From NCBI GenBank assembly GCA_003854985.1, contig RQOG01000061.1:1-64000 (forward strand): DNA of 64,000 nt. Reading direction: 5' to 3'. The stretch is from Calditrichota bacterium (GTDB lineage: Bacteria > Calditrichota > Calditrichia > Calditrichales > Calditrichaceae). Under the pieces are notes generated by a model that made no database searches, had not been told where the DNA came from, and saw only the letters and a program-made list of their open reading frames with translations. The position numbers were made by a program, and so were the translations under genes. This document shows positions 1-64,000 of the stretch, piece by piece. Positions within the stretch are counted from its first letter, which is position 1, and each line of letters starts with the position of its first letter.

Positions 1-87
1 ACCGCCGCTTCCCGCCAGGAACGGCTGGACAGCAAAAGCAAACGCGGACAAATAAAACAATTAAGAGGAAAGGTGAAAGATGATTAG
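1..87 (+). CDS. arfB: C-terminal end of an ArfB/YaeJ-like peptidyl-tRNA hydrolase (partial)
   Basis: The frame is open from the first base of the window and ends at TAG (85-87). Its 28 residues are highly basic and end in the pattern R-x-x-R-L-x-S-K-x-K-R-x-x-I-K-x-L-R-x-K-V. That is typical of the disordered basic tail with which ArfB-type ribosome-rescue hydrolases enter the mRNA channel of stalled ribosomes. The catalytic GGQ domain lies outside the window, so the call rests on the tail only. The stop overlaps the start of the next gene by 8 bases, suggesting translational coupling. Confidence 0.55.
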   Translation, partial: TAASRQERLDSKSKRGQIKQLRGKVKDD

Positions 88-469
88 TCTGATCAGTATT
101 TACACCGCGGGGATTTTAACACTGTTCATGACCATATTCCATGTGCAGTTTTATAACAAATTCGGCTGGGCGAAAGACTTTAAAAACATCAGGCCGCTTA
201 ATCAAAAAATATTATATACCATCCACATGGCCCTGATTATTCTTTTCATATTGATTGGCATTATCACGCTGATCTATTCCAAGGAATTAGCGCAAAGTAG
301 CGGCCTGGCAATGGGAATAAACCTCAGCCTGGCTATTTTCTGGTTATGGCGGCTGGTATGGCAGATTTTATATTTTGAAAAAATCAACGCGCTGGCGGTT
401 GTATTGATTGTCTGGTTTTTGCTTTTAAGCGCAGCCTATATTCTGCCTGTCGTTTTAGTATTAGTCTGA
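80..469 (+). CDS. Small integral membrane protein of unknown function
   Basis: The 129-residue protein has four hydrophobic segments (about 3-22, 45-67, 78-98 and 105-128) joined by short loops, so it should lie in the inner membrane. I recognise no catalytic motif and no family. The ATG is preceded by AGAGGAAAGG, a good ribosome binding site, and overlaps the end of the upstream ArfB-like gene, so the two are probably one transcript. A real gene is likely because of the overlap, the ribosome binding site and the regular membrane pattern. Confidence 0.7.
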   Translation: MISLISIYTAGILTLFMTIFHVQFYNKFGWAKDFKNIRPLNQKILYTIHMALIILFILIGIITLIYSKELAQSSGLAMGINLSLAIFWLWRLVWQILYFEKINALAVVLIVWFLLLSAAYILPVVLVLV

Positions 470-604
470 ATACCTCTAAGCGGTTTAGAGAAATCGCGTA
501 CATAGTAGTAATGAGGGGATAAAAGGTCAAATTCATTGCCCATCTATATTAATGATGAATAATGAATATCGAACCTCGAATAATAATTTAAAAAAGTATT
601 AATT

Positions 605-905
605 CCCCTATCGTTGAACGTTGATCGTCATCGTGATCGTTATCGATATCGATATCGCAATCGGTATTCGTCGTTCGGCATTCGGCATTGGAAATTCAAA
701 ACAATGCATCATTTAAGCATTCTATGATTGTCAAGGTAGAAAAAGTAAAATCGTTAAAACGATTTCAAATATGTTTTGCTACCGTTTAGCCACATGATTA
801 AAATCATGGGTTACTAACATTTAAGTATCGTTGTTCGTTATCGATATCGTAATCGGTTATCCTTATCCAATAAAAAATCCTTCGCCAATCAACATTCGGG
901 CAATT
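605..905 (+). repeat. Dispersed repeat, two adjacent copies (CGATATCG-rich unit)
   Basis: Copies near 605-700 and 820-905 contain strings such as CGTTATCGATATCGATATCG followed by TTCGGCATTCGGCATT or a related segment. Related copies occur at 1372-1425, 37036-37240, 37415-37500, 38380-38545, 39990-40145, 45410-45640 and, inverted, at 62230-62285. The stretch 470-1729 contains no gene that I can support and is built almost entirely of such repeats. An imperfect copy of the 20-bp palindrome seen at 1568-1587 lies at 791-810. Confidence 0.75.
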
Positions 906-918
906 CTACTTTAAAAAA

Positions 919-1056
919 GGCCTATTAAAAACCGGCGATCAGAAATAGACGAAGCGTAACGTATAAAAATAAAAACTGTCTGAACGAGCTAAAAGTGAGT
1001 GAGTTTTTTTATTTTAGTGAAGCGAAGTCTGTTTCCGCCAGGTTTTTAATCAGCCT
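919..1056. repeat. Long imperfect inverted repeat (REP-like hairpin)
   Basis: The left arm (919 to about 975) contains GGCC-TATTAAAAACCGGCG, then AGACGAAGCG and TATAAAAATAAAAACTG. The right arm (about 1002-1056) contains GAGTTTTTTTATTTTAG, TGAAGCGAAGTCTG and CCAGGTTTTTAATCAGCC, largely the reverse complement. A second weaker inverted pair (GGTTCTTTTCT near 1067 and AGAAAAGAAC near 1170) flanks the next 100 bp. No reading frame crosses it. It resembles intergenic REP/MITE-type elements; no mobilising enzyme is adjacent. Confidence 0.6.
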
Positions 1057-1371
1057 TGATCTTTTGGTTCTTTTCTATTCCCGAAGTTGTTCAAATCTTT
1101 AATTTGATTACAAATTCGTGGATCCATGAAATTCTAATATCGATAAATTCATAAGAATTTAAGGACAAGAGAAAAGAACATAATAAAGTAAATTTTTCCA
1201 CTGCCTTTATATCTGGTACAAAGCATTATTTGTCTGAAATAAACTATTTCATTAAAATTAAAAGAAATGACTTGCACAGCGTCAGCAGGCTGACTGAGAA
1301 GCAATCTTTTATCAAGTTAAAAGTAATAAAATCGTTAAAACGATTAAAATTTATCTGTCTGCTCATTCAAC

Positions 1372-1600
1372 GCTTTGCTCGTGCTCGTCATCGTTATCGA
1401 TATCGATATCGTAATTGGTATCGGCAAATAATGCTTTATTTAACAGGTGACCATACAATCCCGAATTGCCAAAAGACAACGATTTCTACCCTGCCCTAAG
1501 AATTAGGGAAGGGGATCAAGGGGTAGGGTAATTTCTCGCCATTCTCCGATTCGCCTGCTCATCCTGCCCCATGATTAAAATCATGGGTTAGCCCATCGTT
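1372..1600. repeat. Composite dispersed repeat with two short palindromes
   Basis: This block holds a CGATATCG-type copy (1372-1425), the palindrome CCCTAAGAATTAGGG (1494-1508) followed by AAGGGGATCAAGGGGTAGGG, and the hairpin CCCATGATTAAAATCATGGG (1568-1587). The last two recur in the same order at 37310-37324 and 37384-37403, so the two regions share a composite element of about 100-150 bp. A possible ORF through this block (1230-1499) is an artefact of the repeat. Confidence 0.7.
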
Positions 1601-1729
1601 GATTATTATCATAATCAAAAAATCCACAAAAAACCGTTATCGCAAAAGTATAATGAAAACAACAGATTGCATTTATTCTCACACCTTATTACTTTTCCCT
1701 GTGCAAAAAACCAAGTCAGGACGGATATC

Positions 1730-2845
1730 ATGAGAAAAACTTTAATTGCAAATTTCATTGTAATATCAATCATTTTTATCTCCGGATGCAGCAACGGCAC
1801 CTCAAAACTACCGTCGTATCACGCCCCGGATAATCCCGCGTTCAGATACACAGGCCGAATCGATTTTAACAATCCGCTGAATCCAAAACTTATCAGCGCA
1901 GGTTCGTACATTCAATTTGGTTTTAAAGGAACCTCCTGTGATCTTAGGGTAAAGGACCAGCATCTGTATAATGAAAATTACAATTATCTGTCCATTGTTA
2001 TTGACGGCGAATATAAAGGCAGGATCAGCCTGAAGAACGACAGCGCCATCTATAAAATCGCCGAAAATCTTGAGAACAAAAATCATACGACTTTAATCTG
2101 TAAAGCTACGGAGGCGTCTATCGGTTATGTGGAATTTTCAGGCGTCAACTGCAGCGAACTTATTCCGGTTTCAAATATCCCTGCCAGAAAAATCGAATTC
2201 ATAGGCAATTCCATTACCTGCGGAATGGGACTGGATTTAACCGGCGTGCCCTGCGATTCCGGCAAATGGTTTGATCAGCATAACGCATATCTGGCATACG
2301 GTCCGCTGGCATCCCGCCGGCTTAACGCAGACTGGCTGTTAAGCTCTGTCTCCGGATTAGGTGTATTCAGAAACTGGAACAGCCCGGGACCTACCCTGCC
2401 GATGGTGTATCAAAACCTTTATTTGAATACCGATTCAACAATGCGCTTTGACGTCCGGACCTTTAAACCAGATCTGATCTCCATCTGTCTCGGCACCAAT
2501 GATTTTTCCGACGGCGACGGCAGTTATAAACGCACGGAACTGGATTCAGCGGTTTTTGTCGAACATTATATCAACTTTGTTAAATATATACGCCATCATA
2601 ATCCACAGGCCCGAATCTGCTGTTTAACCAGCCCGATGAATTCCGGAGAGAAAAACGATAAACTTAAAAGCTATATTTCTGCGGTTGTAAACCATATGCA
2701 ACAAGCGGAAAAGGATGAGAAAATCAATATGTTTGCCTTCACCACGGCCTATATCAACGGGTGCGGTTATCATCCCGATGAAAGAGATCACCAAATGATG
2801 GCCGACGATCTGATCCCTTTTTATAAATCGACCATGGGCTGGTAG
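1730..2845 (+). CDS. Lipoprotein SGNH-hydrolase, carbohydrate esterase family 2 type
   Basis: The preferred start is ATG 1730, preceded by AGGACGG, because it gives a lipoprotein signal peptide ending at L/I-S-G-C-S; the frame stays open further upstream. After the signal comes a jelly-roll-like domain (about residues 35-150), then an SGNH domain. Block I is F-I-G-N-S-I-T-C-G, a conserved L-G-T-N-D follows, and the distal catalytic pair is H-P-D-E-R-D-H. The two-domain layout and the central G-x-G-V-x-R-N segment fit CE2 acetyl-xylan/glucomannan esterases, which remove acetyl groups from plant polysaccharides. It is probably anchored in the cell envelope. Confidence 0.85.
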   Translation: MRKTLIANFIVISIIFISGCSNGTSKLPSYHAPDNPAFRYTGRIDFNNPLNPKLISAGSYIQFGFKGTSCDLRVKDQHLYNENYNYLSIVIDGEYKGRISLKNDSAIYKIAENLENKNHTTLICKATEASIGYVEFSGVNCSELIPVSNIPARKIEFIGNSITCGMGLDLTGVPCDSGKWFDQHNAYLAYGPLASRRLNADWLLSSVSGLGVFRNWNSPGPTLPMVYQNLYLNTDSTMRFDVRTFKPDLISICLGTNDFSDGDGSYKRTELDSAVFVEHYINFVKYIRHHNPQARICCLTSPMNSGEKNDKLKSYISAVVNHMQQAEKDEKINMFAFTTAYINGCGYHPDERDHQMMADDLIPFYKSTMGW

Positions 2846-2850
2846 TGTTT

Positions 2851-2945
2851 GGAATTTGTCCCAAAGGGACTCCTTACGGAGGAATTTGCCCCGAAGAGAC
2901 TCCTTACGGAGGAATTTGTCGCTAAGGAACTTCTTGGGAGGAATT
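2851..2945. repeat. Three tandem 30-bp repeats with hairpin potential
   Basis: Units at 2851-2880, 2881-2910 and 2911-2939 start with GGAATTTG and contain GTCCC-AAA-GGGAC or a variant, followed by TCCTTACGGA. The first unit forms a perfect 5-bp hairpin; the others carry substitutions in the stem. They lie exactly between two convergent genes and could act as a bidirectional transcription block. An 85-residue frame across them overlaps the neighbouring gene and is not called. Confidence 0.7.
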
Positions 2946-3511
2946 CAAAGTACAGCGCATATATTAAAGGCGCAGGTTGTGTAATTTACCTTAAGATTAT
3001 TTTGATCAACGCTTCCCTGGTGAAACCTGTAAAACAGTTCAACTCTGAAATTTTCATGCAAAGACAGGCTTATACCGCCGCCAAGATAGACGCCGCCGGT
3101 TATTGAATTTTGTCCCCGGTAATAATTGTTTGCGGTAAAAAAATTATACCCGGCGTTAATAATCAAAGCCGGATTCATGGCGGCATGTGGTAAGAAATTG
3201 ATTTCGCATAAGGCGTAAACGGGAAAGAAGGAAAACTTTTTGCCTGTTTCGCCTTCTATCAACTGCTCGCGGGGAATCTGGTAAGCGATGCCAAATCCGT
3301 AGCGGATTAAATCCGAATGGTTAAAATGCAGTTCCGAAGCCAATGAATAGCTTATTTTCACATCGGTTGTCATACCGTTTTCAATTTTATGATCGCTAAA
3401 AAAATCAATGCCGGCCTTGAGAGCTATATTCTTTTCTCCTGCCTGAAGAGAGCCGCCGTTAAATATGCTGACTAAAAGAATCGGAATAAGCACGAAAAGT
3501 CTGTTCTTCAT
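2945..3511 (-). CDS. Outer-membrane beta-barrel protein with signal peptide
   Basis: The 188 residues begin with a clear signal peptide (basic start, hydrophobic core to about residue 22, cut near L-Q-A-G). The rest alternates polar and aromatic/hydrophobic residues in short strands separated by turns and closes with a hydrophobic strand, as in small outer-membrane barrels. No specific family is recognised. The ATG overlaps the stop of the DUF89-family gene upstream by 4 bases, so it is probably co-transcribed with it. The stop abuts the tandem repeat block. Confidence 0.65.
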   Translation of the reverse strand: MKNRLFVLIPILLVSIFNGGSLQAGEKNIALKAGIDFFSDHKIENGMTTDVKISYSLASELHFNHSDLIRYGFGIAYQIPREQLIEGETGKKFSFFPVYALCEINFLPHAAMNPALIINAGYNFFTANNYYRGQNSITGGVYLGGGISLSLHENFRVELFYRFHQGSVDQNNLKVNYTTCAFNICAVL

Positions 3512-4386
3512 TCGTTATAATCCTGATTACGCTTAAACACCAGGCTGCCAATCGGAGCGCCAATACGATTTGCCGTCAAATTACATTTCACCTTCAATAG
3601 ATAATAAATCAAGCGCGTCTCTTCATCAAGCGTTTCGTAGTTGCCCATACCCTTTGATATTACAATATCGGCCTTTTTGTAATGCGCAAGCGCCCGTTTT
3701 GACACATTGCTTAAAATAGTCGCAGGCGCATTATCGCCGTTGTCGATGACTTCCGCAATCTTATCCAATCCGATATAGTGAGCGTCTTCGATAGTGGCGT
3801 CATTGATGATCGGAGCGCCGCGCACCACCACCGTAATATTCAGATTCCGCTCAGGATAAAAACGTTTGAGTATCTCGATAAACAGGCGGTCAAATACGAT
3901 TTCGCCGGCGTTATCGGCTAAATACAGAATTGATTTAAAACGCTTAATGTCATAAATGAATTTATCAAAATCGTCTATCTCAAACTTCCGGCCTGAGATA
4001 CGCTCAAATATTTGGTTGATGTCAATGCTGCTGGACTCAATGCCAAAATCGATAATATTTCCGGCCACGGCTAATTTTGCGGATGTCAATACCGGATCAT
4101 CGCTCTGATAAACGATCTGTTTTAACCGGTCATATATTTTTAAGGCGCTTTCGTTATAATGTTTTTTTATTTCCCTATAAGGATCGGGATTGCCGGTCAC
4201 TTCGCGCAAAATCCTGTAAACTTCTTTAGCCAGCGCCGGAGGAGAAAGATTGTAATCGGCTTTTTCTAAAAACTGCAAGACGGCATTGACCGTTTCCGTG
4301 CGAATTTTATCATCGGTAACCGCCAGATTTACGGTTTCAACCGTCTGGCGTAAAAGGCAGGGTATACAGGAAAGTTCGGTTTTCAT
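3508..4386 (-). CDS. DUF89/ARMT1-like damage-control phosphatase family protein
   Basis: The 292-residue protein starts with S-C-I-P-C-L-L-R-Q, the N-terminal CxxC of prokaryotic DUF89 proteins. It contains the family metal-binding signature D-N-A-G-E-I-V-F-D (about residues 159-167) and later I-S-K-G-M-G-N-Y-E-T-L. Family members are metal-dependent phosphatases acting on phosphometabolites; the substrate here cannot be read from sequence. It lies 9 bases downstream of idi and overlaps the following barrel gene by 4 bases, so it belongs to the idi transcript. A link to isoprenoid metabolism is conceivable but unproven. Confidence 0.8.
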   Translation of the reverse strand: MKTELSCIPCLLRQTVETVNLAVTDDKIRTETVNAVLQFLEKADYNLSPPALAKEVYRILREVTGNPDPYREIKKHYNESALKIYDRLKQIVYQSDDPVLTSAKLAVAGNIIDFGIESSSIDINQIFERISGRKFEIDDFDKFIYDIKRFKSILYLADNAGEIVFDRLFIEILKRFYPERNLNITVVVRGAPIINDATIEDAHYIGLDKIAEVIDNGDNAPATILSNVSKRALAHYKKADIVISKGMGNYETLDEETRLIYYLLKVKCNLTANRIGAPIGSLVFKRNQDYNE

Positions 4387-4395
4387 TGAAGCGGT

Positions 4396-4962
4396 TTAAT
4401 CACTTTTAAGATTGACAATCTGGTCCCAGTGTTCTTCCTGCAGGCGTTTCCACTCCATTTTAAACCAGGGCGTAAATTCACCGGGATTTTCTTCCAGAGC
4501 CTTATTCAGATTATCCCGGGAAATGTATTTCCAATCGTCGATTTCGGTGGGATTGATCTGCGGAGAACGATCGGTTTTTCCGATATATACGGAGCATAAT
4601 TCGTTTTCCGATCCTTCCGCGCCGAAACCGGCCTGATATTGAAATTTATATAAGTAGATCATTTTGGCGGATAAACCGATTTCTTCTTTTAACCTGCGGA
4701 CCGTTGCCGTTTCGTAACTTTCGCCCTTTCGCGGATGACTGCAGCAGGTATTAGACCAATAATTTCCCCAAAGCCGCTTCGAGGCGCTTCTCTTCTGTAA
4801 GAGCAGTTCATTTTTCGAATTAAAAATAAAAATGGAAAAAGCGCGGTGTAATATACCGCCGCCGTCATGACATCTATTTTTATCCTCGTATCCCAGCACA
4901 TTATCATCGCTGTCGACAAGGATCAGTTTTTCATCGTCAAATGATACGATAGTATTATTCAT
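4396..4962 (-). CDS. idi: Isopentenyl-diphosphate delta-isomerase, type I
   Basis: A Nudix-fold protein of 188 residues, the usual length for type I enzymes. It shows the catalytic cysteine context N-T-C-C-S-H-P and the Nudix-like helix R-R-L-K-E-E-I-G-L. The E-N-E-L-C-S-V-Y region matches the segment holding the second catalytic acidic residue. It interconverts isopentenyl and dimethylallyl diphosphate, the last step before prenyl chain building. Its place next to the HMG-CoA reductase/mevalonate kinase gene completes the mevalonate cluster on this strand. The gap to the upstream gene is about 120 bp, so it may have its own promoter. Confidence 0.93.
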   Translation of the reverse strand: MNNTIVSFDDEKLILVDSDDNVLGYEDKNRCHDGGGILHRAFSIFIFNSKNELLLQKRSASKRLWGNYWSNTCCSHPRKGESYETATVRRLKEEIGLSAKMIYLYKFQYQAGFGAEGSENELCSVYIGKTDRSPQINPTEIDDWKYISRDNLNKALEENPGEFTPWFKMEWKRLQEEHWDQIVNLKSD

Positions 4963-5082
4963 TATACCAATCTACTTAACTGCTGATAATTTCCTCTTTA
5001 ATCATTGGCACGGAATTTAAAGACAGGTCTCGGATAAAACAAATTTATACCGGAAACGAATTCCTGTAACCGGTTAAATAAT

Positions 5083-7335
5083 TTATTTAAGATCGGTGAC
5101 GAAGGCCCGGTAGCCTGCATTTTGTATGGCCGATGCCACCGCTTCCGCGTTATCCGGACAAAGTGCAATAACCGCGCCGCCGCCGCCCCCGCCGGTTAAT
5201 TTTGCTCCCAGCGCGCCGTTATTGCGGGCGATATCCACAAGCTCTTCAATTTCCCTTCCCGAAACCTGAATGGCGTTCAACAATCCCTGATTGAAATTCA
5301 TCAACTCGCCCAACCGGGCCATGTCACCGCTCTTAATATATTCCGCGCCCTGCAGGGTCATTGAATTAATTTCGTCAAACAGACGCTCATACAGTCTTTT
5401 ATTACGCGTCCAGGCTTCCCGGACGCGGCCGACCGTTTCCGCGGTCAGCCCTTCCGTCCATGTCAGTCCGACTACCATGCGGATGGGATTTTTTGGATGC
5501 AGCTCGGTTATCTGCGGCGGATCGCCTTTTTTATACAACAGAAATTTCCCGTACGTGGCCAGCGTGTTATCGATACCCGAAGGACTGCCATGCACAATTT
5601 TTTCCGATTCAAAGGAAAGTTTACGCACCCTTTCATTATCCAGATTCAGGTTAAAATGCTTAGACAAAGCGCGGATAACAGCTACCGCCAGAGACGCCGA
5701 TCCGCCAAGTCCCATAGCCCGCGGCACATGCGGAAACACCTCGATATTCATGTTTTTACCGGCTAGTTTCAGTTCATCCAGAATCATTTCCAATGATTTA
5801 TAGAAAGAATGTTCGTGCTTTTCACCCTTAACAATTGTTTCTTCCACGTCCCACTGCGGAATAATCAGATGAACGCCTTCTTTTCCGGCGTCGCTGACTT
5901 TGGCCTGCACGGCCAGAGGAATAGGCGCGGCGATGGCATGGCTTCCGTAAACCACGGCATGCTCGCCAAGCAAAATAATTTTACCAAAACCTGTGGACAA
6001 ATTTTCTGTGGAAGGCGACTGAATTTCAGCGTTTACAGCGGTTCCCTTGCCGGATTTTATTTGGGCAATGATTTCTTTGGCTTTCCAGATTTTAATTTCT
6101 TTGGAATCGATTAGTTTCTCTACCACAGATTCAAAAATTTCCGGTTCGGCGCCGGCGGCCAAAGTAACGCTGCGGGCATGCAGGCTCATATGTCCCCGTT
6201 GAATCCCTTCCGTGGCCAAAGCGCGGATAGCGGACATATTTTGAGCCAGCCCCACGGCGGCGATGAGTTCGGCCAGTTCCCGGGCGGATTTTATACCGAG
6301 AATGCGGTGAACGATAGGAACCATCGGGTTACTCTCCAAGGGTCCGCCCACAATCCCCACGCGCACCGGCAATTCTATTTCCCCGGTCAGATCGCCTTTT
6401 TCATTTTTGCCCCAGAGAGTAAGCGCGCTGTATTTTCCGCTTCGCGCCGCATAGGCATGAGCCGCGGCTTCCTGCGCCCGCCAGTCATTGCCTGTGGCAA
6501 TGATTAACGAATCTATCCCGTTCATGATGCCTTTATTATGCGTCGCCGCCCGGTAGGGATCGGTCAGAGCAAAATCGTTGGCCAGGATAATCCCATCCCG
6601 CACCTTCCCGCCCGAATAGCCTTTTCCTTCCAAAAGATCAACCGGAATAACGCATTTGGCTTTAACGATGGACCTGTCCGCTAAATTAGAAAGAATTCTA
6701 AGAAAAACTTTACCGCCGGTTATTTTTTCAATAAGCGGGGCCGCGCCTTCGCACATGCTGTTGACCAGGTTGGCGCCCATGGCGTCCCGCGTATCAACCA
6801 GCAAATGAACAATAACCATCTCCCTTTTTTCGGAAATATCCGGCAGAATTCTAACCTCCACATCTTTCGCGCCTCCGCCTCGGGCGGCCATATGGGGATG
6901 CAGGCTGTTGGCCAGGTTAATGAGTTCATTCTTTTTTTGCAGAACAGCTTTTTTTGCTTTTGCAGGATTTTTTACTTCCATAACCTGGATTTGTCCGATA
7001 AGAACGGGATCGCTGCTTTCGGCGCTGAATCCTCCGGCGCTGCGCACTACTTTGGCGGCGGAACTCACCGCGGCGACAATTGAAGGTTCTTCGACAACCA
7101 TCGGAACGATGTAATCTTTTCCATTAACCAGAAAATTCAGACCAAGGCCGATCGGCAGGCCAAACACGCCGATCACATTTTCAATCATTTTATCAAAATC
7201 TTCGGGTTTCAGAATGCTTCCGCCCTTGCGCAGTTTGGAAAAATCTTCCTCATTCAGGATTTTTTTACTCTTTAAAACGCGCAGTCTTTCCTGCACGGAG
7301 AGTTTATAAAAACCGGGTATTCTGGAATCGGGCAT
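5083..7335 (-). CDS. mvaA-mvk: Fused class II HMG-CoA reductase and mevalonate kinase
   Basis: One uninterrupted 750-residue frame encodes two enzymes. Residues 1 to about 435 are a class II HMG-CoA reductase: E-E-P-S with the catalytic glutamate near 83, N-K-G-I-M-N-G with the catalytic lysine, I-A-T-G-N-D-W with the aspartate, and G-H-M-S-L-H-A-R with the histidine. A short Ser/Thr-rich linker leads into a GHMP kinase (about 447-750) with G-K-I-I-L-L-G-E-H-A-V-V-Y-G, G-L-G-G-S-A-S-L-A-V and T-G-G-G-G-G-G, which identify mevalonate kinase. Together they convert HMG-CoA to mevalonate and then to 5-phosphomevalonate. All signature residues of both halves are present, so both are probably active. 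A fusion of these two consecutive steps is unusual. Confidence 0.93.
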   Translation of the reverse strand: MPDSRIPGFYKLSVQERLRVLKSKKILNEEDFSKLRKGGSILKPEDFDKMIENVIGVFGLPIGLGLNFLVNGKDYIVPMVVEEPSIVAAVSSAAKVVRSAGGFSAESSDPVLIGQIQVMEVKNPAKAKKAVLQKKNELINLANSLHPHMAARGGGAKDVEVRILPDISEKREMVIVHLLVDTRDAMGANLVNSMCEGAAPLIEKITGGKVFLRILSNLADRSIVKAKCVIPVDLLEGKGYSGGKVRDGIILANDFALTDPYRAATHNKGIMNGIDSLIIATGNDWRAQEAAAHAYAARSGKYSALTLWGKNEKGDLTGEIELPVRVGIVGGPLESNPMVPIVHRILGIKSARELAELIAAVGLAQNMSAIRALATEGIQRGHMSLHARSVTLAAGAEPEIFESVVEKLIDSKEIKIWKAKEIIAQIKSGKGTAVNAEIQSPSTENLSTGFGKIILLGEHAVVYGSHAIAAPIPLAVQAKVSDAGKEGVHLIIPQWDVEETIVKGEKHEHSFYKSLEMILDELKLAGKNMNIEVFPHVPRAMGLGGSASLAVAVIRALSKHFNLNLDNERVRKLSFESEKIVHGSPSGIDNTLATYGKFLLYKKGDPPQITELHPKNPIRMVVGLTWTEGLTAETVGRVREAWTRNKRLYERLFDEINSMTLQGAEYIKSGDMARLGELMNFNQGLLNAIQVSGREIEELVDIARNNGALGAKLTGGGGGGAVIALCPDNAEAVASAIQNAGYRAFVTDLK

Positions 7336-7411
7336 ATAAATCCTTTTATCAGTGTTCTTTTTTAATCTTAGCTTGAAAATAATTTAAGATATTTTGTTTT
7401 ACATTTCCTGT

Positions 7412-8482
7412 CTAAAAAACAAAACCTAAACCGCCTATCAGGAGCATATCTTTATATTTGCGATTATATTTGGCGGTTGCTTCCAACAAAACCATTTTAA
7501 GCAATTCATAACGCCCAGTAAGATAAAAATCCGAGCCGCCTTCGCCTCCGGCTGCTATTCCGGCGCCGATTAAATCTAATTTAGAACCAAACTTGTAATT
7601 TACGCCTATGGTAGACCTTGAAAATTTGGATTCATCGATAAAATCAGCCGAAACATAAAATTTGTCTATTCCCCCTAATCTGACTCCCGCTGTGGGCAGA
7701 GGTATTATTGGAAACACTGGGTTGCTTCCGATAAGAATTCCTAAACCCAGTCTTAACCTAAGGTAATCCCAGCCCCACGAAAAACGGCCGATAATTCCGG
7801 CTGATTTTTCTATTCCTCCTTCCTCGCCATAAACATAGTGTTTTTCCGTAAAAACGGAAAATTCAAAACCCGTTTTTAATTTATGAACTTCATATACAAG
7901 ATTTACCAGTTCGGAAGGGCCGTCATCAGGATCGAAATTTGCGTTATCCGAATACCGAACCAAAAAAACATTTTTGGCTTGAAATTCCGATTGTAGTTTT
8001 TTCGATCCATCCTGCTGCTGTTGAGTATCCGTTGACATTTCTTTCTTTTGCCAAATTCCGATATATTTCTTCGACGCCTCCTCAGACAATTCACGATATT
8101 CTAAATTGTCTTCCAGCGCGTCCGGTTTAAAGTATTTGGCAAACCCTTTTTTCAGATACAATTCATTTACGGACTCAAGACTTAATGGAAATTTTAAGTA
8201 CAAGTGTACCAACATTGTATCATCGATTTGATAAACATGTCTATACCTTAAAGCATTAGAAGCAATATTGGATTTGAGAACCTTCATTATTTTTTCTGTC
8301 AGATCTGTTTCACCGTCCCGTATTGAAAGACATTGCAGGTAAGCCATTTTAAAATACTGGGAATCTGAAGAAAGAAAAAGATTGCAATCAAGAATTTCGT
8401 CAATATCAATTTTTTCCAGGTTTTCTGACCATAATAATATCGGCCAGAGAAGTAATAATGCTACCTTCATTAAAAAATTCAT
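7412..8482 (-). CDS. Exported protein: degenerate SNase-like domain plus beta-barrel-like C-terminus (paralogue 1)
   Basis: The 356-residue protein has a signal peptide (to about residue 19). Residues 22-140 resemble the staphylococcal-nuclease fold: I-D-E-I-L-D-C-N-L-F-L-S-S-D at the first strands, G-E-T in the middle, and E-E-A-S-K-K-Y-I-G-I-W at the end, a typical SNase-domain close. The metal-binding D-G-D-T is replaced by D-C-N-L and the catalytic arginines are not evident, so nuclease activity is unlikely. From about 185 the sequence alternates like outer-membrane strands and ends in G-L-G-F-V-F. It is the most divergent of three paralogues lying between the two halves of the mevalonate cluster. 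Function unknown. Confidence 0.65.
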   Translation of the reverse strand: MNFLMKVALLLLWPILLWSENLEKIDIDEILDCNLFLSSDSQYFKMAYLQCLSIRDGETDLTEKIMKVLKSNIASNALRYRHVYQIDDTMLVHLYLKFPLSLESVNELYLKKGFAKYFKPDALEDNLEYRELSEEASKKYIGIWQKKEMSTDTQQQQDGSKKLQSEFQAKNVFLVRYSDNANFDPDDGPSELVNLVYEVHKLKTGFEFSVFTEKHYVYGEEGGIEKSAGIIGRFSWGWDYLRLRLGLGILIGSNPVFPIIPLPTAGVRLGGIDKFYVSADFIDESKFSRSTIGVNYKFGSKLDLIGAGIAAGGEGGSDFYLTGRYELLKMVLLEATAKYNRKYKDMLLIGGLGFVF

Positions 8483-8665
8483 GCTAATTTCCTTAAAGTT
8501 TGTATGACCTGTCTAATAATGGGTATAACATGAACTTTCATAATTAATACTAATTTTAATTTACATCCTGATGCAAAAAAATGGTTTAATTTCTTTATGA
8601 TTACATTCGATTTATAATTCTCATAAGACTAATTCAACGTTTAAGTTTTTTATTGATAATTAAAC

Positions 8666-9580
8666 TTAATTACTCCAATTACCTAATGCTATTATAATCG
8701 TTGCCCAACCATATGAACATTCTTTATCCTTGCTCCAATTATAAGTTAATTCAAGACCCATTCCAAAAACATGTTTAAAATGAGGCAGAACCTGCCCTTT
8801 AAATATAAGGCCCATATTCCCTTTTGATTTAATGATATCATGATTTTCATTTTCAGTATAATGTTTCCTGGAAGCTGAACTTACACCCATACTCAATGAT
8901 GCATCAATCCAATTAGAATTAGCAGACAGACCAAAGGCCCCCCAAATATTGCTAAGCCTATTAACAGAACCAGAGAATGCATCATAGCCAAGGGAAACAA
9001 CATATTTATTCATTCTATAATGCGTACTTAATGTAAATAATCCTATTTGAATCCATGCTGCTCTATTTACCGGTTTATTAATTTCAGCCTCTTTATTCTC
9101 CTGTACCTGTTCATCTATGAACTTTTCTTCAAAATCAGGGTCTATAACTTTAGGTGAATAAGGCAAAGGATTATTAACGGCATCTTTATAAGCGATCAGA
9201 TCGGGTAAATCCGGCGGCTTAAAGTATTCTCCGCATTGCAGCCTTAAATAGTATTCATTAATATTTTCAAGATTTTCTTTTTTACCTCTGTATAAATGAA
9301 CATATAACGTATCCCTATTTAAACTTGAATAAACAGGGATATAATACAAAGGCCTGTTTATTAATTGCACCGTCGCAAATTTTTTTATCCATAACGTCCA
9401 CGATGTTTCGCCATGAATTTTTGCGGAAGGAGACTTAACGTAAGCCAGTTTGATCAATTGGGAATCAGAGGAAAGGAAAAGATTGCAATCAAGAACTTTG
9501 ATAATTTCAATTTCCTGCAGGTCCTGGGAGAAGGCGAAAGACGAATATATGAGCATCAAACATAACCAGAGTTTTTTCAT
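8666..9580 (-). CDS. Exported SNase-like/barrel protein (paralogue 2)
   Basis: The 304 residues share the start M-K-K-L-W-L-C-L-M and nearly the whole first 170 residues with the gene at 9717-10616, including V-L-D-C-N-L-F-L-S-S-D-S-Q and L-R-L-Q-C-G-E-Y-F-K-P-P-D-L-P-D-L. The signal peptide is cut near F-A-F-S-Q. The C-terminal part (about 180-304) is barrel-like and more diverged. Catalytic SNase residues are missing, as in paralogue 1. Behind its ATG lies a decayed copy of the end of the phosphomevalonate kinase gene, showing a recent tandem duplication. Function unknown. Confidence 0.65.
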   Translation of the reverse strand: MKKLWLCLMLIYSSFAFSQDLQEIEIIKVLDCNLFLSSDSQLIKLAYVKSPSAKIHGETSWTLWIKKFATVQLINRPLYYIPVYSSLNRDTLYVHLYRGKKENLENINEYYLRLQCGEYFKPPDLPDLIAYKDAVNNPLPYSPKVIDPDFEEKFIDEQVQENKEAEINKPVNRAAWIQIGLFTLSTHYRMNKYVVSLGYDAFSGSVNRLSNIWGAFGLSANSNWIDASLSMGVSSASRKHYTENENHDIIKSKGNMGLIFKGQVLPHFKHVFGMGLELTYNWSKDKECSYGWATIIIALGNWSN

Positions 9581-9596
9581 TTCATTCTACCCCTAT

Positions 9597-9716
9597 TGTA
9601 TTTAAATTTTTTTGATTTGTTTGGTGACCCTTTTCTTCAATTTTGATTCCCAAAGGGCGATAACCATGAAAATTACCGATTCATAATACATAATAAAAGT
9701 ATCATTGTTTCCTTGC
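9597..9716 (-). pseudogene. Duplicated relic of the 3' end of the phosphomevalonate kinase gene
   Basis: The roughly 80 bases from 9600 closely match the bases from 10633, which encode the last 20 or so codons of the phosphomevalonate kinase gene plus its stop and spacer. Both contain AATTTTTTTGATTTGTTTGG and, further on, CCAAAGGGCG. The copy sits in the same relation to paralogue 2 as the real gene end does to paralogue 3. It is therefore the seam of a tandem duplication of about 1.03 kb (gene tail plus paralogue), not a gene. Confidence 0.75.
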
Positions 9717-10616
9717 TTAATTTTTCCAGCTTCCCAACGCGATGACAAGCGCCAGTGAATTATACGAAGCCTCCTTACTGGCATTAACGGTTAAAACCAA
9801 TCCCATACCAAATCCCGTGGGGAAATGCGGTAAAGCCTGAAACTTAAATATTAAACCAATATTTCTAACTGACTCATTATAACTTAAACCCGCACTAAAT
9901 GAAGCGTCGATCCAGCGTGAGTTATTAGAAAAACCATAACAGCCCCAGATTGTTTTTAACTTCCCAAAAAAAATATACCTAAAATTATCTAATCCAATTG
10001 AAATTATATTATTTCTAAAACGATAATTCATACTGAATTGAAATTGCAAATCGTCGTACTTCGTGATCATGTCAACACCCAGCTGAAACCACCTGGCTGA
10101 ATTTAAGGATTTATTAATTCCAGCCTCTTTATTCTCCTTTACCTTTTTATTTATAAAATTTTCTTCAAAATCAGGATCTGATACTTTAGGTGAATTCGGC
10201 AAAGGATTATTAACGGCATCTCTGTAAGCAATCAGATCGGGTAAATCCGGCGGTTTAAAATATTCTCCACATTGCAGCCTTAAATAGTATTCATTGATAT
10301 TTTCAAGATTTTCATTTTTACCTCTGAATAAATGAACATATAACGTATCCCGATTTAAACTTGAATAAACAGGGATATAATATAAAGGCTTTTTTATTAA
10401 TTGCACTGTCGCAAATGTTTTTATCCATAAAGCCCAGGATGTTTCACCAGAAGTTGTTATAGAAGGAGACTTGACATAAGCCAGTTTGATCAACTGGGAA
10501 TCAGAGGAAAGGAAAAGATTGCAATCAAGAACTTTGATAATTTCAATTTCTTGCTTGTCCTGGGAGAAGGCAAAAGTCGAATACATGAACATCAAACATA
10601 ACCATAGCTTTTTCAT
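9717..10616 (-). CDS. Exported SNase-like/barrel protein (paralogue 3)
   Basis: A 299-residue protein with a signal peptide (cut after F-A-F-S) and an SNase-like region (about 23-150) almost identical to paralogue 2. Both share a short acidic/lysine-rich linker (about 150-170) and then a C-terminal barrel-like half that keeps W-I-D-A-S and L-P-H-F but otherwise differs. It begins 22 bases after the phosphomevalonate kinase stop, so it is probably translated from the mevalonate transcript. The conserved head with a variable barrel suggests that the surface-facing part is under diversifying change. Confidence 0.65.
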   Translation of the reverse strand: MKKLWLCLMFMYSTFAFSQDKQEIEIIKVLDCNLFLSSDSQLIKLAYVKSPSITTSGETSWALWIKTFATVQLIKKPLYYIPVYSSLNRDTLYVHLFRGKNENLENINEYYLRLQCGEYFKPPDLPDLIAYRDAVNNPLPNSPKVSDPDFEENFINKKVKENKEAGINKSLNSARWFQLGVDMITKYDDLQFQFSMNYRFRNNIISIGLDNFRYIFFGKLKTIWGCYGFSNNSRWIDASFSAGLSYNESVRNIGLIFKFQALPHFPTGFGMGLVLTVNASKEASYNSLALVIALGSWKN

Positions 10617-10638
10617 TTAGCTTTATCCCTATTATATT

Positions 10639-11703
10639 TTAATTTTTTTGATTTGTTTGGTAGCCTTTCCCTTCGATTTTCCTTTCCAAAGGGCGGAAGC
10701 CATAAAACTCAAGGTCTTTGGCAACATTAATCAACCTGTCTTTGTCGGTTGAAAACGCCGTGCCAATATCACCGCCGCCGGCGCCGGACGGTTTATAATG
10801 AACGCCCTGTTTTGAGCAAACCGCCTGTATTTTCCGGTGAGCTTCCGAAACAATGGGCATGCCGCTTTGTTCGCCTAATCCGGCCAGCGTATCGCGGAAG
10901 GTGTCGATACATTCCAGGAAGGCTTCGGCGCTGCCGTTCTCATACGCGTTACAGCCTTTTTCTGAAATCCGGATTAATTCGTTCATCATTTTATCATAAA
11001 GCCGAGGCTGGTTCTTTTTCAATTGTCCTACACCGCCGACCATTTGCCGGGTATTGGCCGACTTCCCTGTCCAAACGGGCATCATAAAAATATCTTGCCG
11101 CTCTTTCAATCGTCGTGGAAAAATAAAATCAGCTGCATCCGGCTTATTCATGGTATAAAGCAAGATGCCGCCGTAAACGCTGGCCGCCACATCAATACCG
11201 CTGCCCATCTCGCCCTGGGCAAAATGATGCGTCTTAAGCGTCGTTTTAAAAACCGGTTCCGGATTATCCATCGCGCTGCCCTGCAGAAAGGCTGCCGTTA
11301 ATGCAACGGCCAGCGCCGCGCTGGAACCAAAGCCGAATTTTGCCCGCCATTCCGCTGAATAAAACTGGCTGGTATCCAGGTCAATATCCGCCGGTTTAAT
11401 TTCGATGTTATACGTCCCGGCTTCCTTATAAAGGCATTCAAAAAGCGATTTAAAAAATCCTAATTTTTTAACAGTCTCGGCCGGCACGCCGGGATGAAAC
11501 GTGATTTTACCGGTTTCGGAGATCACAAAAGGCGATATATTTGCGCCAATGACCGGGGACGTTACCGAAAACTCCCTTTGCCGGTTGAATTGTTGTTTAA
11601 CAAGAGCATGACAATCGACGGCGCAGACCAGCGCCGGCGCGCCTTCCAGCACGGCGTACTCGCCCAATAAAATCATTTTCCCCGGCGCGGATGCTTCAAT
11701 CAA
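10639..11703 (-). CDS. mvaK2: Phosphomevalonate kinase (GHMP family)
   Basis: 354 residues with the GHMP landmarks A-P-G-K-M-I-L-L-G-E-Y-A-V-L-E-G near the start, F-G-F-G-S-S-A-A-L-A-V-A for the phosphate loop, and K-P-S-G-A-G-G-G-D-I-G as the C-terminal glycine motif. The G-E-Y (not G-E-H) and the length fit phosphomevalonate kinase, which makes 5-diphosphomevalonate. Its ATG overlaps the mvaD stop by 4 bases, so the two genes are translationally coupled. Cluster logic supports the call: the preceding step is in the fusion protein and the next in mvaD. Confidence 0.92.
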   Translation of the reverse strand: MIEASAPGKMILLGEYAVLEGAPALVCAVDCHALVKQQFNRQREFSVTSPVIGANISPFVISETGKITFHPGVPAETVKKLGFFKSLFECLYKEAGTYNIEIKPADIDLDTSQFYSAEWRAKFGFGSSAALAVALTAAFLQGSAMDNPEPVFKTTLKTHHFAQGEMGSGIDVAASVYGGILLYTMNKPDAADFIFPRRLKERQDIFMMPVWTGKSANTRQMVGGVGQLKKNQPRLYDKMMNELIRISEKGCNAYENGSAEAFLECIDTFRDTLAGLGEQSGMPIVSEAHRKIQAVCSKQGVHYKPSGAGGGDIGTAFSTDKDRLINVAKDLEFYGFRPLERKIEGKGYQTNQKN

Positions 11704-12686
11704 TTTTCTTCCCCGATTATTCTGATGCCCGGGCCTAATTTAGTGTGCATAACCTGTTTCACGCCCGCCAGAGAACCAAGCGCTTCTTTTACTTTGTTCA
11801 CGGCTTCCGGCAGACAGATGGCTTTGACCTGCGGTCCGGCGTCGATGGTAAAATAAACTTCCGTTCCATGCCGCCTGATTTCGCGAAGCAGATGAATTCC
11901 CGCCAATGTGGTCTCATTCCAGTAAAGCATGCCCGGATTACTGGCTAACGCTAAGGCATGCATTTTAAGACAACTGAACTCGCTGATTTCGCCCAGTCCG
12001 GTAAAATCTTTATGTTCAAGGGCTTTTTTCATTCCAACAAGATCCGCCGGATGCGAATCCACCCAGGCTTTATAATAAGGTGAGGTGTTTTTTGATAATG
12101 TCATCCCGTCGGTTGAGCCGATGGATTTTTTTGCCTCGGAAGTTACGGCGATAAGCAGACGCAAATCCCAGTAATCCGGCGGATAAAGAGGTTCGGCAAA
12201 GGAATCGGAGCCGTCCGCCTTTTGGCCTTTATGCATTTCCACGATGCCCCCGAAAACAGAACGCGCCGCCGAACCCGAACCCAGCCGGGCTAAAACGGAA
12301 AGTTCTCTATCGCTTAAAGACAACCCGGCCGCTTTTGACGCCGCCGCCGCCAGCGCGGCAAACCCGGAAGCGGAAGAAGCCAGGCCCGCCGCCGTGGGAA
12401 AATTATTTTCGCTTTCCACCTGCGCCTTTGATTTTTGCCCGCTTCTTGCCCGGATTAAATCCAAAAATCCGGATATACGTTTTGTTTCCTTTTCTCCCGC
12501 TTCTTTGCCATTCAGAAATAACGTATCGGATTTAAATGTTTCATCAAATTGAACAGAAGTGTGCGTGTGCAGAGCGTCCAGGGTAAGCGAAATGGAGCCC
12601 ACCGCGGGAAGATTGAGCCGGGCATCCCTCTTGCCCCAGTATTTAACCAGGGCGATATTGGAATGGGCAACGGCGGTAATTTTCAT
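11700..12686 (-). CDS. mvaD: Diphosphomevalonate decarboxylase
   Basis: 328 residues, normal for the family. The start A-V-A-H-S-N-I-A-L-V-K-Y-W-G-K-R-D and the segment P-A-V-G-S-I-S-L-T-L-D are diagnostic. The phosphate loop is N-F-P-T-A-A-G-L-A-S-S-A-S-G-F-A-A-L-A, and the catalytic aspartate lies in F-T-I-D-A-G-P-Q. The enzyme phosphorylates and decarboxylates 5-diphosphomevalonate to isopentenyl diphosphate. It is the first gene of the cluster on this strand, so the promoter probably lies in 12687-12778, where I see no clear -35/-10 pair. Confidence 0.95.
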   Translation of the reverse strand: MKITAVAHSNIALVKYWGKRDARLNLPAVGSISLTLDALHTHTSVQFDETFKSDTLFLNGKEAGEKETKRISGFLDLIRARSGQKSKAQVESENNFPTAAGLASSASGFAALAAAASKAAGLSLSDRELSVLARLGSGSAARSVFGGIVEMHKGQKADGSDSFAEPLYPPDYWDLRLLIAVTSEAKKSIGSTDGMTLSKNTSPYYKAWVDSHPADLVGMKKALEHKDFTGLGEISEFSCLKMHALALASNPGMLYWNETTLAGIHLLREIRRHGTEVYFTIDAGPQVKAICLPEAVNKVKEALGSLAGVKQVMHTKLGPGIRIIGEEN

Positions 12687-12778
12687 GGTTCATTTATTCC
12701 GGAATACGTTTCCGTTAATTTAAGAGGAAATGAATCATATATCTACATTTTATTAGCAGAATCCTGGCTTAAAGTAAT

Positions 12779-13285
12779 TCAATTTGAATAATGTCTGTCA
12801 TCCTGCCATTTTAATGGGTTATCACGAATATATTTCCGAATACGGTTCAATTCATGTTCGTTGCGAATTATATGTTCGTGATAATTACGTTGCCATAATT
12901 TTGCACCGGGGGTGTTATGCAATTGATTTAAATGTTTGGTTGATACCGTTTTAAACGCGCCGATCAATCGACCGATTGGTTTACGTTTCATCGTAGGGGC
13001 GGTTCGCGAACCGCCCCTACGGTCACGAATTATAATAATGCCGTGTAAATGATTTGGCATAACCGTCCATGCATCCAATTCTACGTAATGATATTGTTTT
13101 GCCAACCATTCCCATGCCACGTATATCATCCGCCCGGTATCATTTAATTTCATTTGACCATTTACAATTTCCCCAAATAACACTTCCCTTTTTTGGGTGC
13201 AAATGGTTATAAAATACCAACCGGGTTGTGTATAATCATATTCTTTTAACCGAATGGATTTCCGATTCCTTTTATACAGGCTCAT
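12779..13285 (-). CDS. REP-associated tyrosine transposase (RAYT, Y1/IS200-like)
   Basis: A 168-residue single-domain Y1 transposase: R-L-K-E-Y-D-Y-T-Q-P-G-W-Y-F-I-T-I-C-T at the start, the HUH metal motif M-P-N-H-L-H-G-I-I-I (about residues 76-85), and a C-terminal N-Y-H-E-H-I-I-R-N-E-H-E-L with the usual arginine-rich end. RAYT enzymes nick and move REP palindromes and are normally single copy. Here a 30-bp palindrome lies inside the coding sequence between the two halves. No terminal repeats typical of IS200 are visible. Position between core genes suggests a domesticated element. Confidence 0.88.
   Translation of the reverse strand: MSLYKRNRKSIRLKEYDYTQPGWYFITICTQKREVLFGEIVNGQMKLNDTGRMIYVAWEWLAKQYHYVELDAWTVMPNHLHGIIIIRDRRGGSRTAPTMKRKPIGRLIGAFKTVSTKHLNQLHNTPGAKLWQRNYHEHIIRNEHELNRIRKYIRDNPLKWQDDRHYSN
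12991..13020. repeat. REP-type perfect palindrome inside the RAYT gene
   Basis: The sequence reads CGTAGGGGCGGTTCG-CGAACCGCCCCTACG, a perfect 15-bp inverted repeat without a loop. On the minus strand it is in frame and supplies a Gly/Arg-rich loop (R-R-G-G-S-R-T-A-P-T) between the HUH motif and the C-terminal helices. Such palindromes are the typical substrate of RAYT enzymes. I find no second copy elsewhere in this window. Confidence 0.8.
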
Positions 13286-13356
13286 GTCTGAAAATTATAT
13301 TGTTTTAATATAAAATCTGCAAATCATTTTTAAAGGAATATTTTCCTTTCAGCAGA

Positions 13357-13761
13357 TCACTTCTTCTGAGGATCCATGTAGAAAACTTCCCACAAGTGCC
13401 CGTCCGGATCCTCAAAACTCCTGCTGTACATCCAGCCATGATCCATAGGATCACCGGAAATTTTGCCGCCGGTTTTTAATGCTTTGTCCGCAATTTCATT
13501 AACCTCTTCCCTGCTTTCCATGGATAGGGCAACAATAGCCTCTGTGCTTTTAGCGGCATTGACGATCTCTTTTTTAGCGAAGGTTTTAAAAAATTCCTCG
13601 GTTAGCAACATTACGAATATTTTCTCGCTGATAACCATGCAGGCGGCATTTTGGTCTGTATATTCCGGGTTGAGCGTTAACCCTAATCCTGTAAAAAAAC
13701 CGATAGCTCTGTCCAGGTTTTTTACCGGCAAATTGACAAATATTTGTGTATGATTATTCAT
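13357..13761 (-). CDS. VOC superfamily protein (glyoxalase/bleomycin-resistance fold)
   Basis: 134 residues with the two beta-alpha-beta-beta-beta modules of the VOC fold. The first starts F-V-N-L-P-V-K-N-L-D-R-A-I-G-F-F; the second ends F-E-D-P-D-G-H-L-W-E-V-F. The closing E of W-E-V is the usual metal ligand. Substrates of this family range from methylglyoxal adducts to antibiotics and cannot be deduced. It stands alone between the RAYT gene and the CRISPR array. Confidence 0.85.
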   Translation of the reverse strand: MNNHTQIFVNLPVKNLDRAIGFFTGLGLTLNPEYTDQNAACMVISEKIFVMLLTEEFFKTFAKKEIVNAAKSTEAIVALSMESREEVNEIADKALKTGGKISGDPMDHGWMYSRSFEDPDGHLWEVFYMDPQKK

Positions 13762-13880
13762 AATTCCCCCTTGGTTTATGACTATATATTTTGTATTGTT
13801 TTTAAAACAGAGTAAGGGGACTTAAAAATTCCGATTCGGACAAAAAAGCAGTTGGTAATTAATTTCATACATAGTATATT

Positions 13881-14770
13881 TTTGTTATTCATCGATATTT
13901 TGCATCAAGCCACAACTGACGAAGGAAAATATATTTGTAACGCTTAAATTGTTATTCATCGATATTTTGCATCAAGCCACAACATTACAATAATTCATAT
14001 TTTTCAGGCTATTATTGTTATTCATCGATATTTTGCATCAAGCCACAACGACAGCGCGTTTCAATACTATAAATATATATTGTTAGTTATCGATATTTTG
14101 CATCAAGCCACAACTCAAATATCTGCAGCGTATCGCCGCCCTTGATTGTTAGTTATCGATATTTTGCATCAAGCCACAACGGTATTAACCCGGAAAATGG
14201 TGGAAATAAAATTGTTAGTTATCGATATTTTGCATCAAGCCACAACTGAGCCCGGATGCGGATATCATGGAAATTATTGTTAGTTATCGATATTTTGCAT
14301 CAAGCCACAACAGCTCTGTCTGGCTGTCATTATTTCGGCTTATTGTTAGTTATCGATATTTTGCATCAAGCCACAACGAATTAACCCGTAAAATGGTGGA
14401 GGTATAATTGTTAGTTATCGATATTTTGCATCAAGCCACAACAAAGCAACAAAGGAGATGGAAACGGCAACGATTGTTAGTTATCGATATTTTGCATCAA
14501 GCCACAACCTGATTCCCTTTGCCATATAGCCCCTTTTATTGTTAGTTATCGATATTTTGCATCAAGCCACATCTCTAAACCCTTTAACCTGTTCAGTAAC
14601 TCGATTGTTAGTTATCGATATTTTGCATCAAGCCACAACCAGATGATTTAACGGCAATTTTTGAAGATATTGTTAGTTATCGATATTTTGCATCAAGCCA
14701 CAACAGCGGTGTAGTGAAGGACTCCGCGCCATGAATTGTTAGTTATCGATATTTTGCATCAAGCCACAAC
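13881..14770 (-). CRISPR. Type II-C CRISPR array, 14 repeats and 13 spacers
   Basis: Repeats of 36 bp start at 13881, 13948, 14014, 14079, 14145, 14211, 14276, 14342, 14407, 14473, 14538, 14604, 14669 and 14735. Spacers are 29-31 bp. The invariant part is CGATATTTTGCATCAAGCC-ACAAC on the plus strand. The transcribed strand is taken as minus (repeat 5' GTTGTGGCTTGATGC...AACAAT 3') because that strand pairs with the tracrRNA. The three repeats at 13881-14049 share variant bases (TTATTCATCG for TTAGTTATCG), consistent with the old, leader-distal end; the repeat at 14538 ends CACATC. New spacers should enter near 14770, beside cas2. Spacers 14181-14210 and 14378-14406 are near-duplicates. Confidence 0.98.
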
Positions 14771-14808
14771 ATAGGTTGGCAAAAACCCGGTATTTTCAGG
14801 GTTTTACA

Positions 14809-14840
14809 GGCAAATTTTAATTTTAAAATCTGCCTTTTTT
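14809..14840 (+). terminator. Hairpin with T-run beside the array (possible leader element)
   Basis: GGCAAATTTTAA pairs with TTAAAATCTGCC with one mismatch, followed by six T on the plus strand. A weaker hairpin (AAAACCC/GGGTTTT, 14781-14803) precedes it. It could stop plus-strand transcription that would run antisense to cas2, or serve as a leader structure. The rest of 14771-14922 shows no gene. Confidence 0.4.
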
Positions 14841-14922
14841 ACATCCCATGAAGCGGCCGGACGGCAATTTTTTAATCCTGATTGTCAAAGAGCATTTAAA
14901 TATAACAGGAAAACACGCCTGT

Positions 14923-15261
14923 TCAAAACAATTCTAATTGAGCGCCGATGCGTGTCTGCGGCGGCGATTTGTTGCCCCAAAAATTAATGATACTGCCATA
15001 TTGTTTATCCGTAATCATCAATATACTAATCTGCCCCTTTTCCGGGATCATTGTTCGCACCCGCTGACTGTGCACTTCGGCGTTTTCTTTGGAAGCGCAG
15101 TGCCGGATATAAACGCTGTACTGCATCATGGTAAATCCGTCGCGCAGCAGGTCGTTTCTAAATTTAGAGGCCGCCTTGCGCTCCTTTTTCGTATTTGTCG
15201 GTAAATCAAAAAAAACAAATAACCACATAATTCTGTACGCGTTTAATCGTGTTTGATTCAT
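14923..15261 (-). CDS. cas2: CRISPR-associated endoribonuclease-fold protein Cas2
   Basis: 112 residues. The start W-L-F-V-F-F-D-L-P-T-N-T contains the conserved Cas2 aspartate after the first strand, and R-K-A-A-S-K-F-R-N-D-L-L-R-D-G-F is typical of type II Cas2. It forms the Cas1-Cas2 integrase complex that inserts new spacers. The ATG overlaps the cas1 stop by 4 bases. It is the last cas gene before the array; there is no csn2 or cas4, which defines subtype II-C. Confidence 0.95.
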   Translation of the reverse strand: MNQTRLNAYRIMWLFVFFDLPTNTKKERKAASKFRNDLLRDGFTMMQYSVYIRHCASKENAEVHSQRVRTMIPEKGQISILMITDKQYGSIINFWGNKSPPQTRIGAQLELF

Positions 15262-16148
15262 AACAGCCTGGGATAATCAATTTTCCTGATTTCTTTGGTA
15301 AAACAACGGGCCAGGGATGAGCTGGTCTGCGATAAGCCCACCATTAAAGGTCTTTTAGTTTTTTTAAAGGTAACATCGACGGTAAGCACCTGCAGAATAC
15401 GGCTTTTTATTTCTTTATTCAGCTCATCCCATTCATCAAAATCATTGATAATCTCCAGAACGATTTCATCCACGAAGGGCCGGTAAGGCTCCATGATGTC
15501 GTCTGCTAAAGCAAAAGCATTGTATTGGTTACGATGATGGATGCCAAAAGTCGGCAATAAACCGGATCCGCTTAATGATCTTGCTACGGCGGCACGTAAT
15601 ATGGCATACCCGTAGTTTAATAAGGCATTTGGGGGTCCGCCTTCACGTCCACGGTGAAAATCATCGCCCATTAATCGCGGCCAGTACAGCCGCGCCGCCC
15701 AGGCTTCCATATTCCCCTTATCCCCGGATTTAACCGTGCCGACAAATAGTTCCAGGTCGCGATAGGGGCGTTCCATCTTTTTCAATAATCCGGCCTGGTT
15801 ACTTAACTTTGCCTGCACGGTCTGCTGCCATAAACTATTTTTAAGCGCTGCGCCCGCTCCTATCTGGTTGCGAAACAACGCGGCCTGTACCTGGTTAGTC
15901 TCTAAATGCAGCAGCATGGAAGACGGCATAAACCTGTTATTGCAAAAAATGACAGCCGTATTGTTCTCAGCCAATAACTGCATGACCATCTGGGTAAAGG
16001 TAATTTGCGGATGTTCGAATAATATAAAACCGATGTCTTCGATAGGAACGGTTTTTATTTCTTTTGTATTTTTATCATCGGTAACCAATTGGGCGTTTTT
16101 AACGCTTAAATGATAGGGATTGGAAAATAACAGCGTGCGTTTTAACAT
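15258..16148 (-). CDS. cas1: CRISPR-associated integrase Cas1 (type II)
   Basis: 296 residues, the usual length of type II Cas1. The catalytic region is visible in P-N-A-L-L-N-Y-G-Y-A-I-L-R-A, preceded by E-A-W-A-A-R-L-Y-W with the first acidic ligand, and followed by the G-I-H-H-R-N-Q-Y-N-A-F-A-L-A-D-D segment holding the catalytic histidine and aspartates. It begins 19 bases after the cas9 stop and overlaps cas2, so cas9-cas1-cas2 is one operon. All key residues are present, so adaptation may work even if Cas9 does not. Confidence 0.96.
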   Translation of the reverse strand: MLKRTLLFSNPYHLSVKNAQLVTDDKNTKEIKTVPIEDIGFILFEHPQITFTQMVMQLLAENNTAVIFCNNRFMPSSMLLHLETNQVQAALFRNQIGAGAALKNSLWQQTVQAKLSNQAGLLKKMERPYRDLELFVGTVKSGDKGNMEAWAARLYWPRLMGDDFHRGREGGPPNALLNYGYAILRAAVARSLSGSGLLPTFGIHHRNQYNAFALADDIMEPYRPFVDEIVLEIINDFDEWDELNKEIKSRILQVLTVDVTFKKTKRPLMVGLSQTSSSLARCFTKEIRKIDYPRLL

Positions 16149-16167
16149 AATAGTTTTCCCGAAGCTA

Positions 16168-17030
16168 TTAAATTCGTTTTGAAATTTTACCGGTTGGCGA
16201 AACCTTCACTTTAATAGGATTAAAGGTTTGCCAGCCTGTTTTTCCTTTACCAAAACTTTGTATTCTAATATAATATGGTGCATACTCTCGGGACTCACTA
16301 GCCTCTGTGTTTAATCTAAATTCATAATATTTTGAAGAAAGTGCTTCAACTTTATATAATTTAATTGATAAATTATACTGTTCTTGATTTTGTAAATTTA
16401 AATTGCCCTCATTTACTCCTAATAGAAACATATCGTTTATTTGCAAAGTTGTAACAATTTCTCTCCCGTCTTCCGGTAGTTGTACAATTTTTTTGCCATT
16501 TATCTTTCGCTGAACAGCGGTCCAAAAGGTAACCACTTCTTCTTTTAAATTTCCATCAAAATCCTTATAAATAAGTACATGATGATTATTACGCGGATTT
16601 ACATATTGGTTAATATCTTCTTTCAATTGTTCTGCGCCGCCTATATTTTCCTTCATACGTATTTTTTTTACAGGAACCGGTTCTCCATGTTTATTGGGTA
16701 AAAATATTTGCGGAATTTTTTTTCCAATTTCATCGGTAATAAAAAACGTATTTGATGGAATCTTATCGCCTTGTTCAAAGCCGCCGATGTCTTTAATCCT
16801 TGAATAAATCAATTTTTTTATGATCGGGTCAACTACTTTTTCAATATGTTTTTTTGTAGTAAGATTATCGATAGGTTTGCGAACATGATACGCTTCTTCC
16901 TGCTCAGGCGCTTTTCGTTTTCCATAAATCGTTTCTTTATGCAACGGTCCGCGCGCGGCGATTCCTTTGTTTTTATAAACCTTGCCATTCTTTTTGGTGG
17001 TAAATGTTCTACAGGTTAATAAATATCTGC
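16168..17030 (-). pseudogene. cas9: Cas9 C-terminal WED/PAM-interacting part, out of frame
   Basis: In the frame one base off from the upstream part, the translation runs from K-S-R-Y-L-L-T through K-N-K-G-I-A-A-R-G-P-L-H-K-E-T-I-Y-G-K-R to the stop at 16168. The segment G-(I/V)-A-A-R-G-x-L-H-(K/E)-E-T-x-(Y/F)-G is a conserved junction just after RuvC-III in II-C Cas9 proteins, so this is the same gene and not a separate ORF. The only start inside (TTG 16944) has no ribosome binding site. A sequencing or assembly indel in the short A-run, a true inactivating mutation, or recoding are all possible. Confidence 0.9.
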
Positions 17031-19556
17031 TTTTCGATGTGAGACAAGTATATTAAAGACAGAATAACGGGCTTCCTCTAAAAATGTCTGCCAGGGCATA
17101 GGGAAATCCTTTAGCTCTGAAGACCGGCGGTATCTATTCCATCTGCTAAGTTCCTGCAAATGTGAAACCGTTGAACAAGCCATCACCAGTGCGTCAATGG
17201 CATGGTGACGATGGTCGCCCCTGGTTTTTTTATCTTCATCACTTAGTATACTGTTTAACCCCCATTTCTGTCTTAAATTTGCCGTCATTTGTCCCGGGGC
17301 AACCATAACTTTATCACATATTTTCGATAGATAGGTTCTTGCTTCTCTGCTGATATATCTTGTGTCATTAAGCTGCCTGCTTATAAAATCATCATCAAAT
17401 GTCTGTTTAACAAATTGCTTGAATTTATTGTATGCATTAGGGTAATTAGGTTTATTTTTAAAACAGCTTAAGGCCTGGGCTTTTACTAAATTCCATTTTT
17501 CTTCACCATATTCATTAAAGTAGTATTCATAAGGCGTTTTGTCCCCTTTAGCCCTGTTCTCATCAGCAAAACAAAGGGTCTTATTCATAAAACTGTCATT
17601 TAGTGATCTACTCCACGGATGAATATGTTCAATTTGAACATCACCGTTAAAAAGCTGACTCAAACCGATTTTTCTGCCCGTATAAGGGCAGGTCCCATTG
17701 CATTCTTCCCATAATTTATATTTTAGAATATTATCATGGGTAAACTCTTTTCCTAAATTCGTAAGCTCTTTTTTTATCCGGTCATTTTCAACTTCCAGTC
17801 TCTTTTGCTCACGTCTTATTTCACCGCGCTTTGTTTTGGAAATCTTTAAATCACGGGCCAGTTCTATTTTTATCTCATCAGGCTTCCCGTATAAATCTAT
17901 AATCTCATTGATCAATTTACGAAGCTCGAACAAAGCGGCTATTACAACAGGATTTCTGATATTTTGTATTTCTTTGTCAGCTTCCTTACCGGTTGGTAAC
18001 TTTTCCAGAATGGTTTTTACTTCAATATTTGAACTGTGATGGTATAACTTTTTTAATTCTTCTTCCTGCAACTCAAATTCATCTTTCAAAAACTCTCGTA
18101 GTTTTTCAATAAAACCACCTTTCCACCGGCCTCTTACTATACTGACGACATTATCTTCAATTAATCTTATATGATCATCATCTAGTGTATTCCATTTCTT
18201 GTTAAATGCATTTTTTATCCCGCCAAGCGCTACGGCAATATCGTAAGTATAACCTTTTTTAAGAAACGGTAAAATATTATTGATCGCTTTTCGTGAAAGA
18301 TTAGCATATCCATCGGCTAAGTTAAATTTACTTATCTGTTCTGCCTGTTCCTCGTTAAATCCCCATTTACTCATGGCATATTGTTTTAATTTATCCTTGT
18401 CTTCAAAAAAGAACAGAACATGCCATATTTCTTCCTGCTGTTTTTCGGGAAATGCAAACCACTGTTCGCCAAAAAATTTTTTAGAAGATAGATGACTTAT
18501 TGTATGCGCTCCCATTATTTTGTCATCATCCTTATAGTTAAATTGATAATAACTGTCCAGCTTATTAATAGCCTTTCTTATTTTTTTAAATTCTATTTTT
18601 TCGCTTCTTAATAATAGATTTACAACTTTTTCTCTTTCTTCTTTAGATAGTTTCTTATCATTGTATTCAATTGTATTTACCCATTGATGGATTCTAAATA
18701 GCTCGAAAGGGATTGCGCTCTTAGGGCATTTTGTTTTTTTATGCTCAAACGTACATTTACCAATCAAATATTTTTGAGATCTTAACGGACGCTGATGGAA
18801 TAAAACGCCATCTTCAGGATATCCATCTTTTTTCCTTCCGCCAATTAGTGTTTTCAGTTCGGTTGTTAATTCAGGATGATATTGTTTTTGTCTTTCCCAA
18901 ATGGTTTCAAACTCGTCAATATACATTTTTCTCGTCGTATATCGATTTCTAATTCTTTCATTTCTATTTTTAAATGGATAATTTTCTGCAGGATAAAGGC
19001 TATATAAATAGGTGCCTAAAGTATTATTAGATATTTTTTCCTGGGTTTTAATTATCCCTATTTTTCCTTCTTTATCATCACCTTCATAAATTTTACCTTC
19101 TTCTTTACCTGCGCTTCGGCTGTTACTCTGGAATCCTCTGCGTTGTATCATGTGGTAAAATATTCTGCCAAGTTCATTCAGTTCAATTTTCTCATTAACT
19201 GCTTTTGCCCTTAATTCATAGGGATTAATTTTAAACCATTCTGTTAATTCTTTGTTTTTGAATATTTCAGAATTTGATGTTTTAACCTCATTCGTATCCA
19301 ATGGACAAAGTTTATTTTTAGAAAGAATTTTAAGTAAATACAGCTTTCTGATCTTTTTTCTGAATATTTGTCTTCTGATTCCCCGGGCATTTGTACGGCT
19401 GGCATTCTTGGAAATTTCCCTTTGTCCCATTCCTAAATCCACCACACCTTCATGAAATATTCTGCTGCCCATTCCTATTATCTTTTTTTCTTTATCTTCA
19501 ATAATTGCCCAACCTATGGAATTTGTACCTAAGTCAAGTCCTAAAATCTTACCCAT
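17016..19556 (-). CDS. cas9: Cas9 (type II-C), N-terminal 846 residues before an apparent frameshift
   Basis: The frame holds RuvC-I L-G-L-D-L-G-T-N-S-I-G-W (D8), an arginine-rich bridge helix (near residues 50-70), a REC lobe, RuvC-II I-K-I-E-L-A-R-D (E565), the HNH nuclease with Q-I-E-H-I-H-P-W-S-R (catalytic H644) flanked by a CPYTG zinc-like turn, and RuvC-III G-D-H-R-H-H-A-I-D-A (D788). It then reaches I-L-V-S-H-R-K and stops five codons later. At 17031-17034 (minus strand AAAA) insertion of one A restores a frame that continues S-R-Y-L-L-T into the downstream 258-codon frame. The restored protein would have 1129 residues, normal for II-C. As read, it lacks the PAM-interacting region. 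The start is preceded by GGAG. Confidence 0.93.
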   Translation of the reverse strand: MGKILGLDLGTNSIGWAIIEDKEKKIIGMGSRIFHEGVVDLGMGQREISKNASRTNARGIRRQIFRKKIRKLYLLKILSKNKLCPLDTNEVKTSNSEIFKNKELTEWFKINPYELRAKAVNEKIELNELGRIFYHMIQRRGFQSNSRSAGKEEGKIYEGDDKEGKIGIIKTQEKISNNTLGTYLYSLYPAENYPFKNRNERIRNRYTTRKMYIDEFETIWERQKQYHPELTTELKTLIGGRKKDGYPEDGVLFHQRPLRSQKYLIGKCTFEHKKTKCPKSAIPFELFRIHQWVNTIEYNDKKLSKEEREKVVNLLLRSEKIEFKKIRKAINKLDSYYQFNYKDDDKIMGAHTISHLSSKKFFGEQWFAFPEKQQEEIWHVLFFFEDKDKLKQYAMSKWGFNEEQAEQISKFNLADGYANLSRKAINNILPFLKKGYTYDIAVALGGIKNAFNKKWNTLDDDHIRLIEDNVVSIVRGRWKGGFIEKLREFLKDEFELQEEELKKLYHHSSNIEVKTILEKLPTGKEADKEIQNIRNPVVIAALFELRKLINEIIDLYGKPDEIKIELARDLKISKTKRGEIRREQKRLEVENDRIKKELTNLGKEFTHDNILKYKLWEECNGTCPYTGRKIGLSQLFNGDVQIEHIHPWSRSLNDSFMNKTLCFADENRAKGDKTPYEYYFNEYGEEKWNLVKAQALSCFKNKPNYPNAYNKFKQFVKQTFDDDFISRQLNDTRYISREARTYLSKICDKVMVAPGQMTANLRQKWGLNSILSDEDKKTRGDHRHHAIDALVMACSTVSHLQELSRWNRYRRSSELKDFPMPWQTFLEEARYSVFNILVSHRKADIY

Positions 19557-19580
19557 TTTATTTCTCCATCTTTATAAATA

Positions 19581-19609
19581 TTGCATTGTTTTAATTTTTA
19601 TTGTATTAT
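19581..19609 (+). promoter_or_regulatory. Predicted tracrRNA promoter
   Basis: TTGCAT (19581-19586) and TATTAT (19604-19609) are separated by 17 bp, a near-consensus sigma-70-type pair on the plus strand. The expected start, 7 bases downstream, is G19616. That is exactly the first base of the region complementary to the CRISPR repeat. The segment also lies just upstream of the divergent cas9 start at 19556. Confidence 0.65.
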
Positions 19610-19615
19610 TTAAAC

Positions 19616-19686
19616 GCATCTTGTCACAATAAGGCTATATGCCGTAGACATTATGTCTTGAGCCCCGCTTAGGTGGGGCTTTTTTT
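19616..19686 (+). ncRNA. tracrRNA of the type II-C system
   Basis: GCATC-TT-GTCACAAT (19616-19630) pairs with the minus-strand repeat start GTTGTGGC-TT-GATGC: 8 bp including two G-U wobbles, a 2x2 internal loop, then 5 bp. It is followed by AAGGC, a small GGC/GCC hairpin (19633-19643), an AGACA/TGTCT hairpin (19646-19658) and the terminator AGCCCC-GCTTAGGT-GGGGCT with a T-run. This order (anti-repeat, AAGGC nexus, two hairpins, terminator) matches II-C tracrRNAs such as that of Neisseria. It is divergent from cas9. The short anti-repeat is about the mature length, suggesting little need for trimming. Confidence 0.88.
19661..19686 (+). terminator. Rho-independent terminator of the tracrRNA
   Basis: AGCCCC (19661-19666) pairs with GGGGCT (19675-19680) around an 8-base loop and is followed by six T (19681-19686). 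Confidence 0.85.
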
Positions 19687-20046
19687 ATACCAATTTATTT
19701 TTTTTGCTTAATTTTTTAGAAAACATCATAGTTGTTTCCTAAGAAAGGATTTTATAAAGAAGTGTATTTTGCAAAAAAATGTTATATCCTCTAAATCTAA
19801 AAAAGGTTTTATAACATTTTTTAATTATTATAGAAATGTTTTACGTCCATCGCAAGTAAAATTAATAAAGTTTAATATGCTTTTAAAACGAGTTGCCTTA
19901 TTTTTAGTCCATGCTTCTTCCATCGTTGTTCCTAAAGTCTGTTTAAAAACCTTATTTGGTTTCTTATACATTCTGTATTACAATTTTCTTTCTGCCACTT
20001 TCCATTTTAATTACTGATTTAATAATTTAAAGCCACCTGCCGCTAA
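19687..20046. other. AT-rich spacer without a supported gene
   Basis: This 360-bp stretch separates the tracrRNA from a gene fragment. A 47-codon minus-strand frame (19828-19971, beginning M-Y-K-K-P-N-K-V-F-K) and an 82-codon plus-strand frame exist, but neither has a convincing ribosome binding site or recognisable relatives. It may be decayed coding DNA at the border of the CRISPR locus. Confidence 0.4.
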
Positions 20047-20379
20047 TTTATCGCCTCCTTCCCGTTCTCAGACGGATTCTTCCTCTTCTCAAGGCGCGCC
20101 GCGACATTTGAGCCCGTGACTTTGCTCTCCGGATACAGGTATAAAAGCAAAATTGGCTATTATGAAAGCATCAAAGATGCGTCTATAAATTTCTTTTTTG
20201 ATTATTTGCCGCAAGGAAAACATGAAATCGAATATTTATTATGGGTAACTCATGGAGGAAATTTTGAAAACGGGGTAGCCACCGTTCAATGCATGTATGC
20301 GCCGGAGTTTACCTCTCATACAAATGGTTTAAAAATTCAAGTGAGCTATGAATTAAATTCCAAACCAAGTTCGGAATGA
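20047..20379 (+). pseudogene. C-terminal remnant of an alpha-2-macroglobulin-like protein
   Basis: The translation contains F-F-F-D-Y-L-P-Q-G-K-H-E-I-E-Y-L-L-W-V-T-H-G-G-N-F, then V-A-T-V-Q-C-M-Y-A-P-E-F. This is the ending of the receptor-binding-like domain of bacterial alpha-2-macroglobulins (D-Y-L-P-x-G-x-x-x-x-x-Y and M-Y-x-P-E). The intact proteins exceed 1500 residues; here only about 90 remain, with no start codon in a suitable context and a stop upstream at 20044-20046. It is a gene end left after deletion or rearrangement next to the CRISPR locus. Confidence 0.65.
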
Positions 20380-20514
20380 CATATTCTTGTCATGCTGTTT
20401 AAAGGACTCCTTAATAATCTCTATTAATGAATTCAAAATGCCTTTATTTGTTTTGAACTAACCGGACTATTTCATAAATTTTTCCCGTTTACATTACTAA
20501 TACGGAGAAGTACT

Positions 20515-22452
20515 ATGCCTCAGAACCTGATCGAAAAGATCGTACAGAAATACGCCGTAAACTGGCCGAAAGATAAGGAAGTTCATGCCGGCGACTATAT
20601 CACCATCCGCCCGGCTTATGTGATGACCCACGATAACACCGGCGCGGTGATCCCCAAATTCTATTCCATCGGCGCTAAAAAAATCGCCGATCCCGATCAG
20701 GTTGTGCATACATTAGATCATAATATCCAGGACACCAGCGAGAAAAACCTGGCCAAGTACCGGAAAATCGAAGAATTTTCCCGCTCCATGGGCTGCCATT
20801 TTTTTCCTGCCGGCAGAGGCATCGGCCACCAGATCATGATCGAGGAAGGATTCGCCTTTCCCGGAACGCTGGCCGTGGCTTCGGACAGCCATTCCAATAT
20901 GTACGGCGGCGCGGGCTGTTTGGGAACGCCTATCGTGCGCACTGACGCGGCGGCTATCTGGGCGACAGGTAAAACCTGGTGGCAGGTTCCGCCCGTAGCC
21001 AAGGTGGAACTGACCGGAAAACTGCCTGCCGGGGTTACCGGCAAAGATGTAATCATCACTCTGGCCGGATTTTTCAATAAAGATGAAGTGCTGAATCATG
21101 GCCTTGAATTCTGCGGCGAAGGCGTAAAATCGCTTACCTTCGATCACAGGCTGAGCATCGCTAATATGACCACGGAATGGGGCGCCCTGGCCGGAATATT
21201 TCCGATCGATGAAACAACCATAAACTGGCTGAAGGCCCGCTCGAAGCGGTTAAATCCTGCTGGAAAACCGGCGCATCCGCGCATTAACATGCAACGGATA
21301 GAAGCACTTCAATCCGATATGCCCAAAGCCGACGCCGGCGCTTTTTATGCAAAAACCATTCAGCTGGATCTTGGTTCGGTGCGTCCCCATGTGTCCGGCC
21401 CGAATTCGGTTAAGGTTATGACGGCGGTCAGTGAAATCCGCAAACAAAACATAAAAATCGATAAAGCCTATTTAGTGTCGTGCGTGAACAGCCGGCAGGA
21501 GGATATCGCCGAAGCCGCCGCGATTATGAAAGGTAAAAAAGTGGCGCCGGGCGTAAAATTCTATATTGCCGCCGCCTCGAGCGAAGTGCAGGCGGACAGC
21601 GAAAAAAGCGGCGACTGGCAGGCGCTTTTGGATGCCGGAGCCATTCCCCTGCCCCCGGGCTGCGGGCCCTGCATCGGCCTGGGCGCCGGTCTTTTGGAAG
21701 ACGGCGAAGTCGGCATCTCCGCCACCAATCGTAATTTTAAAGGCCGTATGGGTTCGCCCAATGCACAGGCTTATCTGGCTTCTCCCGCGGTCGTGGCCGC
21801 ATCGGCCATAAGCGGTAAAATTGATCTGCCGTATGAAATGGATGATCGGAAACCGGTGGGCAACATAACGGTTAACGAACAATCCCCTGTTGAAAAAACC
21901 ATCCTGGAAATAATCGACGGTTTCCCCGGACTGATTTCCGGAGCCCTGATTTTCTGCCACCAGGATAACCTGAACACCGACGGCATCTACCCGGGAAAAT
22001 ATACCTACCTGGATGATATTACACCGGAAAAGCAGGCGGAAGTGGTTATGGAAAACTACGATCCGCAGTTTTCGCGCCTTGCTGAAAAAGGAGATATTCT
22101 GGTCGGTGGATTTAATTTCGGAACCGGAAGCTCGCGCGAACAAGCGGCCACAGCCCTGAAATATAAGGGTATTCAGGCGGTTATTGCCGGATCGTTCAGC
22201 GAAACCTATAAACGCAACGCCATCAACAACGGTTTTTTAATCATTGAATCGCCGGAGCTGGTCAATGATCTTAAAAGCCGGTTCGGAACCAGCCAATTAA
22301 CGGTTAAAACAAATATCACGATTGTAATTGATTTTAAAAACTCCATCATTACAGCCGATGGTAAAAAATATCCGTTCGGCGCGGTCGGCCGGGCGGCGCA
22401 GGAGATTATCGTTGCCGGCGGGCTGGAAAACTGGGTAAAAATCCAGATGTAA
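20515..22452 (+). CDS. Aconitase-superfamily hydratase, homoaconitase (Lys4)-like single chain
   Basis: 645 residues with the large aconitase domains followed by the swivel domain on one chain. Iron-sulfur ligands are C323 (V-S-C-V-N-S-R) and C383/C386 (P-P-G-C-G-P-C-I-G). M-T-H-D-N-T-G and A-S-D-S-H-S-N-M-Y-G-G are active-site segments. The swivel motif G-F-N-F-G-T-G-S-S-R-E-Q-A-A-T-A-L (about 538-554) is closest to fungal-type Lys4 homoaconitases, as is the length; typical AcnA has about 900 residues. It could act on aconitate, homoaconitate or both. No lysine or TCA genes are adjacent. The start has AATACGGAG upstream. Confidence 0.85.
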   Translation: MPQNLIEKIVQKYAVNWPKDKEVHAGDYITIRPAYVMTHDNTGAVIPKFYSIGAKKIADPDQVVHTLDHNIQDTSEKNLAKYRKIEEFSRSMGCHFFPAGRGIGHQIMIEEGFAFPGTLAVASDSHSNMYGGAGCLGTPIVRTDAAAIWATGKTWWQVPPVAKVELTGKLPAGVTGKDVIITLAGFFNKDEVLNHGLEFCGEGVKSLTFDHRLSIANMTTEWGALAGIFPIDETTINWLKARSKRLNPAGKPAHPRINMQRIEALQSDMPKADAGAFYAKTIQLDLGSVRPHVSGPNSVKVMTAVSEIRKQNIKIDKAYLVSCVNSRQEDIAEAAAIMKGKKVAPGVKFYIAAASSEVQADSEKSGDWQALLDAGAIPLPPGCGPCIGLGAGLLEDGEVGISATNRNFKGRMGSPNAQAYLASPAVVAASAISGKIDLPYEMDDRKPVGNITVNEQSPVEKTILEIIDGFPGLISGALIFCHQDNLNTDGIYPGKYTYLDDITPEKQAEVVMENYDPQFSRLAEKGDILVGGFNFGTGSSREQAATALKYKGIQAVIAGSFSETYKRNAINNGFLIIESPELVNDLKSRFGTSQLTVKTNITIVIDFKNSIITADGKKYPFGAVGRAAQEIIVAGGLENWVKIQM

Positions 22453-22477
22453 AAACGGCTTTTTAAAAGGATCCAAT

Positions 22478-23251
22478 ATGATATTCTATATTTACCTAAT
22501 CAAAGCGGCTTTAATAACCGTTTTCGTCTTTTCTCTTATATCCTGCAAAAAGGATCAGACCGGGCCGGACGTAAATGCCGTTCAGGTTATCAGCGACACC
22601 CCATCTTTTGTGGAAGACTTTAATGATCCTGACTGGGAAAACAACAACGGCGCGACGGTCTGGCACCAGGCGTCCTGGATGCAGAACGGAACGCAAATGG
22701 ACGTTAACCGCTGCCAGGCCATTGACGGAAAACTTACGCTCACCGTTTTACCCGGAGAACCATATCGGGGCGGTTCGATCCAGACCCGCAAAGACGACTG
22801 GGGATACGGCCGCTGGGAAGCCCGCTTAAAACCGTCGAATGTGCCGGGCACCTTGAATTCCATGTTTACCATGGACTGGAACGGTGCAACTTATGAGGAA
22901 GTTGATATTGAATTTCTGACCTATACTTTCGGCGAAAATGAAGGTGAAGTTCATTTTGCCCTGCATGAGGAAGGCCAAACCAATTACTGGTGGCAAGATG
23001 CGCCGCTTGATTTTAATCCATCGGACGGATTTCATATTTGGGCTATCCAGATACTGCCCGATTCCGTAAGCTGGTATGCAGATCAAAAACGGATACGGAC
23101 AGTTGTTTATAATGATCAGTTCAGACTGACGTCGCCTTATCAGTTCTTTTTTAACGCCTGGACAAAGGAAACCTGGATTTACGGCCCTCCCGCCGATACC
23201 GCCATTTATGAAATTGACTGGGTCAAATTTTATCCTGCCATAGAAAATTAA
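22478..23251 (+). CDS. Lipoprotein glycoside hydrolase family 16
   Basis: 257 residues. A lipoprotein signal ends at L-I-S-C (about residue 23). The concanavalin-like domain has W-G-Y-G-R-W-E-A-R and the catalytic motif E141-V-D143-I-E145 (family pattern E-x-D-x-x-E or E-x-D-x-E), followed by W-A-I-Q-I-L-P-D-S-V-S-W-Y-A-D. GH16 enzymes cut beta-1,3/1,4-glucans and related algal polysaccharides; the exact substrate is open. It starts 25 bases after the Lys4-like gene with AAAAGGATCC before the ATG. The 250 bp that follow (23252-23505) contain nothing I recognise. Confidence 0.88.
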   Translation: MIFYIYLIKAALITVFVFSLISCKKDQTGPDVNAVQVISDTPSFVEDFNDPDWENNNGATVWHQASWMQNGTQMDVNRCQAIDGKLTLTVLPGEPYRGGSIQTRKDDWGYGRWEARLKPSNVPGTLNSMFTMDWNGATYEEVDIEFLTYTFGENEGEVHFALHEEGQTNYWWQDAPLDFNPSDGFHIWAIQILPDSVSWYADQKRIRTVVYNDQFRLTSPYQFFFNAWTKETWIYGPPADTAIYEIDWVKFYPAIEN

Positions 23252-23505
23252 TCTTTACCGAAACTTATCATAATTTCCTGAGTTTGAGATAACTGATTTT
23301 TATTTAATTACCGATAAAAATTAAGAATAAATATCAAACTGGATCACAACCGGGAAAAAGCGCTTTTATAAATTACGCCAGTGTAATCAACGACATTTTA
23401 ATATCTGATTATGAATTCAACCGAACCATTATGCGCTGCCGTTTTGAGGTTATGGAAAATATCGCGGCTGTTCTTAACCGTTAAATCAAAAGTTCCGGGT
23501 AAATA

Positions 23506-24567
23506 ATGTATCTGTCCAAACCAAATATCTTGTTGTTTTCTGCCGGCCCTTCTCCGGAAAAAAGGATTTTAAACGTATTTAATAATGCTCAATTTCAACT
23601 GGAAACGGTGCATTCTAAAGAAGCCTGCCTGGAAGCCCTGGAAAACGGCCAATTTGACCTGTTTATTTTTTTTGCGCAAAAATCTGTTCCGCATCTGACT
23701 GATTTTTTAAACAATATACATAGTTACTCCCCCACTATGTTAACCTGTTGCCTGGGACCATTTGAAAGCAGTAAAAATATCTCCATGGATTTTAACCTGG
23801 ATTATAAGGTGATTAAAGAGGGTAAATATTTTGATCAGTATATGCGCAACATGGCTTTCCTGGCTCATAAAATACAGACACAGTCTGATCTTTCCGCTAT
23901 TCTGATCCATGATTTAAGATCGCCGACGCAGAGTATCATCAATTACCTGGAATTATTGAATAACCAGGTATTCGGCGAAATGAATGAAGGCCAGTTGAGA
24001 ATGATCGGTAACGCTCTTAAACTAGGGGAAAACCTTATTCATTTGCTTGAAGAATTAAGTCTGGTGCATGTGTTCGAAAGAAAAGAATTTGTACTCTACA
24101 AATCGCCTTTGAATCTAAAAGAGTGTTTAAACCGCGTATTAAAATCACTTTGGATTCAGGCGGATAAAAAAGAAATAAAATTTGTGCCGCAGATTCCGAA
24201 TGTTTTACCGGAGATTACCGCCGACGGCCCGCGGCTGGAACGGGTGCTGTTTAATCTGATCACCAACGCTATAAACTATACGCCGCAGCGGGGCGTCATT
24301 CGTATTATCGCTGAAACCGGCGAATCCGCAAAACACGAATCCGGTATTATCTTCCGGGTGATCGATTCCGGACCTGGTATCCCCGAAGAAGAACTGGAAT
24401 ACATTTTTGACAAATATTACCGGGTGCTTGGAAAAGTCCGTAAACACAAAGGATTCGGATTGGGACTCTACATCTGCCGACTGATTGTCGAAGCGCATGA
24501 CGGCAGGATCGGAGCGGTTAACAACCGTGAAGGCGGATCAACCTTTTATTTTTCCCTGCCCGTCTGA
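23506..24567 (+). CDS. Sensor histidine kinase with degenerate receiver-like N-terminus
   Basis: 353 residues without membrane segments. Residues 1-115 look like a response-regulator receiver fold, but the phospho-acceptor aspartate after the third strand is replaced (F-D-L-F-I-F-F), so it is probably a pseudo-receiver. The kinase core follows: H-box L-I-H135-D-L-R-S-P-T-Q-S, N-box N-L-I-T-N-A-I-N-Y-T-P, G1 D-S-G-P-G-I-P and G2 G-F-G-L-G-L-Y-I-C. It should autophosphorylate at H135 in the cytoplasm. No partner response regulator is adjacent, so it is an orphan kinase. Confidence 0.87.
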   Translation: MYLSKPNILLFSAGPSPEKRILNVFNNAQFQLETVHSKEACLEALENGQFDLFIFFAQKSVPHLTDFLNNIHSYSPTMLTCCLGPFESSKNISMDFNLDYKVIKEGKYFDQYMRNMAFLAHKIQTQSDLSAILIHDLRSPTQSIINYLELLNNQVFGEMNEGQLRMIGNALKLGENLIHLLEELSLVHVFERKEFVLYKSPLNLKECLNRVLKSLWIQADKKEIKFVPQIPNVLPEITADGPRLERVLFNLITNAINYTPQRGVIRIIAETGESAKHESGIIFRVIDSGPGIPEEELEYIFDKYYRVLGKVRKHKGFGLGLYICRLIVEAHDGRIGAVNNREGGSTFYFSLPV

Positions 24568-24745
24568 CATAAAAACACTATCCATTTAACTGTAATTTAT
24601 ATCCCTCCCCAACCGCACCTATCAGTTTTTAACCACTTTTATTTTCCTTTTAAATCATAAGATTTACATACCGATTATAGAACTATGTTTGATAAGGATT
24701 TATACAAAAAAAATAAGAATAGAACAAAACCAATCAGGGGGACAC

Positions 24746-26242
24746 ATGTTTACAATTTCCAAAACCATTTGTATGCTGACATTATTTGCAACTTTCATTT
24801 ATGCTCAAAGCTTTTCTCCGGAATTCACCGCAGGCCCGGATATGAACATAGCCAGAATGGGCCATTACACCGTAACTTTTGATGACGGCGGTGTATTGCA
24901 TGTCGGCGGTCGTGGAACCGGTTTTACTTCACTTAATACCAGTGATCTTTTTACCACCGGTCCGGATACTTTTGTCATAGATACAATGAATTACCCGCAT
25001 GACTTTGGCGCCGTAGCCCGTTTGAATAATGGTAAAATTCTCATCGCCGCCGGTGCGGCAAATTCAGGTGTGGCGCCGGGGTATAACACAGCGGAATTAT
25101 ATGATCCCGAGACTGAAACCTATACGCCGACCGGCGCTTTAGTTTATGCCCGGATGAATGTGGCCGCCGCCACGCTGAACAACGGCAAAGTGCTGATTGT
25201 CGGCGGCTGGTATAATGTAACAAGCAGCGCTTACGGTGAGATATACGATCCTGAGGCCGGTACTTTTTCTGCAACCGGCGCCTTAAATACGTCAAGAGCG
25301 AATCCGATTGTTCTGCCTGCTGAGGACGGCGGCGCTATTATTATCGGCGGAAGCCCAACCTACGGCGGAAATACCATCAAGCAGGTCGAATATTATAACC
25401 CGGGATTGAATACATTTACCGTCTTAAAAGACTATTTATTTTCCGAGCAGGATCCGAACTGGGTTCCGATGAATAATGATTCCTATAACCGCTTAATGGA
25501 TGTACAGAAAATCGATGATAATAACTATTTATTAATGGCGTATGATAATTCATCAGCCGATTCCACGTGTTACACCTTATTTACAGTGAATACGGATGAT
25601 AAAACTATTACTAAATTTAATACAAAAAATAAACTGGCCAATTCCAAAACCCATAGTTTTTATGCGCCGGTTGTCGACAGGATTAACAACGTAGTCTATT
25701 TGCCGGCAATAAAAGCAGGCATTGATCCTACGGAACTTGATCTATTTGCTCTTAATTTATCCGACAGCACGGTTACCATGTCTGATACAACCTATACTTT
25801 TCCTGCTGCGTATTACCTTACTTATTCATCGTTCCAACTTTTAAATGATGGCAGAATTCTGAACAGCGGCGGGCATTCTCAAACCGGTTATAACACCAAT
25901 TTTTCACCGATTCCTAATACACTTTTTATCGAGCCAAAATGGGAATCTACCGTTATTCGTAATAACAGCCGGACTGCCGGTAATTTTATGCTTATCGATA
26001 ATTATCCCAACCCGTTTAACAGCAGCACAACGATTCAATTCAGTCTGGCAAAAAACGGATTGGTAACCATAGATATTTTAAATATTCTGGGCCAACTGGT
26101 AAAACGGCTCGATATGGGAGAGTACACCAGGGGAACCCATACCTTACAATGGAACGCCGGTTCTCAGCCCTCAGGTATATATTTTTGCCGCCTGGCTACG
26201 ACGGAAGGTGTAAAAGTGCGCAAACTTTCCCTGATAAAATAG
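24746..26242 (+). CDS. Secreted kelch-type beta-propeller with T9SS sorting domain
   Basis: The ATG at 24746 follows CAGGGGG and gives a clean signal peptide ending near Y-A-Q-S; the frame is open further upstream (24689) but without such a signal. Residues 25-330 contain repeats of the kelch/galactose-oxidase type (G-x-V-L-I-V-G-G, Y-D-P-E-T-x-T-Y/F-x-x-T-G-x-L). The last 80 residues are a T9SS type A sorting domain, beginning N-Y-P-N-P-F-N-S-S-T-T-I and ending G-I-Y-F-C-R-L-A-T-T. It should be exported and attached or released at the surface. A strong terminator follows. Confidence 0.85.
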   Translation: MFTISKTICMLTLFATFIYAQSFSPEFTAGPDMNIARMGHYTVTFDDGGVLHVGGRGTGFTSLNTSDLFTTGPDTFVIDTMNYPHDFGAVARLNNGKILIAAGAANSGVAPGYNTAELYDPETETYTPTGALVYARMNVAAATLNNGKVLIVGGWYNVTSSAYGEIYDPEAGTFSATGALNTSRANPIVLPAEDGGAIIIGGSPTYGGNTIKQVEYYNPGLNTFTVLKDYLFSEQDPNWVPMNNDSYNRLMDVQKIDDNNYLLMAYDNSSADSTCYTLFTVNTDDKTITKFNTKNKLANSKTHSFYAPVVDRINNVVYLPAIKAGIDPTELDLFALNLSDSTVTMSDTTYTFPAAYYLTYSSFQLLNDGRILNSGGHSQTGYNTNFSPIPNTLFIEPKWESTVIRNNSRTAGNFMLIDNYPNPFNSSTTIQFSLAKNGLVTIDILNILGQLVKRLDMGEYTRGTHTLQWNAGSQPSGIYFCRLATTEGVKVRKLSLIK

Positions 26243-26281
26243 GAAATAAAATTAAAATCTTTAACACTCCTCCAATGATGG

Positions 26282-26317
26282 TGCTCCGGAAAAATTTATT
26301 CCGGAGCATTTTTATTT
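26282..26317 (+). terminator. Rho-independent terminator after the kelch gene
   Basis: TGCTCCGGAA (26282-26291) and TTCCGGAGCA (26299-26308) form a perfect 10-bp stem with a short A/T loop, followed by TTTTTATTTT. Confidence 0.9.
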
Positions 26318-26422
26318 TAAAATTCTTTGCACGTTGAAAATAAATAACTAATAAGATGCGTTATTTTTGACGAGCATTGAATTATAGGTAAAGTTTTAAA
26401 TTGTTTTAATCAGAGATAAAAA

Positions 26423-26656
26423 ATGAAAATTCAGATCATGGCGGAAGACGGTGAAATCTTAGAGACCATTGAGAATGTTCAGAATTACCTGATGTCGCAG
26501 CATTCTATGGGTGTTTTGATGGATCAGCTTCTCGAAATATATAAAACCAAATACGCTCAATACATGTACGAAAAATATAAAAGAGACCGGAGAAGCGGAG
26601 AAGACCGGCGTCATATATCTCTCTCTACCGATGCGCTTGATCGACGGGAACAATAA
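26423..26656 (+). CDS. Small protein with an R-R-S-G-E-D-R-R motif, unknown function
   Basis: 77 residues. The first 55 could form a small alpha/beta fold (M-K-I-Q-I-M-A-E-D-G-E-I-L-E-T-I) and the tail is charged, with D-R-R-S-G-E-D-R-R, a short motif found in many unrelated small bacterial regulators. No family is assigned. The ribosome binding site is weak. It lies between a terminator and a convergent gene, so it would be monocistronic. Confidence 0.55.
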   Translation: MKIQIMAEDGEILETIENVQNYLMSQHSMGVLMDQLLEIYKTKYAQYMYEKYKRDRRSGEDRRHISLSTDALDRREQ

Positions 26657-26687
26657 TCCGCCCTTTTCCGATTCCATGTCAGAGTCT

Positions 26688-27173
26688 TTACGCTGCTTTT
26701 TTACCGGGGAATCTGATTACACAATCCTCACATAATTCATCTTTGATTAACTTCATTTTAATAAGCAGACCGTATAATTTACACCCGGCGCAAAAACCGA
26801 AGGCCGATTCAAGAAATGAAAAAAAAGCCAAAACCGCTAAAGTAATATTCATATATCCTGTAAGGTCAAATATATGAAAAATCAGGGTGGACAGGCTGAG
26901 CAGAAACCCGATTAATGCGGCGAATCGTTTAGGATTAACCCTGTTAAAATTATTAATAAATGACAAACGAGGCGCAATAGTTTTACGGGCAATAAGGGCC
27001 AGAATGCTTATTTTAAAATAACCAAGCGTTCTGATTAAAAAGTCATAAGCAAGCAGGCCGATTAATATATAGGAATTGTAAATCATGGCCGCCAGACTCA
27101 GGATAAAGACCAGGAATGCCGTAGCGCGCACCCCGGAAGCAGGGATGGTAAAAAATTTATTTTGATGTTTCAT
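26688..27173 (-). CDS. DUF4395-type membrane protein
   Basis: 161 residues with about four hydrophobic segments (about 15-35, 36-56, 82-102 and 106-130). The pattern F-G-F-C-A-G-C-K-L-Y-G near residue 125, with its paired cysteines, followed by C-x-x-C near the end, is typical of DUF4395 membrane proteins, sometimes found near thioredoxin-like proteins. The function is unknown; a redox or metal role is a guess. It is transcribed toward the small gene at 26423. The region 27174-27392 upstream also holds the zwf promoter area. Confidence 0.72.
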   Translation of the reverse strand: MKHQNKFFTIPASGVRATAFLVFILSLAAMIYNSYILIGLLAYDFLIRTLGYFKISILALIARKTIAPRLSFINNFNRVNPKRFAALIGFLLSLSTLIFHIFDLTGYMNITLAVLAFFSFLESAFGFCAGCKLYGLLIKMKLIKDELCEDCVIRFPGKKAA

Positions 27174-27392
27174 GGTTTATCTCCGACTATTTTTGTTCAG
27201 TTTTATAACGGCAATTACCGGTAACGCCCTTCAAAGATTCTCATAGTTTTATCTCATTCTCTGTGTGACTGATTAATTGTAACCCGTACCCGCGAAGAAA
27301 TATTTCTTGCCTTGTTTGTTGGAAAACATAAATTGAATAAATTGCAGACAACACATACTGATGATAACAGATAACCAGACAGGATAAAATTT

Positions 27393-28928
27393 ATGCGGAC
27401 ACCTGAACGTTTTCTTCTTGTTATTTTCGGAGGTTCAGGGGACCTGACCTCCCGGAAATTAATCCCCTCCATTTACAGTCTTTTCAGACAAAATCTTTTA
27501 CCGGATCAATTCGGCATTTTAGGATTGGGAAGAAAGGATTTTAACGACGATAGTTACCGCCGGCATTTACGGAATGGCATTAAAGCGGTCGGATACAGGC
27601 GTCAGGAGGATGAAGAAAAATGCAACAATTTTCTAAAGTCAGTTTTTTATCACCGGTTCGATATGGGAAAAGATGATGATTATCCCGGTTTAAAAAAGCG
27701 GATAGAAGAAACGGAAAAACGACAACATATCGATGGCAATTATATGTTCTACCTGGCCGTTCCTTCCGAATATTATATACCGATTACAACCAACCTGGCC
27801 CGGCATAATCTGCACAAAGCACCGGATAAAGACAACTGGCGCCGGGTGATCATCGAAAAGCCCTTTGGTAGTGATTTACAAACAGCCAAAGACCTCAACC
27901 GGCATTTATCAGGCATTTTTAATGAAGAGCAGGTATTCAGAATCGATCATTACCTGGGTAAGGAAACCGTACAGAATATTCTGGCCTTTCGTTTTGCCAA
28001 CGGTATTTTTGAACCCTTGTGGAATCAAAACTATATCCATCATATTGAGATCACTGCGGCGGAAAATTCAGGCATCGAAGATCGCGGCGGTTATTATGAT
28101 TCCGCCGGCGCCCTGCGGGATATGGTACAAAATCATCTGTTGCAGATTGCCGCCATTGTGGCCATGGAGCCTCCCGCCCTGTTTAATGAAAAAGCGGTGC
28201 GCGATGAAAAAATGAAAGTATTTCAGTCTTTCCGGCCGCTTACTAACGAAGATACCCGGAATTCTGTCATCAGGGGTCAGTATATCGAATCCCGGGTACG
28301 CGGGAAAATGGTTAAAAGCTACCGGCAGGAAAAAAGTATCCCCGCCGATTCGATGACCGAAACTTTTGTTGCCGTAAAATGTTACATTGACAACTGGCGC
28401 TGGAACGGTGTACCATTTTTTGTTCGCACCGGCAAAAGATTGCCGGCAAGAGTGACCGAAGTAATTGTGCACTTCAAAAAAACGCCCCATCATTTATTTA
28501 AAATGATTGCGGATAATTTAATAATCGAGAATCAACTGATTCTTAGAATTCAACCGGACGAGGGAATATTATTGAATTTCGGAATGAAAATGCCCGGCGC
28601 AGGTTTTAAAATTAAAAAAGTCGGCATGGATTTTCATTATTCCGATCTCGCCGAATCCACTATTCCCGAAGCCTATGAAAGACTTTTATTAGATGCTTTT
28701 GCAGGCGATAACACGTTATATGCCCGGGCTGACGCGGTGGAAGAATCCTGGAAAATTATCGATCCTATTATTTCTGCGTGGGAAAATGATCCTGAAATTA
28801 AATTATACGGTTACCCGGCGGGAACATGGGGACCGAAAGAAGCCAGAAATCTATTTGATGATCCTTCCATGGACTGGCGTTATCCCTGTAAAAACCTGAC
28901 CGGGGAAGAAACCTATTGTGAATTATAA
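27393..28928 (+). CDS. zwf: Glucose-6-phosphate 1-dehydrogenase
   Basis: 511 residues. The Rossmann motif F-G-G-S-G-D-L-T-S-R-K (about 10-20) binds NADP. R-I-D-H-Y-L-G-K-E is the substrate-binding and catalytic signature. E-K-P-F-G-S-D precedes it and the C-terminal domain is full length. It oxidises glucose 6-phosphate to 6-phosphogluconolactone, the entry to the oxidative pentose phosphate pathway. The lactonase gene follows directly, so both form an operon. NADPH from this route could feed HMG-CoA reductase and other biosynthesis. Confidence 0.97.
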   Translation: MRTPERFLLVIFGGSGDLTSRKLIPSIYSLFRQNLLPDQFGILGLGRKDFNDDSYRRHLRNGIKAVGYRRQEDEEKCNNFLKSVFYHRFDMGKDDDYPGLKKRIEETEKRQHIDGNYMFYLAVPSEYYIPITTNLARHNLHKAPDKDNWRRVIIEKPFGSDLQTAKDLNRHLSGIFNEEQVFRIDHYLGKETVQNILAFRFANGIFEPLWNQNYIHHIEITAAENSGIEDRGGYYDSAGALRDMVQNHLLQIAAIVAMEPPALFNEKAVRDEKMKVFQSFRPLTNEDTRNSVIRGQYIESRVRGKMVKSYRQEKSIPADSMTETFVAVKCYIDNWRWNGVPFFVRTGKRLPARVTEVIVHFKKTPHHLFKMIADNLIIENQLILRIQPDEGILLNFGMKMPGAGFKIKKVGMDFHYSDLAESTIPEAYERLLLDAFAGDNTLYARADAVEESWKIIDPIISAWENDPEIKLYGYPAGTWGPKEARNLFDDPSMDWRYPCKNLTGEETYCEL

Positions 28929-28949
28929 GTGAGTTTATTCGGGATAGTT

Positions 28950-29678
28950 ATGAGTGATTCAAATATACATGTATTTGAAAATCAACAGGCATTAGTCAGA
29001 GCCATTGGCCGCCAGTTTTTAAAATATGCCGCCCAGGCCTCAGAACAGCAGAAACCTGTTTATACCGCCTTGTCCGGCGGAACTACGCCGAAAGCGTTAT
29101 TTGAGCATCTGGCCTGGCGCGGTCAACAGGTAGACTGGCAGAATTTTCATTTTTACTGGGTCGATGAACGGTGCGTTCGACCGGGGCATGAAGAAAGTAA
29201 TTTTGGTATGGCCGAACAATTATTTTTTTCAAAAATCAAAATCCCCGCGGTTAACCTGCATCGAATCCGGGGAGAATCGGATCCGGAAACTGAAGTAGAA
29301 CGGTATACCCGGGAAATTGAACAGCATGTGGAAAAAATATCCGGCTGGCCGGTGTTTGACTGGATATTACTCGGATTGGGCGAAGACGGCCATACCGCTT
29401 CCCTGTTTCCCGGCGATGACAAAGCGCTCGATGCGCAGAGTATCTGTGTAACGGCAAAACATCCGCATAGCGGACAAAACCGGATTTCATTGACCCTGCC
29501 GGTGATCAACAGAGCCAGGCATATTTCCTTTATGGTCAGCGGAACGGAGAAAGCGAAAATAGCTGATCGGGTCATAAAATATAATCATCAAAACCCTGAT
29601 CTGCCGGCCGCCAGAGTAAAGCCGATGGAAGGCATTATAGAGTGGTATCTGGATGCACGGGCCGCTTCCCTGCTCTGA
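28950..29678 (+). CDS. pgl: 6-phosphogluconolactonase (DevB/SOL type)
   Basis: About 242 residues from ATG 28950; a GTG at 28929, immediately after the zwf stop, is an alternative start. Family motifs are A-L-S-G-G-T-T-P-K-A-L-F (phosphate binding), F-Y-W-V-D-E-R-C-V (about residue 75) and I-L-L-G-L-G-E-D-G-H-T-A-S-L-F-P-G. It hydrolyses the lactone made by Zwf. I prefer 28950 because M-S-D-x-N-I-H-V-F is the usual beginning of the family. Confidence 0.94.
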   Translation: MSDSNIHVFENQQALVRAIGRQFLKYAAQASEQQKPVYTALSGGTTPKALFEHLAWRGQQVDWQNFHFYWVDERCVRPGHEESNFGMAEQLFFSKIKIPAVNLHRIRGESDPETEVERYTREIEQHVEKISGWPVFDWILLGLGEDGHTASLFPGDDKALDAQSICVTAKHPHSGQNRISLTLPVINRARHISFMVSGTEKAKIADRVIKYNHQNPDLPAARVKPMEGIIEWYLDARAASLL

Positions 29679-29724
29679 ATAGCTTTCTTTTGGATATACA
29701 TTTAAATATTATCAAAAAGGAAAA

Positions 29725-30531
29725 ATGATGAACGATCTGCAGAAGAACATCACCTTGTCCCTGGACGGAGAACAGACGGAATTATTTAACTACTTCCCCT
29801 ATCTGATGCAGGATTTATGGGAAATCGGTTCTTCACCGGAACAAATAATAAAACTGATGTGTGAGCATGGTCTGGATAAACCAACCATACGAATACTCGA
29901 TCTGGGCTGCGGGAAAGGTTCCATATCTGTCAGAATCGCCAAAGAATTCGGCTGCCGGGTGCACGGCATCGACGGTATGGAAGCATTCATTGATGAGGCC
30001 AGACAATGGGCGGTAAAATACCAGGTGGACCATTTATGCCGGTTTGAAGCCGGCGATATCAGGGAAGCGGTTAAAAAACTGCATAACTATGATATCGCCA
30101 TTCTTGGCTCCATCGGTCCGGTTCTGGGCAATGTCCGGGAGACCCTGGAAAAAACAGGCGCCTGTCTGAAACCGGATGGTTATATCATTCTTGATGACGG
30201 ATATTTTCCCGACGGATATGCCGCAAATGAGGAAGACATTCCGCCCCGAAGCGTTTATTTTTCTCAGATTAATCAGGCCGGATTTGAGACGGTGGCCGAA
30301 TATATTCCCGATGATGATGATATGAAATCGTCCGATGCGTTTATTTATCACCATATAGAAAAAAGAGCGCAGGAATTAATCCGCGAATATCCGCAGTATG
30401 AACTATTGTTCGAAAACTACCTTAAAAGCCAGAGAGAAGAAAACGAACGACTGGAAAATGAAATTATATGTTCCTTGTTATTGCTGAAAAGAAATAAATC
30501 ATTGAACATTAATTATTATCGATATTGTTAA
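29725..30531 (+). CDS. Class I SAM-dependent methyltransferase
   Basis: 268 residues. Motif I is I-L-D-L-G-C-G-K-G-S-I-S (about residues 56-67), followed by an acidic residue at the second strand end in H-G-I-D-G and motif II near D-I-A-I-L-G-S-I-G. After the Rossmann core the protein has a charged C-terminal helix (K-S-Q-R-E-E-N-E-R-L-E-N-E). The substrate is unknown. It lies 46 bases after pgl, with AAAAAGGAAAA before the start, and may belong to the same transcript. Confidence 0.85.
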   Translation: MMNDLQKNITLSLDGEQTELFNYFPYLMQDLWEIGSSPEQIIKLMCEHGLDKPTIRILDLGCGKGSISVRIAKEFGCRVHGIDGMEAFIDEARQWAVKYQVDHLCRFEAGDIREAVKKLHNYDIAILGSIGPVLGNVRETLEKTGACLKPDGYIILDDGYFPDGYAANEEDIPPRSVYFSQINQAGFETVAEYIPDDDDMKSSDAFIYHHIEKRAQELIREYPQYELLFENYLKSQREENERLENEIICSLLLLKRNKSLNINYYRYC

Positions 30532-30694
30532 GGTAAGGATAAAGATTTCCATATTTCCCCTGCGGGATAAAAATATTGGCGGTGAACATTGATATTATCC
30601 CCGAGCTTTGTCCGCGCTTTTAATGTATTGTCCTTTCAGGGGATGATTTTATTTCCGAATAATTATATTGGTGTCTTCGCCATTGAATCTTTTT

Positions 30695-32212
30695 TTACTC
30701 ACCAAGACGCCGCAGTTCCTTTTCCGCCTGTAATTTTAAACGAAATGAATCCGTATCCATGGCTTCTGTGTAATGCGTTCGGGCCAGCGCTTTATTACCG
30801 GCATCGCGATAGGTATGGGCAAGATAAAAATGCGTCCAGGAAATCAGCCATTCCGGCTCTTCAATACCCGAATTCAGAACAAGATGAAACGCCTTTTTTG
30901 CATCCTCGTATTTTTTCTTTTGTAGATAAATTTTTCCGTAATAATGATGAATTTTACCTTCCGTAACCTTCTTTTCATCACCGGATCGATTTTTCAGCCC
31001 GGCCATGAGTTCATCTAATAAAGCTTTTGCCCGATCAGGCTGATTGTTATTGGTATAATTTTCAGCGATAATCATTTTTATATCTTCGGGAGAATAAGGA
31101 TTTTCCAGTCTTTCCTGCGCTTCTCCATAAGACCATTCGCTGTAATTTTCTTCAATCTGTTTGTAATATTTAACCGCTTCTTCCCTGTTGCCGGTAATTT
31201 CCAAAGTTCTGCCTAAGTTTAACAGACAGTTTGAATAAAACCAAGACCGGTCTTCTTCTTTCTCTTTGCTGTTTTCGATAACCTCTTTATAATATTTAAC
31301 GGCTTCCTTAAACTGATTTCTCTTAAAATAGATCTCGCCGGAATGAAACAAGGCCTGGTTGGTAATAAGCTGAAAGTCCGGATCCCTGTTCTTTAAGATT
31401 TCATTAAAGATTTCCAGAGCCTGATCATCCAGGCCCATATGGGCATAAACCCAGCCAATGGATATTTTAAAGGCAGAATTATTGGGATACTGGCGGTTAA
31501 GTTCTTCGACCAACACCAAAGCTTTTTCATATTCATGCTCAAGGCGCATATAAATGGTGCTTAAAAAAATCCGGGCTTCATTATTGGTCAGAAGGCCTTT
31601 ATCAACGGCTAAATGCAATTCCCGGAGACCCTGTTCTTTTTCGCCTTCAATACCTAACAGAAAAGAGAATATTTTAAGAAATCGGGGAACGGTTGCCGCA
31701 TAGTAGTGATAGATGCCCAATCCCAGGTAAGCATCGTAATACTGTGGATTGATTTCCACCAAATCTTCCAGATAGTTTTTACCTTTCTTCCCATTCCAGT
31801 AGGCGCTCCAGTAATTTCTTTTGATGGCGTAATAACGGCCGAGATTCCCGTAAATGCCGCCCAGATAAAACAAACCATCCTGATCATTTTTATTTTTTTC
31901 ATGATATTTTTCCGCAATTTCCGCGGCATGCAGGGAAACGGCTTCGAATTCATCCCCCAATTCTTCGGACCGGAAATTCCTGGTAAATTTCCAGAATAAA
32001 ACCGCCGTCTTCATAAAATACCCGCTTGGATGAGATGGATCCCTGGCAATTAATTTATCAAACTGCCGAACCGCTTCGTCGAATTTCATATTGAAGGTAA
32101 AATCTAATCCTTTTGTAATCAGCGTATCAATGGTTACGGCTTTTACCGATGAAACGGAGAGACAGAAGAATAAAATCATTAAATAGCTAAGTCTTATTAT
32201 CATACCAGGCAT
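30695..32212 (-). CDS. Exported tetratricopeptide-repeat protein
   Basis: 505 residues. A signal peptide (about 1-26, ending S-S-V-K-A) is followed by at least eight TPR-like helix pairs, for example D-E-A-V-R-Q-F-D-K-L-I-A-R-D-P-S-H-P, K-E-A-V-K-Y-Y-K-E-V-I and E-D-A-K-K-A-F-H-L-V-L-N-S. Proteins like this act as periplasmic scaffolds; the partner is not evident. An ATG three codons in is an alternative start. It is convergent with the methyltransferase gene and divergent from the CsgG-like gene. Confidence 0.8.
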   Translation of the reverse strand: MPGMIIRLSYLMILFFCLSVSSVKAVTIDTLITKGLDFTFNMKFDEAVRQFDKLIARDPSHPSGYFMKTAVLFWKFTRNFRSEELGDEFEAVSLHAAEIAEKYHEKNKNDQDGLFYLGGIYGNLGRYYAIKRNYWSAYWNGKKGKNYLEDLVEINPQYYDAYLGLGIYHYYAATVPRFLKIFSFLLGIEGEKEQGLRELHLAVDKGLLTNNEARIFLSTIYMRLEHEYEKALVLVEELNRQYPNNSAFKISIGWVYAHMGLDDQALEIFNEILKNRDPDFQLITNQALFHSGEIYFKRNQFKEAVKYYKEVIENSKEKEEDRSWFYSNCLLNLGRTLEITGNREEAVKYYKQIEENYSEWSYGEAQERLENPYSPEDIKMIIAENYTNNNQPDRAKALLDELMAGLKNRSGDEKKVTEGKIHHYYGKIYLQKKKYEDAKKAFHLVLNSGIEEPEWLISWTHFYLAHTYRDAGNKALARTHYTEAMDTDSFRLKLQAEKELRRLGE

Positions 32213-32447
32213 TCCAGTTGTTATCCTGTTCTGTTTTGTCAGGCTAATTTATACAGTTCCCTTCACAAACCAAAATCAAATACTATATTAATTGAACGGC
32301 AAAATTAAATCATTTATTCGCTTAAAGAAAGTAAAGGTTCAGGAAATTTAGAAACTCCTTGTATTACTGCTGATTAATTCATATAATTACGGACATTATC
32401 GGTATAATTTGCTGATTTATTCGTTCAGACGAACATGGAGAAACCGC

Positions 32448-33569
32448 ATGTCAGAGCCATTGATAAAAAAAGTCTTTTCCCGTTCGGGTATGTTTTCTTT
32501 ATTGGTTTTATCATTGATATCCCTGTATTGTTCGGGATGTTCACCCAGGCATATTATACCTCCCAATCAGCCTGATTATGGCTCCAAACATGCCGATTTT
32601 TCCGATGTTGAATTATTCCTGACCAAATTCAATGTTATCAATAAAAGCAACAAAGACAACGACCGCGATGTGTATCTGCTGCGCAGCGGATTTATTTCTT
32701 ATATCGAAGCGCAGAATAAATTTAAACGGGTATACGATTCCGAACAGACCATAAGAATGCCCGAGAGCAACCGCTACCTCTTGCTGGAAATCAATATTGA
32801 TCCGTCCTATTCCAAATGGCGCACCTGGCTGCTCGATCTTCCCTTTTTCTATCCCGCGTTAGGCATATGGCCGCTTACGCCCATGTGGGGCACGGCGAAG
32901 GTATCCGTCTCCGCCCGTTTAATAGGCGCAGACGAGCAGGTTATAGATGCCACATCAATGGATGAAGAAGACGGTTATTTCGTTTTATTTTATTCATGGT
33001 ACAGGCCGGGCATTATAGAAGACGCCCTGCAGACTTGCTATGAAAATGTTTTTAAAAAACTCAGCAAAAAATTAAGCGAAAACCGCAATGCCATAATCGC
33101 TTATATCGATAACCTGCCCGTTCAATACCCCGCACGCAAATCGGATCAGCTTGTATTTGTTAAAAATGATCAGGCTTCGAGTATTGCCATTCTGGAGTTG
33201 GATGGTATCGGTATCGCCGAACCGGACGCTTTTGCCTTAAGCAACCGGCTGATCACGGAAGTCTTTAAGACCGGTTATTTTAATGTCCTGGAACGGGAAA
33301 AAATGAATGAAATCCTGAAGGAACAGGGTTTTCAAATGTCGGGCTGCACCTCTTCCGAATGTATGGTTCAGGCCGGAAAACTGCTTAATGTCCAGCAGAT
33401 ACTCGGCGGCAGCGTCAGCAAGGTCGGAGGTTACTATTCCGTCGAACTCAGACTGATTGATGTGGAATCCGGACAGATTTTAAAAGTCTCCAACGAAGAT
33501 GTGCAGGGTAATATTGAAGATGTGCTGATACAAGGTCTAAAACAGGCGGTATATAAACTGATTCAGTAA
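32448..33569 (+). CDS. Lipoprotein with CsgG-like C-terminal domain
   Basis: Start ATG 32448 (GGAGA upstream) gives a lipoprotein signal ending near C-S-G-C; the frame is open for 13 more codons upstream. Residues 25-235 form a domain I do not recognise. The last 120 residues are CsgG/LpoB-like: I-A-I-L-E-L-D-G-I-G-I, N-V-L-E-R-E-K-M-N-E-I-L-K-E-Q-G-F-Q, then G-C-T-S-S-E-C-M-V and L-R-L-I-D-V-E-S-G-Q-I-L. This variant with the C-T-S-S-E-C pair is common in FCB-group genomes. It probably works at the outer membrane; the precise role is unknown. Confidence 0.8.
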   Translation: MSEPLIKKVFSRSGMFSLLVLSLISLYCSGCSPRHIIPPNQPDYGSKHADFSDVELFLTKFNVINKSNKDNDRDVYLLRSGFISYIEAQNKFKRVYDSEQTIRMPESNRYLLLEINIDPSYSKWRTWLLDLPFFYPALGIWPLTPMWGTAKVSVSARLIGADEQVIDATSMDEEDGYFVLFYSWYRPGIIEDALQTCYENVFKKLSKKLSENRNAIIAYIDNLPVQYPARKSDQLVFVKNDQASSIAILELDGIGIAEPDAFALSNRLITEVFKTGYFNVLEREKMNEILKEQGFQMSGCTSSECMVQAGKLLNVQQILGGSVSKVGGYYSVELRLIDVESGQILKVSNEDVQGNIEDVLIQGLKQAVYKLIQ

Positions 33570-33679
33570 TTCTCAGTATTTCTGTTAAAATTCTTATTAT
33601 TAAATTTAATAAAATCGTATATTGAGACGGTTTTATTAGATACCGATTACAATCAAAACAATTAACCAGCGGACGCAGG

Positions 33680-35344
33680 ATGCAATCACTTACCGGGCAG
33701 TTATATCATTTTTTTAAGAACCGGATAAGCCAAAGAAATTTGAAACTACTTATATCATTTGTTATCAATCTATCCGGCCTAATCATTTTTAACGTTATCC
33801 TCTTTATTTATCTGATGAAATTAGAAGGACAGGATTATAGTTTCTGGAATGGTCTGTACTGGATTCTGACTATTTTTACAACTCTGGGATTAGGCGATAT
33901 TGTATTCACATCGACTTTGGGTCACCTTTTTACCATATGGGTATTAATCAGCGGAATGACGGCTTTGTTTGTATTGACGCCCTATGTTCTATATCAATTC
34001 TTTCAATCAGAAACCAGGGCGCCGCGTAATTTATATTCGGGAACTAAGAACCATATAATCGTTATCGGTTACAACATGATAACCCAGGCCTTAATTGACT
34101 ATTTTATGAGAACCGGACAATCTTATGTTTTAATTATTTCCGAGCTTAAAGAGGGTCTTCAGCTTCATGATAAGGATCTGTGTGTTGTTGTTGGAGATAT
34201 ATATGATGCCGAAACCTATAAAAATGTCCGGATTGACCATGGTATAATGGCCGTCGCGGCAGGCAATGATATGGCCAATTCGAATATAGCATTAACCATC
34301 AGAGAAACCAATGAAACCATTCCAATCATAGCCACATCATCTCCCGGACAGGAAAAAATTTTAAAAGCCGCCGGCTGTACCTATGTAATTCCACTGGATA
34401 TGATGATTGGTAAAAGTCTGACCAGAAGAATACTCACGGGCAATGCCATTGCCCATCCGGTTGGCGTATTTGAGAAATTTATAATCGCTGAATCCTCGAT
34501 GGTGAATACGCCGGTTATCGGCAAAACATTAAAGGAAGCCAATTTACGGGAAATTTGCGGGATTAATGTAATTGGAATCTGGGACAGAGGCCGGTACCAT
34601 CATGCCGGAGCAGATACCATAATCAGGAAAAATTCTATTCTCGTGCTGGCCGGCACCAGAGATCAAATTGATACCTATAACGCCTTATTTTGCATTTATA
34701 ATGTCAGCGATCCGGCGGTAGTAATAATCGGCGCTGAAAACGTAAGCGCTTCCGTGGCAAAGGAGCTTGAAAAAAGACAAATTAATTATGAAATCCTTGA
34801 TATTCCTCTTATAGACTCAGGATCAGGAAATGAAAAACAGAACCAGGTTTTTGAACTCGAAAAAATGTTACAACAAATAAAAATAAAGAAATTAAACACC
34901 GCGATTATTACTACGGAAAACGATGATATTAATATTTTTCTAACTCTGAGTCTGCGTGAACTGCGGCCCGATATTCAGATTATCAGCCGGACGATTTCAG
35001 AAATGAATGTATCAACATTATACAGGGCCGGCGCAGATTTTGTGATTTCTTATGCGACCCTGGGCGCCAGCGCCATAGCCAACATCATTCGCGGCGGCGA
35101 TTTACTGATCCTTACGGAAGGATTGAATATTCTCAAACTGGATACGCCTGCTAAACTAGCCGGAAAAAAGATTATGGAAAGCGCTATCCGCCAAAAGACC
35201 GGATGCAGTATTATTGCCATTCAATACGATGACTCTTTTTTAGTTAATCCCGGGCCGGAAGAAATTCTGCCTAAAAAAAGTAAAATTTTCATTATAGGAA
35301 ACATAGAAGCGGAAAAAGAATTTTATAAATATTTTAAAAACTAA
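33680..35344 (+). CDS. Two-helix potassium channel with tandem RCK (TrkA-N/TrkA-C) domains
   Basis: 554 residues. Two membrane helices (about 22-46 and 82-108) surround the pore filter T67-T-L-G-L-G-D73, where the usual tyrosine is leucine. Next come a nucleotide-binding RCK domain (starting I-I-V-I-G-Y-N near 125), a TrkA-C-like part (about 240-325) and a second RCK unit (about 345-554). It is MthK/Kch-like, with both gating rings on one chain. It should sit in the inner membrane and conduct K+. The small membrane protein downstream starts 14 bases after its stop and may be co-transcribed. Confidence 0.85.
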   Translation: MQSLTGQLYHFFKNRISQRNLKLLISFVINLSGLIIFNVILFIYLMKLEGQDYSFWNGLYWILTIFTTLGLGDIVFTSTLGHLFTIWVLISGMTALFVLTPYVLYQFFQSETRAPRNLYSGTKNHIIVIGYNMITQALIDYFMRTGQSYVLIISELKEGLQLHDKDLCVVVGDIYDAETYKNVRIDHGIMAVAAGNDMANSNIALTIRETNETIPIIATSSPGQEKILKAAGCTYVIPLDMMIGKSLTRRILTGNAIAHPVGVFEKFIIAESSMVNTPVIGKTLKEANLREICGINVIGIWDRGRYHHAGADTIIRKNSILVLAGTRDQIDTYNALFCIYNVSDPAVVIIGAENVSASVAKELEKRQINYEILDIPLIDSGSGNEKQNQVFELEKMLQQIKIKKLNTAIITTENDDINIFLTLSLRELRPDIQIISRTISEMNVSTLYRAGADFVISYATLGASAIANIIRGGDLLILTEGLNILKLDTPAKLAGKKIMESAIRQKTGCSIIAIQYDDSFLVNPGPEEILPKKSKIFIIGNIEAEKEFYKYFKN

Positions 35345-35358
35345 AAACGATATCATTT

Positions 35359-35937
35359 ATGAAACCGATGGAAAAATATCTGGCAATTTTCCTGCTTTTA
35401 ACCGGTTCCGCCATTATAGTAATCCGGGCTATTTTATTAATTGCAGGAAAAACAGATGATCTAACAATAAACCTGGCAGGCTTTCTTTGCCAATGGCTGT
35501 CGGACATAATATTACTTGTCCTAAGTTTTAGTTGCGCCCTTTTACTGTTAAGGAAGAAGTTAAAAATCAAATTAGTCGTCTTTTTAAATCTAGGATTGCT
35601 TTTATGCTCGACCTTTCTTGCGCTGAATAATTATGCCGTCGTCGTATCTGAACCGGTTATATCAGCGATTATACTTCTTTTATTCCTGTGCGGTCTGTTC
35701 TTTACAATAAAGGCGCTGCAACAGTATTATGTAATTGGTATGTCCAGAGGACAGGGTAAATTATTCAATTACCTGTTTCTGTTTTCGGGCATTATGATAT
35801 ATTATCTGCTCAATCTTACGGGTAATCATCTGCAAAACGGGCAGACAGGATATTTGATCACGGATGTATTTATCCTGGTCAATCTAATTTATTTTTCCAT
35901 AGCGGGACTGAAAAAAGCCGCTTTTACCATTGGCTGA
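35359..35937 (+). CDS. Six-helix membrane protein, unknown function
   Basis: 192 residues with about six hydrophobic segments (about 8-28, 38-62, 70-90, 97-118, 135-155 and 163-185). No polar catalytic motif or known family is recognised. It directly follows the K+ channel gene with a short gap, so a regulatory or accessory role in ion transport is possible but only inferred from position. Confidence 0.65.
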   Translation: MKPMEKYLAIFLLLTGSAIIVIRAILLIAGKTDDLTINLAGFLCQWLSDIILLVLSFSCALLLLRKKLKIKLVVFLNLGLLLCSTFLALNNYAVVVSEPVISAIILLLFLCGLFFTIKALQQYYVIGMSRGQGKLFNYLFLFSGIMIYYLLNLTGNHLQNGQTGYLITDVFILVNLIYFSIAGLKKAAFTIG

Positions 35938-36016
35938 ACATATTTTTTCCGCGTTTGGCAAATATTTTTTCTGTTTATTCAGTTGATATATATAAATCGA
36001 AAAACCGGAGCAAAAT

Positions 36017-36979
36017 ATGAGTAACCTTAATAATACATCAAATAAAGTTTTAGTTGTCGGCGCGGGTGCGGTAGGCTCTACTTTCTGCTATGCCCTGGCC
36101 CAGAGCGGACTGGCCAATGAGATTGTGTTAATCGATAAAAATATGAATCTGGCCCGCGGTCAGGCGCTTGACCTGGTTCACGGTCAGCCGTTTTTTCCCA
36201 ACGTGGACATCCGGACGGGCACGCCGGCCGATTATAAGGACGCCAGTGTCATTGTTATTACCGCCGGAGCGGCGCAGAAACCGGGAGAAACCCGCTTACA
36301 GCTTCTGCAGAAAAATACCGCGATCATGATAAGCATTGTGGATGAAATTAACGGTCAGAATTCACAGGCGGTATTGTTGATTGTCAGTAATCCCGTTGAT
36401 ATTCTTACCCATGTGGCTTTAAAACATTCGGGTTGGCCGAAAGGGCGGATTATCGGATCGGGCACGGTTTTGGACAGCGCCCGGCTGCGGCATCTTTTAA
36501 GCCGCCATTGCAGTGTGGACGTACATAATACTCATGCTTACATTTTAGGCGAACACGGCGATAGTGAATTTGCGGCCTGGTCCATGACTAATATCGCCGG
36601 AATTCCCATCAGGGCATTCTGTGCGTCCTGCGGTCGGTGCGCAGACTGGAAAAAGGAACTGGATGATATCGAAACCGCCGTAAGAAAATCCGCCTATCAT
36701 ATTATTGATTATAAAGGCGCCACCTGTTTTGGCGTGGGCATGGCCCTGGTGCGTATTGTTTCCGCCATCCTGAGAAAACAGCGCAGCGTATTAACCGTTT
36801 CCACTTATCTGGACGGGGAATTCGGGTTAAGCGGGCTTTGCCTGAGCGTTCCGGCAATTGTCACAGAAAACGGCGCGGAAAAAATCATGAATATTAATCT
36901 TACCACGGAAGAAATGCAGGCCCTGAACCGCTCGGCGGAAATATTGAAGGAATCCATGGCCCTGCTGGAACATAAATAA
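36017..36979 (+). CDS. ldh: L-lactate dehydrogenase
   Basis: 320 residues. The NAD-binding motif is V-V-G-A-G-A-V-G-S-T. A-A-Q-K-P-G-E-T-R-L contains the glutamine that selects pyruvate in lactate dehydrogenases (arginine in malate dehydrogenases). D-S-A-R-L-R and the catalytic I-L-G-E-H-G-D-S-E are intact. It interconverts pyruvate and lactate. The start has CCGGAGCAAAAT upstream. A repeat-rich stretch follows it directly. Confidence 0.93.
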   Translation: MSNLNNTSNKVLVVGAGAVGSTFCYALAQSGLANEIVLIDKNMNLARGQALDLVHGQPFFPNVDIRTGTPADYKDASVIVITAGAAQKPGETRLQLLQKNTAIMISIVDEINGQNSQAVLLIVSNPVDILTHVALKHSGWPKGRIIGSGTVLDSARLRHLLSRHCSVDVHNTHAYILGEHGDSEFAAWSMTNIAGIPIRAFCASCGRCADWKKELDDIETAVRKSAYHIIDYKGATCFGVGMALVRIVSAILRKQRSVLTVSTYLDGEFGLSGLCLSVPAIVTENGAEKIMNINLTTEEMQALNRSAEILKESMALLEHK

Positions 36980-36984
36980 AGATC

Positions 36985-37520
36985 AATAACGAATACCGAA
37001 TATCCAATGATGATGTTAGAAATAACCAGAACCAATCGTGTTCGTTGATCGTCATCGTTATCGTAATCGGCTGTTCATCTCCGGCAAAAATTCTTCCCTG
37101 ATCAGCGTTCGGCATTTGATATTTGAAATTAAAAGATGCTTGTCGAATATCGATTAGCTAATAATGATTTCAGATTTAAACAGACCTCATCGTGTTAGTT
37201 TATCGTACATGTCATCGTAATCGCTATCGGGATCGGATTATATTGATAACTTTCTATGCATCATCCACATCCAGTCCCATATAGTCAAAAAACAACGATT
37301 TTTCCCCTGCCCTAAGAATTAGGGAAGGGGATTAAGGGGTAGGGTATTTTATCGTCATGCTCAGATTTGCCTGCTCATTTCGCCCCATGATTAAAATCAT
37401 GGGTTACTAACATTTAAGTATCGTTGATCGTTGTCGTGACCGGCAATGCGCATCAAAATGCGAAAAAAAATCCTTCGGTAATCAGCGTGTATTGATTCAG
37501 CCAAAATAATTCTTTGAGTA
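36985..37520. repeat. Block of dispersed repeats
   Basis: No gene is seen here. Copies of the CGTCATCG/CGTAATCGG type lie at 37036-37070, 37192-37240 and 37415-37445. GTTCGGCATTTGATATTTG with AATATCGATTAGCTAATAATG lies at 37100-37165. The pair CCCTAAGAATTAGGG (37310-37324) and CCCATGATTAAAATCATGGG (37384-37403) recurs as at 1494-1587. The block marks the left border of the accessory region. Confidence 0.75.
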
Positions 37521-37589
37521 AACCGGGATAACTACCGGTCAATACAATATTATACCTGTTAATATTAATCACTTATTTATAAATCATAG

Positions 37590-37618
37590 TTGACAAATGT
37601 AATTATATATGCTATCAT
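37590..37618 (+). promoter_or_regulatory. Near-consensus promoter for a leaderless toxin transcript
   Basis: TTGACA (37590-37595) and TATCAT (37613-37618) are 17 bp apart. The predicted start, 7 bases on, is A37625, the first base of the PIN-toxin ATG. No Shine-Dalgarno sequence fits between the -10 box and the ATG, so the message should be leaderless. Confidence 0.65.
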
Positions 37619-37624
37619 TTAACC

Positions 37625-38059
37625 ATGATTGTCACAGTTGATACCAACGTTATTTTTTCAGCGCTTTATAGTAATAAAGGCGCTTCTCATTGTATTTTAA
37701 GATTAATCCTTGATGAAAAAATAAATTTAGCGATCTCAACGCAGATTTATTTCGAATATTACGATGTTTTAATCCGTAAAAGCAGTTTAAAGCAGTTAAA
37801 TTTATCGGTTTCTGAAATAGAAGACATTCTGGATTTACTGGCTTTGCTTTCTCAGAAATATCATATCTATTATTTATTAAGGCCCAATCTTCCTGATGAA
37901 AGCGATAATATATTTGTGGAATGTGCATTTGCCAGTGATAGTAAATATTTAATTACCGGTAATATAAAAGATTTCAAAAAAAGTGAATTAAAGGGCTTTA
38001 ACTTTAAATTAGTAATGCCTGGCGAGTTTTATAAACTATGGAGTATAAAAAATGAGTAA
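37625..38059 (+). CDS. PIN-domain toxin of a toxin-antitoxin pair
   Basis: 144 residues with PIN motifs V-T-V-D6-T-N-V-I-F-S-A near the start, a middle acidic residue in the Y-D-V-L segment, and D-E-S-D-N-I-F-V-E-C-A-F-A-S-D-S-K-Y-L-I-T-G-N-I-K-D-F near the end. It fits the PIN_3 group of putative RNases (VapC-like). The next gene encodes a ribbon-helix-helix-type protein and overlaps by 8 bases. The order (toxin first) is the reverse of most vapBC pairs. Base composition is AT-rich, like the accessory genes downstream. Confidence 0.85.
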   Translation: MIVTVDTNVIFSALYSNKGASHCILRLILDEKINLAISTQIYFEYYDVLIRKSSLKQLNLSVSEIEDILDLLALLSQKYHIYYLLRPNLPDESDNIFVECAFASDSKYLITGNIKDFKKSELKGFNFKLVMPGEFYKLWSIKNE

Positions 38060-38315
38060 TACTCAGGTAGTAACCTTGAGAATGCCTAAAGAGCTAAAAC
38101 GTCGTCTTGACAGAGAAGCAAAATATCAGGGTGTATCGATAAATCAACTTGCTAATTATTTGGTAAATATTCAATTAACACATTTGGAATCTGTTTCCCT
38201 GTTAGAGTCAAGGCTGGAGAAGAAATCTATCCGTTCTTTAAAAAGGAAGGTAAAAAGAACGATTGATAATGTACCCGAAAGAAATGTGCCATCCTGGGAT
38301 TCGGTCAATGAATGA
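38052..38315 (+). CDS. Ribbon-helix-helix-like antitoxin
   Basis: 87 residues. V-V-T-L-R-M-P-K-E-L-K-R-R-L-D-R-E-A-K-Y-Q-G-V-S-I-N-Q-L-A is a typical strand-helix-helix DNA-binding start of the HicB/CopG type; the rest is a charged tail that could cover the toxin. It overlaps the PIN gene and should repress the promoter at 37590 as a dimer. The pairing is inferred from order and overlap. Confidence 0.82.
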   Translation: MSNTQVVTLRMPKELKRRLDREAKYQGVSINQLANYLVNIQLTHLESVSLLESRLEKKSIRSLKRKVKRTIDNVPERNVPSWDSVNE

Positions 38316-38379
38316 TGAAGTAGTTGGTTTTGTGGGCTTCGAAATTCTGAAATCAGCATTAGATATTGGAAATTAAAAA

Positions 38380-38680
38380 AAATGAATGTCGACTATCGAT
38401 TAGCGAATAATAAATCATGAGGGAATGGAAAGCTTGCAAACTTCGGCATTCAGCGTTAGGCATTTGATATTTGAAATTAAAAGATGAATGTCCAATAGCG
38501 AATATCCAATGACGAATAATGAAGGCGGATGACCTCATAAAGCTGGTCCAGATGTTTTTTACTGAAAATTTGATTTTATTATGAAAACCTTACAGGTTAT
38601 TTATTTGTTTATATAAGGATTGATAATACAAAGGTGTTTTGATATATTAAGAAAAAATTCTTACTAATATAAGTTATGTG
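38380..38680 (+). repeat. Giant attC-like module A (dispersed repeat plus right-hand site)
   Basis: It contains TTTGATATTTGAAATTAAAA, GAATGTCCAATAGCGAATAT and CGAATAATGAAGGCGGATGA, shared with modules at 39990-40377 and 45410-45857. It ends with the common tail TTCTTACTAATATA-A-GTTATGTG (38660-38680). The last 110 bp match module B at 40268-40377 closely. By analogy with modules B and C, GTTATGTG (38673-38680) would be the right recombination end of a preceding cassette. No matching left arm is found behind the antitoxin gene, so the preceding unit seems decayed. Confidence 0.55.
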
Positions 38681-38756
38681 TTTATTTTCAAATAAATATT
38701 TACTATTACATTTCTTAAATATGAAAATCATATTCACATACTTAATGAGGTATAAA

Positions 38757-39254
38757 ATGCAATATTTTAAATTCTTTTTTATTGTTTTGGTAGTATTTAT
38801 AGGCTGCCAGCCAAATACCAAGACTGAGCCTTTTGATTTAGAGGCTGCAAAAAAGGTTGTCAACACTCAATTAGACAATCTTCACCAATCTTCGAAAGCC
38901 AAGGATATTAGTTTCTTAAGAAACATGTTCACTGATGACGGCCTTTGTTTAGGAACCGATCCTGGAGAATTTTGGGACAAAGAACAAGTTATAAATGTAA
39001 ACTTGCATATGTTTGAGGATGAATCTATGGTATTCGATTACTCAATTGATAAACGTGAAATACGATTTAATCCGGATGGGAACTCAGCAATTTGTGTGGA
39101 ACAATTTACTTGGAATTCGTTTAGTCAGAAGATTCCCCTTCGTTTAGTAACTCATTTCATAAATATTAACAATGATTGGAAGTTGGATTTTGTCAGTTGG
39201 AGTTTGATACCTCTAAATGCTGATTTAGTCAAATTAAACAAGGCACTGGAGTAA
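38757..39254 (+). CDS. Lipoprotein with NTF2/SnoaL-like fold (first cassette)
   Basis: Start ATG 38757 has TGAGG upstream and yields a lipoprotein signal ending F-I-G-C. Residues 27-150 have the layout of an NTF2/SnoaL-like domain: a long first helix (A-A-K-K-V-V-N-T-Q-L-D-N-L-H), F-T-D-D-G-L-C-L-G, a central strand set with I-C-V-E-Q-F-T-W, and a closing W-K-L-D-F-V-S-W-S. Such domains bind small ligands or have varied enzymatic roles. It follows module A and is followed by an attC-like site. AT-rich composition suggests transfer. Confidence 0.7.
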   Translation: MQYFKFFFIVLVVFIGCQPNTKTEPFDLEAAKKVVNTQLDNLHQSSKAKDISFLRNMFTDDGLCLGTDPGEFWDKEQVINVNLHMFEDESMVFDYSIDKREIRFNPDGNSAICVEQFTWNSFSQKIPLRLVTHFININNDWKLDFVSWSLIPLNADLVKLNKALE

Positions 39255-39383
39255 TAGTTACATTAAATACTTTTATATCGTGTAAAAACCTACGCATCAT
39301 TTAATTCAACCTTGAATTAAATGAATGTGTTGGATTTTGTTTTTACGATCATTAACATCAATTAAAATTTTTAAGCATTTAAT

Positions 39384-39515
39384 GCACACTAAAACCTTGT
39401 TTACAGCGGATCGCTAAAGCGCTCCGCGAATTCCGCGTGGACGCGGAATTCAAAAACACAACATTCGGGACAGTCGTTCTTGTCCCGTGGCCGCTGAAAC
39501 AGACGTTAGCAGTTT
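39384..39515 (+). other. attC-like site 1
   Basis: The inner arms TGTTT(A)CAGCGG (39398-39409) and CCGCTGAAACA (39491-39501) pair perfectly apart from one extra A in the left arm. The right end is GTTAGC (39505-39510). The left end CACACTAAAAC (39385-39395) only partly matches the start of its cassette (GTTATGTG). The space between the arms holds three further hairpins: CGCTAAAGCG, GAATTCCGCG/CGCGGAATTC (10 bp) and CGGGACA/TGTCCCG. A site of about 125 bp with single extra bases fits attC. Confidence 0.6.
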
Positions 39516-39528
39516 AAAGAGGGCGGAA

Positions 39529-39885
39529 ATGCAAAATTATAATTCAAACATTGTAAAAGGAAATCATGCTGAAGAAAATGATCTCAGAACATTTTTAGAT
39601 GGCAGTGTACGTTCTACCGTTTTACTGCGGTCCTGTGCTGTTGGCTTAGGGACTTACAACCCGGGGTGGAAATGGAGTGCTCATGCCGGAGCACAAACAG
39701 GAAAATCTTCAGAGAACCACATCGGGTATATTTTATCCGGAAACATGATAGTAAAAGATTCAAATGGAATTGAAATAGAAGTCGGTTCTGGTGAAGCTTT
39801 TGAGGTTGGCCCCGGGCATGATGCATGGGTCATCGGTAATGAGCCTTGTATCGCACTTGATTTTATTCCAATAAAAAACTGCTAA
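39529..39885 (+). CDS. Small cupin-domain protein (second cassette)
   Basis: 118 residues from ATG 39529, preceded by GAGGGCGG. The cupin fold shows in the H-A-G-A-Q-T-G segment, G-Y-I-L-S-G-N-M-I-V, and the second motif G-E-A-F-E-V-G-P-G-H-D-A-W-V. Metal-binding histidines are partly kept (H in W-S-A-H-A-G, H in P-G-H-D). Single-domain cupins bind or convert small molecules. The stop TAA lies inside AAACTGCTAAC, the reverse complement of the unit start 39505-39515, so the gene fills its cassette. Confidence 0.85.
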   Translation: MQNYNSNIVKGNHAEENDLRTFLDGSVRSTVLLRSCAVGLGTYNPGWKWSAHAGAQTGKSSENHIGYILSGNMIVKDSNGIEIEVGSGEAFEVGPGHDAWVIGNEPCIALDFIPIKNC

Positions 39886-40377
39886 CAATGCAGTCAAGAA
39901 GATTTGCTGTTTTTCTTGCCGATTGAAAGTCTATAGTTTTAATAGTCTTCACACCCTATTGTCTATAGGCACCATTAACCCGCCAACCCTTTATCGTCAT
40001 CGTTGTCGTGACCGGCTGCACTTATCCATAAAAAAGCTTTCACCAATCGGCGTTCGACATTTGATATTGGAAATTAAAAGATGAATGTCCAATAGCGAAT
40101 ATCCAATGACGAATAATGAAGGCGGATGATCTGACGAAGCTGGTAAAATAATTTTTTTCTTCATATTATTCAAAGTAGTTATTCCTGATATGATTTAAAT
40201 GGTTGAACGACATAAAGATAAACAACTATGATTACAGGATATATTAATAATATTTTCCTGAAAAAGTGATTTTATTATGAAAACCATACGGGTTAAGTAC
40301 CTATTTATTTTAAGATTGATAATAAAAATAGATTTTGATATATTGAGAGCAAATTCTTACTAATATAGGTTATGCAC
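39876..40377 (+). other. Giant attC-like site 2 (module B, about 500 bp)
   Basis: R'' AAACTGCTAAC (39876-39886) matches the cupin unit start. L'' AAGAA(GA)TTTGCT (39896-39908) and L' AGCAAATTCTT (40348-40357) pair perfectly with two extra bases on the left. R' is GTTATGCAC (40369-40377). The 440 bases between the arms contain the dispersed repeat (39990-40145) found elsewhere in the window, so the variable loop of the site has grown by repeat insertion or is a conserved family feature. Confidence 0.65.
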
Positions 40378-40494
40378 TTTAAGATTATAATTTTCAATTA
40401 ATAAGAACATTAAAAGTATAAGTTTCATTCTTTTCTAAAAGTTACATAATTCTTAAAACAAAGGAGAAGACATGAATATATCGTCGGTTGACAA

Positions 40495-40655
40495 GCCCCG
40501 TTTAGAACCGTAATTCTAAGCGGAGCGGAAAAAGGCTTAAGGCTGTATCATTATCGTGGGACACGGATCCCGTAAAGGAGACTGGTCAGGCCTTGAGCGT
40601 CTGTCGCCATAGGGCATGTTAGACCCTGAATAGGAGTGTGGCACAACCGACAAGA
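40495..40655 (+). ncRNA. Predicted IS110 bridge RNA
   Basis: Three helices are read by eye. A 5' stem-loop: CCGTTTAGAA (40498-40507) with TTCTAAGCGG (40514-40523), 10 bp. A second helix, GCTTAAGGC (40535-40543) with GCCTTGAGC (40590-40598), closes a 46-nt loop that itself holds GGGA/TCCC. A third, TGTCGCCA (40602-40609) with TGG (40639-40641) and CGACA (40648-40652), has a bulge and an inner AGGG/CCCT. One 5' stem-loop followed by two large internal loops in the upstream end of the element is the layout of IS110 bridge RNAs (target-binding then donor-binding loop). Confidence 0.7.
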
Positions 40656-40703
40656 ATTCTGCTCTAATATGATAAAACCAAAACAATAGGAGGAGCAGAG
40701 ACC

Positions 40704-41714
40704 ATGAGTTATATAGGAGTTGATTTACACAAGAATAATTTTCAGGTATGCTATATTAATGGTCAACAGAAAAAGTTTTCTCATTATAGTATTCATGACC
40801 TGGAAAAGTTTAAAGAGACGTTAAATAAGGAAGATCACCTGGCGGTAGAATCGACGGGTAACACGCGTTACTTCATGAATCAGGTAAAAGAGGCTGTAGG
40901 GCGTGTTGTAGTGGTAAATCCCCGCCAGTTTAAAGTAATTAGTAATTCGGTAAAGAAAACAGATAAACAGGACGCGGAGCAGCTTGCACTATTTCTGAGC
41001 AAAGATATGCTTCCGGAAGTACGCATGAAAGATGAAAAACGCAGTCAGTTAAAAAGCCTGGCCAACACACGTGATAAGTTGGTAAAATTACGCACGGCGT
41101 TAAAAAATAAAGTGCACAATATTTTGAACGCCCATGGCATTGTTACCCCGCGCGAAGCGTTTAGCAGCAATAAAAGTCTGGATGGTTTAAAAGATTATGC
41201 GGTAAATGAACTGGCCCATCTTGAGATAGAAGTGATAGTCAGCCAGATTCGTTCTTTAAATGAAGGTATAAAAAGACTGGATAAGCAGATTGAAGACGCT
41301 GGTAAAGACTTAGACGGTTTTGAAAACATCACCAGCATAAAGGGTATCGGTAAAAAAAGTGGAACGATTCTATTGAGTATCATAGGCGACATAAATGATT
41401 TTGCCGATCCGGGTAAACTGGCCTCCTTCTTCGGTGTTGTTCCGCGTATAAGCAATTCCAATGAGAACATTCATCAGGGACGCATAACCAAACAAGGCAG
41501 CAAGCTGGGTAGAACAACTCTTGTCCAGTGTACGTTAATCGCCATAAGATATTCGGATTATCTGAGAAGTTTCTATGAACGGCTAAAGCTAAAAAAAGGA
41601 AGCGGCAAGGCCATAATAGCCACAGCCCGCAAGTTTTTAGATATTATTTATATGACCTTAAAAAATAAATTAATCTTTGAAGATTTCCCTAATTTCGTGT
41701 TGAAATCTTCATAA
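40704..41714 (+). CDS. IS110-family transposase (DEDD recombinase)
   Basis: 336 residues, intact. The N-terminal RuvC-like domain has D7 (Y-I-G-V-D-L-H-K), E49 (A-V-E-S-T-G), and D87/D90 (K-K-T-D-K-Q-D-A). A coiled-coil-like middle leads to the C-terminal Tnp domain with I-K-G-I-G-K-K-S-G-T and R-I-T-K-Q-G-S266-K-L-G-R, whose serine is the expected nucleophile. The start follows AGGAGGAG. It should work with the RNA encoded just upstream. Full length suggests recent activity. Confidence 0.95.
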   Translation: MSYIGVDLHKNNFQVCYINGQQKKFSHYSIHDLEKFKETLNKEDHLAVESTGNTRYFMNQVKEAVGRVVVVNPRQFKVISNSVKKTDKQDAEQLALFLSKDMLPEVRMKDEKRSQLKSLANTRDKLVKLRTALKNKVHNILNAHGIVTPREAFSSNKSLDGLKDYAVNELAHLEIEVIVSQIRSLNEGIKRLDKQIEDAGKDLDGFENITSIKGIGKKSGTILLSIIGDINDFADPGKLASFFGVVPRISNSNENIHQGRITKQGSKLGRTTLVQCTLIAIRYSDYLRSFYERLKLKKGSGKAIIATARKFLDIIYMTLKNKLIFEDFPNFVLKSS

Positions 41715-41743
41715 TACTAAAGATTTTATCATAGGAGAATATT

Positions 41744-44668
41744 ATGGGTAAGCATTTTAGGTATTTTACTATTTTCATTATTTTAATAATTGTGGAATCC
41801 CATGCTACTGATTATTTGACCAATGCCATTTCATGGAAGAACTGTTGCCAAGCATATAATCAGGGTTATCCAGCTGAAGATTTTCAGACAAATTTTGTTG
41901 GTGACTTTAATGGTGATGGGCTTGAGGATAAACTTTATATGTGCAGTGGAAAATATTGGGTAGCCTACACTGAGAATAAATCAACCTATGGAGTTCAAGG
42001 TTTTTCCGGCGAAAGTTGGACAAAGGAAATAGTATTTGATAGTAATTCTGAATTTGAAAGACGTGCAATAGGTGATTTTAATGGAGATGGCGCAGATGAT
42101 ATTCTGATTATTAGGGCATATTCAAACAACATTAAATTGGAAGTTGCTCTTTCAGTACAAAAAAGATTAGCTAACTCAGCTGGACCATATGGCCAATATA
42201 TAGATGTATCTGATGGTAGTTATTTTTTTAAACCTAATGAAGTATGGGGAACGACAATAACCGCATTTAAGAGTGCATTTGAAAACTCATTTGTTAAAGA
42301 CGCAAAATTAAATAAAGTATATATTGGTGATGTAACTGGAGATGGTTTGGATGATATTGTAATTCTATATTATAATAAATATATCTATGTAATAAAATCT
42401 GTATATACACCAAATTTTTCTACTTCTGGTGCAGATTTTGCAAATTATTCTTTCTCAAGCCATCAATACAAATTAAATCTTGGGAGTTATGTAGATGAAT
42501 TTTTTCTTGGTGATTTTAACGGTGATGGTTACGATGATATTACGTATACAAAAATATCACCATATAATAACAATTTCTATATAGCCTTAAATAAGGGTAA
42601 AGATTCAGATACTAGTCCCGGTTATTTTTCAACAAATGAATTTACAGGAGCATTCTATTCACCATATGATGCAAGTGGTAACCACGGTTCATTGTCCATT
42701 TCAAATTTTCCATTGCACTTTATTTCAGATTTTAATGGTGATGGATTAGATGATAAACTTTATCTATGTTCAAGTAAATACTATATCTCACTTTCGAAGA
42801 TTAGTCCGGATGGAAAGCCTTATTTTCAAAGTGAGATAATTTGGGGTGCTATTGATTGGTCTAACTATGGCAGAAGTTATATTGGCGATTTTAATGGAGA
42901 TGGATTTAATGATATTCTAAATGCAAGGACAAACTCTACATGGGATGTTCGACTTGCAGATAAAGAAGCTATTTTTGATAATGCTACATTTGCACAAGAT
43001 GGACATAACGGTGAAGCCAGAATGGAGAAAATAGTAGCCTGTTGGATGTTTCCTTTTACTTACCTTTGGCCAGAAAGAGGATGGAGTGCATTTGGTTACC
43101 ATCCAAATGAGAGATATATGTCAGGATTCCCATATATCACTCCCATAATAAATTGGGGTTCAACTGATTTTCCCTTAATTGAAACAAATTCAGCAACTTG
43201 GATTGAAGGACCTTATTCTTATTTGGATTTCACTAATAATCCCCTATCATATTCAACGGAAGATGTTTTAAAAATGCAAATTGAGTCTATTATTAAATCC
43301 GGTATTAAAGTAATCGTCGTAGATGTAACTAATGGTTTTATCGATGTGGATGAATTTAATCATCAAGCATATGATAGTAGTGGAGATAGTACTAATTATA
43401 GTAATGTAAGAGAAGCATTGACAAATATATTCGAAATTGTAAAAAATAATAATTTAGATATAAAAATTGCAGTAGGACTTGGCAAGGAATTTTGGGGAAG
43501 ATTCGAATTGAAACCACATAGCTATGATCCGTTTATACCTTGTTATGGAAATGCAAATTTAGTAATAGGTTGGGAAGCTCAAAGAAGTAGACAGAGAATT
43601 GCTTTGGATAAAATTGAGTTAGATTATATTACTCCTTATAATGACAAATACTTTTACTATCAAGGTAAACCACTCGTAGTCACCTATGTTATACCATCTC
43701 GTGATTTTCCAATGACAGCTGATGGCTATCTTCAAGAGACAATCCCAAGAACATTTTTTCCTGATTTTAATGTTAAAATTGCTCTGAGTGCAAATAGTAC
43801 ATATGCATGGTTTAGAGGGAACAATGCTATATTCCAAAACGGCTTGGATAATACAAATTATTGGAGTTGGGGCTCTGAATTACTTAATAATAATATTTAT
43901 GGGGCTGATTCTAAAACTGCAAATTTTCCAAGTTATTCCAATGAAAAGTTACCCTATAATGCAGAATGCATGTCTGTAATGCCGGGTAGAACCATGGTTT
44001 GGCACAATCTAACAGACAGGGATGGTAATGGTGTGCCTCGATGGGCAGATAATAATAGCAATCATTACTTTGAATCCTGGAAATCTGTAATAAATGCCGA
44101 TCCGCGTATTGTCTTAATATGTGACTGGAATACATGGGGTGAAGCGACTTCTATTGAAGCATGTACAACAGGACCCGGTAAAACCTGGTATGAAAGTGAT
44201 GGCTGTACACCAGATCCCGGGTATGATGATGCACAAGACATACAACTGTTTAGGAGCCCTTGGCACAATAGTAGCGGTACTAATGATCCATTCTTTTATC
44301 AAAATTTAACTAAAGATTTTTCAGATTATTTTGTTGGTAATACTTATACTCCACCAGTATTAAGTAAAGCAAATTTTAACGAAAACTTAATAATTGAGAA
44401 TCCAATATCTTTTGAGCTAAAACAAAATTATCCGAATCCATTTAATCCAATCACAAAAATAGAATTTTCAATTCCCGAAGATTCAGATATTTATTTAAAA
44501 ATTTATAATGTTTTGGGTCAGGAAGTTTATTTTTATCATAAAGACAATTTACTAAAAGGATATCATACAATTAATTTTGATGGATCGAATTTATCAAGTG
44601 GTCTTTATATTTATACATTTAAGGCAGGCAAATTCGAAAAGAAGATGAAAATGTTATTGGTTAAATAA
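41744..44668 (+). CDS. Large secreted FG-GAP protein with GH99-like domain and T9SS sorting domain (third cassette)
   Basis: 974 residues. A signal peptide (to about 21) is followed by at least five FG-GAP/VCBS-type repeats with the calcium-binding core G-D-F-N-G-D-G-x-x-D-D (about residues 50-410). Residues about 425-865 look like the TIM barrel of GH99/GH71-like enzymes, with L-I-C-D-W-N-T-W-G-E-A-T-S-I-E near the end as in their W-N-E-W-G-E-x-x-x-I-E motif. The last 80 residues are a T9SS sorting domain (N-Y-P-N-P-F-N-P to G-L-Y-I-Y). It may cleave alpha-mannan-type glycans at the surface. Carriage on an integron-like cassette is unusual for a gene this large. Confidence 0.82.
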   Translation: MGKHFRYFTIFIILIIVESHATDYLTNAISWKNCCQAYNQGYPAEDFQTNFVGDFNGDGLEDKLYMCSGKYWVAYTENKSTYGVQGFSGESWTKEIVFDSNSEFERRAIGDFNGDGADDILIIRAYSNNIKLEVALSVQKRLANSAGPYGQYIDVSDGSYFFKPNEVWGTTITAFKSAFENSFVKDAKLNKVYIGDVTGDGLDDIVILYYNKYIYVIKSVYTPNFSTSGADFANYSFSSHQYKLNLGSYVDEFFLGDFNGDGYDDITYTKISPYNNNFYIALNKGKDSDTSPGYFSTNEFTGAFYSPYDASGNHGSLSISNFPLHFISDFNGDGLDDKLYLCSSKYYISLSKISPDGKPYFQSEIIWGAIDWSNYGRSYIGDFNGDGFNDILNARTNSTWDVRLADKEAIFDNATFAQDGHNGEARMEKIVACWMFPFTYLWPERGWSAFGYHPNERYMSGFPYITPIINWGSTDFPLIETNSATWIEGPYSYLDFTNNPLSYSTEDVLKMQIESIIKSGIKVIVVDVTNGFIDVDEFNHQAYDSSGDSTNYSNVREALTNIFEIVKNNNLDIKIAVGLGKEFWGRFELKPHSYDPFIPCYGNANLVIGWEAQRSRQRIALDKIELDYITPYNDKYFYYQGKPLVVTYVIPSRDFPMTADGYLQETIPRTFFPDFNVKIALSANSTYAWFRGNNAIFQNGLDNTNYWSWGSELLNNNIYGADSKTANFPSYSNEKLPYNAECMSVMPGRTMVWHNLTDRDGNGVPRWADNNSNHYFESWKSVINADPRIVLICDWNTWGEATSIEACTTGPGKTWYESDGCTPDPGYDDAQDIQLFRSPWHNSSGTNDPFFYQNLTKDFSDYFVGNTYTPPVLSKANFNENLIIENPISFELKQNYPNPFNPITKIEFSIPEDSDIYLKIYNVLGQEVYFYHKDNLLKGYHTINFDGSNLSSGLYIYTFKAGKFEKKMKMLLVK

Positions 44669-44727
44669 ATTATAATTCTAAAGTAATAAAAATTTATAGT
44701 ACTCTAAGTTATTAATAATAGCGCATT

Positions 44728-44839
44728 GTGCATAACAAGGGCATTAACGGCGACTGGATCAGCCGCCATTCTATTACGAAAAGTTCATGGGCTTGGAAAG
44801 GTCATCGGCCAGCGCGTTATGCCCCAGCCGTTAGCTTTT
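44728..44839 (+). other. attC-like site 3 (best preserved)
   Basis: R'' GTGCATAAC (44728-44736) is the exact reverse complement of the unit start GTTATGCAC at 40369. L'' GGGCAT(T)AACG(G)CG(A)CTGG (44739-44757) pairs over 16 bp with L' CCAGCGCGTTATGCCC (44809-44824), leaving exactly three unpaired bases, all on the left arm. R' is GTTAGC (44830-44835). Total length of about 107 bp and the extrahelical bases are classical attC features. A diverged copy of its central part occurs at 46958-47015. Confidence 0.75.
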
Positions 44840-44846
44840 TAGGAAT

Positions 44847-45233
44847 ATGAAGATATATTCTATATTATTAACAATTATTTTTGTCTTGCTATTTTTTTGT
44901 GAACAGGATAAAAAGTCTGTGCATTTTCGTCCACCTCATCCCGATAGTATAGGTGTTGGAACAGCAGAATATTTGCAAGGCGAAAAACAAGCAAATTTAG
45001 ATTTTAAAAATGATAATTCTAAATTCTATCTCGTTGGATTAATAAACTTAAATTCTCTGAGTGCTGAAAATATGAGGAAAGAATTTAAAAGTAAATATAA
45101 TATTGAACTAAGCTTTGAAGTCTGTACGGGGGGAAGTGCATATAAAAACGGGTATAATAACACAATTAAAAAATTAGTTGAAAAGAAGCATGAAATTAGT
45201 CTCAAAAAAGAAGTTCATGAATGGATAAATTAA
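44847..45233 (+). CDS. Small lipoprotein (fourth cassette), unknown function
   Basis: 128 residues with a lipoprotein-like signal (hydrophobic core then L-L-F-F-C-E near residue 18). The mature part is charged and contains N-S-L-S-A-E-N-M-R-K-E-F-K-S-K-Y-N-I-E-L-S and C-T-G-G-S-A-Y-K-N-G-Y-N. No family recognised. The ATG lies only 11 bases after the attC-like right end and the cassette closes 5 bases after the stop, the tight fit expected of a gene cassette. Confidence 0.65.
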   Translation: MKIYSILLTIIFVLLFFCEQDKKSVHFRPPHPDSIGVGTAEYLQGEKQANLDFKNDNSKFYLVGLINLNSLSAENMRKEFKSKYNIELSFEVCTGGSAYKNGYNNTIKKLVEKKHEISLKKEVHEWIN

Positions 45234-45238
45234 ATATT

Positions 45239-45857
45239 AAAAGCTAACACCTTTTAAAAGGACTTTGTCATTAGGAAAACAGTACTCCCGTAAAAAATCT
45301 CTATATTTTTTAAATATATACCATCAATTTTTTCCTTGAACCATAATTGACAAATAGCATTTGCCTTTCGAATAGCCATTGCGGCTGACCAGACTGGCCT
45401 TTAGAAATAATATCGAATATCGATTAGCGAATGATGATTTCAGATTTAAATAGATCCCATTGTGCCCGTTGATCGTCATCGATATCGTTATCGATATCGT
45501 AATCGGCTATTCTTCTTCAGTAAAAAGGCTTCCGCCAATCGGCGTTCGGCATTTGATATTGGAAATTAAAAGATGAATGACCAATAGCGAATATCCAATA
45601 ACGAATAATGAAGGCGGATGACCTGATAAAGCCAGTTAAGCAATTTTTTCTGTATGTTATTCAATAACAGCATGATTGATATAGTTTAATGGCCTGATAA
45701 ATATTTGCTGCCATAAACAATATAAAAAATTTATTCTGAATAAAGTGATATAAAATAGTAATCCGGGTATTCTAAGTATAATTTACACAGGTAATTGTTA
45801 GCGGTAATATCTTTTATTATATTGAGACTAAATTCTTACTAATATATGTTAGTTTGC
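45239..45857 (+). other. Giant attC-like site 4 (module C, about 620 bp)
   Basis: R'' AAAAGCTAAC (45239-45248) matches the unit start GTTAGCTTTT (44830-44839). L'' AAGGACTTTGTC (45258-45269) and L' GACTAAATTCTT (45826-45837) are complementary at 9 of 12 positions. R' is GTTAGTTTGC (45848-45857). The loop holds the dispersed repeat including CGATATCGTTATCGATATCG, GGCGTTCGGCATTTGATATT and AATAGCGAATATCCAATAAC. No gene lies between 45234 and 45873. Confidence 0.55.
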
Positions 45858-45873
45858 TTTAGGAGTAAATGAT

Positions 45874-46797
45874 ATGTCTTCATTGGTTCTTGAATTACAG
45901 AATGAAGCAATAGATTCACAAAAATCTGTTGTGAGTTTGTTACGTAAAGCCCTTGTTATTTCAAGAAAATTAAATTTAGTAGATTTTGATAACTGGATAA
46001 ATAATGAACTAAATGGTTATTCAAAAGGTGATGAAATTCCTGAATATCGTAGGGTTCAAGGAGATGTAAAAGCATTCAATCCATACAATGGAATGTGGAT
46101 GCCTATAGTATGTGAGGATTCAAAAAAAGCGGAATTTATGTCAACCAGAATGATTGGTCAGAAAATTACTGAATTAGAAAAAATTGATTTAAAAGGTGAT
46201 TCTGGAGTATTACATGTTCCATTTGCTAAAAATATAGAAACTAAACTAATGAATAGCATGGATCTACATTCTAAACCAGTGCTCATCGTTCCATCAACTT
46301 CAGTGCATGGAATTATTGAATCAGTTAGAAATATTTTACTAAACTGGGCATTAAAATTAGAGCAACAAGGTGTTTTAGGTGAAAATCTAATTTTCAATGA
46401 AATTGAAAAGACGACAGCATTATCGAATCAACAAATTAATATAACTAATTTTCAGGGTATTTTAGGAGATGTGACAAACAGTTATGTTGAACAATCAAAT
46501 TTACAAAGAATCACAAAAAATGATTTTGAATCACTTAAAAAATATTTGATTGATCAATTGAAACTTAATGCTGAAGATGTTTCAGAGCTTGAAAAAGCAA
46601 TTAAGAATGATCCAAAACCAAAAACAAAAGAAAAATTCGGTTCGTATGTATCGAAGTGGCTAGGTAAAATTATATCGAAATCTGCTGAAGGTCTGTATAA
46701 ACTATCGTTAAACTCAGCCGCAAGTGTTCTTGGACAAGCAATCTGGACATATTATGGTTTTTTGCAAACTAACCAATCGCTTAAGACATTATGTTAA
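45874..46797 (+). CDS. AbiTii-domain protein, probable abortive-infection defence gene (fifth cassette)
   Basis: 307 residues. The N-terminal 150 match the AbiTii pattern: L-V-L-E-L-Q-N-E-A-I-D, S-L-L-R-K-A-L-V-I-S-R-K-L, F-D-N-W-I-N-N-E-L-N-G-Y, E-I-P-E-Y-R-R-V-Q-G-D-V-K-A and S-T-R-M-I-G-Q-K-I-T-E-L-E. The C-terminal half is different, with a helical lysine-rich stretch and a hydrophobic end (about 275-295). AbiTii proteins are linked to phage defence by abortive infection. The cassette end GCAAACTAAC (46764-46773) lies inside the frame, so the last 8-11 residues may be encoded by foreign attC sequence. Confidence 0.75.
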   Translation: MSSLVLELQNEAIDSQKSVVSLLRKALVISRKLNLVDFDNWINNELNGYSKGDEIPEYRRVQGDVKAFNPYNGMWMPIVCEDSKKAEFMSTRMIGQKITELEKIDLKGDSGVLHVPFAKNIETKLMNSMDLHSKPVLIVPSTSVHGIIESVRNILLNWALKLEQQGVLGENLIFNEIEKTTALSNQQINITNFQGILGDVTNSYVEQSNLQRITKNDFESLKKYLIDQLKLNAEDVSELEKAIKNDPKPKTKEKFGSYVSKWLGKIISKSAEGLYKLSLNSAASVLGQAIWTYYGFLQTNQSLKTLC

Positions 46798-47030
46798 AAA
46801 GTAATTGATGATGCGCGCACTCCTTTCATACTTTAGAGACAAAAAAGTGTTTAAGAAAGGAGTTATCATGCAAACGCAAAATCGTTCTTTGAATTTTAGC
46901 GGTCAGACTTTTTATATCGGCCTGGTGCTTGTTTTTAGCCCGTCAGTAGCCGGGTAGGCCGGATCAGCCGTTGATTCAATTCCGAAAAAAGTGCATCGGC
47001 ACAGCGCAGTCATGTGCCGCGCCATTGGGC
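46764..47030 (+). other. Decayed attC-like site 5
   Basis: R'' GCAAACTAAC (46764-46773) is the exact reverse complement of the unit start at 45848. Bases 46958-47015 (GGATCAGCCG...ATTC.ATT.CGAAAA...CATCGG.CAGCGC) repeat the central part of site 3 at 44757-44815. A possible right end (A)TTGGGC lies at 47024-47030. An IS110 gene start is inserted in between, and inner arms no longer pair clearly. Confidence 0.45.
46868..46957 (+). pseudogene. N-terminal stub of an IS110-family transposase
   Basis: After AAAGGAG a frame of 29 codons begins M-Q-T-Q-N-R-S-L-N-F-S-G-Q-T-F-Y-I-G-L, resembling starts of IS110/IS1111 transposases (x-N-F-x-x-Q-x-x-x-V-G-I-D-V-H-K). The expected D-L/V-H-K is absent: the frame switches to unrelated sequence after Y-I-G-L and stops at 46957. 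It is a fragment left by deletion, unrelated to the intact copy at 40704. Confidence 0.5.
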
Positions 47031-47039
47031 TGAATGCGG

Positions 47040-47337
47040 GGGCTGCCGGGGAAGAAACGCCACAGCGGATATTAAGGGCAGCCTGAGATAGAGATTTATC
47101 TTTAGGATAAAATTATACTTTCTGCAAACCAAAGAAATTTCCCATATAGCTGAAAAAAATATTTAAAATTAATTTCTTTCTTTTATGAAATTGAATTATT
47201 ATATTAAAAATGTAAACCGGAATGAATTACAATTAACTTATCGCAATGGCCATTAACAATTCAAAAATATAATTAACATAAAGTCACAAAGACATTTTTT
47301 AAGATATAAAAAATAACTTCCTTTTTTTGGAGGTAAA
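47040..47337. other. AT-rich spacer before the secreted-protein pair
   Basis: No gene is supported. The stretch presumably carries the promoter of the following two genes; I see no unambiguous -35/-10 pair. A good ribosome binding site (TTGGAGG) lies directly before 47338. Confidence 0.5.
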
Positions 47338-49044
47338 ATGAAGGTTATTTTGATTTTTCTTTTATTTATATTTTCTGCTTTATATGCAGATCATATACAA
47401 GACGATATTGAACGCTATAAAGATAAAGGTAATATTAAAATAGAATATATAGAAGACTACAGCATTAAGATAATAAACACAAAAACAGGAAATACAAAAT
47501 ATGTCAATATTAAGAATACTAAAAATATTGACTTAAATAAGAATGTTTCCACCCAGATATTTGATCTGCCCAATATACCTGTTTCACTTTATGAACATCG
47601 TTATATTTACAAATCCAGAATATTGATTGGGCAAAGTTATGGGTATCCAATGGTGTTCGGAGATTTTAATAATAACGGGAAATTAGATATAGCCGGATTA
47701 TTTAAACTTGTTCAGGATTATGAAATTGGTCAGGCCGGCATATTTGAATTACAGGAAGACAGTAGTTTTACACAGCAATACTTGTATGCATATTCAGATT
47801 CATCTCTTCAACCGCTTTCCATTACTGATTTGGATAAGGACGGTCTATTAGAACTAAACATTAAGAGGGGCCAGACATTCCGCAATTATGAACAGGCTTA
47901 TCCTGATACTTTTCCCACGGATAGTGTTTTCGACCATCGCATGTGGCAGGTATCCGGCATGGTTGGTTCGGAAACATTTTGTTATATAGACTATGATTCG
48001 CTGATGGATGTGGCCTATGTAGGCGATGATACGTTAGCCCCCTCGGGCAATAAACTCTATATTGCCGAATACAAACCTGAATTAAATAATTTTGTGCAGG
48101 TCGGCCGGTTTCCTTTCCCGGAATGGCGGGTATCCGGAATAAGTATAGGGGATTTTGACGGTGACAATCATAAAGAAGTTGTTACAGGCAGCATTCACGG
48201 CGACATATACGTGGTGGAGAATACCGGTGATGACAGCTATACACAGACATTCACCTCAACCATCAGCACATCCAATGCCTATCTGAATTGCACAACCAAT
48301 GATATCGACCATAATGGAAAAATTGAGTTTTTCATTGGCGCATCATCATACTGGTCTGATGAAAGCGCTACGCGCGTCTGCTGGTTTGAAGCTGATGGTG
48401 ACAATAATTATGTGATTGAGCGGGAAGTATTTTTAAAAGGAACCGGTGTATTGGGGACCACTGAGATGTATAATTATGATGTAAACGCCGATGGCGTCGA
48501 TGACCTTGTTTTTGCCTTTGAACACTATGTGGTTATTCTTGTCTGGAATAACAGTAGACAGCAATTTGAATTATTTTATCTGAACCATATTGATTTAGGA
48601 TATAGCATGATAGAAAGCGTTATTGTTTATAATGTTTATAACGATAAAAATCCTAATCTTTTTATTACAGTGGAAGATGCATGGCATTACCCTCGTCTTT
48701 CGACATTTTATTATAAACCGGATTTAACAACCGGTTTTCAAGGAGAGAGTAATAAACTCATATCCGAATATCGCTTAGAACAAAACTATCCTAATCCATT
48801 TAATAACGCATCCGTTATTCCATTTTATTTACCAAAATCATGTATAGTGTATTTAACCATTTATGATTTAACCGGAAAGGAGGTGAAAAAACTAATTAAT
48901 AATCAGAAATTATTTCAGGGAAAACACCAGGTTACATGGAATGGTCAAAATAATAAGGGGAAGGAGGTAAGCAGCGGATTTTATATTTTTCAGCTTAAAA
49001 CAGATGATGTAACACTAGTGAAAAAACTTTTACTTATTAAATAA
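47338..49044 (+). CDS. Secreted FG-GAP repeat protein with T9SS sorting domain
   Basis: 568 residues. A signal peptide (cut near L-Y-A) is followed by an acidic/lysine-rich segment and several VCBS/FG-GAP-like repeats (V-F-G-D-F-N-N-N-G-K-L-D-I-A-G, I-T-D-L-D-K-D-G-L-L, I-G-D-F-D-G-D-N-H-K-E, Y-D-V-N-A-D-G-V-D-D-L). The C-terminal 80 residues are a T9SS sorting domain (Q-N-Y-P-N-P-F-N-N to G-F-Y-I-F-Q-L). A calcium-stabilised beta-propeller on the surface is likely. The next gene starts 15 bases on, so they form an operon. Confidence 0.82.
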   Translation: MKVILIFLLFIFSALYADHIQDDIERYKDKGNIKIEYIEDYSIKIINTKTGNTKYVNIKNTKNIDLNKNVSTQIFDLPNIPVSLYEHRYIYKSRILIGQSYGYPMVFGDFNNNGKLDIAGLFKLVQDYEIGQAGIFELQEDSSFTQQYLYAYSDSSLQPLSITDLDKDGLLELNIKRGQTFRNYEQAYPDTFPTDSVFDHRMWQVSGMVGSETFCYIDYDSLMDVAYVGDDTLAPSGNKLYIAEYKPELNNFVQVGRFPFPEWRVSGISIGDFDGDNHKEVVTGSIHGDIYVVENTGDDSYTQTFTSTISTSNAYLNCTTNDIDHNGKIEFFIGASSYWSDESATRVCWFEADGDNNYVIEREVFLKGTGVLGTTEMYNYDVNADGVDDLVFAFEHYVVILVWNNSRQQFELFYLNHIDLGYSMIESVIVYNVYNDKNPNLFITVEDAWHYPRLSTFYYKPDLTTGFQGESNKLISEYRLEQNYPNPFNNASVIPFYLPKSCIVYLTIYDLTGKEVKKLINNQKLFQGKHQVTWNGQNNKGKEVSSGFYIFQLKTDDVTLVKKLLLIK

Positions 49045-49059
49045 TCCGGAGATAGAACT

Positions 49060-50730
49060 ATGTTAAAAACTTCTTTCATTTTTACGTTGTTGCTAAGTTC
49101 GCTTTTATGGGCACAAACCTGGCAAAACACTGTAAATCTTAATGTTGCTGCAGGAAGCTACGAACGTATTGCTTTACATACAGATGCAGCAGGCAATCAT
49201 TTATTGGTGCAGACAGATAACCAGCTAAAATATTATTTATATGATTACAACGGTTCTGAAATTCGTAGTTCAGTGATTGAAAATTATACAGAATCAACTC
49301 GTTTAAATGCGATTGCCGGAGCGAATGGTAAAATTTATGTTATTTATAAAAAAGCAGACAAGATTAAATCAAAAAGAACCACAAATAATGGCGTATCCTG
49401 GTCTGGACTTTATGATATTACCATGTCCTATTCCACAAGCGATGGTTTGGATGCGATTGCAGATGAAAATTCAGTATATTTAACGTGGTCAGAACGAACA
49501 AGCAGCCCAAATCATTATGAAACGAATTACATGAGGATTGGCCACACTAATAATCAATGGACAGATTTCAAACAGGTGACGGATGAGACAGGTAAAGAGG
49601 GCGGCCTTCCATCGGTAGCTTTGTCCCCAAATCGCGTATCTGTTGGATTTACACAATTAAATTCTTATGGAACATCAGGAGATGTTTATTTAAGAGAAAA
49701 AGTAGATGACAGCTGGCAAAGTTCATCATATGCTTGGCTTGGAGTTCAGGGAACTTTTGTGAATGATAACAATCTAACGCATTTATTTGTTTATGATCAT
49801 GGCGATATACCCTTACCTTACGGTGAACCGGATTATATGCTTAGTCATGTCTATAAAAACATAGGAGGAGGCTACTGGTCATATCAGTATTATACAACTT
49901 TACAGAATTATGGAGAAGGAAATATTCCTGATGAAACTGAAAGATCCGATATTGCAATAACAGCTAATAATTATACGCATATAGTATATGAAGGAACAAC
50001 TTATAAAATGTGGAATGGCTCAGAATTTGTTAATACGTACACGTTCGGTAACGGTAATAATAATAGAATCAGTTCGAATGGAAACGATATTTATGTTGTC
50101 TGGATTGAGAATGGTTATGTTCGTTTACGTCAAATTGATTATGCCCCTGTTGTTCCGGCAAATTTTAGCGCTACAACCGAAAATCAACATCCGAAAATTA
50201 CCTGGTCTGCAAATAAAGAAGCTGATTTGTCTCATTATGAAGTCTGGAAAAAGAAAAATAGCGGAAGCTGGTATCTACAAACTACAACAACCAATAATTA
50301 CTATACCGATACAGAAGAAACTATTTGCTGGCAGGATTTCGCTTATTATAAAATTCGAGCAGCAGATGAAAATGACAATAAATCTGATTTTACATATTAT
50401 GTTATGTTTACGGTTTTTGGCAAGAGAGTAATTTATGAAGATATAGTTCAAAAAAATGATTTGCCGGATTCATACCAATTATCTCAAAACTATCCTAATC
50501 CTTTTAATCCTTCAACGACAATTCGCTTTGGTTTGCCAAATGCAGAAAATGTTCTACTTCAGATTTATAATGTAAACGGGCAATTGATTTCAACTCTTTT
50601 TAACGGATACCTAGAAGCAGGATATCATAATGTGGAGTTTTATGGTCAAAATTTAAGTACAGGTATTTATCTTTACAAACTTACAACTAGAAGTTTTACC
50701 TCAGTAAAACGCATGTTATTAGTAAAATAA
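49060..50730 (+). CDS. Secreted sialidase-like propeller with fibronectin-type domain and T9SS sorting domain
   Basis: 556 residues. A signal peptide ends at L-L-W-A. Residues 25-360 show repeats with T-N-N-G-V-S-W-S-G (an Asp-box-like S-x-N-x-G-x-x-W), A-D-E-N-S-V-Y-L-T-W-S and related strands, typical of six-bladed sialidase-like propellers. A fibronectin type III-like module (about 365-450, V-P-A-N-F-S-A-T-T, I-T-W-S-A-N-K-E-A-D-L-S-H-Y-E-V-W) and the sorting domain (N-Y-P-N-P-F-N-P to G-I-Y-L-Y-K-L) follow. No sialidase catalytic set is evident; binding is more likely than catalysis. Confidence 0.8.
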   Translation: MLKTSFIFTLLLSSLLWAQTWQNTVNLNVAAGSYERIALHTDAAGNHLLVQTDNQLKYYLYDYNGSEIRSSVIENYTESTRLNAIAGANGKIYVIYKKADKIKSKRTTNNGVSWSGLYDITMSYSTSDGLDAIADENSVYLTWSERTSSPNHYETNYMRIGHTNNQWTDFKQVTDETGKEGGLPSVALSPNRVSVGFTQLNSYGTSGDVYLREKVDDSWQSSSYAWLGVQGTFVNDNNLTHLFVYDHGDIPLPYGEPDYMLSHVYKNIGGGYWSYQYYTTLQNYGEGNIPDETERSDIAITANNYTHIVYEGTTYKMWNGSEFVNTYTFGNGNNNRISSNGNDIYVVWIENGYVRLRQIDYAPVVPANFSATTENQHPKITWSANKEADLSHYEVWKKKNSGSWYLQTTTTNNYYTDTEETICWQDFAYYKIRAADENDNKSDFTYYVMFTVFGKRVIYEDIVQKNDLPDSYQLSQNYPNPFNPSTTIRFGLPNAENVLLQIYNVNGQLISTLFNGYLEAGYHNVEFYGQNLSTGIYLYKLTTRSFTSVKRMLLVK

Positions 50731-50835
50731 AAACTGCCTGCTAATATAGAATATTCAAAAGAATATTCCGAGCAGGGCAGCTCTTCAGCAGGCAGTTTAA
50801 AGGAGATTAGCCATTGAGGTTAATCTCCTTGTTTA
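50731..50835 (+). terminator. Two consecutive strong hairpins
   Basis: AAACTGCCTGCT (50731-50742) pairs with AGCAGGCAGTTT (50787-50798), enclosing an inner AATATTC/GAATATT hairpin. Next, AAGGAGATTA (50800-50809) pairs with TAATCTCCTT (50821-50830), followed by GTTTAAT. Both lie immediately after the stop and should end the transcript. The remaining spacer to 51111 shows nothing else. Confidence 0.75.
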
Positions 50836-51111
50836 ATAAAAGGTTATATAAACATTTAATTCTATTGTGTCAATATATTTATCGAGGAATTACATCAAAA
50901 CAAAAATAAATGGTTTTAAAATTCTACACATATATATTTTTCACTAAAAATCCCCTGCCAAATAAATTACCCCACTGCATCAAACAGGCCTTTTCAAAAT
51001 ACAGTCAAAAACCAGTTCTTCCGTCTATCAATTATCTGCCGTTTATTTTCTTGCAAACGGCGGCTTATTTTTTAATATTTTAGCGGTATTATTTTCCCGG
51101 GAAAACCAACC

Positions 51112-52179
51112 ATGAAAAAAACCACCCGAAAATATTTTCTTAAATCCCTTTTTACATTCTATATCCCGGGCTTTTTTCTGTCCCTGGCCGCTCCCACTTT
51201 TGCCTTCTGTAAAAAAATTACATTTCCGGATATGCCGTCCGGGAAAAACAGGATTTTCGAGCCGGGCTATCTGAAACTGCACCGTTCCGGCGAACTGAAA
51301 AAAAGAGGCCGGGAATTATGGCAAAGAATGAAGTTCTGCGATCTTTGCCCGCGGGAATGCGGCGCCAACCGTTTATCGGGCGAAAGAGGATTCTGCGGCG
51401 CCAATGACAAGGTGGAAATCTATTCCTATCATCAGCATTTTGGCGAAGAAGCGCCGCTGGTGGGCAAGGGCGGATCGGGCGCCATTTTTTTAAGCAACTG
51501 TAACCTGCGCTGTGTGTTCTGTATAAACTGGGAAATCAGTCAGGGCGGAGAAGGACGGCCGCGCACCCTGGAAGAAATGGCCAATATGATGCTGCATCTG
51601 CAGGATTTAGGCACTCCGAATATAAATATCGTAACGCCTACGCATTATGCCGCGCATGTGGTTTTAGCCCTGGACATAGCGGCTTCCAAAGGTCTGCACG
51701 TGCCGCTGGTTTATAATACCAGCGGCTGGGAAAAGGTGGACATCTTAAAATACCTGGACGGTGTGGTAGATATCTATCTGCCTGATTTTAAATACGCCGA
51801 TAGTAAAATGGCTGCGAAGTACTCGTCCGGCGCGGATACCTACCCGGAACTTACGAAATCGGCTTTATTGGAAATGAACCGCCAGGTCGGCGTCGCCAAA
51901 CCAGCTTCCGACGGCCTGATATACAGAGGATTAATGATTCGTCACCTGGTGATGCCCAACAACGCCGGCGGATCGGTGGAAGTGATGCAATGGATTGCGG
52001 AGAATTTACCAAAGGATACTTTTGTTAATATTATGTCCCAGTACCGGCCGATGTATAAAGCTTCCGAATACAGGGAAATCAACCGCAGGATAACCCGCGC
52101 TGAATACGCGGTTGTGGTGGAAGCGGCGCAAAGAGCCGGACTCACCAACCTGGAAATCCAGGGATATCCGCTGGAATAG
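51112..52179 (+). CDS. Radical SAM protein of the PflX type
   Basis: 355 residues. The radical-SAM cluster motif is C130-N-L-R-C134-V-F-C137. An N-terminal set C76-D-L-C79-P-R-E-C83 with C95 resembles the extra cysteines of PflX-like proteins (relatives of pyruvate formate-lyase activase). P-L-V-G-K-G-G-S-G-A-I-F and the late Y-R-P-M-Y-K-A family segment are present. The client protein is unknown. Unusually the first 30 residues look like a signal or membrane anchor (R-K-Y-F-L-K-S-L-F-T-F then P-T-F-A-F-C); a start further in is possible but no better ribosome binding site is seen. Confidence 0.83.
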   Translation: MKKTTRKYFLKSLFTFYIPGFFLSLAAPTFAFCKKITFPDMPSGKNRIFEPGYLKLHRSGELKKRGRELWQRMKFCDLCPRECGANRLSGERGFCGANDKVEIYSYHQHFGEEAPLVGKGGSGAIFLSNCNLRCVFCINWEISQGGEGRPRTLEEMANMMLHLQDLGTPNINIVTPTHYAAHVVLALDIAASKGLHVPLVYNTSGWEKVDILKYLDGVVDIYLPDFKYADSKMAAKYSSGADTYPELTKSALLEMNRQVGVAKPASDGLIYRGLMIRHLVMPNNAGGSVEVMQWIAENLPKDTFVNIMSQYRPMYKASEYREINRRITRAEYAVVVEAAQRAGLTNLEIQGYPLE

Positions 52180-52216
52180 AAGGTTGTACTTCCGGCAGAG
52201 AGCATCCTTCCTAATC

Positions 52217-52882
52217 CTATCGCGCTACGCCATCCCAGACCGGCCTGCCGAGAAATTGCGAAAGCGTCAGGGCATCTTCCCGCAGGCGTTTTATATTGCC
52301 GTGATCCACCACATTTTTGCGGCTGCCGTCTTTTAAGACCAGATTCAGTTCATAGCTGTAATACGAACTTTTACTGCTCCTGACATGCTCGGCTATAATC
52401 TGCAGGGCGTGAATCTGGTTAAGTTCGGTGAATTTATCCGGATACGTATGGCCTATACCGAAATCAACTTTCTTCCTGCCCTTCCAGAAATAGCCATACA
52501 TGTTATCAAAAACAGCCGGACTGCCCATAAACACCATCAGTAATGAGCCGACCAGAGCAAAAACGCCGCCAATTATTATCATAAACAGGTTATGTCCTTC
52601 CCATTCAAATCCCTGTTCATAAAGCATATGAAGGCCTCCGACCATTACGCCTAAGCCAGCCAGCATGAATATGGAAAAGAAAATATAAGCGAAGACCGTA
52701 GGCCGGAATTCAACTCTGTTGGTACCGATCATAACCAGTTTATGGGTGCGGAAATTCGATCCGCCGCTTTTTAAAGGCGTCCAAGCCGTTTGTGCGGCCA
52801 AAGGATCGTTAAACCGTTCAAAATCCACCGAAACGGGATTTCTGCTTAACTGTTTCAGCTTATCAACGATTTTATTCAGCAT
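52217..52882 (-). CDS. Membrane protein with two helices, unknown function
   Basis: 221 residues: a soluble N-terminus (to about 60), two membrane helices (about 62-85 and 98-120), then a soluble domain ending L-N-L-V-L-K-D-G-S-R-K-N-V-V-D-H-G-N-I-K-R-L-R-E-D-A, a strand-turn-strand pattern seen in PH-like membrane-associated domains. No family assigned. It lies 11 bases downstream of the giant CotH protein gene on the same strand and may be co-transcribed. Confidence 0.65.
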   Translation of the reverse strand: MLNKIVDKLKQLSRNPVSVDFERFNDPLAAQTAWTPLKSGGSNFRTHKLVMIGTNRVEFRPTVFAYIFFSIFMLAGLGVMVGGLHMLYEQGFEWEGHNLFMIIIGGVFALVGSLLMVFMGSPAVFDNMYGYFWKGRKKVDFGIGHTYPDKFTELNQIHALQIIAEHVRSSKSSYYSYELNLVLKDGSRKNVVDHGNIKRLREDALTLSQFLGRPVWDGVAR

Positions 52883-52893
52883 AGCATTTATCC

Positions 52894-55800
52894 TTATTTG
52901 ATATAGACCATTTTAACAGCCGCCTGATACGATTTGGACTTCATCAGCACATAATAAACGCCGCTTCCTACCTTTTGTCCGGTATTATTTGTTCCGTTCC
53001 ATTGGATGGTATAGACGCCGGCGGGCTTTTTTTCCTTAAAGAGCGTTACAACTTCCCGGCCTAAAATATCACAGATTTTCAGCGTAACAAATTCATAATT
53101 TTTAAGTTGAAATTCGATATTGGTGCTTGGATTAAAAGGATTAGGATAATTCTGCTTCAGAAGAAACTGATCCGGAATAACCTGATGAACCGACGCAATG
53201 GCGGTATAGGTGGAATTTTTTCTGCCCGGCGTTCCATAACCTGATGAGGCTCCCCAGTTTTCCGCCAGCGCGTTATCGCGCGAAGGATTCAGCAATTCCA
53301 GCGTTGGTCCGCCGCCATTGGGGGCAGATGGCCAGGGATCGTCCGTGCCGAAGGTCAAGGAATCCAGCAGGACATCGTATTCATTCCTGATTGAAATATA
53401 CTCGCCGTCGCTGCTTAAACCGTATCCCAGGTTACCCGTAAAGTTTTTTACCTGCGGAAACTGCGTTTTGAAAGCGGCCGTATCCCTGCAGATCACCAGG
53501 AAGCTGTCCGCTTTAATAACCATTCCCGCCGGAAAAACAAAAGGATCCGCAGGATCAGAGTCGGTCAGGCAGTATCCGCTTATGTCCCAGTCCGCGGAAG
53601 AAAAATTATAAATTTCGATCCAGTCTTCCGAATCCCTTGCCGGTGTGGACTTATAATTGATTTCATTAAGCACCAGTCTGCCCGGTTCATCATCGGGAAT
53701 AAAATTAGCGCTAACAGCGCCGTCTCCGTTTAACCATAATTCGATCTGTGATTCCGCGGCGCTGCTCTGCCCCGACCAGCCGTTAAATTTATATCCGAGA
53801 GCAGGTATGGCCGTTAAAGTTACCGGAACATCATTAAAATATATACCGGACCATGAATAAGCAGCGGGTATAACCGTATTGATTTTTATTTTACCGGCGC
53901 CCGAAGGCATAACGTTCACATTCAGTTCGGAGCATCCCGAAAGGCCGAATTTCCCGCAAACATGCGAGCGCATATATCCAGGACGATTCACGGCAAAATC
54001 CCTGAATATCTGAACATATCCATACCATGAGTCAAAACTGCCCCACCATATTCTCCCGCCTTGCGGACTCCACCAATGTTCCTGCGACCACATCTGGTAA
54101 TCGGATTGCATTTCTTCTTCCATTAAATCGGCAATGGAGTCAATTTTAGCAACTACAACATCCGGCAGAAAAATGGTATTCATGTGATCGGCAAACCGGT
54201 TAATAAAGGCATGCTTAAATTCTTCGTTCTCCAGCAAATGGCGGATAAGAAAGGTGGACCATTCCGGATTTCCATGATGATTGGGAGTTGGCGTGGGACT
54301 GGTTGCGAACGCCAGGGTATTATAATCATAGCCATTGGTGCCTCCGCTGCCATAGGCATTGATGCCAAATCCCCAGTCGGTATCATACAGCAGCCAGCGC
54401 CACCTGCCGCCCTCTTCTTTCGGCCGCCAGAATTTTATATTATTTCCCGGCCAGTCCCGGTTGTCAAAGTATATTTCAGCGGCATAATAATCGATAAAAT
54501 TATCCACCTCCATCAGCGTTTTGACATAGTTATAATTACCCGCAACCGACATATCATTATTTTCAAGAAAATCAAGAAGATGCAGGTAATGCTCATCATC
54601 GCCTTCCACTACCTGACCGTCAGATTCCAGAATATCAACGTTGTCAGGATCGATGTCAAAATGGGCCGCCAGGTAGTCTTCATTTATTTTTTCCCGCATG
54701 TTCAGAATGCCCCAGTAAACGCCGTTCATATAAACAACGCAGGGCTGGAACGCCTGTGTTTCCAGATCAAGGCTTTCCACCAGATCCTGCATCATACCGT
54801 CGGCAAAGCGGCTGCGGTCCCAGTCATTGGCGGAATTACGCAGAATAAATGAAGTGAATTCATCAATGGGAAGATTATGGAAAAGTTGATAGGTCAGTTT
54901 ATCCGCGCCATACCGGCCCCGTAAAAAAAAGGACATGGATTTTTGCGGCCGGGCTCTGCTCCATCCGCCATGGATTTTCGTACCGCCGTCAAAACGAAAA
55001 GCCGGCGTCCCGTCTTCTTTAAAATATTCCACATGAACGGGACGTTCCCAATCCTCCCAAAAATTCGCCCCCTCAAAAGGATTTTCATCAATATAGGAAT
55101 CGCCTAAAACATAAATCCCGTAATCCGTATCCCACAGATTATAAGGATCGGTGACCAGAGAAATAACGGGTAATTTATCCAGTGAGCGAAACAAATAAGA
55201 ATTTGTTATAATTCTTCCCGGAAACAGACCTTCGCCCAACACCCTTGCTCTTATTACCACATCGGAAGTAACCGGAACCGGGTTGGTATATAAATCGGAT
55301 GATTCATCCGGTTCAGAACCGTCTAATGTATAATATATCCCGCTGCCAGGATCGGCTGAAAGCGTAACCGAAAAAGCGCTGCTGAACAAACCGCCCGGAG
55401 GATCAAAATATACTTCACCCGCCACCTGCTCATAGCCGGTTGTATCATTGGCAAAACCCGGCGTAGGCATATCAAAATACGCCAGCGTACCGGAACCGTC
55501 CGGTTTATGCCCATATGAAATATCCGCGCCGCACGAAGGAAAAATCAACAAGTCTTCCACCGCGCCCGTACTGTCGGATAAAACCAGCATTTCGCCCGAA
55601 GCACTGAGTTTAAAATTGGTATGCAGAACAGCCGGCAACAGGTTCAAAATGTCCGGGCTTCCCGCAGGGTTGTCGGGCAAGCGGTTCAATCCCAAAGTAA
55701 GAAAAGGTATCAATGATAAATCTGATGAACCGGTGTTGTAATTATGCACCTCTATGGCCAGAACATTTTCGCCTTCGGTTAAGATTCCCGACAGATCGCC

Positions 55801-56502
55801 TAAATCGAATTTATCCGGTACGCCGCCGCTGTATATTGTAGCCTCATGATCCCAGTTATCGGCGGGATCGTTCCAGGCCGGCGGCGTTCCGGGAACGCCA
55901 ATATTCGACCGGGCAATTTCAACACCATTCAAATAAGCCACAAACGCATCGTCAAAATCCACGTGCAGCAAGACCTTAACGATGGTTTCCAGAGAATCGA
56001 TGACAAAGGATTTGCGGATAAAAACCGACATGGTTGCTTCTACTTCCGTGGCATCATCCCCGTCGCCGTAACCAAACCCGGAAGGGCCTGCCGCCCAGGC
56101 ATCGTCATTAAACACGGGTTCGCGCCAGTTACCGGGCACATCGCCTGAACCGATTATGTATTTCCAATCGTCACCCTGGGTGATGATGGTTTCCCAGTGC
56201 GCGATAAATTCCTTCCGGTCTTTATCGGAGGCAAATATCAGCAAATGGCCGTAAGCCGGGATAGTAACATCGGGAAACTGCCATTTATCCGCATTGTTTG
56301 AATCATCAGATATATACCAGTTCTTCAGAGAAACCGCCATATCCGAAGGGTTATAGATTTCAAACCAGTCCGAATAATCATTATCCTCATCCATGACGGT
56401 ATAGGTATTGGAGGACATGACTTCATTAATTTTAAGTCCCTGGGCATTCAGAATCCCACACAGGGCAATAATGCAATAACCGATCAGATTATGAAGTTTC
56501 AT
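52894..56502 (-). CDS. Giant secreted CotH-kinase protein with lamin-tail and T9SS domains
   Basis: 1202 residues. Order: signal peptide (to about 20); lamin-tail domain (about 21-95, L-K-I-N-E-V-M-S-S-N, W-F-E-I-Y-N-P-S); a carbohydrate-binding-like region (about 100-270); a chitobiase-like module (about 365-440, Y-Y-T-L-D-G-S-E-P); a CotH kinase-like domain (about 450-800, K-I-H-G-G-W-S-R, S-A-N-D-W-D-R-S-R, L-L-Y-D-T-D-W-G-F-G); a second lamin-tail domain (about 950-1080); and a T9SS sorting domain (N-Y-P-N-P-F-N-P to G-V-Y-Y-V). CotH proteins in spores are protein kinases; D-T-D-W matches their metal-binding site. Substrate unknown. Confidence 0.87.
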   Translation of the reverse strand: MKLHNLIGYCIIALCGILNAQGLKINEVMSSNTYTVMDEDNDYSDWFEIYNPSDMAVSLKNWYISDDSNNADKWQFPDVTIPAYGHLLIFASDKDRKEFIAHWETIITQGDDWKYIIGSGDVPGNWREPVFNDDAWAAGPSGFGYGDGDDATEVEATMSVFIRKSFVIDSLETIVKVLLHVDFDDAFVAYLNGVEIARSNIGVPGTPPAWNDPADNWDHEATIYSGGVPDKFDLGDLSGILTEGENVLAIEVHNYNTGSSDLSLIPFLTLGLNRLPDNPAGSPDILNLLPAVLHTNFKLSASGEMLVLSDSTGAVEDLLIFPSCGADISYGHKPDGSGTLAYFDMPTPGFANDTTGYEQVAGEVYFDPPGGLFSSAFSVTLSADPGSGIYYTLDGSEPDESSDLYTNPVPVTSDVVIRARVLGEGLFPGRIITNSYLFRSLDKLPVISLVTDPYNLWDTDYGIYVLGDSYIDENPFEGANFWEDWERPVHVEYFKEDGTPAFRFDGGTKIHGGWSRARPQKSMSFFLRGRYGADKLTYQLFHNLPIDEFTSFILRNSANDWDRSRFADGMMQDLVESLDLETQAFQPCVVYMNGVYWGILNMREKINEDYLAAHFDIDPDNVDILESDGQVVEGDDEHYLHLLDFLENNDMSVAGNYNYVKTLMEVDNFIDYYAAEIYFDNRDWPGNNIKFWRPKEEGGRWRWLLYDTDWGFGINAYGSGGTNGYDYNTLAFATSPTPTPNHHGNPEWSTFLIRHLLENEEFKHAFINRFADHMNTIFLPDVVVAKIDSIADLMEEEMQSDYQMWSQEHWWSPQGGRIWWGSFDSWYGYVQIFRDFAVNRPGYMRSHVCGKFGLSGCSELNVNVMPSGAGKIKINTVIPAAYSWSGIYFNDVPVTLTAIPALGYKFNGWSGQSSAAESQIELWLNGDGAVSANFIPDDEPGRLVLNEINYKSTPARDSEDWIEIYNFSSADWDISGYCLTDSDPADPFVFPAGMVIKADSFLVICRDTAAFKTQFPQVKNFTGNLGYGLSSDGEYISIRNEYDVLLDSLTFGTDDPWPSAPNGGGPTLELLNPSRDNALAENWGASSGYGTPGRKNSTYTAIASVHQVIPDQFLLKQNYPNPFNPSTNIEFQLKNYEFVTLKICDILGREVVTLFKEKKPAGVYTIQWNGTNNTGQKVGSGVYYVLMKSKSYQAAVKMVYIK

Positions 56503-56917
56503 TAAATTAATCTTCCTTTCGCTTTACTATAATCTTCGTATAAACTACTTATATCTGAATAATTTCCGGCAAACAGGTTTAATTGTAACCATGTTTAAGA
56601 AATTATTTCTGACCTGACGCACGATGTATTATAAAAATAAATTATTACAAAAAAAATTATTTAAACTGAATTATTCCTGAATATCTCATGCAGAAACGCT
56701 GTTCTAAACCATGCCATACGGCAAAATAGTCGAATAAATATAAACAAGAACCGACTTTTTAACAGCCAAAAGAATTAACCGGCATCATGATTCCGCATTA
56801 AAAGAATAGCTAAAAAATATAATTTATCTTGCCCTAAATGGAGACCTGTACTTATATTGGAATCCATTATAATACTGCGCAAATTGAATATATCAAATAA
56901 GCGAAAGGAATAACAGG
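56503..56917. other. Divergent intergenic region
   Basis: About 415 bp, AT-rich, with no supported gene. It separates two divergent genes and must hold both promoters. GAAAGGAATAACAGG before 56918 is the ribosome binding site of the esterase gene. No unambiguous promoter boxes were assigned. Confidence 0.5.
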
Positions 56918-57808
56918 ATGAAACGCTTTAGCCCTTTTTTTAAATATTTTATTATCATCGTTCTTGCGGCCATTTTTTCCGGGGCAGGCTTAACCGCCCA
57001 GGAACGGCACTTCACGCTCAACAATACACAGATGATCCAGCTTAAATCGGACTTAACCGGACGCGAACATGAACTAATTATTATTCTACCGGCCAGCTAT
57101 AAAGAATCACCCGACAAATCGTATCCCGTACTCTATTTTATGGACGCTTATTGGGATACGCCTCTACTTAACTCCATACACGGACAGTTGGTATATGACA
57201 GAGTTATCCCCGAATTAATCATGGTCGGATTTTCCTATCCGGGCGAGAATGTTAATTACGGCGATTTGCGCAGAAGAGATATGGCGCCGGCGGATACTTC
57301 CCGAATAGGCGGCGCAGGTAAATTTCTGCAGTTTATCGAAGAAACGGTTATCCCATATGTAGAATCTCATTACCGGACGGATAAAAAGGTACGGGCGATT
57401 TCCGGCAATTCGTTAGGCGGCTTTTTTACCCTTTATGCGATGTATGCCAAACCCGGACTGTTCAACTGTTTTATCGCCATCAGTCCGGCCGTTGCCATTG
57501 CCGATCAGTATCTTTTTAAAATGGACGACGCTTATGCTTCTGAAAATAATTCGCTGGCGGCACGACTATTTCTTTCCCATGGCAGCGCCGAATATAAACC
57601 ATTTCGCGATCCGATTATCGAATTTGAAGCTAAAATTGCCAAACGTAATTATAAAGATTTTGCCCTGCTTAATTATGAAATTGAAGGCGAACGTCATTCC
57701 GGCGTTAAGTCCGAGGGGTACAGCCGCGGCCTGCGCTGGATATTCAGGGATATCGTTCCCGAAGGTCCCGGCGGTCTGGAGCGCGAATTCAGGGGCATTG
57801 AAGACTAA
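56918..57808 (+). CDS. Exported alpha/beta-hydrolase esterase (enterochelin-esterase/esterase D-like)
   Basis: 296 residues with a signal peptide (to about 27, ending G-L-T-A-Q). The alpha/beta-hydrolase core shows P-V-L-Y-F-M-D-A-Y-W, the nucleophile elbow I-S-G-N-S-L-G-G-F-F (serine near 169), I-S-P-A-V and the late E-R-H-S-G-V containing the catalytic histidine. This matches the PF00756-type esterase group. Native substrates may be glycan or siderophore esters. It is monocistronic; a terminator follows at 57826. Confidence 0.83.
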   Translation: MKRFSPFFKYFIIIVLAAIFSGAGLTAQERHFTLNNTQMIQLKSDLTGREHELIIILPASYKESPDKSYPVLYFMDAYWDTPLLNSIHGQLVYDRVIPELIMVGFSYPGENVNYGDLRRRDMAPADTSRIGGAGKFLQFIEETVIPYVESHYRTDKKVRAISGNSLGGFFTLYAMYAKPGLFNCFIAISPAVAIADQYLFKMDDAYASENNSLAARLFLSHGSAEYKPFRDPIIEFEAKIAKRNYKDFALLNYEIEGERHSGVKSEGYSRGLRWIFRDIVPEGPGGLEREFRGIED

Positions 57809-57825
57809 AAAACTTTAGGGCTTTG

Positions 57826-57874
57826 GAAATCAGGCGGTTTTCGCAGGCTGTCTGATTTCTATTTTGATTTTGCA
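57826..57874 (+). terminator. Rho-independent terminator after the esterase gene
   Basis: GAAATCAG (57826-57833) pairs with CTGATTTC (57852-57859) around an inner structured loop and is followed by TATTTTGATTTT. Confidence 0.7.
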
Positions 57875-58033
57875 GGATAATAATAAAAGCGTTATATTCG
57901 CTTTAACCATTAGTAGTTTTTTATTTTATTTAGAGTTTTTTAAAGTAAGTTTTTATGTAATAAAGAATATTATATATGATACTTTTTCCAAAATACGGAC
58001 AAATCAATATATATTATTAGGAAAGGAGTTTTT

Positions 58034-58984
58034 ATGTTAAAAATACTTATAACTCTATTGATCAGTATAGTTTTTATATTTACCGGATGTCATAAAGCAG
58101 TTATTAAAGTACAGCCTATAGATGATAACGTTCAAAAGAGCCAGGCAGTTATTCAAGAAGAAAAGAATTCTCACGTTTTAAAAAGAAAAGTAGCAATTGC
58201 ACGTTTTTCCAATGAAACAACATATGGAAAAGGCATTTTTTATGATGGTGAAAATGATCCATTAGCCAAACAGGCTATGGATATTCTTTCAGCTAAATTA
58301 GGCAGTACTGATAAGTTTATTCTTTTAGAAAGATCTGATCTTGATTTGATAAAAAATGAGAAGGAACTTGGCAATATCAAAAATCTTGACATTTCTGCTG
58401 ACTACCTAATTATAGGTTCAATATCTGAATTTGGTAGAAGCTCAACAAGTGATGTTGGCATTTTCTCAAGAACTAAAAAGCAAACAGCAAGAGCAAAGGT
58501 TTATATTCGGCTTGTAGATGTATCAACAGGACAAATTATTTATTCCGAGGAAGGTGAAGGGGAAGCAAATTCAGAAGCTGGAACTGTTCTTGGAGTTGGG
58601 AATAGAGCAGGATATGACTCTGCACTAAATGATAAAGCTATATCTGCGGCAATCTCAAAATTAGTGAGTAATTTGGTCTCAAATCTTCTAGAAAAACCTT
58701 GGAAATCTTATATACTTAACAATGATAATAGTAACATTATTATTTCAGGGGGTAAAAGTCAGGGCATTAATATTGGTGATACATTTTTAGTTATTGAAAA
58801 AGGAGATAGTGTTTTAAATCCACAGACTAATATGATGATTGAATTACCAGGAAAAAGTATTGCAAAAATAAAGGTTGTTTCTTTAGCCGGAGACACAATT
58901 CAAAATGAAATATCGGTTTGTACGTTGGTTGAGGGTAATATTATAGAAGATTATAGTAAAATGTATATTCAAGAGATTAGATAA
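58034..58984 (+). CDS. CsgG-family lipoprotein
   Basis: 316 residues with a lipoprotein signal ending F-T-G-C-H. The CsgG core (about 55-225) has K-V-A-I-A-R-F-S-N-E-T, F-I-L-L-E-R-S-D-L-D, A-D-Y-L-I-I-G-S-I-S-E-F and V-Y-I-R-L-V-D-V-S-T-G-Q-I-I-Y-S. A C-terminal FlgT-like part (I-I-I-S-G-G-K-S-Q-G-I-N-I-G-D-T-F) follows. It heads an operon of four AT-rich lipoprotein genes; CsgG, DUF4810 and DUF799/GNA1162 proteins commonly occur together, as in Neisseria. It probably forms part of an outer-membrane assembly. Confidence 0.88.
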   Translation: MLKILITLLISIVFIFTGCHKAVIKVQPIDDNVQKSQAVIQEEKNSHVLKRKVAIARFSNETTYGKGIFYDGENDPLAKQAMDILSAKLGSTDKFILLERSDLDLIKNEKELGNIKNLDISADYLIIGSISEFGRSSTSDVGIFSRTKKQTARAKVYIRLVDVSTGQIIYSEEGEGEANSEAGTVLGVGNRAGYDSALNDKAISAAISKLVSNLVSNLLEKPWKSYILNNDNSNIIISGGKSQGINIGDTFLVIEKGDSVLNPQTNMMIELPGKSIAKIKVVSLAGDTIQNEISVCTLVEGNIIEDYSKMYIQEIR

Positions 58985-58994
58985 AGGAGAAATT

Positions 58995-59309
58995 ATGAGA
59001 TTTATATTAATTTTTTTAACAATCCTTTTACTATTTACCTGCGGAGATTATGGATATATTCAAGAAACAAAACAAATACAAACAGAAAGTTTTTTAAGTT
59101 TTAAGGGTGACCTTGAAGGAGTATTAGTTAATATTGATGGTGAAAAAGAATTTGTTCCAGAAGCGAATCAAGACGATTTTTCAGATAAATATATATACAA
59201 AATTACACCTGGTACTCATAGAATAAAAGTTTATAAAAATAATACACTTATAATTGATGAAAAATTTTACATTGGAAATCAGGAGACAAAGGAGATTATT
59301 GTAAGATGA
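58995..59309 (+). CDS. Small lipoprotein with PEGA-like pattern
   Basis: 104 residues. The signal ends L-F-T-C-G. The mature part contains F-K-G-D-L-E-G-V-L-V-N-I-D-G and Y-K-I-T-P-G-T-H-R-I-K-V-Y-K-N, the outline of a PEGA-type beta domain. It sits between the CsgG and DUF4810 genes, starts 10 bases after the former and overlaps the latter by 4 bases, so it is an added member of the usual trio. Function unknown. Confidence 0.72.
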   Translation: MRFILIFLTILLLFTCGDYGYIQETKQIQTESFLSFKGDLEGVLVNIDGEKEFVPEANQDDFSDKYIYKITPGTHRIKVYKNNTLIIDEKFYIGNQETKEIIVR

Positions 59310-59653
59310 AAAAATTTTTATTGTTCTTATTACTGATTTTTCTACTTAGCTGTACTCCAACTAAAGGAATATATTATTGGGGTGATTATTCATCATCATT
59401 ATATAAACTCAAGAAAGAACCCAGCGATGAAACTTTATTGAAGCATAAAATGGAGTTAGAAAACATATTTAAAAATGCACAAAAAAAGCGTAAAAAGATA
59501 CCCCCAGGCTTATATTGTGAATATGCGTATATTCTTATTCAGCAAGGGCAAAAAGATGATGGTTTAAGATATTTTGCATTAGAAGTAGAAAAGTATCCTG
59601 AATCTAAAATATTTATTGATAGAATCATACAACAGATTCAAACACAGGAGTAA
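59306..59653 (+). CDS. DUF4810 lipoprotein
   Basis: 115 residues. A lipoprotein signal ends L-L-S-C. I-Y-Y-W-G-D-Y-S-S-S-L-Y-K-L-K-K-E-P-S is the family's opening and L-Y-C-E-Y-A-Y-I-L-I-Q-Q-G-Q-K-D-D-G-L-R-Y-F its TPR-like middle. The family accompanies CsgG and DUF799 lipoproteins. The ATG overlaps the previous stop and the next gene starts 3 bases after its own stop, indicating tight coupling. Confidence 0.85.
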   Translation: MKKFLLFLLLIFLLSCTPTKGIYYWGDYSSSLYKLKKEPSDETLLKHKMELENIFKNAQKKRKKIPPGLYCEYAYILIQQGQKDDGLRYFALEVEKYPESKIFIDRIIQQIQTQE

Positions 59654-59655
59654 CC

Positions 59656-60387
59656 ATGATCAAAATTATAAAAATTTCATTACTCGTTATAATTATGACA
59701 TCAATTAGTTTCATTTCTTGTAATCCAACTATGACAAAATTAGATGCTTTCCCTAAAATGTATGAAGAGCAACCTGTAAGTGTATTAGTCTTACCGCCGA
59801 TAAATGAAACTACTGCCGCAGAAGCAACTGATTACTATACAACTACAATTGCAGAACCGCTTGCAGAATCGGGATTTTATGTTTTTCCAATCGAGGTAAT
59901 TAACCAGATATTACAGGAACAAGGTTTATACGAAAATATTGATTATGAAAATCTTCCTATAGCTAAATTTTGGGAATATTTTGGAGCAGATGCTTTATTA
60001 ATTACAAAAATTCTTAAATGGGATACTTCTTATTATGTAATAGGTGGAAATGTAACTGTTTCTATTGATTTTCAGCTAATGTCTACGAAAACTGGCGAAA
60101 TTATCTGGAAATACAATGGCACAATTCAGGTTGACACATCAGGTGATTCAGGAAATGCTCCTGGATTTGCCGGTTTACTAGCTTCAGTAATTACAACCGC
60201 TATACAGACAGCCGCGACTGATTACGTTCCTCAGGCTAAAAAGGCAAATATACAAGCCTTACAATCAATTCCCGTTGGCAAATATCATTCTCAACATAAT
60301 AAAGATCAAAATAGAAAGGTAGTGGAAAAAAGGAAAGTAGATCAACATCCTAAAGGTGAAGTAACTACAAAAGAAAATAAAAATTAA
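59656..60387 (+). CDS. DUF799/GNA1162-like lipoprotein
   Basis: 243 residues. The signal ends S-F-I-S-C. The domain (about 40-200) carries V-S-V-L-V-L-P-P-I-N-E-T-T-A-A-E-A, G-F-Y-V-F-P-I-E-V-I-N-Q-I-L-Q-E-Q-G and I-I-W-K-Y-N-G-T, typical of the GNA1162 fold, which resembles TolB/CsgG N-domains. A lysine-rich disordered tail (about 205-243) is an addition. It is the last gene of the operon and probably acts with the CsgG-like protein at the outer membrane. Confidence 0.85.
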   Translation: MIKIIKISLLVIIMTSISFISCNPTMTKLDAFPKMYEEQPVSVLVLPPINETTAAEATDYYTTTIAEPLAESGFYVFPIEVINQILQEQGLYENIDYENLPIAKFWEYFGADALLITKILKWDTSYYVIGGNVTVSIDFQLMSTKTGEIIWKYNGTIQVDTSGDSGNAPGFAGLLASVITTAIQTAATDYVPQAKKANIQALQSIPVGKYHSQHNKDQNRKVVEKRKVDQHPKGEVTTKENKN

Positions 60388-60413
60388 ACTTCGCATGAAA
60401 TAATTTATATGGA

Positions 60414-60704
60414 ATGGGCTATTACACACCGGGTCATACATTTAGTACGCCGGGCGGCACCTTCTCTATGCCGGTAAGTTTTGGGGGAGGTGGATCATCG
60501 GAATCGCTGAACGCCATTTTTGAATTTATCTTCTACGATTATAATAAAAGTGACGTGATCGCTTACGGCAGTTCCGGCGCCGGCACAGGATTTCTGCTCG
60601 GGATGACACAATCAACCTGGAATACAACCTTTGAGCGTATTGCGAATGAATTATTTAAAAATACGCCCTTTACATGGTTATCAGCCAAACGAAAGCGCCG
60701 GTAG
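60414..60704 (+). pseudogene. Likely 3' remnant of a lipoprotein gene
   Basis: The 96-residue frame has no signal peptide and no clear ribosome binding site (only TTTATATGGA before the ATG). Its content, F-E-F-I-F-Y-D-Y-N-K-S-D-V-I-A-Y-G-S-S-G-A-G-T-G and T-P-F-T-W, resembles the end of envelope lipoproteins of the kind found nearby. Base composition is GC-rich, unlike the AT-rich operon just upstream. I read it as the surviving end of an older gene into which the lipoprotein operon was inserted. Confidence 0.5.
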
Positions 60705-60820
60705 TTTAAACTATGATTTCAATTATGGGGCTGGATGAGATTGAATAGATAAGGATTATTAAGGGGTTGGAGAATAGAGTATTAATTATCTATAATTTAA
60801 CATAGGAATTATGAAATACT

Positions 60821-61657
60821 ATGATTAAATTGAAATTCAGACAAAGCGCCTTAACTTTTGAAAGTTCTGCTTTTCAAATTAATTATAAAATTGAAGAAAT
60901 TATAAACAGGCAAATTTTTCTGGATTTTAGGTCAGTTACATTTATTGATCCATTTAGCATGCTATTTTTAAAATATTTATTGGATACACTATCTAAAAAG
61001 AATTTTGTTAAGATTACTTTTGACTCTCCTGATGTAATCAATTATTTGATTCGCATGTCTTTTAATAACCATTTTACATATAATCAAAATTTGGTATTCA
61101 ATCCAGATTTGAATCATATACAAATCAGAAAAAAAGATTTATCAGATCGACTTATTGAATTGACAAATTATACTATCAATAATGATGATGACGTTGAACA
61201 AATAACGTTGCATATAATTGAAATTGTTTCTTCCAAAATTCAATATTATGATGAAATATCTGATGTGTTTCAAACTGCGATTTCGGAAACTATAAGTAAC
61301 ATTCAGGTTCACAGTACAAAAAATATTGCCTGTGTTTGTTTACAGACCTATGGAAATTCAGTTATTATAGCTTTGGGTGATGATGGTATTGGTATTAAAG
61401 CCAGTCTAAAAAATGAAGCTATTAATTTAAACGATGAAGATGCTATCGATAAAGCGTTGAAACCCTTAGTATCAGGACGCCCGGATGGTGGAGGAATGGG
61501 TTTAACTGAGTTGGTAGAAAAGATTAAAAATAGAAATGACTGTTTAGGAATAAGATCTGGCAGTGGGTATATATTTTTAGAAAATGGTATAATAAGAAAA
61601 GGAAAATGCGCTGGATTACCCGGTACACAGCTTATGATTAAACTAAGTAAATGTTAA
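60821..61657 (+). CDS. STAS-like plus HATPase regulatory protein
   Basis: 278 residues. Residues 1-85 look like a STAS domain (I-F-L-D-F-R-S-V-T-F-I-D-P-F-S-M-L-F-L). Residues about 150-278 are a GHKL ATPase: E-T-I-S-N-I-Q-V-H-S as N-box, L-G-D-D-G-I-G-I as G1 and G-G-G-M-G-L-T-E-L as the lid. There is no phosphorylatable H-box, so it resembles anti-sigma-type switch kinases rather than a histidine kinase. Its stop overlaps the convergent DUF4325 gene by 4 bases. Confidence 0.78.
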   Translation: MIKLKFRQSALTFESSAFQINYKIEEIINRQIFLDFRSVTFIDPFSMLFLKYLLDTLSKKNFVKITFDSPDVINYLIRMSFNNHFTYNQNLVFNPDLNHIQIRKKDLSDRLIELTNYTINNDDDVEQITLHIIEIVSSKIQYYDEISDVFQTAISETISNIQVHSTKNIACVCLQTYGNSVIIALGDDGIGIKASLKNEAINLNDEDAIDKALKPLVSGRPDGGGMGLTELVEKIKNRNDCLGIRSGSGYIFLENGIIRKGKCAGLPGTQLMIKLSKC

Positions 61658-61953
61658 GCAGCAAATTCAATATAAGGTGTTTTTTCAAGTATTTTGAATG
61701 CTGGTTGTCTCCACTTTTTAATCAAATTCAACTGCTGTAAAACAACTTCATCCGGATCATATATTTTTACAATTTTCCCCATTTCAACTAATTTCCAGAC
61801 AGACTCATCTAAAAAAGATGTAGACACATGTTGAATATCCGAAAAATCAAGAAAGTATTCATTTTCATCTGAAACTATTAATTTACATAAAAGATCTTTA
61901 CCCCTATTCCGAGTTAAACAGCTTTTTACGTAATCTTTTATAAGTACTCTCAT
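61654..61953 (-). CDS. DUF4325 (STAS-like) protein
   Basis: 99 residues. C-K-L-I-V-S-D-E-N-E-Y-F-L-D-F-S-D-I-Q-H-V-S-T-S-F-L-D-E-S-V matches the DUF4325 signature L-D-F-S-x-V-x-x-x-x-S-S-F-L-D-E. These small STAS-like proteins are often found with GHKL ATPases, here encoded tail to tail with a 4-base overlap. They may act as partner and switch. The convergent arrangement means that transcription of each gene can oppose the other. Confidence 0.75.
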   Translation of the reverse strand: MRVLIKDYVKSCLTRNRGKDLLCKLIVSDENEYFLDFSDIQHVSTSFLDESVWKLVEMGKIVKIYDPDEVVLQQLNLIKKWRQPAFKILEKTPYIEFAA

Positions 61954-62289
61954 TATAAGTTAACCTGTATATAGTTATTATTTTAATTACTCGACATATA
62001 TACAAATAATTAAAATCCATATTTGTGCCAAAACTCAACAAAAAGTTTAAAAAATTATAGTTAATTGTAGTAATAATTTAAAGAGCTGTCAAATTATTTT
62101 AGTATTTAACAATTTTGTTAATTTATTTTAAGGAAATTATACAATTCTAAATAATATAGAAGCAACGATCTATTTTTTTTATTTTTGAATACGGATCCGT
62201 TAGGGAACGGACGCATCTTATAATGCGTTTCGGATTTTATATGAATTTTCCAATAACGAATGCCGAACACCGATTGGCGAAGGCTTTTT
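61954..62289. other. AT-rich spacer ending in an inverted copy of the dispersed repeat
   Basis: No gene is seen. Bases 62230-62285 (CCAATAACGAATGCCGAACA, then CCGATTGGCGAAGGCTTTTT) are the reverse complement of the repeat core at 45525-45565 (AAAGGCTTCCGCCAATCGGC, then GTTCGGCATTTGATATTGG). Confidence 0.6.
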
Positions 62290-63009
62290 CTAAATAAACC
62301 GATGGCGCTTCTGCAGGCTATAGAGCGATACCAGAGAAAAAATCACCGTGCCAATTGCCAGCACAACCCGGTTATATAGTATTCTGTCCATCCAGATCAT
62401 TTCACTGATATCGGTCGGATTTTCAAATGGATTCAGGAACAGGTTCCACTGGCTTTCCACCAGCGGCCCGCTGAGAATAAAAAAAATCAGCATAATGATA
62501 AGCGTTACCGCCGCCGTACCCGGTCCGCTGCGCACCAAAGTTGAAATCATAAATGTTAACATACTCAGAAAAAGAAAAGGATACATTAACTGGTAAGCCA
62601 TCTCAAAAATATTCATAGGAATAAATATCAGGTCAACGATCAGGCAGAAAACCAGGGTAATCAGTAATTCCACCAGCCCGACTATGGCCATACGCACCAC
62701 CCAGATTTTATAGCGGTAATTGGGGATACCGATAAGCACTTCCATCATTTTAGTGTCCATATCGTTTTGGATACCATAAGCGGTGGGATACAATAAAATC
62801 ACTATCCCCGGCAAAAGCAGCATATAATAGGCGGAATCGGGCAAAGGCATAACGGCATCCGTATTGTATGCAACCAATAAAATCAACAGAAATAAAACCA
62901 GTCCGGCCGCCGCCGCAAAATAGATAAATACGCCGGAAAAGATAATTTTAAGATTATACCGGACCAGATCGGCCAATAATTTATACCATATTTTTATTTC
63001 AGAGACCAT
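62290..63009 (-). CDS. ABC transporter permease (ABC-2 type)
   Basis: 239 residues with about six membrane helices (about 20-45, 60-75, 105-130, 138-158, 165-185 and 212-230) and the general form of ABC-2 permeases that export drugs, lipids or polysaccharides or act in copper/NosF-like systems. It overlaps the ATPase gene by 11 bases. The substrate is not evident. Confidence 0.82.
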   Translation of the reverse strand: MVSEIKIWYKLLADLVRYNLKIIFSGVFIYFAAAAGLVLFLLILLVAYNTDAVMPLPDSAYYMLLLPGIVILLYPTAYGIQNDMDTKMMEVLIGIPNYRYKIWVVRMAIVGLVELLITLVFCLIVDLIFIPMNIFEMAYQLMYPFLFLSMLTFMISTLVRSGPGTAAVTLIIMLIFFILSGPLVESQWNLFLNPFENPTDISEMIWMDRILYNRVVLAIGTVIFSLVSLYSLQKRHRFI

Positions 63010-64000
63010 TGGTTATGCCGCTTTCTTTAATGTTTTTTCCAACCAGCCAAAGATAGGCATCTTCCAGCGAAGGTTTAATTTCCTTAGCCTCATCAGCCGG
63101 TTTGATCTCGCTGAGCCAGCGGACGCGCAGCATGTCTTCCACCCGGACGTGATGAACGACGGTATACTTTTTCGAAAAATCATCCAACGCTTCCGGCCTG
63201 ATATTAACGCTCCAGACTTTGCCTTCCGCCAGGGCGGCCATTTCTTTGGGCGCGCCTACATAACGCATTTCCCCGCCATTCAGCACCGCCACCCTGTCGC
63301 ACGAGCTGGAAATATCCTCAATAATATGCGTGGAAAAAATAACCGCCCTGTTTCTGCTCAGTTCCACCAAAAGATTCCGGAAGCGGATTCGCTCCCTGGG
63401 ATCGAGTCCCGCCGTGGGTTCATCCACAACCAGAATTCTGGGCAGATGCAGCAGCGTCTGGGCGATACCGATTCTTTGGCGCATCCCGCCGGAGAACGAA
63501 CCGATTTTTTGCGTTCTGTTTTCCTTTAAATGCACGGCGCCCAGAACATACTCGATGCGCTTTTTGCGAGTGGCCTCATCCAATAAACCTTTTAATATCG
63601 CCTGGTAATCAAGAAATTCATCCGGCGTCATGTTTCCGTAAATACCGAATTCCTGGGGCAGATAGCCGATCAATCCCTGCAGCTCTTCCCTGAATTCCAT
63701 AGTGTTATAATTATTGATATGAATCGTGCCGAAATTCTGATCGAAAACGCCGCAGATGATGCGCATCAGCGTGGTCTTACCGGCTCCGTTCGGACCGAGA
63801 AGACCGAACATACCCTGCCCGATTTCCAGATTTATACCGGACACTGCCTTAAATGGGACTTTCTTTTTGCCGACAATCGGAATAGCTTGCACCAGACCAT
63901 AAAACCGTTTGCGCATCCAGATGAACCGGCCTTTCAGGCGCTGAATATTTACTTTTTCCCTGTGCAAACGGTTGGAAGTGGTATAAACGCTCAGGGCAAA
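62999..64000 (-). CDS. ABC transporter ATP-binding protein (5' end beyond window)
   Basis: The frame is open to the window edge. Walker A is G-P-N-G-A-G-K-T-T, the Q-loop L-P-Q-E-F-G, the signature F-S-G-G-M-R-Q-R and Walker B I-L-V-V-D-E-P-T, followed by S-T-H-I-I-E-D. A TTG at 63967 could start the protein, but the 11 codons upstream (F-A-L-S-V-Y-T-T-S-N-R) are open and no ribosome binding site is clear, so it may be joined to a preceding membrane domain. A C-terminal segment of about 80 residues follows the ATPase core. It works with the overlapping permease. Confidence 0.9.
   Translation of the reverse strand, partial: FALSVYTTSNRLHREKVNIQRLKGRFIWMRKRFYGLVQAIPIVGKKKVPFKAVSGINLEIGQGMFGLLGPNGAGKTTLMRIICGVFDQNFGTIHINNYNTMEFREELQGLIGYLPQEFGIYGNMTPDEFLDYQAILKGLLDEATRKKRIEYVLGAVHLKENRTQKIGSFSGGMRQRIGIAQTLLHLPRILVVDEPTAGLDPRERIRFRNLLVELSRNRAVIFSTHIIEDISSSCDRVAVLNGGEMRYVGAPKEMAALAEGKVWSVNIRPEALDDFSKKYTVVHHVRVEDMLRVRWLSEIKPADEAKEIKPSLEDAYLWLVGKNIKESGITNGL

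Follow-up and report, generated by a model that had tools for sequence, protein, structure and literature searches.

Integron mobilization units and MITE-flanked truncated class 1 integrons are systems in which an integron with a truncated intI has moved as a unit. The integron itself is usually described with one attI, and only the first cassettes of its array are well expressed (PMC8618304). CALINs, insertions at attG sites and delta-attI cassettes are already known (PMC8618304, PMC12444791, PMC12901181), and the origins proposed for integrase-less arrays are off-target insertion, intI loss and rearrangement (PMC8618304).

The window analysed here is a stretch of 64,000 nucleotides from a Calditrichia MAG, which stands among genomes of the same class and agrees with the FCB-type host that an earlier note on this DNA had assumed. 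The same note had read the region as an orphan attC cluster of integron cassettes with T9SS cargo and a defence gene. The reading as integron cassettes is upheld, and the window does indeed lack an integrase, as had been claimed. The orphan cluster stands only in part: two attC-like sites are present, but so are three platforms with a truncated intI, every one of which has a Pc and an attI-like site to itself. The window probably holds three tandem integrase-less Pc-attI platforms that belong to a dispersed set, on which a single IntI would act in trans.

Platforms, cassettes and attC sites in the window

The units that start at 38673, 40369 and 45848 are preceded by a common sequence, ...TTCTTACTAATATA.GTTA, and not by a second attC arm. 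The stretches at 39887-40368 and 45249-45847, which the earlier note overlooked, are made up of an intI stub, a promoter and an attI-like core and are not attC sites. Each platform consists of an intI 5' stub, a predicted sigma-70-type promoter and an attI-like site ending in G|TTA, followed by one or two cassettes closed by R'', with a complete attC in two cases. The stubs were detected by tblastn, with the genome's own IntI as the query, in all three window copies. In platform A the stub (38513-38560, minus strand) reads KKHLDQLYEVIRL-HYS and the remaining gene is missing; its E-value is weak alone, and its position and order agree with the other module copies in the alignment. It is followed on the plus strand by a Pc predicted from the sequence (38620-38648, TTGATA-N17-TATATT) and by an attI-like core (38658-38676) that matches TTCTTACTAATATANGTTA exactly, with G|TTA at 38673. 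Platform B has a stub reading RKKLFYQLRQIIRL-HYS (40110-40160, minus strand; alignment and tblastn), a predicted Pc with conserved hexamers (40316-40344, plus strand, TTGATA-N17-TATATT) and an attI-like core at 40354-40372 (plus strand) with G|TTA at 40369. Platform C, a type B module, has a stub reading NNIQKKLLNWLYQVIRL-HYSL (45599-45676, minus strand; tblastn), a predicted Pc (45795-45823, plus strand, TTGTTA-N17-TATATT) and an attI-like core at 45833-45851 (plus strand) with G|TTA at 45848.

Five cassettes lie behind these platforms, all on the plus strand. Cassette 1 (38673-39397) carries a SnoaL_3 lipoprotein (38757-39254; Pfam PF13474, 1.4e-10) and has an imperfect R'', while cassette 2 (39505-39886) carries a cupin protein (39529-39885) between exact arms of 11 nt. 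Cassette 3 (40369-44736) encodes a 974-aa FG-GAP secreted protein (41744-44668) whose Por_Secre_tail bears out the proposed T9SS cargo. It is broken at its 5' side by an IS110 element (transposase at 40704-41714), the only IS110 copy found in the genome. Cassette 4 (44830-45248), with exact 10-nt arms, encodes a 128-aa protein (44847-45233) without a Pfam match. Cassette 5 (45848-46773), also with exact 10-nt arms, carries an AbiTii defence protein (ORF 45874-46797; Pfam PF18864, 2.3e-45; PADLOC AbiTii, 1.2e-48), so that the predicted defence gene is confirmed.

The four GTTA/TAAC arm pairs reported previously are all exact at their coordinates (11, 9, 10 and 10 nt). Between 38001 and 47400, six of the 52 GTTA starts are followed within the next 5 kb by their 9-nt reverse complement, compared with 1.4 expected by chance and a maximum of 5 in 60 dinucleotide-preserving shuffles, and two of these six pairs are plainly due to chance. 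Taken alone, the pairs are modest evidence; they were judged real from their context: the closing arms sit where the genes end, and two of the sites extend into paired inner arms. The first of these attC-like sites (39387-39511, plus strand) has pairing inner arms with an extrahelical base and a degenerate R''. The second (44730-44836, plus strand; GCATAACAAGGGCATTAACG...CGCGTTATGCCCCAGCCGTTAGC) is two-armed and the best attC of the window. The window has no complete attC apart from these two, which lie 5.2 kb from each other. Pairing of R''/R' and of L''/L' with extrahelical bases is found in both, as well as on C93, C64, C17, C21, C2, C3 and C72. With a scoring script controlled by shuffles and control stretches, and distinct from a published attC covariance model, eight attC-like sites scoring at least 20 were called in 202 kb near modules, versus one in 400 kb of control stretches from the same genome; the shuffled sets gave one site each at a score of 20 or more. 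An Rfam scan of the window returned zero matches. Out of the five attC sites proposed earlier, two are not attC, and in the last (46764-47030) one half of an attC is succeeded by a shared insert of about 200 bp.

At array ends, one of two shared tails follows the R'' of otherwise unrelated cassettes. Tail 1 (45249-45390) begins directly after R'', recurs twice on C2 behind the R'' of other cassettes and partly on C12 and C156, and continues into the next module both in the window and on C2. Tail 2 (46774-46976) starts inside the attC arm, where the left half of the attC gives way to the repeated insert, and is also found after R'' in the C3 and C72 arrays. In our own judgement it contains a start resembling those of IS110 transposases. 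Tail 2 may accordingly represent a small insertion into attC that derives from IS110, comparable to the IS1111-attC group.

The C93 integron and the dispersed modules

A search of the genome with the window module found many copies on other contigs, one of which, on C93, lies 271 bp from a tyrosine recombinase match. This gene (C93:9543-10529, minus strand) matches TIGR02249, the NCBI integron-integrase model, with 463.6 bits against a cut-off of 265, and its best relative in the PDB is IntI4 (2a3v). The search for an IntI in the rest of the genome that the earlier note had proposed was thus successful, albeit at a locus that is not adjacent to the window array. The gene is divergent from an intact module, which leads into a cassette (GTTATACAG...CTGTATAAC) with 10-nt arms and a well-formed attC. 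The IntI match, the adjoining module and the cassette with its attC indicate that the genome carries a complete integron on C93, of which the repeated module is the promoter-attI region. The integron features matched by sequence comprise the IntI encoded in the genome, the attI beside intI with the first cassette at G|TTRRRY on C93, the attC sites with their paired arms, and the predicted Pc. The attI region of C93 and platform B are 92% identical over 151 bp. One integron integrase was found in this 180-contig, 95% complete MAG, and a second could lie in the missing part.

The genome contains about 18 module matches on 14 contigs. In the aligned copies, the module reads from left to right as the first 17-20 or so intI codons in reverse, a TTGATA-N17-TATATT promoter and a core ending in G|TTA. 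The core bears the inverted boxes CTTAC...GTTAG, which we read as the L and R boxes. The hexamers of the predicted Pc are conserved in 17 copies and the core is perfect in seven. Several cores are decayed, with TTTTA on C52 and C57 and mutations on C58, C15 and in one of the C87 copies; part of the module set would accordingly be relics, and those on C52, C57, C58 and C15 probably are. The modules fall into a family A, as on C93, and a family B (45848, C2, C3, C72 and C87), which otherwise hardly align. Between both families, identity reaches 92% in the -35 hexamer, 98% in the -10 hexamer and 86% in the attI core, compared to 46% over the other 89 positions, a pattern to be expected of a site that is recognised and of a promoter under selection.

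The right-hand limit of homology is G|TTA, while the left ends vary by locus, and most dispersed copies have host genes rather than an R'' on their left. Stubs of the intI 5' end are present in the window and on C15, C64, C17, C3 and C72. One truncation junction is common to the three window copies and another to C64, C17, C3 and C72. Such shared junctions indicate that the modules were copied after the loss of intI; the copying would have been by duplication, either segmental or borne by an element, and 18 separate losses fit less well. With regard to a possible carrier, no MITE or transposon flanking the modules was identified. IS110 was rejected, as only the copy in cassette 3 was found in the genome. 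A family search for IS91-type transposases gave no match in this genome, but none in the control genomes either, and is therefore uninformative here.

Behind the modules Wb, Wc, C93, C64, C17, C2a, C3 and C2b, exact arms of 9-10 nt are found together with an attC or an R''. The C93 and C64 cassettes carry T9SS-type proteins, and on C2 a complete LmuA-LmuC-LmuB Lamassu set forms a single unit of 3.75 kb, bounded by 10-nt arms. Behind the modules on C87, C72 and C150 lie AbiEi/AbiEii, a GajB-like helicase and an LmuB-like pair, although the cassette limits are not all clear.

Related genomes

The compared genomes all belong to other genera than that of the window. Among 40 genomes of the class, the window module is absent elsewhere, with one weak 30-bp match in G026, and it therefore appears to be confined to its own lineage. 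Nevertheless, the layout is repeated in two other genera of the order (g12 and g13), where the attI sequences are unrelated. In g12, G018 contains three copies of the interval between intI and attI of G017, and at least one further copy is present in each of G017, G015 and G020. Homology between these copies mostly stops at ...GGTTAATACATA|GTTA or close variants, and they include an intI stub and a predicted Pc (TTGCGC-N17-TATAAT); one of them is followed by a cassette that has arms and an attC. Despite its module copies, no IntI was found in G018 at an E-value of 1e-30. In g13, the attI-side sequence of G016 is present in up to six copies, several of them decayed. A cassette with an IS91-type transposase (PF04986, 3.3e-58) follows attI at two loci of G016 and distinct attC sites at two more, and the join is at G|TTA in every case. 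We regard this as direct comparative evidence, at the level of sequence, that single units have moved in this clade, with the breakpoint where it was predicted. Conversely, among eight members of the window's family, the intI flank of G001 was found in one copy and in G001 only, so that platform dispersal is not universal.

Alternative explanations and known systems

The main rival to the trans-acting reading holds that several complete integrons each lost their integrase, and that the modules and cassettes are inactive CALIN-type debris, in line with the 'loss of intI' route of Cury et al., as quoted in PMC8618304. The persistence of intI 5' stubs in the window and on five other contigs, the mutated cores and the interrupted or truncated attC ends of some arrays would all fit such relics. 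However, conservation is much higher in the Pc and the attI core than in the remainder, seven cores are perfect, the shared truncation junctions point to copying after truncation instead of independent losses, and an intact IntI is still encoded. For the intact copies, the conserved core and promoter, together with the IntI that survives, oppose this explanation, and we regard it as unlikely overall. If the set was instead an ordinary orphan attC cluster, as the earlier note had it, the attC sites of the window would be expected to lie there without an integrase, as they do; yet three attI-like platforms head the array, and the complete attC sites number just two and are separated by more than 5 kb, where two attC are the CALIN threshold (PMC12444791). 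This makes a simple CALIN very improbable.

The stretches between R'' and G|TTA (such as 39887-40368 and 45249-45847) could alternatively be the 3' ends of cassettes that end in attI, with promoter and attI moving along with the gene. Delta-attI cassettes of this type, from clinical integrons, are excised and inserted by IntI1 (PMC12901181), and the blocks of the window and of C2 do begin right after R'' and finish at G|TTA. Against this, most dispersed copies are flanked on the left by host genes and their left ends differ, and we consider the explanation rather doubtful. It is highly unlikely that the cassettes entered at attG-like secondary sites and that the conserved upstream sequence is a promoter and not an attI: an IntI is able to insert cassettes at genomic attG sites (PMC12444791), but the conserved block adjoins intI in the C93 integron and holds the first intI codons at many loci, and attG sites are not expected to share 90-250 bp.

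With three tandem Pc-attI platforms as the preferred reading, the IntI of C93 would recognise all of the dispersed sites and would have inserted cassettes in trans, and each array would be transcribed from its own Pc. Many Pc-attI platforms served by one integrase would provide many first positions and hence parallel cassette expression. The layout offers a concrete origin for integrase-less arrays, and the cassette cargo is shown to be as large as a three-gene Lamassu system. More speculatively, this could be a distributed integron, in which one integrase acts in trans on platforms that multiply on their own, with IntI possibly moving blocks of gene and Pc-attI as cassettes. Since the layout occurs in three genera with unrelated attI sequences, such multiplication would be inherent to this integron lineage. 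It would seed new, separately expressed platforms chromosome-wide, whose cargo includes defence genes and secreted proteins.

The open-access literature searched, which leaves out most subscription papers, yielded no account of a genome that combines many Pc-attI platforms with a single integrase. Integron mobilization units resemble the modules in their truncated intI and differ in the flanking MITE or transposon, which was not identified here. CALINs likewise have attC-bearing cassettes without an adjoining intI, whereas here every array begins behind a Pc and an attI-like site of its own, with an intI stub, so that the window is not without a platform. The delta-attI-type cassettes of mobile integrons also place attI sequence within arrays, downstream of a gene (PMC12901181); in those, a partial attI ends resistance cassettes in one array, while in the present genome Pc-attI stands at the head of arrays at many places on the chromosome. 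The sedentary chromosomal integron shares the TIGR02249-type IntI, Pc, attI, attC and cassettes joined at G|TTA, and the C93 locus is one such integron. The difference lies in the presence of about 18 Pc-attI platforms per intI and in arrays that are short, with one to a few cassettes each, and spread over many loci; in this respect dispersed platforms with one integrase may differ from the textbook integron of 'one integrase, one landing site'.

A defence cassette, transposase cargo and tyrosine recombinases

On contig C2 of the window's own genome, a complete Lamassu system, LmuA-LmuC-LmuB, is encoded on the minus strand (stretch L047, 3370-7015), with an attI-like module directly adjoining it upstream. 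Exact 10-nt arms, GTTATATTGC and GCAATATAAC, delimit this unit, which is a single cassette of three genes and 3.75 kb. In G016, a genome of another genus of the same order, the cargo of a gene cassette is an IS91-type HUH transposase (L212 6662-8170 on G016:C15; also in L211 and L213); four copies of this cassette are found, at attI and attC sites. Three consecutive tyrosine recombinase genes on a single strand of the window's genome (G000:C123:203-2677) possibly constitute a recombinase-in-trio element.

Modules and their surroundings

Genome G018, from a further genus of the order, has three Pc-attI modules (L191-L193), and a search for IntI in this genome at E 1e-30 found none; its integrase has either been lost or is situated on missing contigs. 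In the window, a PIN toxin with a ribbon-helix-helix/HicB-like antitoxin (37625-38315) sits directly upstream of the first module. The low-complexity repeat CAATAGCGAATATCCAATGACGAATAATGAAGG adjoins intI stubs in the window (38340-38530, 40030-40120 and 45400-45610) and on many contigs, and the genome search also located it elsewhere without a module. The evenly spaced repeats TTGTTAGTTATCGATATTTTGCATCAAGCCACAAC at ~14140-14600 of the window are probably a CRISPR array.

An IS110 element and a possibly related insert

Inside the T9SS cassette, after the attI-like site and ahead of the gene, lies an IS110-family element (window 40440-41720; transposase 40704-41714), the only IS110 match in the genome search. 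Its non-coding leader of ~250 nt could contain a bridge RNA. Furthermore, a repeated insert of ~200 bp directly follows the closing arm R'' (window 46774-46976; L048 ~10085-10290; end of L049). It contains a short ORF whose start, MQTQNRSLNFSGQTFYIGL, we take to resemble that of an IS110 transposase, and the insert may represent a miniature element of IS110 type located within attC.

Follow-up and report, generated by a model that had tools for sequence, protein, structure and literature searches.

Multiple attI copies, a promoter-like element and one integron-integrase gene in the genome of a Calditrichota bacterium

The window analysed here, a 64,000-nucleotide stretch at the start of one contig of a draft Calditrichota genome, very probably holds three short cassette arrays with their own attI and promoter-like element Pc, belonging to a set of about 23 copies on 17 contigs that accompany one integrase on contig C93 and that would have arisen by platform duplication, intI loss and separate capture of cassettes. 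The anatomy of many attI-Pc docks together with one integrase gene is well supported. In the course of events that we propose, the three arrays would stand in series, each starting with its own attI copy and most likely also with Pc; the copies would be duplicates of the intI-attI platform, from which intI was lost while promoter and attI were retained, and each copy would have taken up its cassettes independently, IntI most likely acting in trans. The features of the window are as follows.

38620-38676, plus strand: Pc-attI copy 1 (TTGATA 38620-38625, TATATT 38643-38648, attI box 38655-38676, crossover G 38673)
38674-39504, plus strand: cassette A, with a SnoaL-like ORF (Pfam) and an attC at its right end in which a clean complementary R'' was not found
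39505-39886, plus strand: cassette B (GTTAGCAGTT...AACTGCTAAC), with a weak cupin match (Pfam)
40029-40125, plus strand: dispersed repeat joined to the intI relic, copy 2 (also 38447-38523 at copy 1 and 45521-45612 at copy 3)
40120-40165, minus strand: intI relic of copy 2, the first ~15 codons, from tblastn and blastn against C93 (similar relics at ~38523-38556, shortened, for copy 1 and 45610-45655 for copy 3)
40316-40372, plus strand: Pc-attI copy 2, the right end of site 2 (TTGATA 40316, TATATT 40339-40344, attI box 40351-40372, crossover G 40369)
40369-44736, plus strand: body of cassette C (GTTATGCAC...GTGCATAAC)
44728-44835, plus strand: ordinary attC of cassette C (arm duplex z -2.5, reached by 9 of 500 shuffles)
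44830-45248, plus strand: cassette D (GTTAGCTTTT...AAAAGCTAAC), with a 128-aa ORF that has no Pfam match
45249-45385, plus strand: array-end segment after cassette D, found also behind the terminal cassettes of two arrays on contig C2
45795-45851, plus strand: Pc-attI copy 3, the right end of site 4 (TTGTTA 45795, TATATT 45818-45823, attI box 45830-45851, crossover G 45848)
45848-46773, plus strand: cassette E (GTTAGTTTGC...GCAAACTAAC), with an AbiTii gene
46774-47051, plus strand: left half of the attC of cassette E, continued by an IS110-like remnant, a junction also seen at C3, C72 and C12

In cassettes B, C, D and E the start is the reverse complement of the cassette's own end over 9-10 nt, and attC arms accompany these ends; complementary starts and ends of this kind identify an integron array in the window. 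An earlier note on this DNA had also recognised a cassette array with the tail as one repeated end, which the cassette boundaries and the tail copies bear out. Cassette C contains an IS110-family transposase (40704-41714) and encodes an FG-GAP protein of 974 aa that has a type IX secretion tail (41744-44668). Two further genes were observed in passing: the AbiTii abortive-infection gene (45874-46797) is a phage-defence cassette immediately behind an attI copy, and a PIN-domain toxin-like gene with a small ORF that by eye resembles an antitoxin lies at 37625-38315, among the repeats to the left of copy 1.

The identity of the tail was settled outside the window. Its exact copies, TTCTTACTAATATA, were found at 38658, 40354 and 45833, three copies as in the earlier note, and allowing at most two mismatches there were 8 matches against about 1 expected. 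Genome-wide there are 8 exact copies, one of them on C93, the contig of intI. The tail, with the consensus TTCTTACTAATATAxGTTA, stands there immediately upstream of the sole intI of the genome above the cut-off (TIGR02249, 463.6 bits against a cut-off of 265), the two being divergent; the tail is at C93:10692, some 205 nt separate the crossover from the intI start, and a cassette, GTTATACAG...CTGTATAAC, follows. When IntI was searched by tblastn, no match was obtained in the 64-kb window or in 13 further stretches, and the C93 locus alone of this genome matched. A tail that is divergent from intI and is followed by a cassette has the anatomy of attI; the tail is therefore attI, the primary docking site beside intI, copied round the genome, and its description as the right arm of an attC was wrong. 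The C93 cassette beside intI, like cassette C, encodes an FG-GAP repeat protein with a type IX secretion tail (L027:10732-12138).

Similarity to a 253-nt piece of DNA surrounding copy 2, combined with a pattern search, gave 18 places in the genome, and a sequence model of attI (R1) was built from 15 of them. The model matched the genome 23 times at E 5.4e-8 or better, the next match standing at E 0.02; 15 of the 23 had served to build the model and 8 had not. These copies are spread over 17 contigs, with three apiece on C16, C2 and C87, numbers and placements that could change, since the genome is a draft of 4.06 Mb in 180 contigs (94.9% complete). The assembly, at that completeness, could also miss a second intI. 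The three copies of the window matched R1 at 38588-38678 (E 1.8e-18), 40284-40374 (E 1.2e-20) and 45763-45853 (E 1.2e-19), and copy 2 was 85% identical to the C93 intI-attI region across 257 columns. The collection of tail copies that the earlier note had proposed yielded 8 exact and 23 model matches, and at C93 intI and not a cassette end precedes the tail. Among 39 relatives the same model at E 0.001 gave zero matches.

An attI is expected to end in GTTRRRY, the point from which cassettes start; GTTA stands at the crossover in 15 of the 23 copies and is absent in 8, and immediately past GTTA the sequences of the copies part company. Comparison of the first 800 nt after all 23 copies (547 for C58) revealed no common cassette; the matches were limited to one of 31 nt and one of 48 nt. 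Complementarity of at least 9 nt between start and end of the first cassette was found in 8 of the 15 GTTA copies, compared to 4 of 210 mismatched pairings; only runs of at least 9 were counted, as 3 of the 11 runs of at least 8 were exactly 8 without a convincing attC (C150, C21 and C15). The summed match of starts and ends, taken over the 15 copies and their downstream AAC ends, was reached by none of 5,000 permutations. The remaining 7 of the 15 tested copies, i.e., copy 1, C58 (at a contig end), C87, C72, C150, C21 and C15, lack a convincing first-cassette end, and together with the 8 of 23 lacking GTTA they constitute evidence against the reading as docks. Recombination of attI with attC by IntI is predicted here.

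In front of the attI box stands TTGATA-N17-TATATT. Across 15 aligned copies, TTGATA is 97%, TATATT 100% and the spacer between them 65% identical, at a spacing of exactly 17 nt, while the attI box has 92% identity; the spacers split into two unlike lineages. Hexamers and spacer differ in entropy with a Mann-Whitney p of 3.5e-5, a statistic that ignores the relatedness of the copies. Judged by this conservation, the element is promoter-like and most likely Pc, and transcription would start from it at the attI copies. A promoter scan gave 36 sites against 38.8 expected and is no evidence on its own. The suggestion of the earlier note that the repeat may supply promoters was right as a possibility, the promoter-like element being among the best-conserved parts of the copies.

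Several copies carry remains of intI itself. The relic at copy 2 was recovered by tblastn as RKKLFYQLRQIIRL-HYS against IntI residues 2-19, a match that is weak taken alone, and blastn against C93 showed that the first ~15 intI codons are kept upstream in the C16 copies and on C64, C3 and C72. On C64, C72, C3 and C17 the intI start is fused to what appear to be the last ~15 codons of the gene (H-LNP-RL-V); for C17, C64 and C72 this 3' end is represented by short matches only (23-30 nt, E 0.005 to 3e-4), with an additional weak tblastn match for C72, and for C3 its basis is similarity to the other copies. The relics of the C16 copies border on the dispersed repeat, not on the intI 3' end. The deletion junction occurs in both attI lineages, an indication that the copies multiplied after intI had been lost; this is the mode of spread that we infer for them.

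These relics, the frayed left edges of the copies and the 8 of 23 without GTTA are also what would be seen if the attI copies were dead remains, decayed leftovers of duplicated platforms that IntI does not use. We regard this as possible but doubtful, since the hexamers and the attI box are conserved though the spacer has diverged, the first cassette is different at every copy, and the junction shared by both lineages suggests multiplication after the loss of intI. The preferred reading, in which the copies are docks, would have the one integrase serve these scattered attI sites in trans.

The intervals between the end of cassette B and the start of cassette C (site 2) and between the end of cassette D and the start of cassette E (site 4) had been taken for giant attC sites whose loop of 440-560 nt contains the repeat. 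Each is instead the end of one short array followed by the dispersed repeat, the intI 5' relic, the promoter-like element and the attI of the next array. The cassette right ends (R'') lie at 39877-39886 and 45239-45248, and the next cassettes start at 40369 and 45848. As in any cassette, R'' is the reverse complement of its own cassette's start: AACTGCTAAC at site 2 complements GTTAGCAGTT (39505), and AAAAGCTAAC at site 4 complements GTTAGCTTTT (44830). R'' thus belongs to cassettes B and D, and R' belongs to attI. Of the attC arms claimed for both sites, R'' is present at each, and pairing between inner arm and tail is seen at site 2 and not at site 4. In a duplex test of inner arm against tail, site 2 gave z -3.8, reached by 3 of 500 shuffles, and site 4 gave z -0.24, reached by 167 of 500; ordinary attC controls gave z -2.5 to -3.3 for five sites in this genome and -5.3 to -10.3 for four in relatives. 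The arm slice for site 2 begins one base late, the others being exact or one off. This test replaced an earlier ungapped arm test, which was uninformative because ordinary attC failed it too. When 12 left arms were combined with 15 tails, cassette B with attI copy 2 was the best of the 180 pairings. The bottom strands of both sites (502 and 619 nt), folded whole as the earlier note had suggested, formed no attC-like hairpin linking the two ends.

A true giant attC, in which the R''-L'' half would pair over 440-560 nt with an attI-like tail so that IntI could cut out the final cassette along with repeat and attI, is in our view very unlikely. The site 2 duplex, the strongest of 180, speaks for it; it is unexplained under the attI reading and counts against that reading. 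The predicted excision also has a parallel, since attI-flanked units such as attI1-aadB-attI1 are described as very efficiently excised by IntI1 (PMC12901181), a result from which it follows that excision between attI copies needs no arm. On the other side, site 4 is unpaired, neither whole fold has an attC-like shape, lengths of ~500 and ~620 nt lie far beyond the 57-141 nt that PMC12901181 gives for known attC, and the C93 tail adjoins intI with no cassette before it. The giant attC is accordingly rejected for site 4, and a residue remains for site 2. The segment 39887-39925, after the R'' of cassette B, is complementary to the attI tail beyond shuffle level and may represent an inverted sequence resembling attI at the end of the array.

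The dispersed repeat occurs in the window near 37.1, 38.4, 40.0, 45.5 and 62.26 kb, so that the scatter reported earlier at 37.1, 38.4 and 62.2 kb was confirmed and extended. It has 18 matches in the genome, mostly without attI alongside (repeat families D1, D3 and D5). Insertion of the repeat into attC loops, put forward in the earlier note, is rejected, as the C93 tail stands beside intI and most attI copies lack the repeat. Among the attI copies the left edge of homology varies from copy to copy and the right end is fixed at the crossover; because of these variable left edges we do not claim an element with fixed ends, and a fixed-end transposon is unsupported. That a transposon-like dispersed repeat entered attC loops, or gained attI by chance, and carries attI around is likewise very unlikely, for although the three window copies have this repeat in common, placed left of their intI relics, and it also stands alone elsewhere, most attI copies have no neighbouring repeat, those on C64, C17, C3 and C72 have intI DNA on their left instead, and the left edges are unlike between copies. 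At the array ends, the segment after cassette D (45249-45385, ACACCTTTTAAAAGG...) follows directly after R'' in three arrays, occurs also on C12 and weakly on C156, and is not an ordinary attC.

We also looked for attI copies elsewhere. Of 60 genomes, 18 gave an IntI, the source genome among them. The queries were the stretches upstream of intI from the genomes themselves, seven in all, and nine genomes were covered (G006, G013, G015, G017, G019, G028, G029, G030 and G034 were outside this search); further copies were found in G010 (3), G008 (4) and also G016, and none in G001 and G003; the attI region of G025, searched via the identical record L109 (G060), had no extra copy. Two groups of matches were left out of these counts: those in G016 (31-40 nt, query 2059-2098) fall in a shared first cassette, and those in G010 (query 1401-1444) in another repeat; G005 and G007, with 33 matches listed each, of which one is the own-place match and almost all the rest another repeat, were likewise left out. 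That high-copy repeat, of the CCACGAATTTCACGAAT type (query ~1000-1130), is present within the intI-attI region of G005 and again at no fewer than 30 other places in that genome and in G007. The intI-less copies in G008, G010 and G016 are fewer than here, and each genome has its own attI sequence. Models built for G016 (7 matches, six of them used in building) and G008 (5 matches, four used in building) matched their own genomes at E 1e-12 or better throughout; in the other genomes covered, no match went below E 6.6e-5. G016 carries two intI. In G010 a second intI, matching across three frames, lies beside a 94% attI copy, and this broken gene with its attI copy is likely an intermediate. The cassette-end test was weaker in these relatives (12 sites, reached by 12 of 5,000 permutations; 0 of 4 in G008). 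Among 12 integron genomes taken from named records, attI copies without an IntI match nearby (tblastn, 6.5-12 kb) were found in three, two in Pseudomonas mangrovi, one in Pseudoduganella ginsengisoli and one, weaker at 69% over 244 nt, in Sulfuricella denitrificans (L203-L206); since these are Proteobacteria, the phenomenon is not confined to this class, Calditrichia. In the search of these 12 genomes, many matches in G068, one in G065 and one in G064 were not counted as attI. Low copy numbers thus occur elsewhere, and the source genome is the extreme among those examined.

Descriptions of integrons usually give a single attI, next to intI, an arrangement in which the strongly expressed cassettes are those nearest the one promoter. 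Like the sedentary chromosomal integrons described in PMC8618304, the present one has a TIGR02249 IntI, an attI by a divergent intI, a promoter before the first cassette and ordinary attC; unlike them, it has about 23 attI and not one, and most of its arrays lack intI yet have attI and a promoter. The arrays without intI nearby also correspond to a CALIN (cluster of attC lacking integron-integrase) as defined there, the attI being an addition to that definition: unlike CALIN, they open with a copy of attI and Pc, several with intI relics, which points to an origin by platform duplication and intI loss. PMC8618304 proposes off-target insertion, loss of intI and rearrangement as origins of CALIN; of these, it is loss of intI, following duplication of the platform and with attI and Pc kept, that fits the present case. 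Fragments of attI act as cassette sites in mobile integrons (PMC12901181), and the attI downstream of the genes of cassettes B and D resembles such Delta-attI-type cassettes and the attI1-ORF-attI1 units of that source. The fragments it describes come from class 1 and 2 integrons and usually measure 14-18 nt, one of 244 nt and one complete attI1 being the exceptions, unlike the complete Pc-attI modules with intI relics found here across a chromosome. The IS110/IS1111-family elements at one attC end are like the IS1111-attC insertion sequences of PMC11187229, and that type accounts for some array ends here (E, C3, C72 and C12), not for the tail.

In the open-licence papers searched we found no report of a chromosome with many attI, and many attI-Pc docks with one integrase gene are more unusual than the giant attC first proposed. 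Whether the whole amounts to a multi-port integron, in which non-autonomous attI-Pc modules, some with a deleted intI relic, multiplied and one integrase docks cassettes in trans at about 20 places and has them expressed there, an arrangement that would have arisen separately in relatives of the class and at low copy in some Proteobacteria, is a matter on which we find belief and doubt evenly balanced. Direct tests of the docks are feasible: the sites are short and of known sequence, and attI recombination can be assayed with IntI1 (PMC12901181). If true, the multi-port reading would give one integrase many first positions, each with its own promoter, would account for cassette arrays arising far from intI, and would supply a direct origin for some integrase-less cassette clusters.
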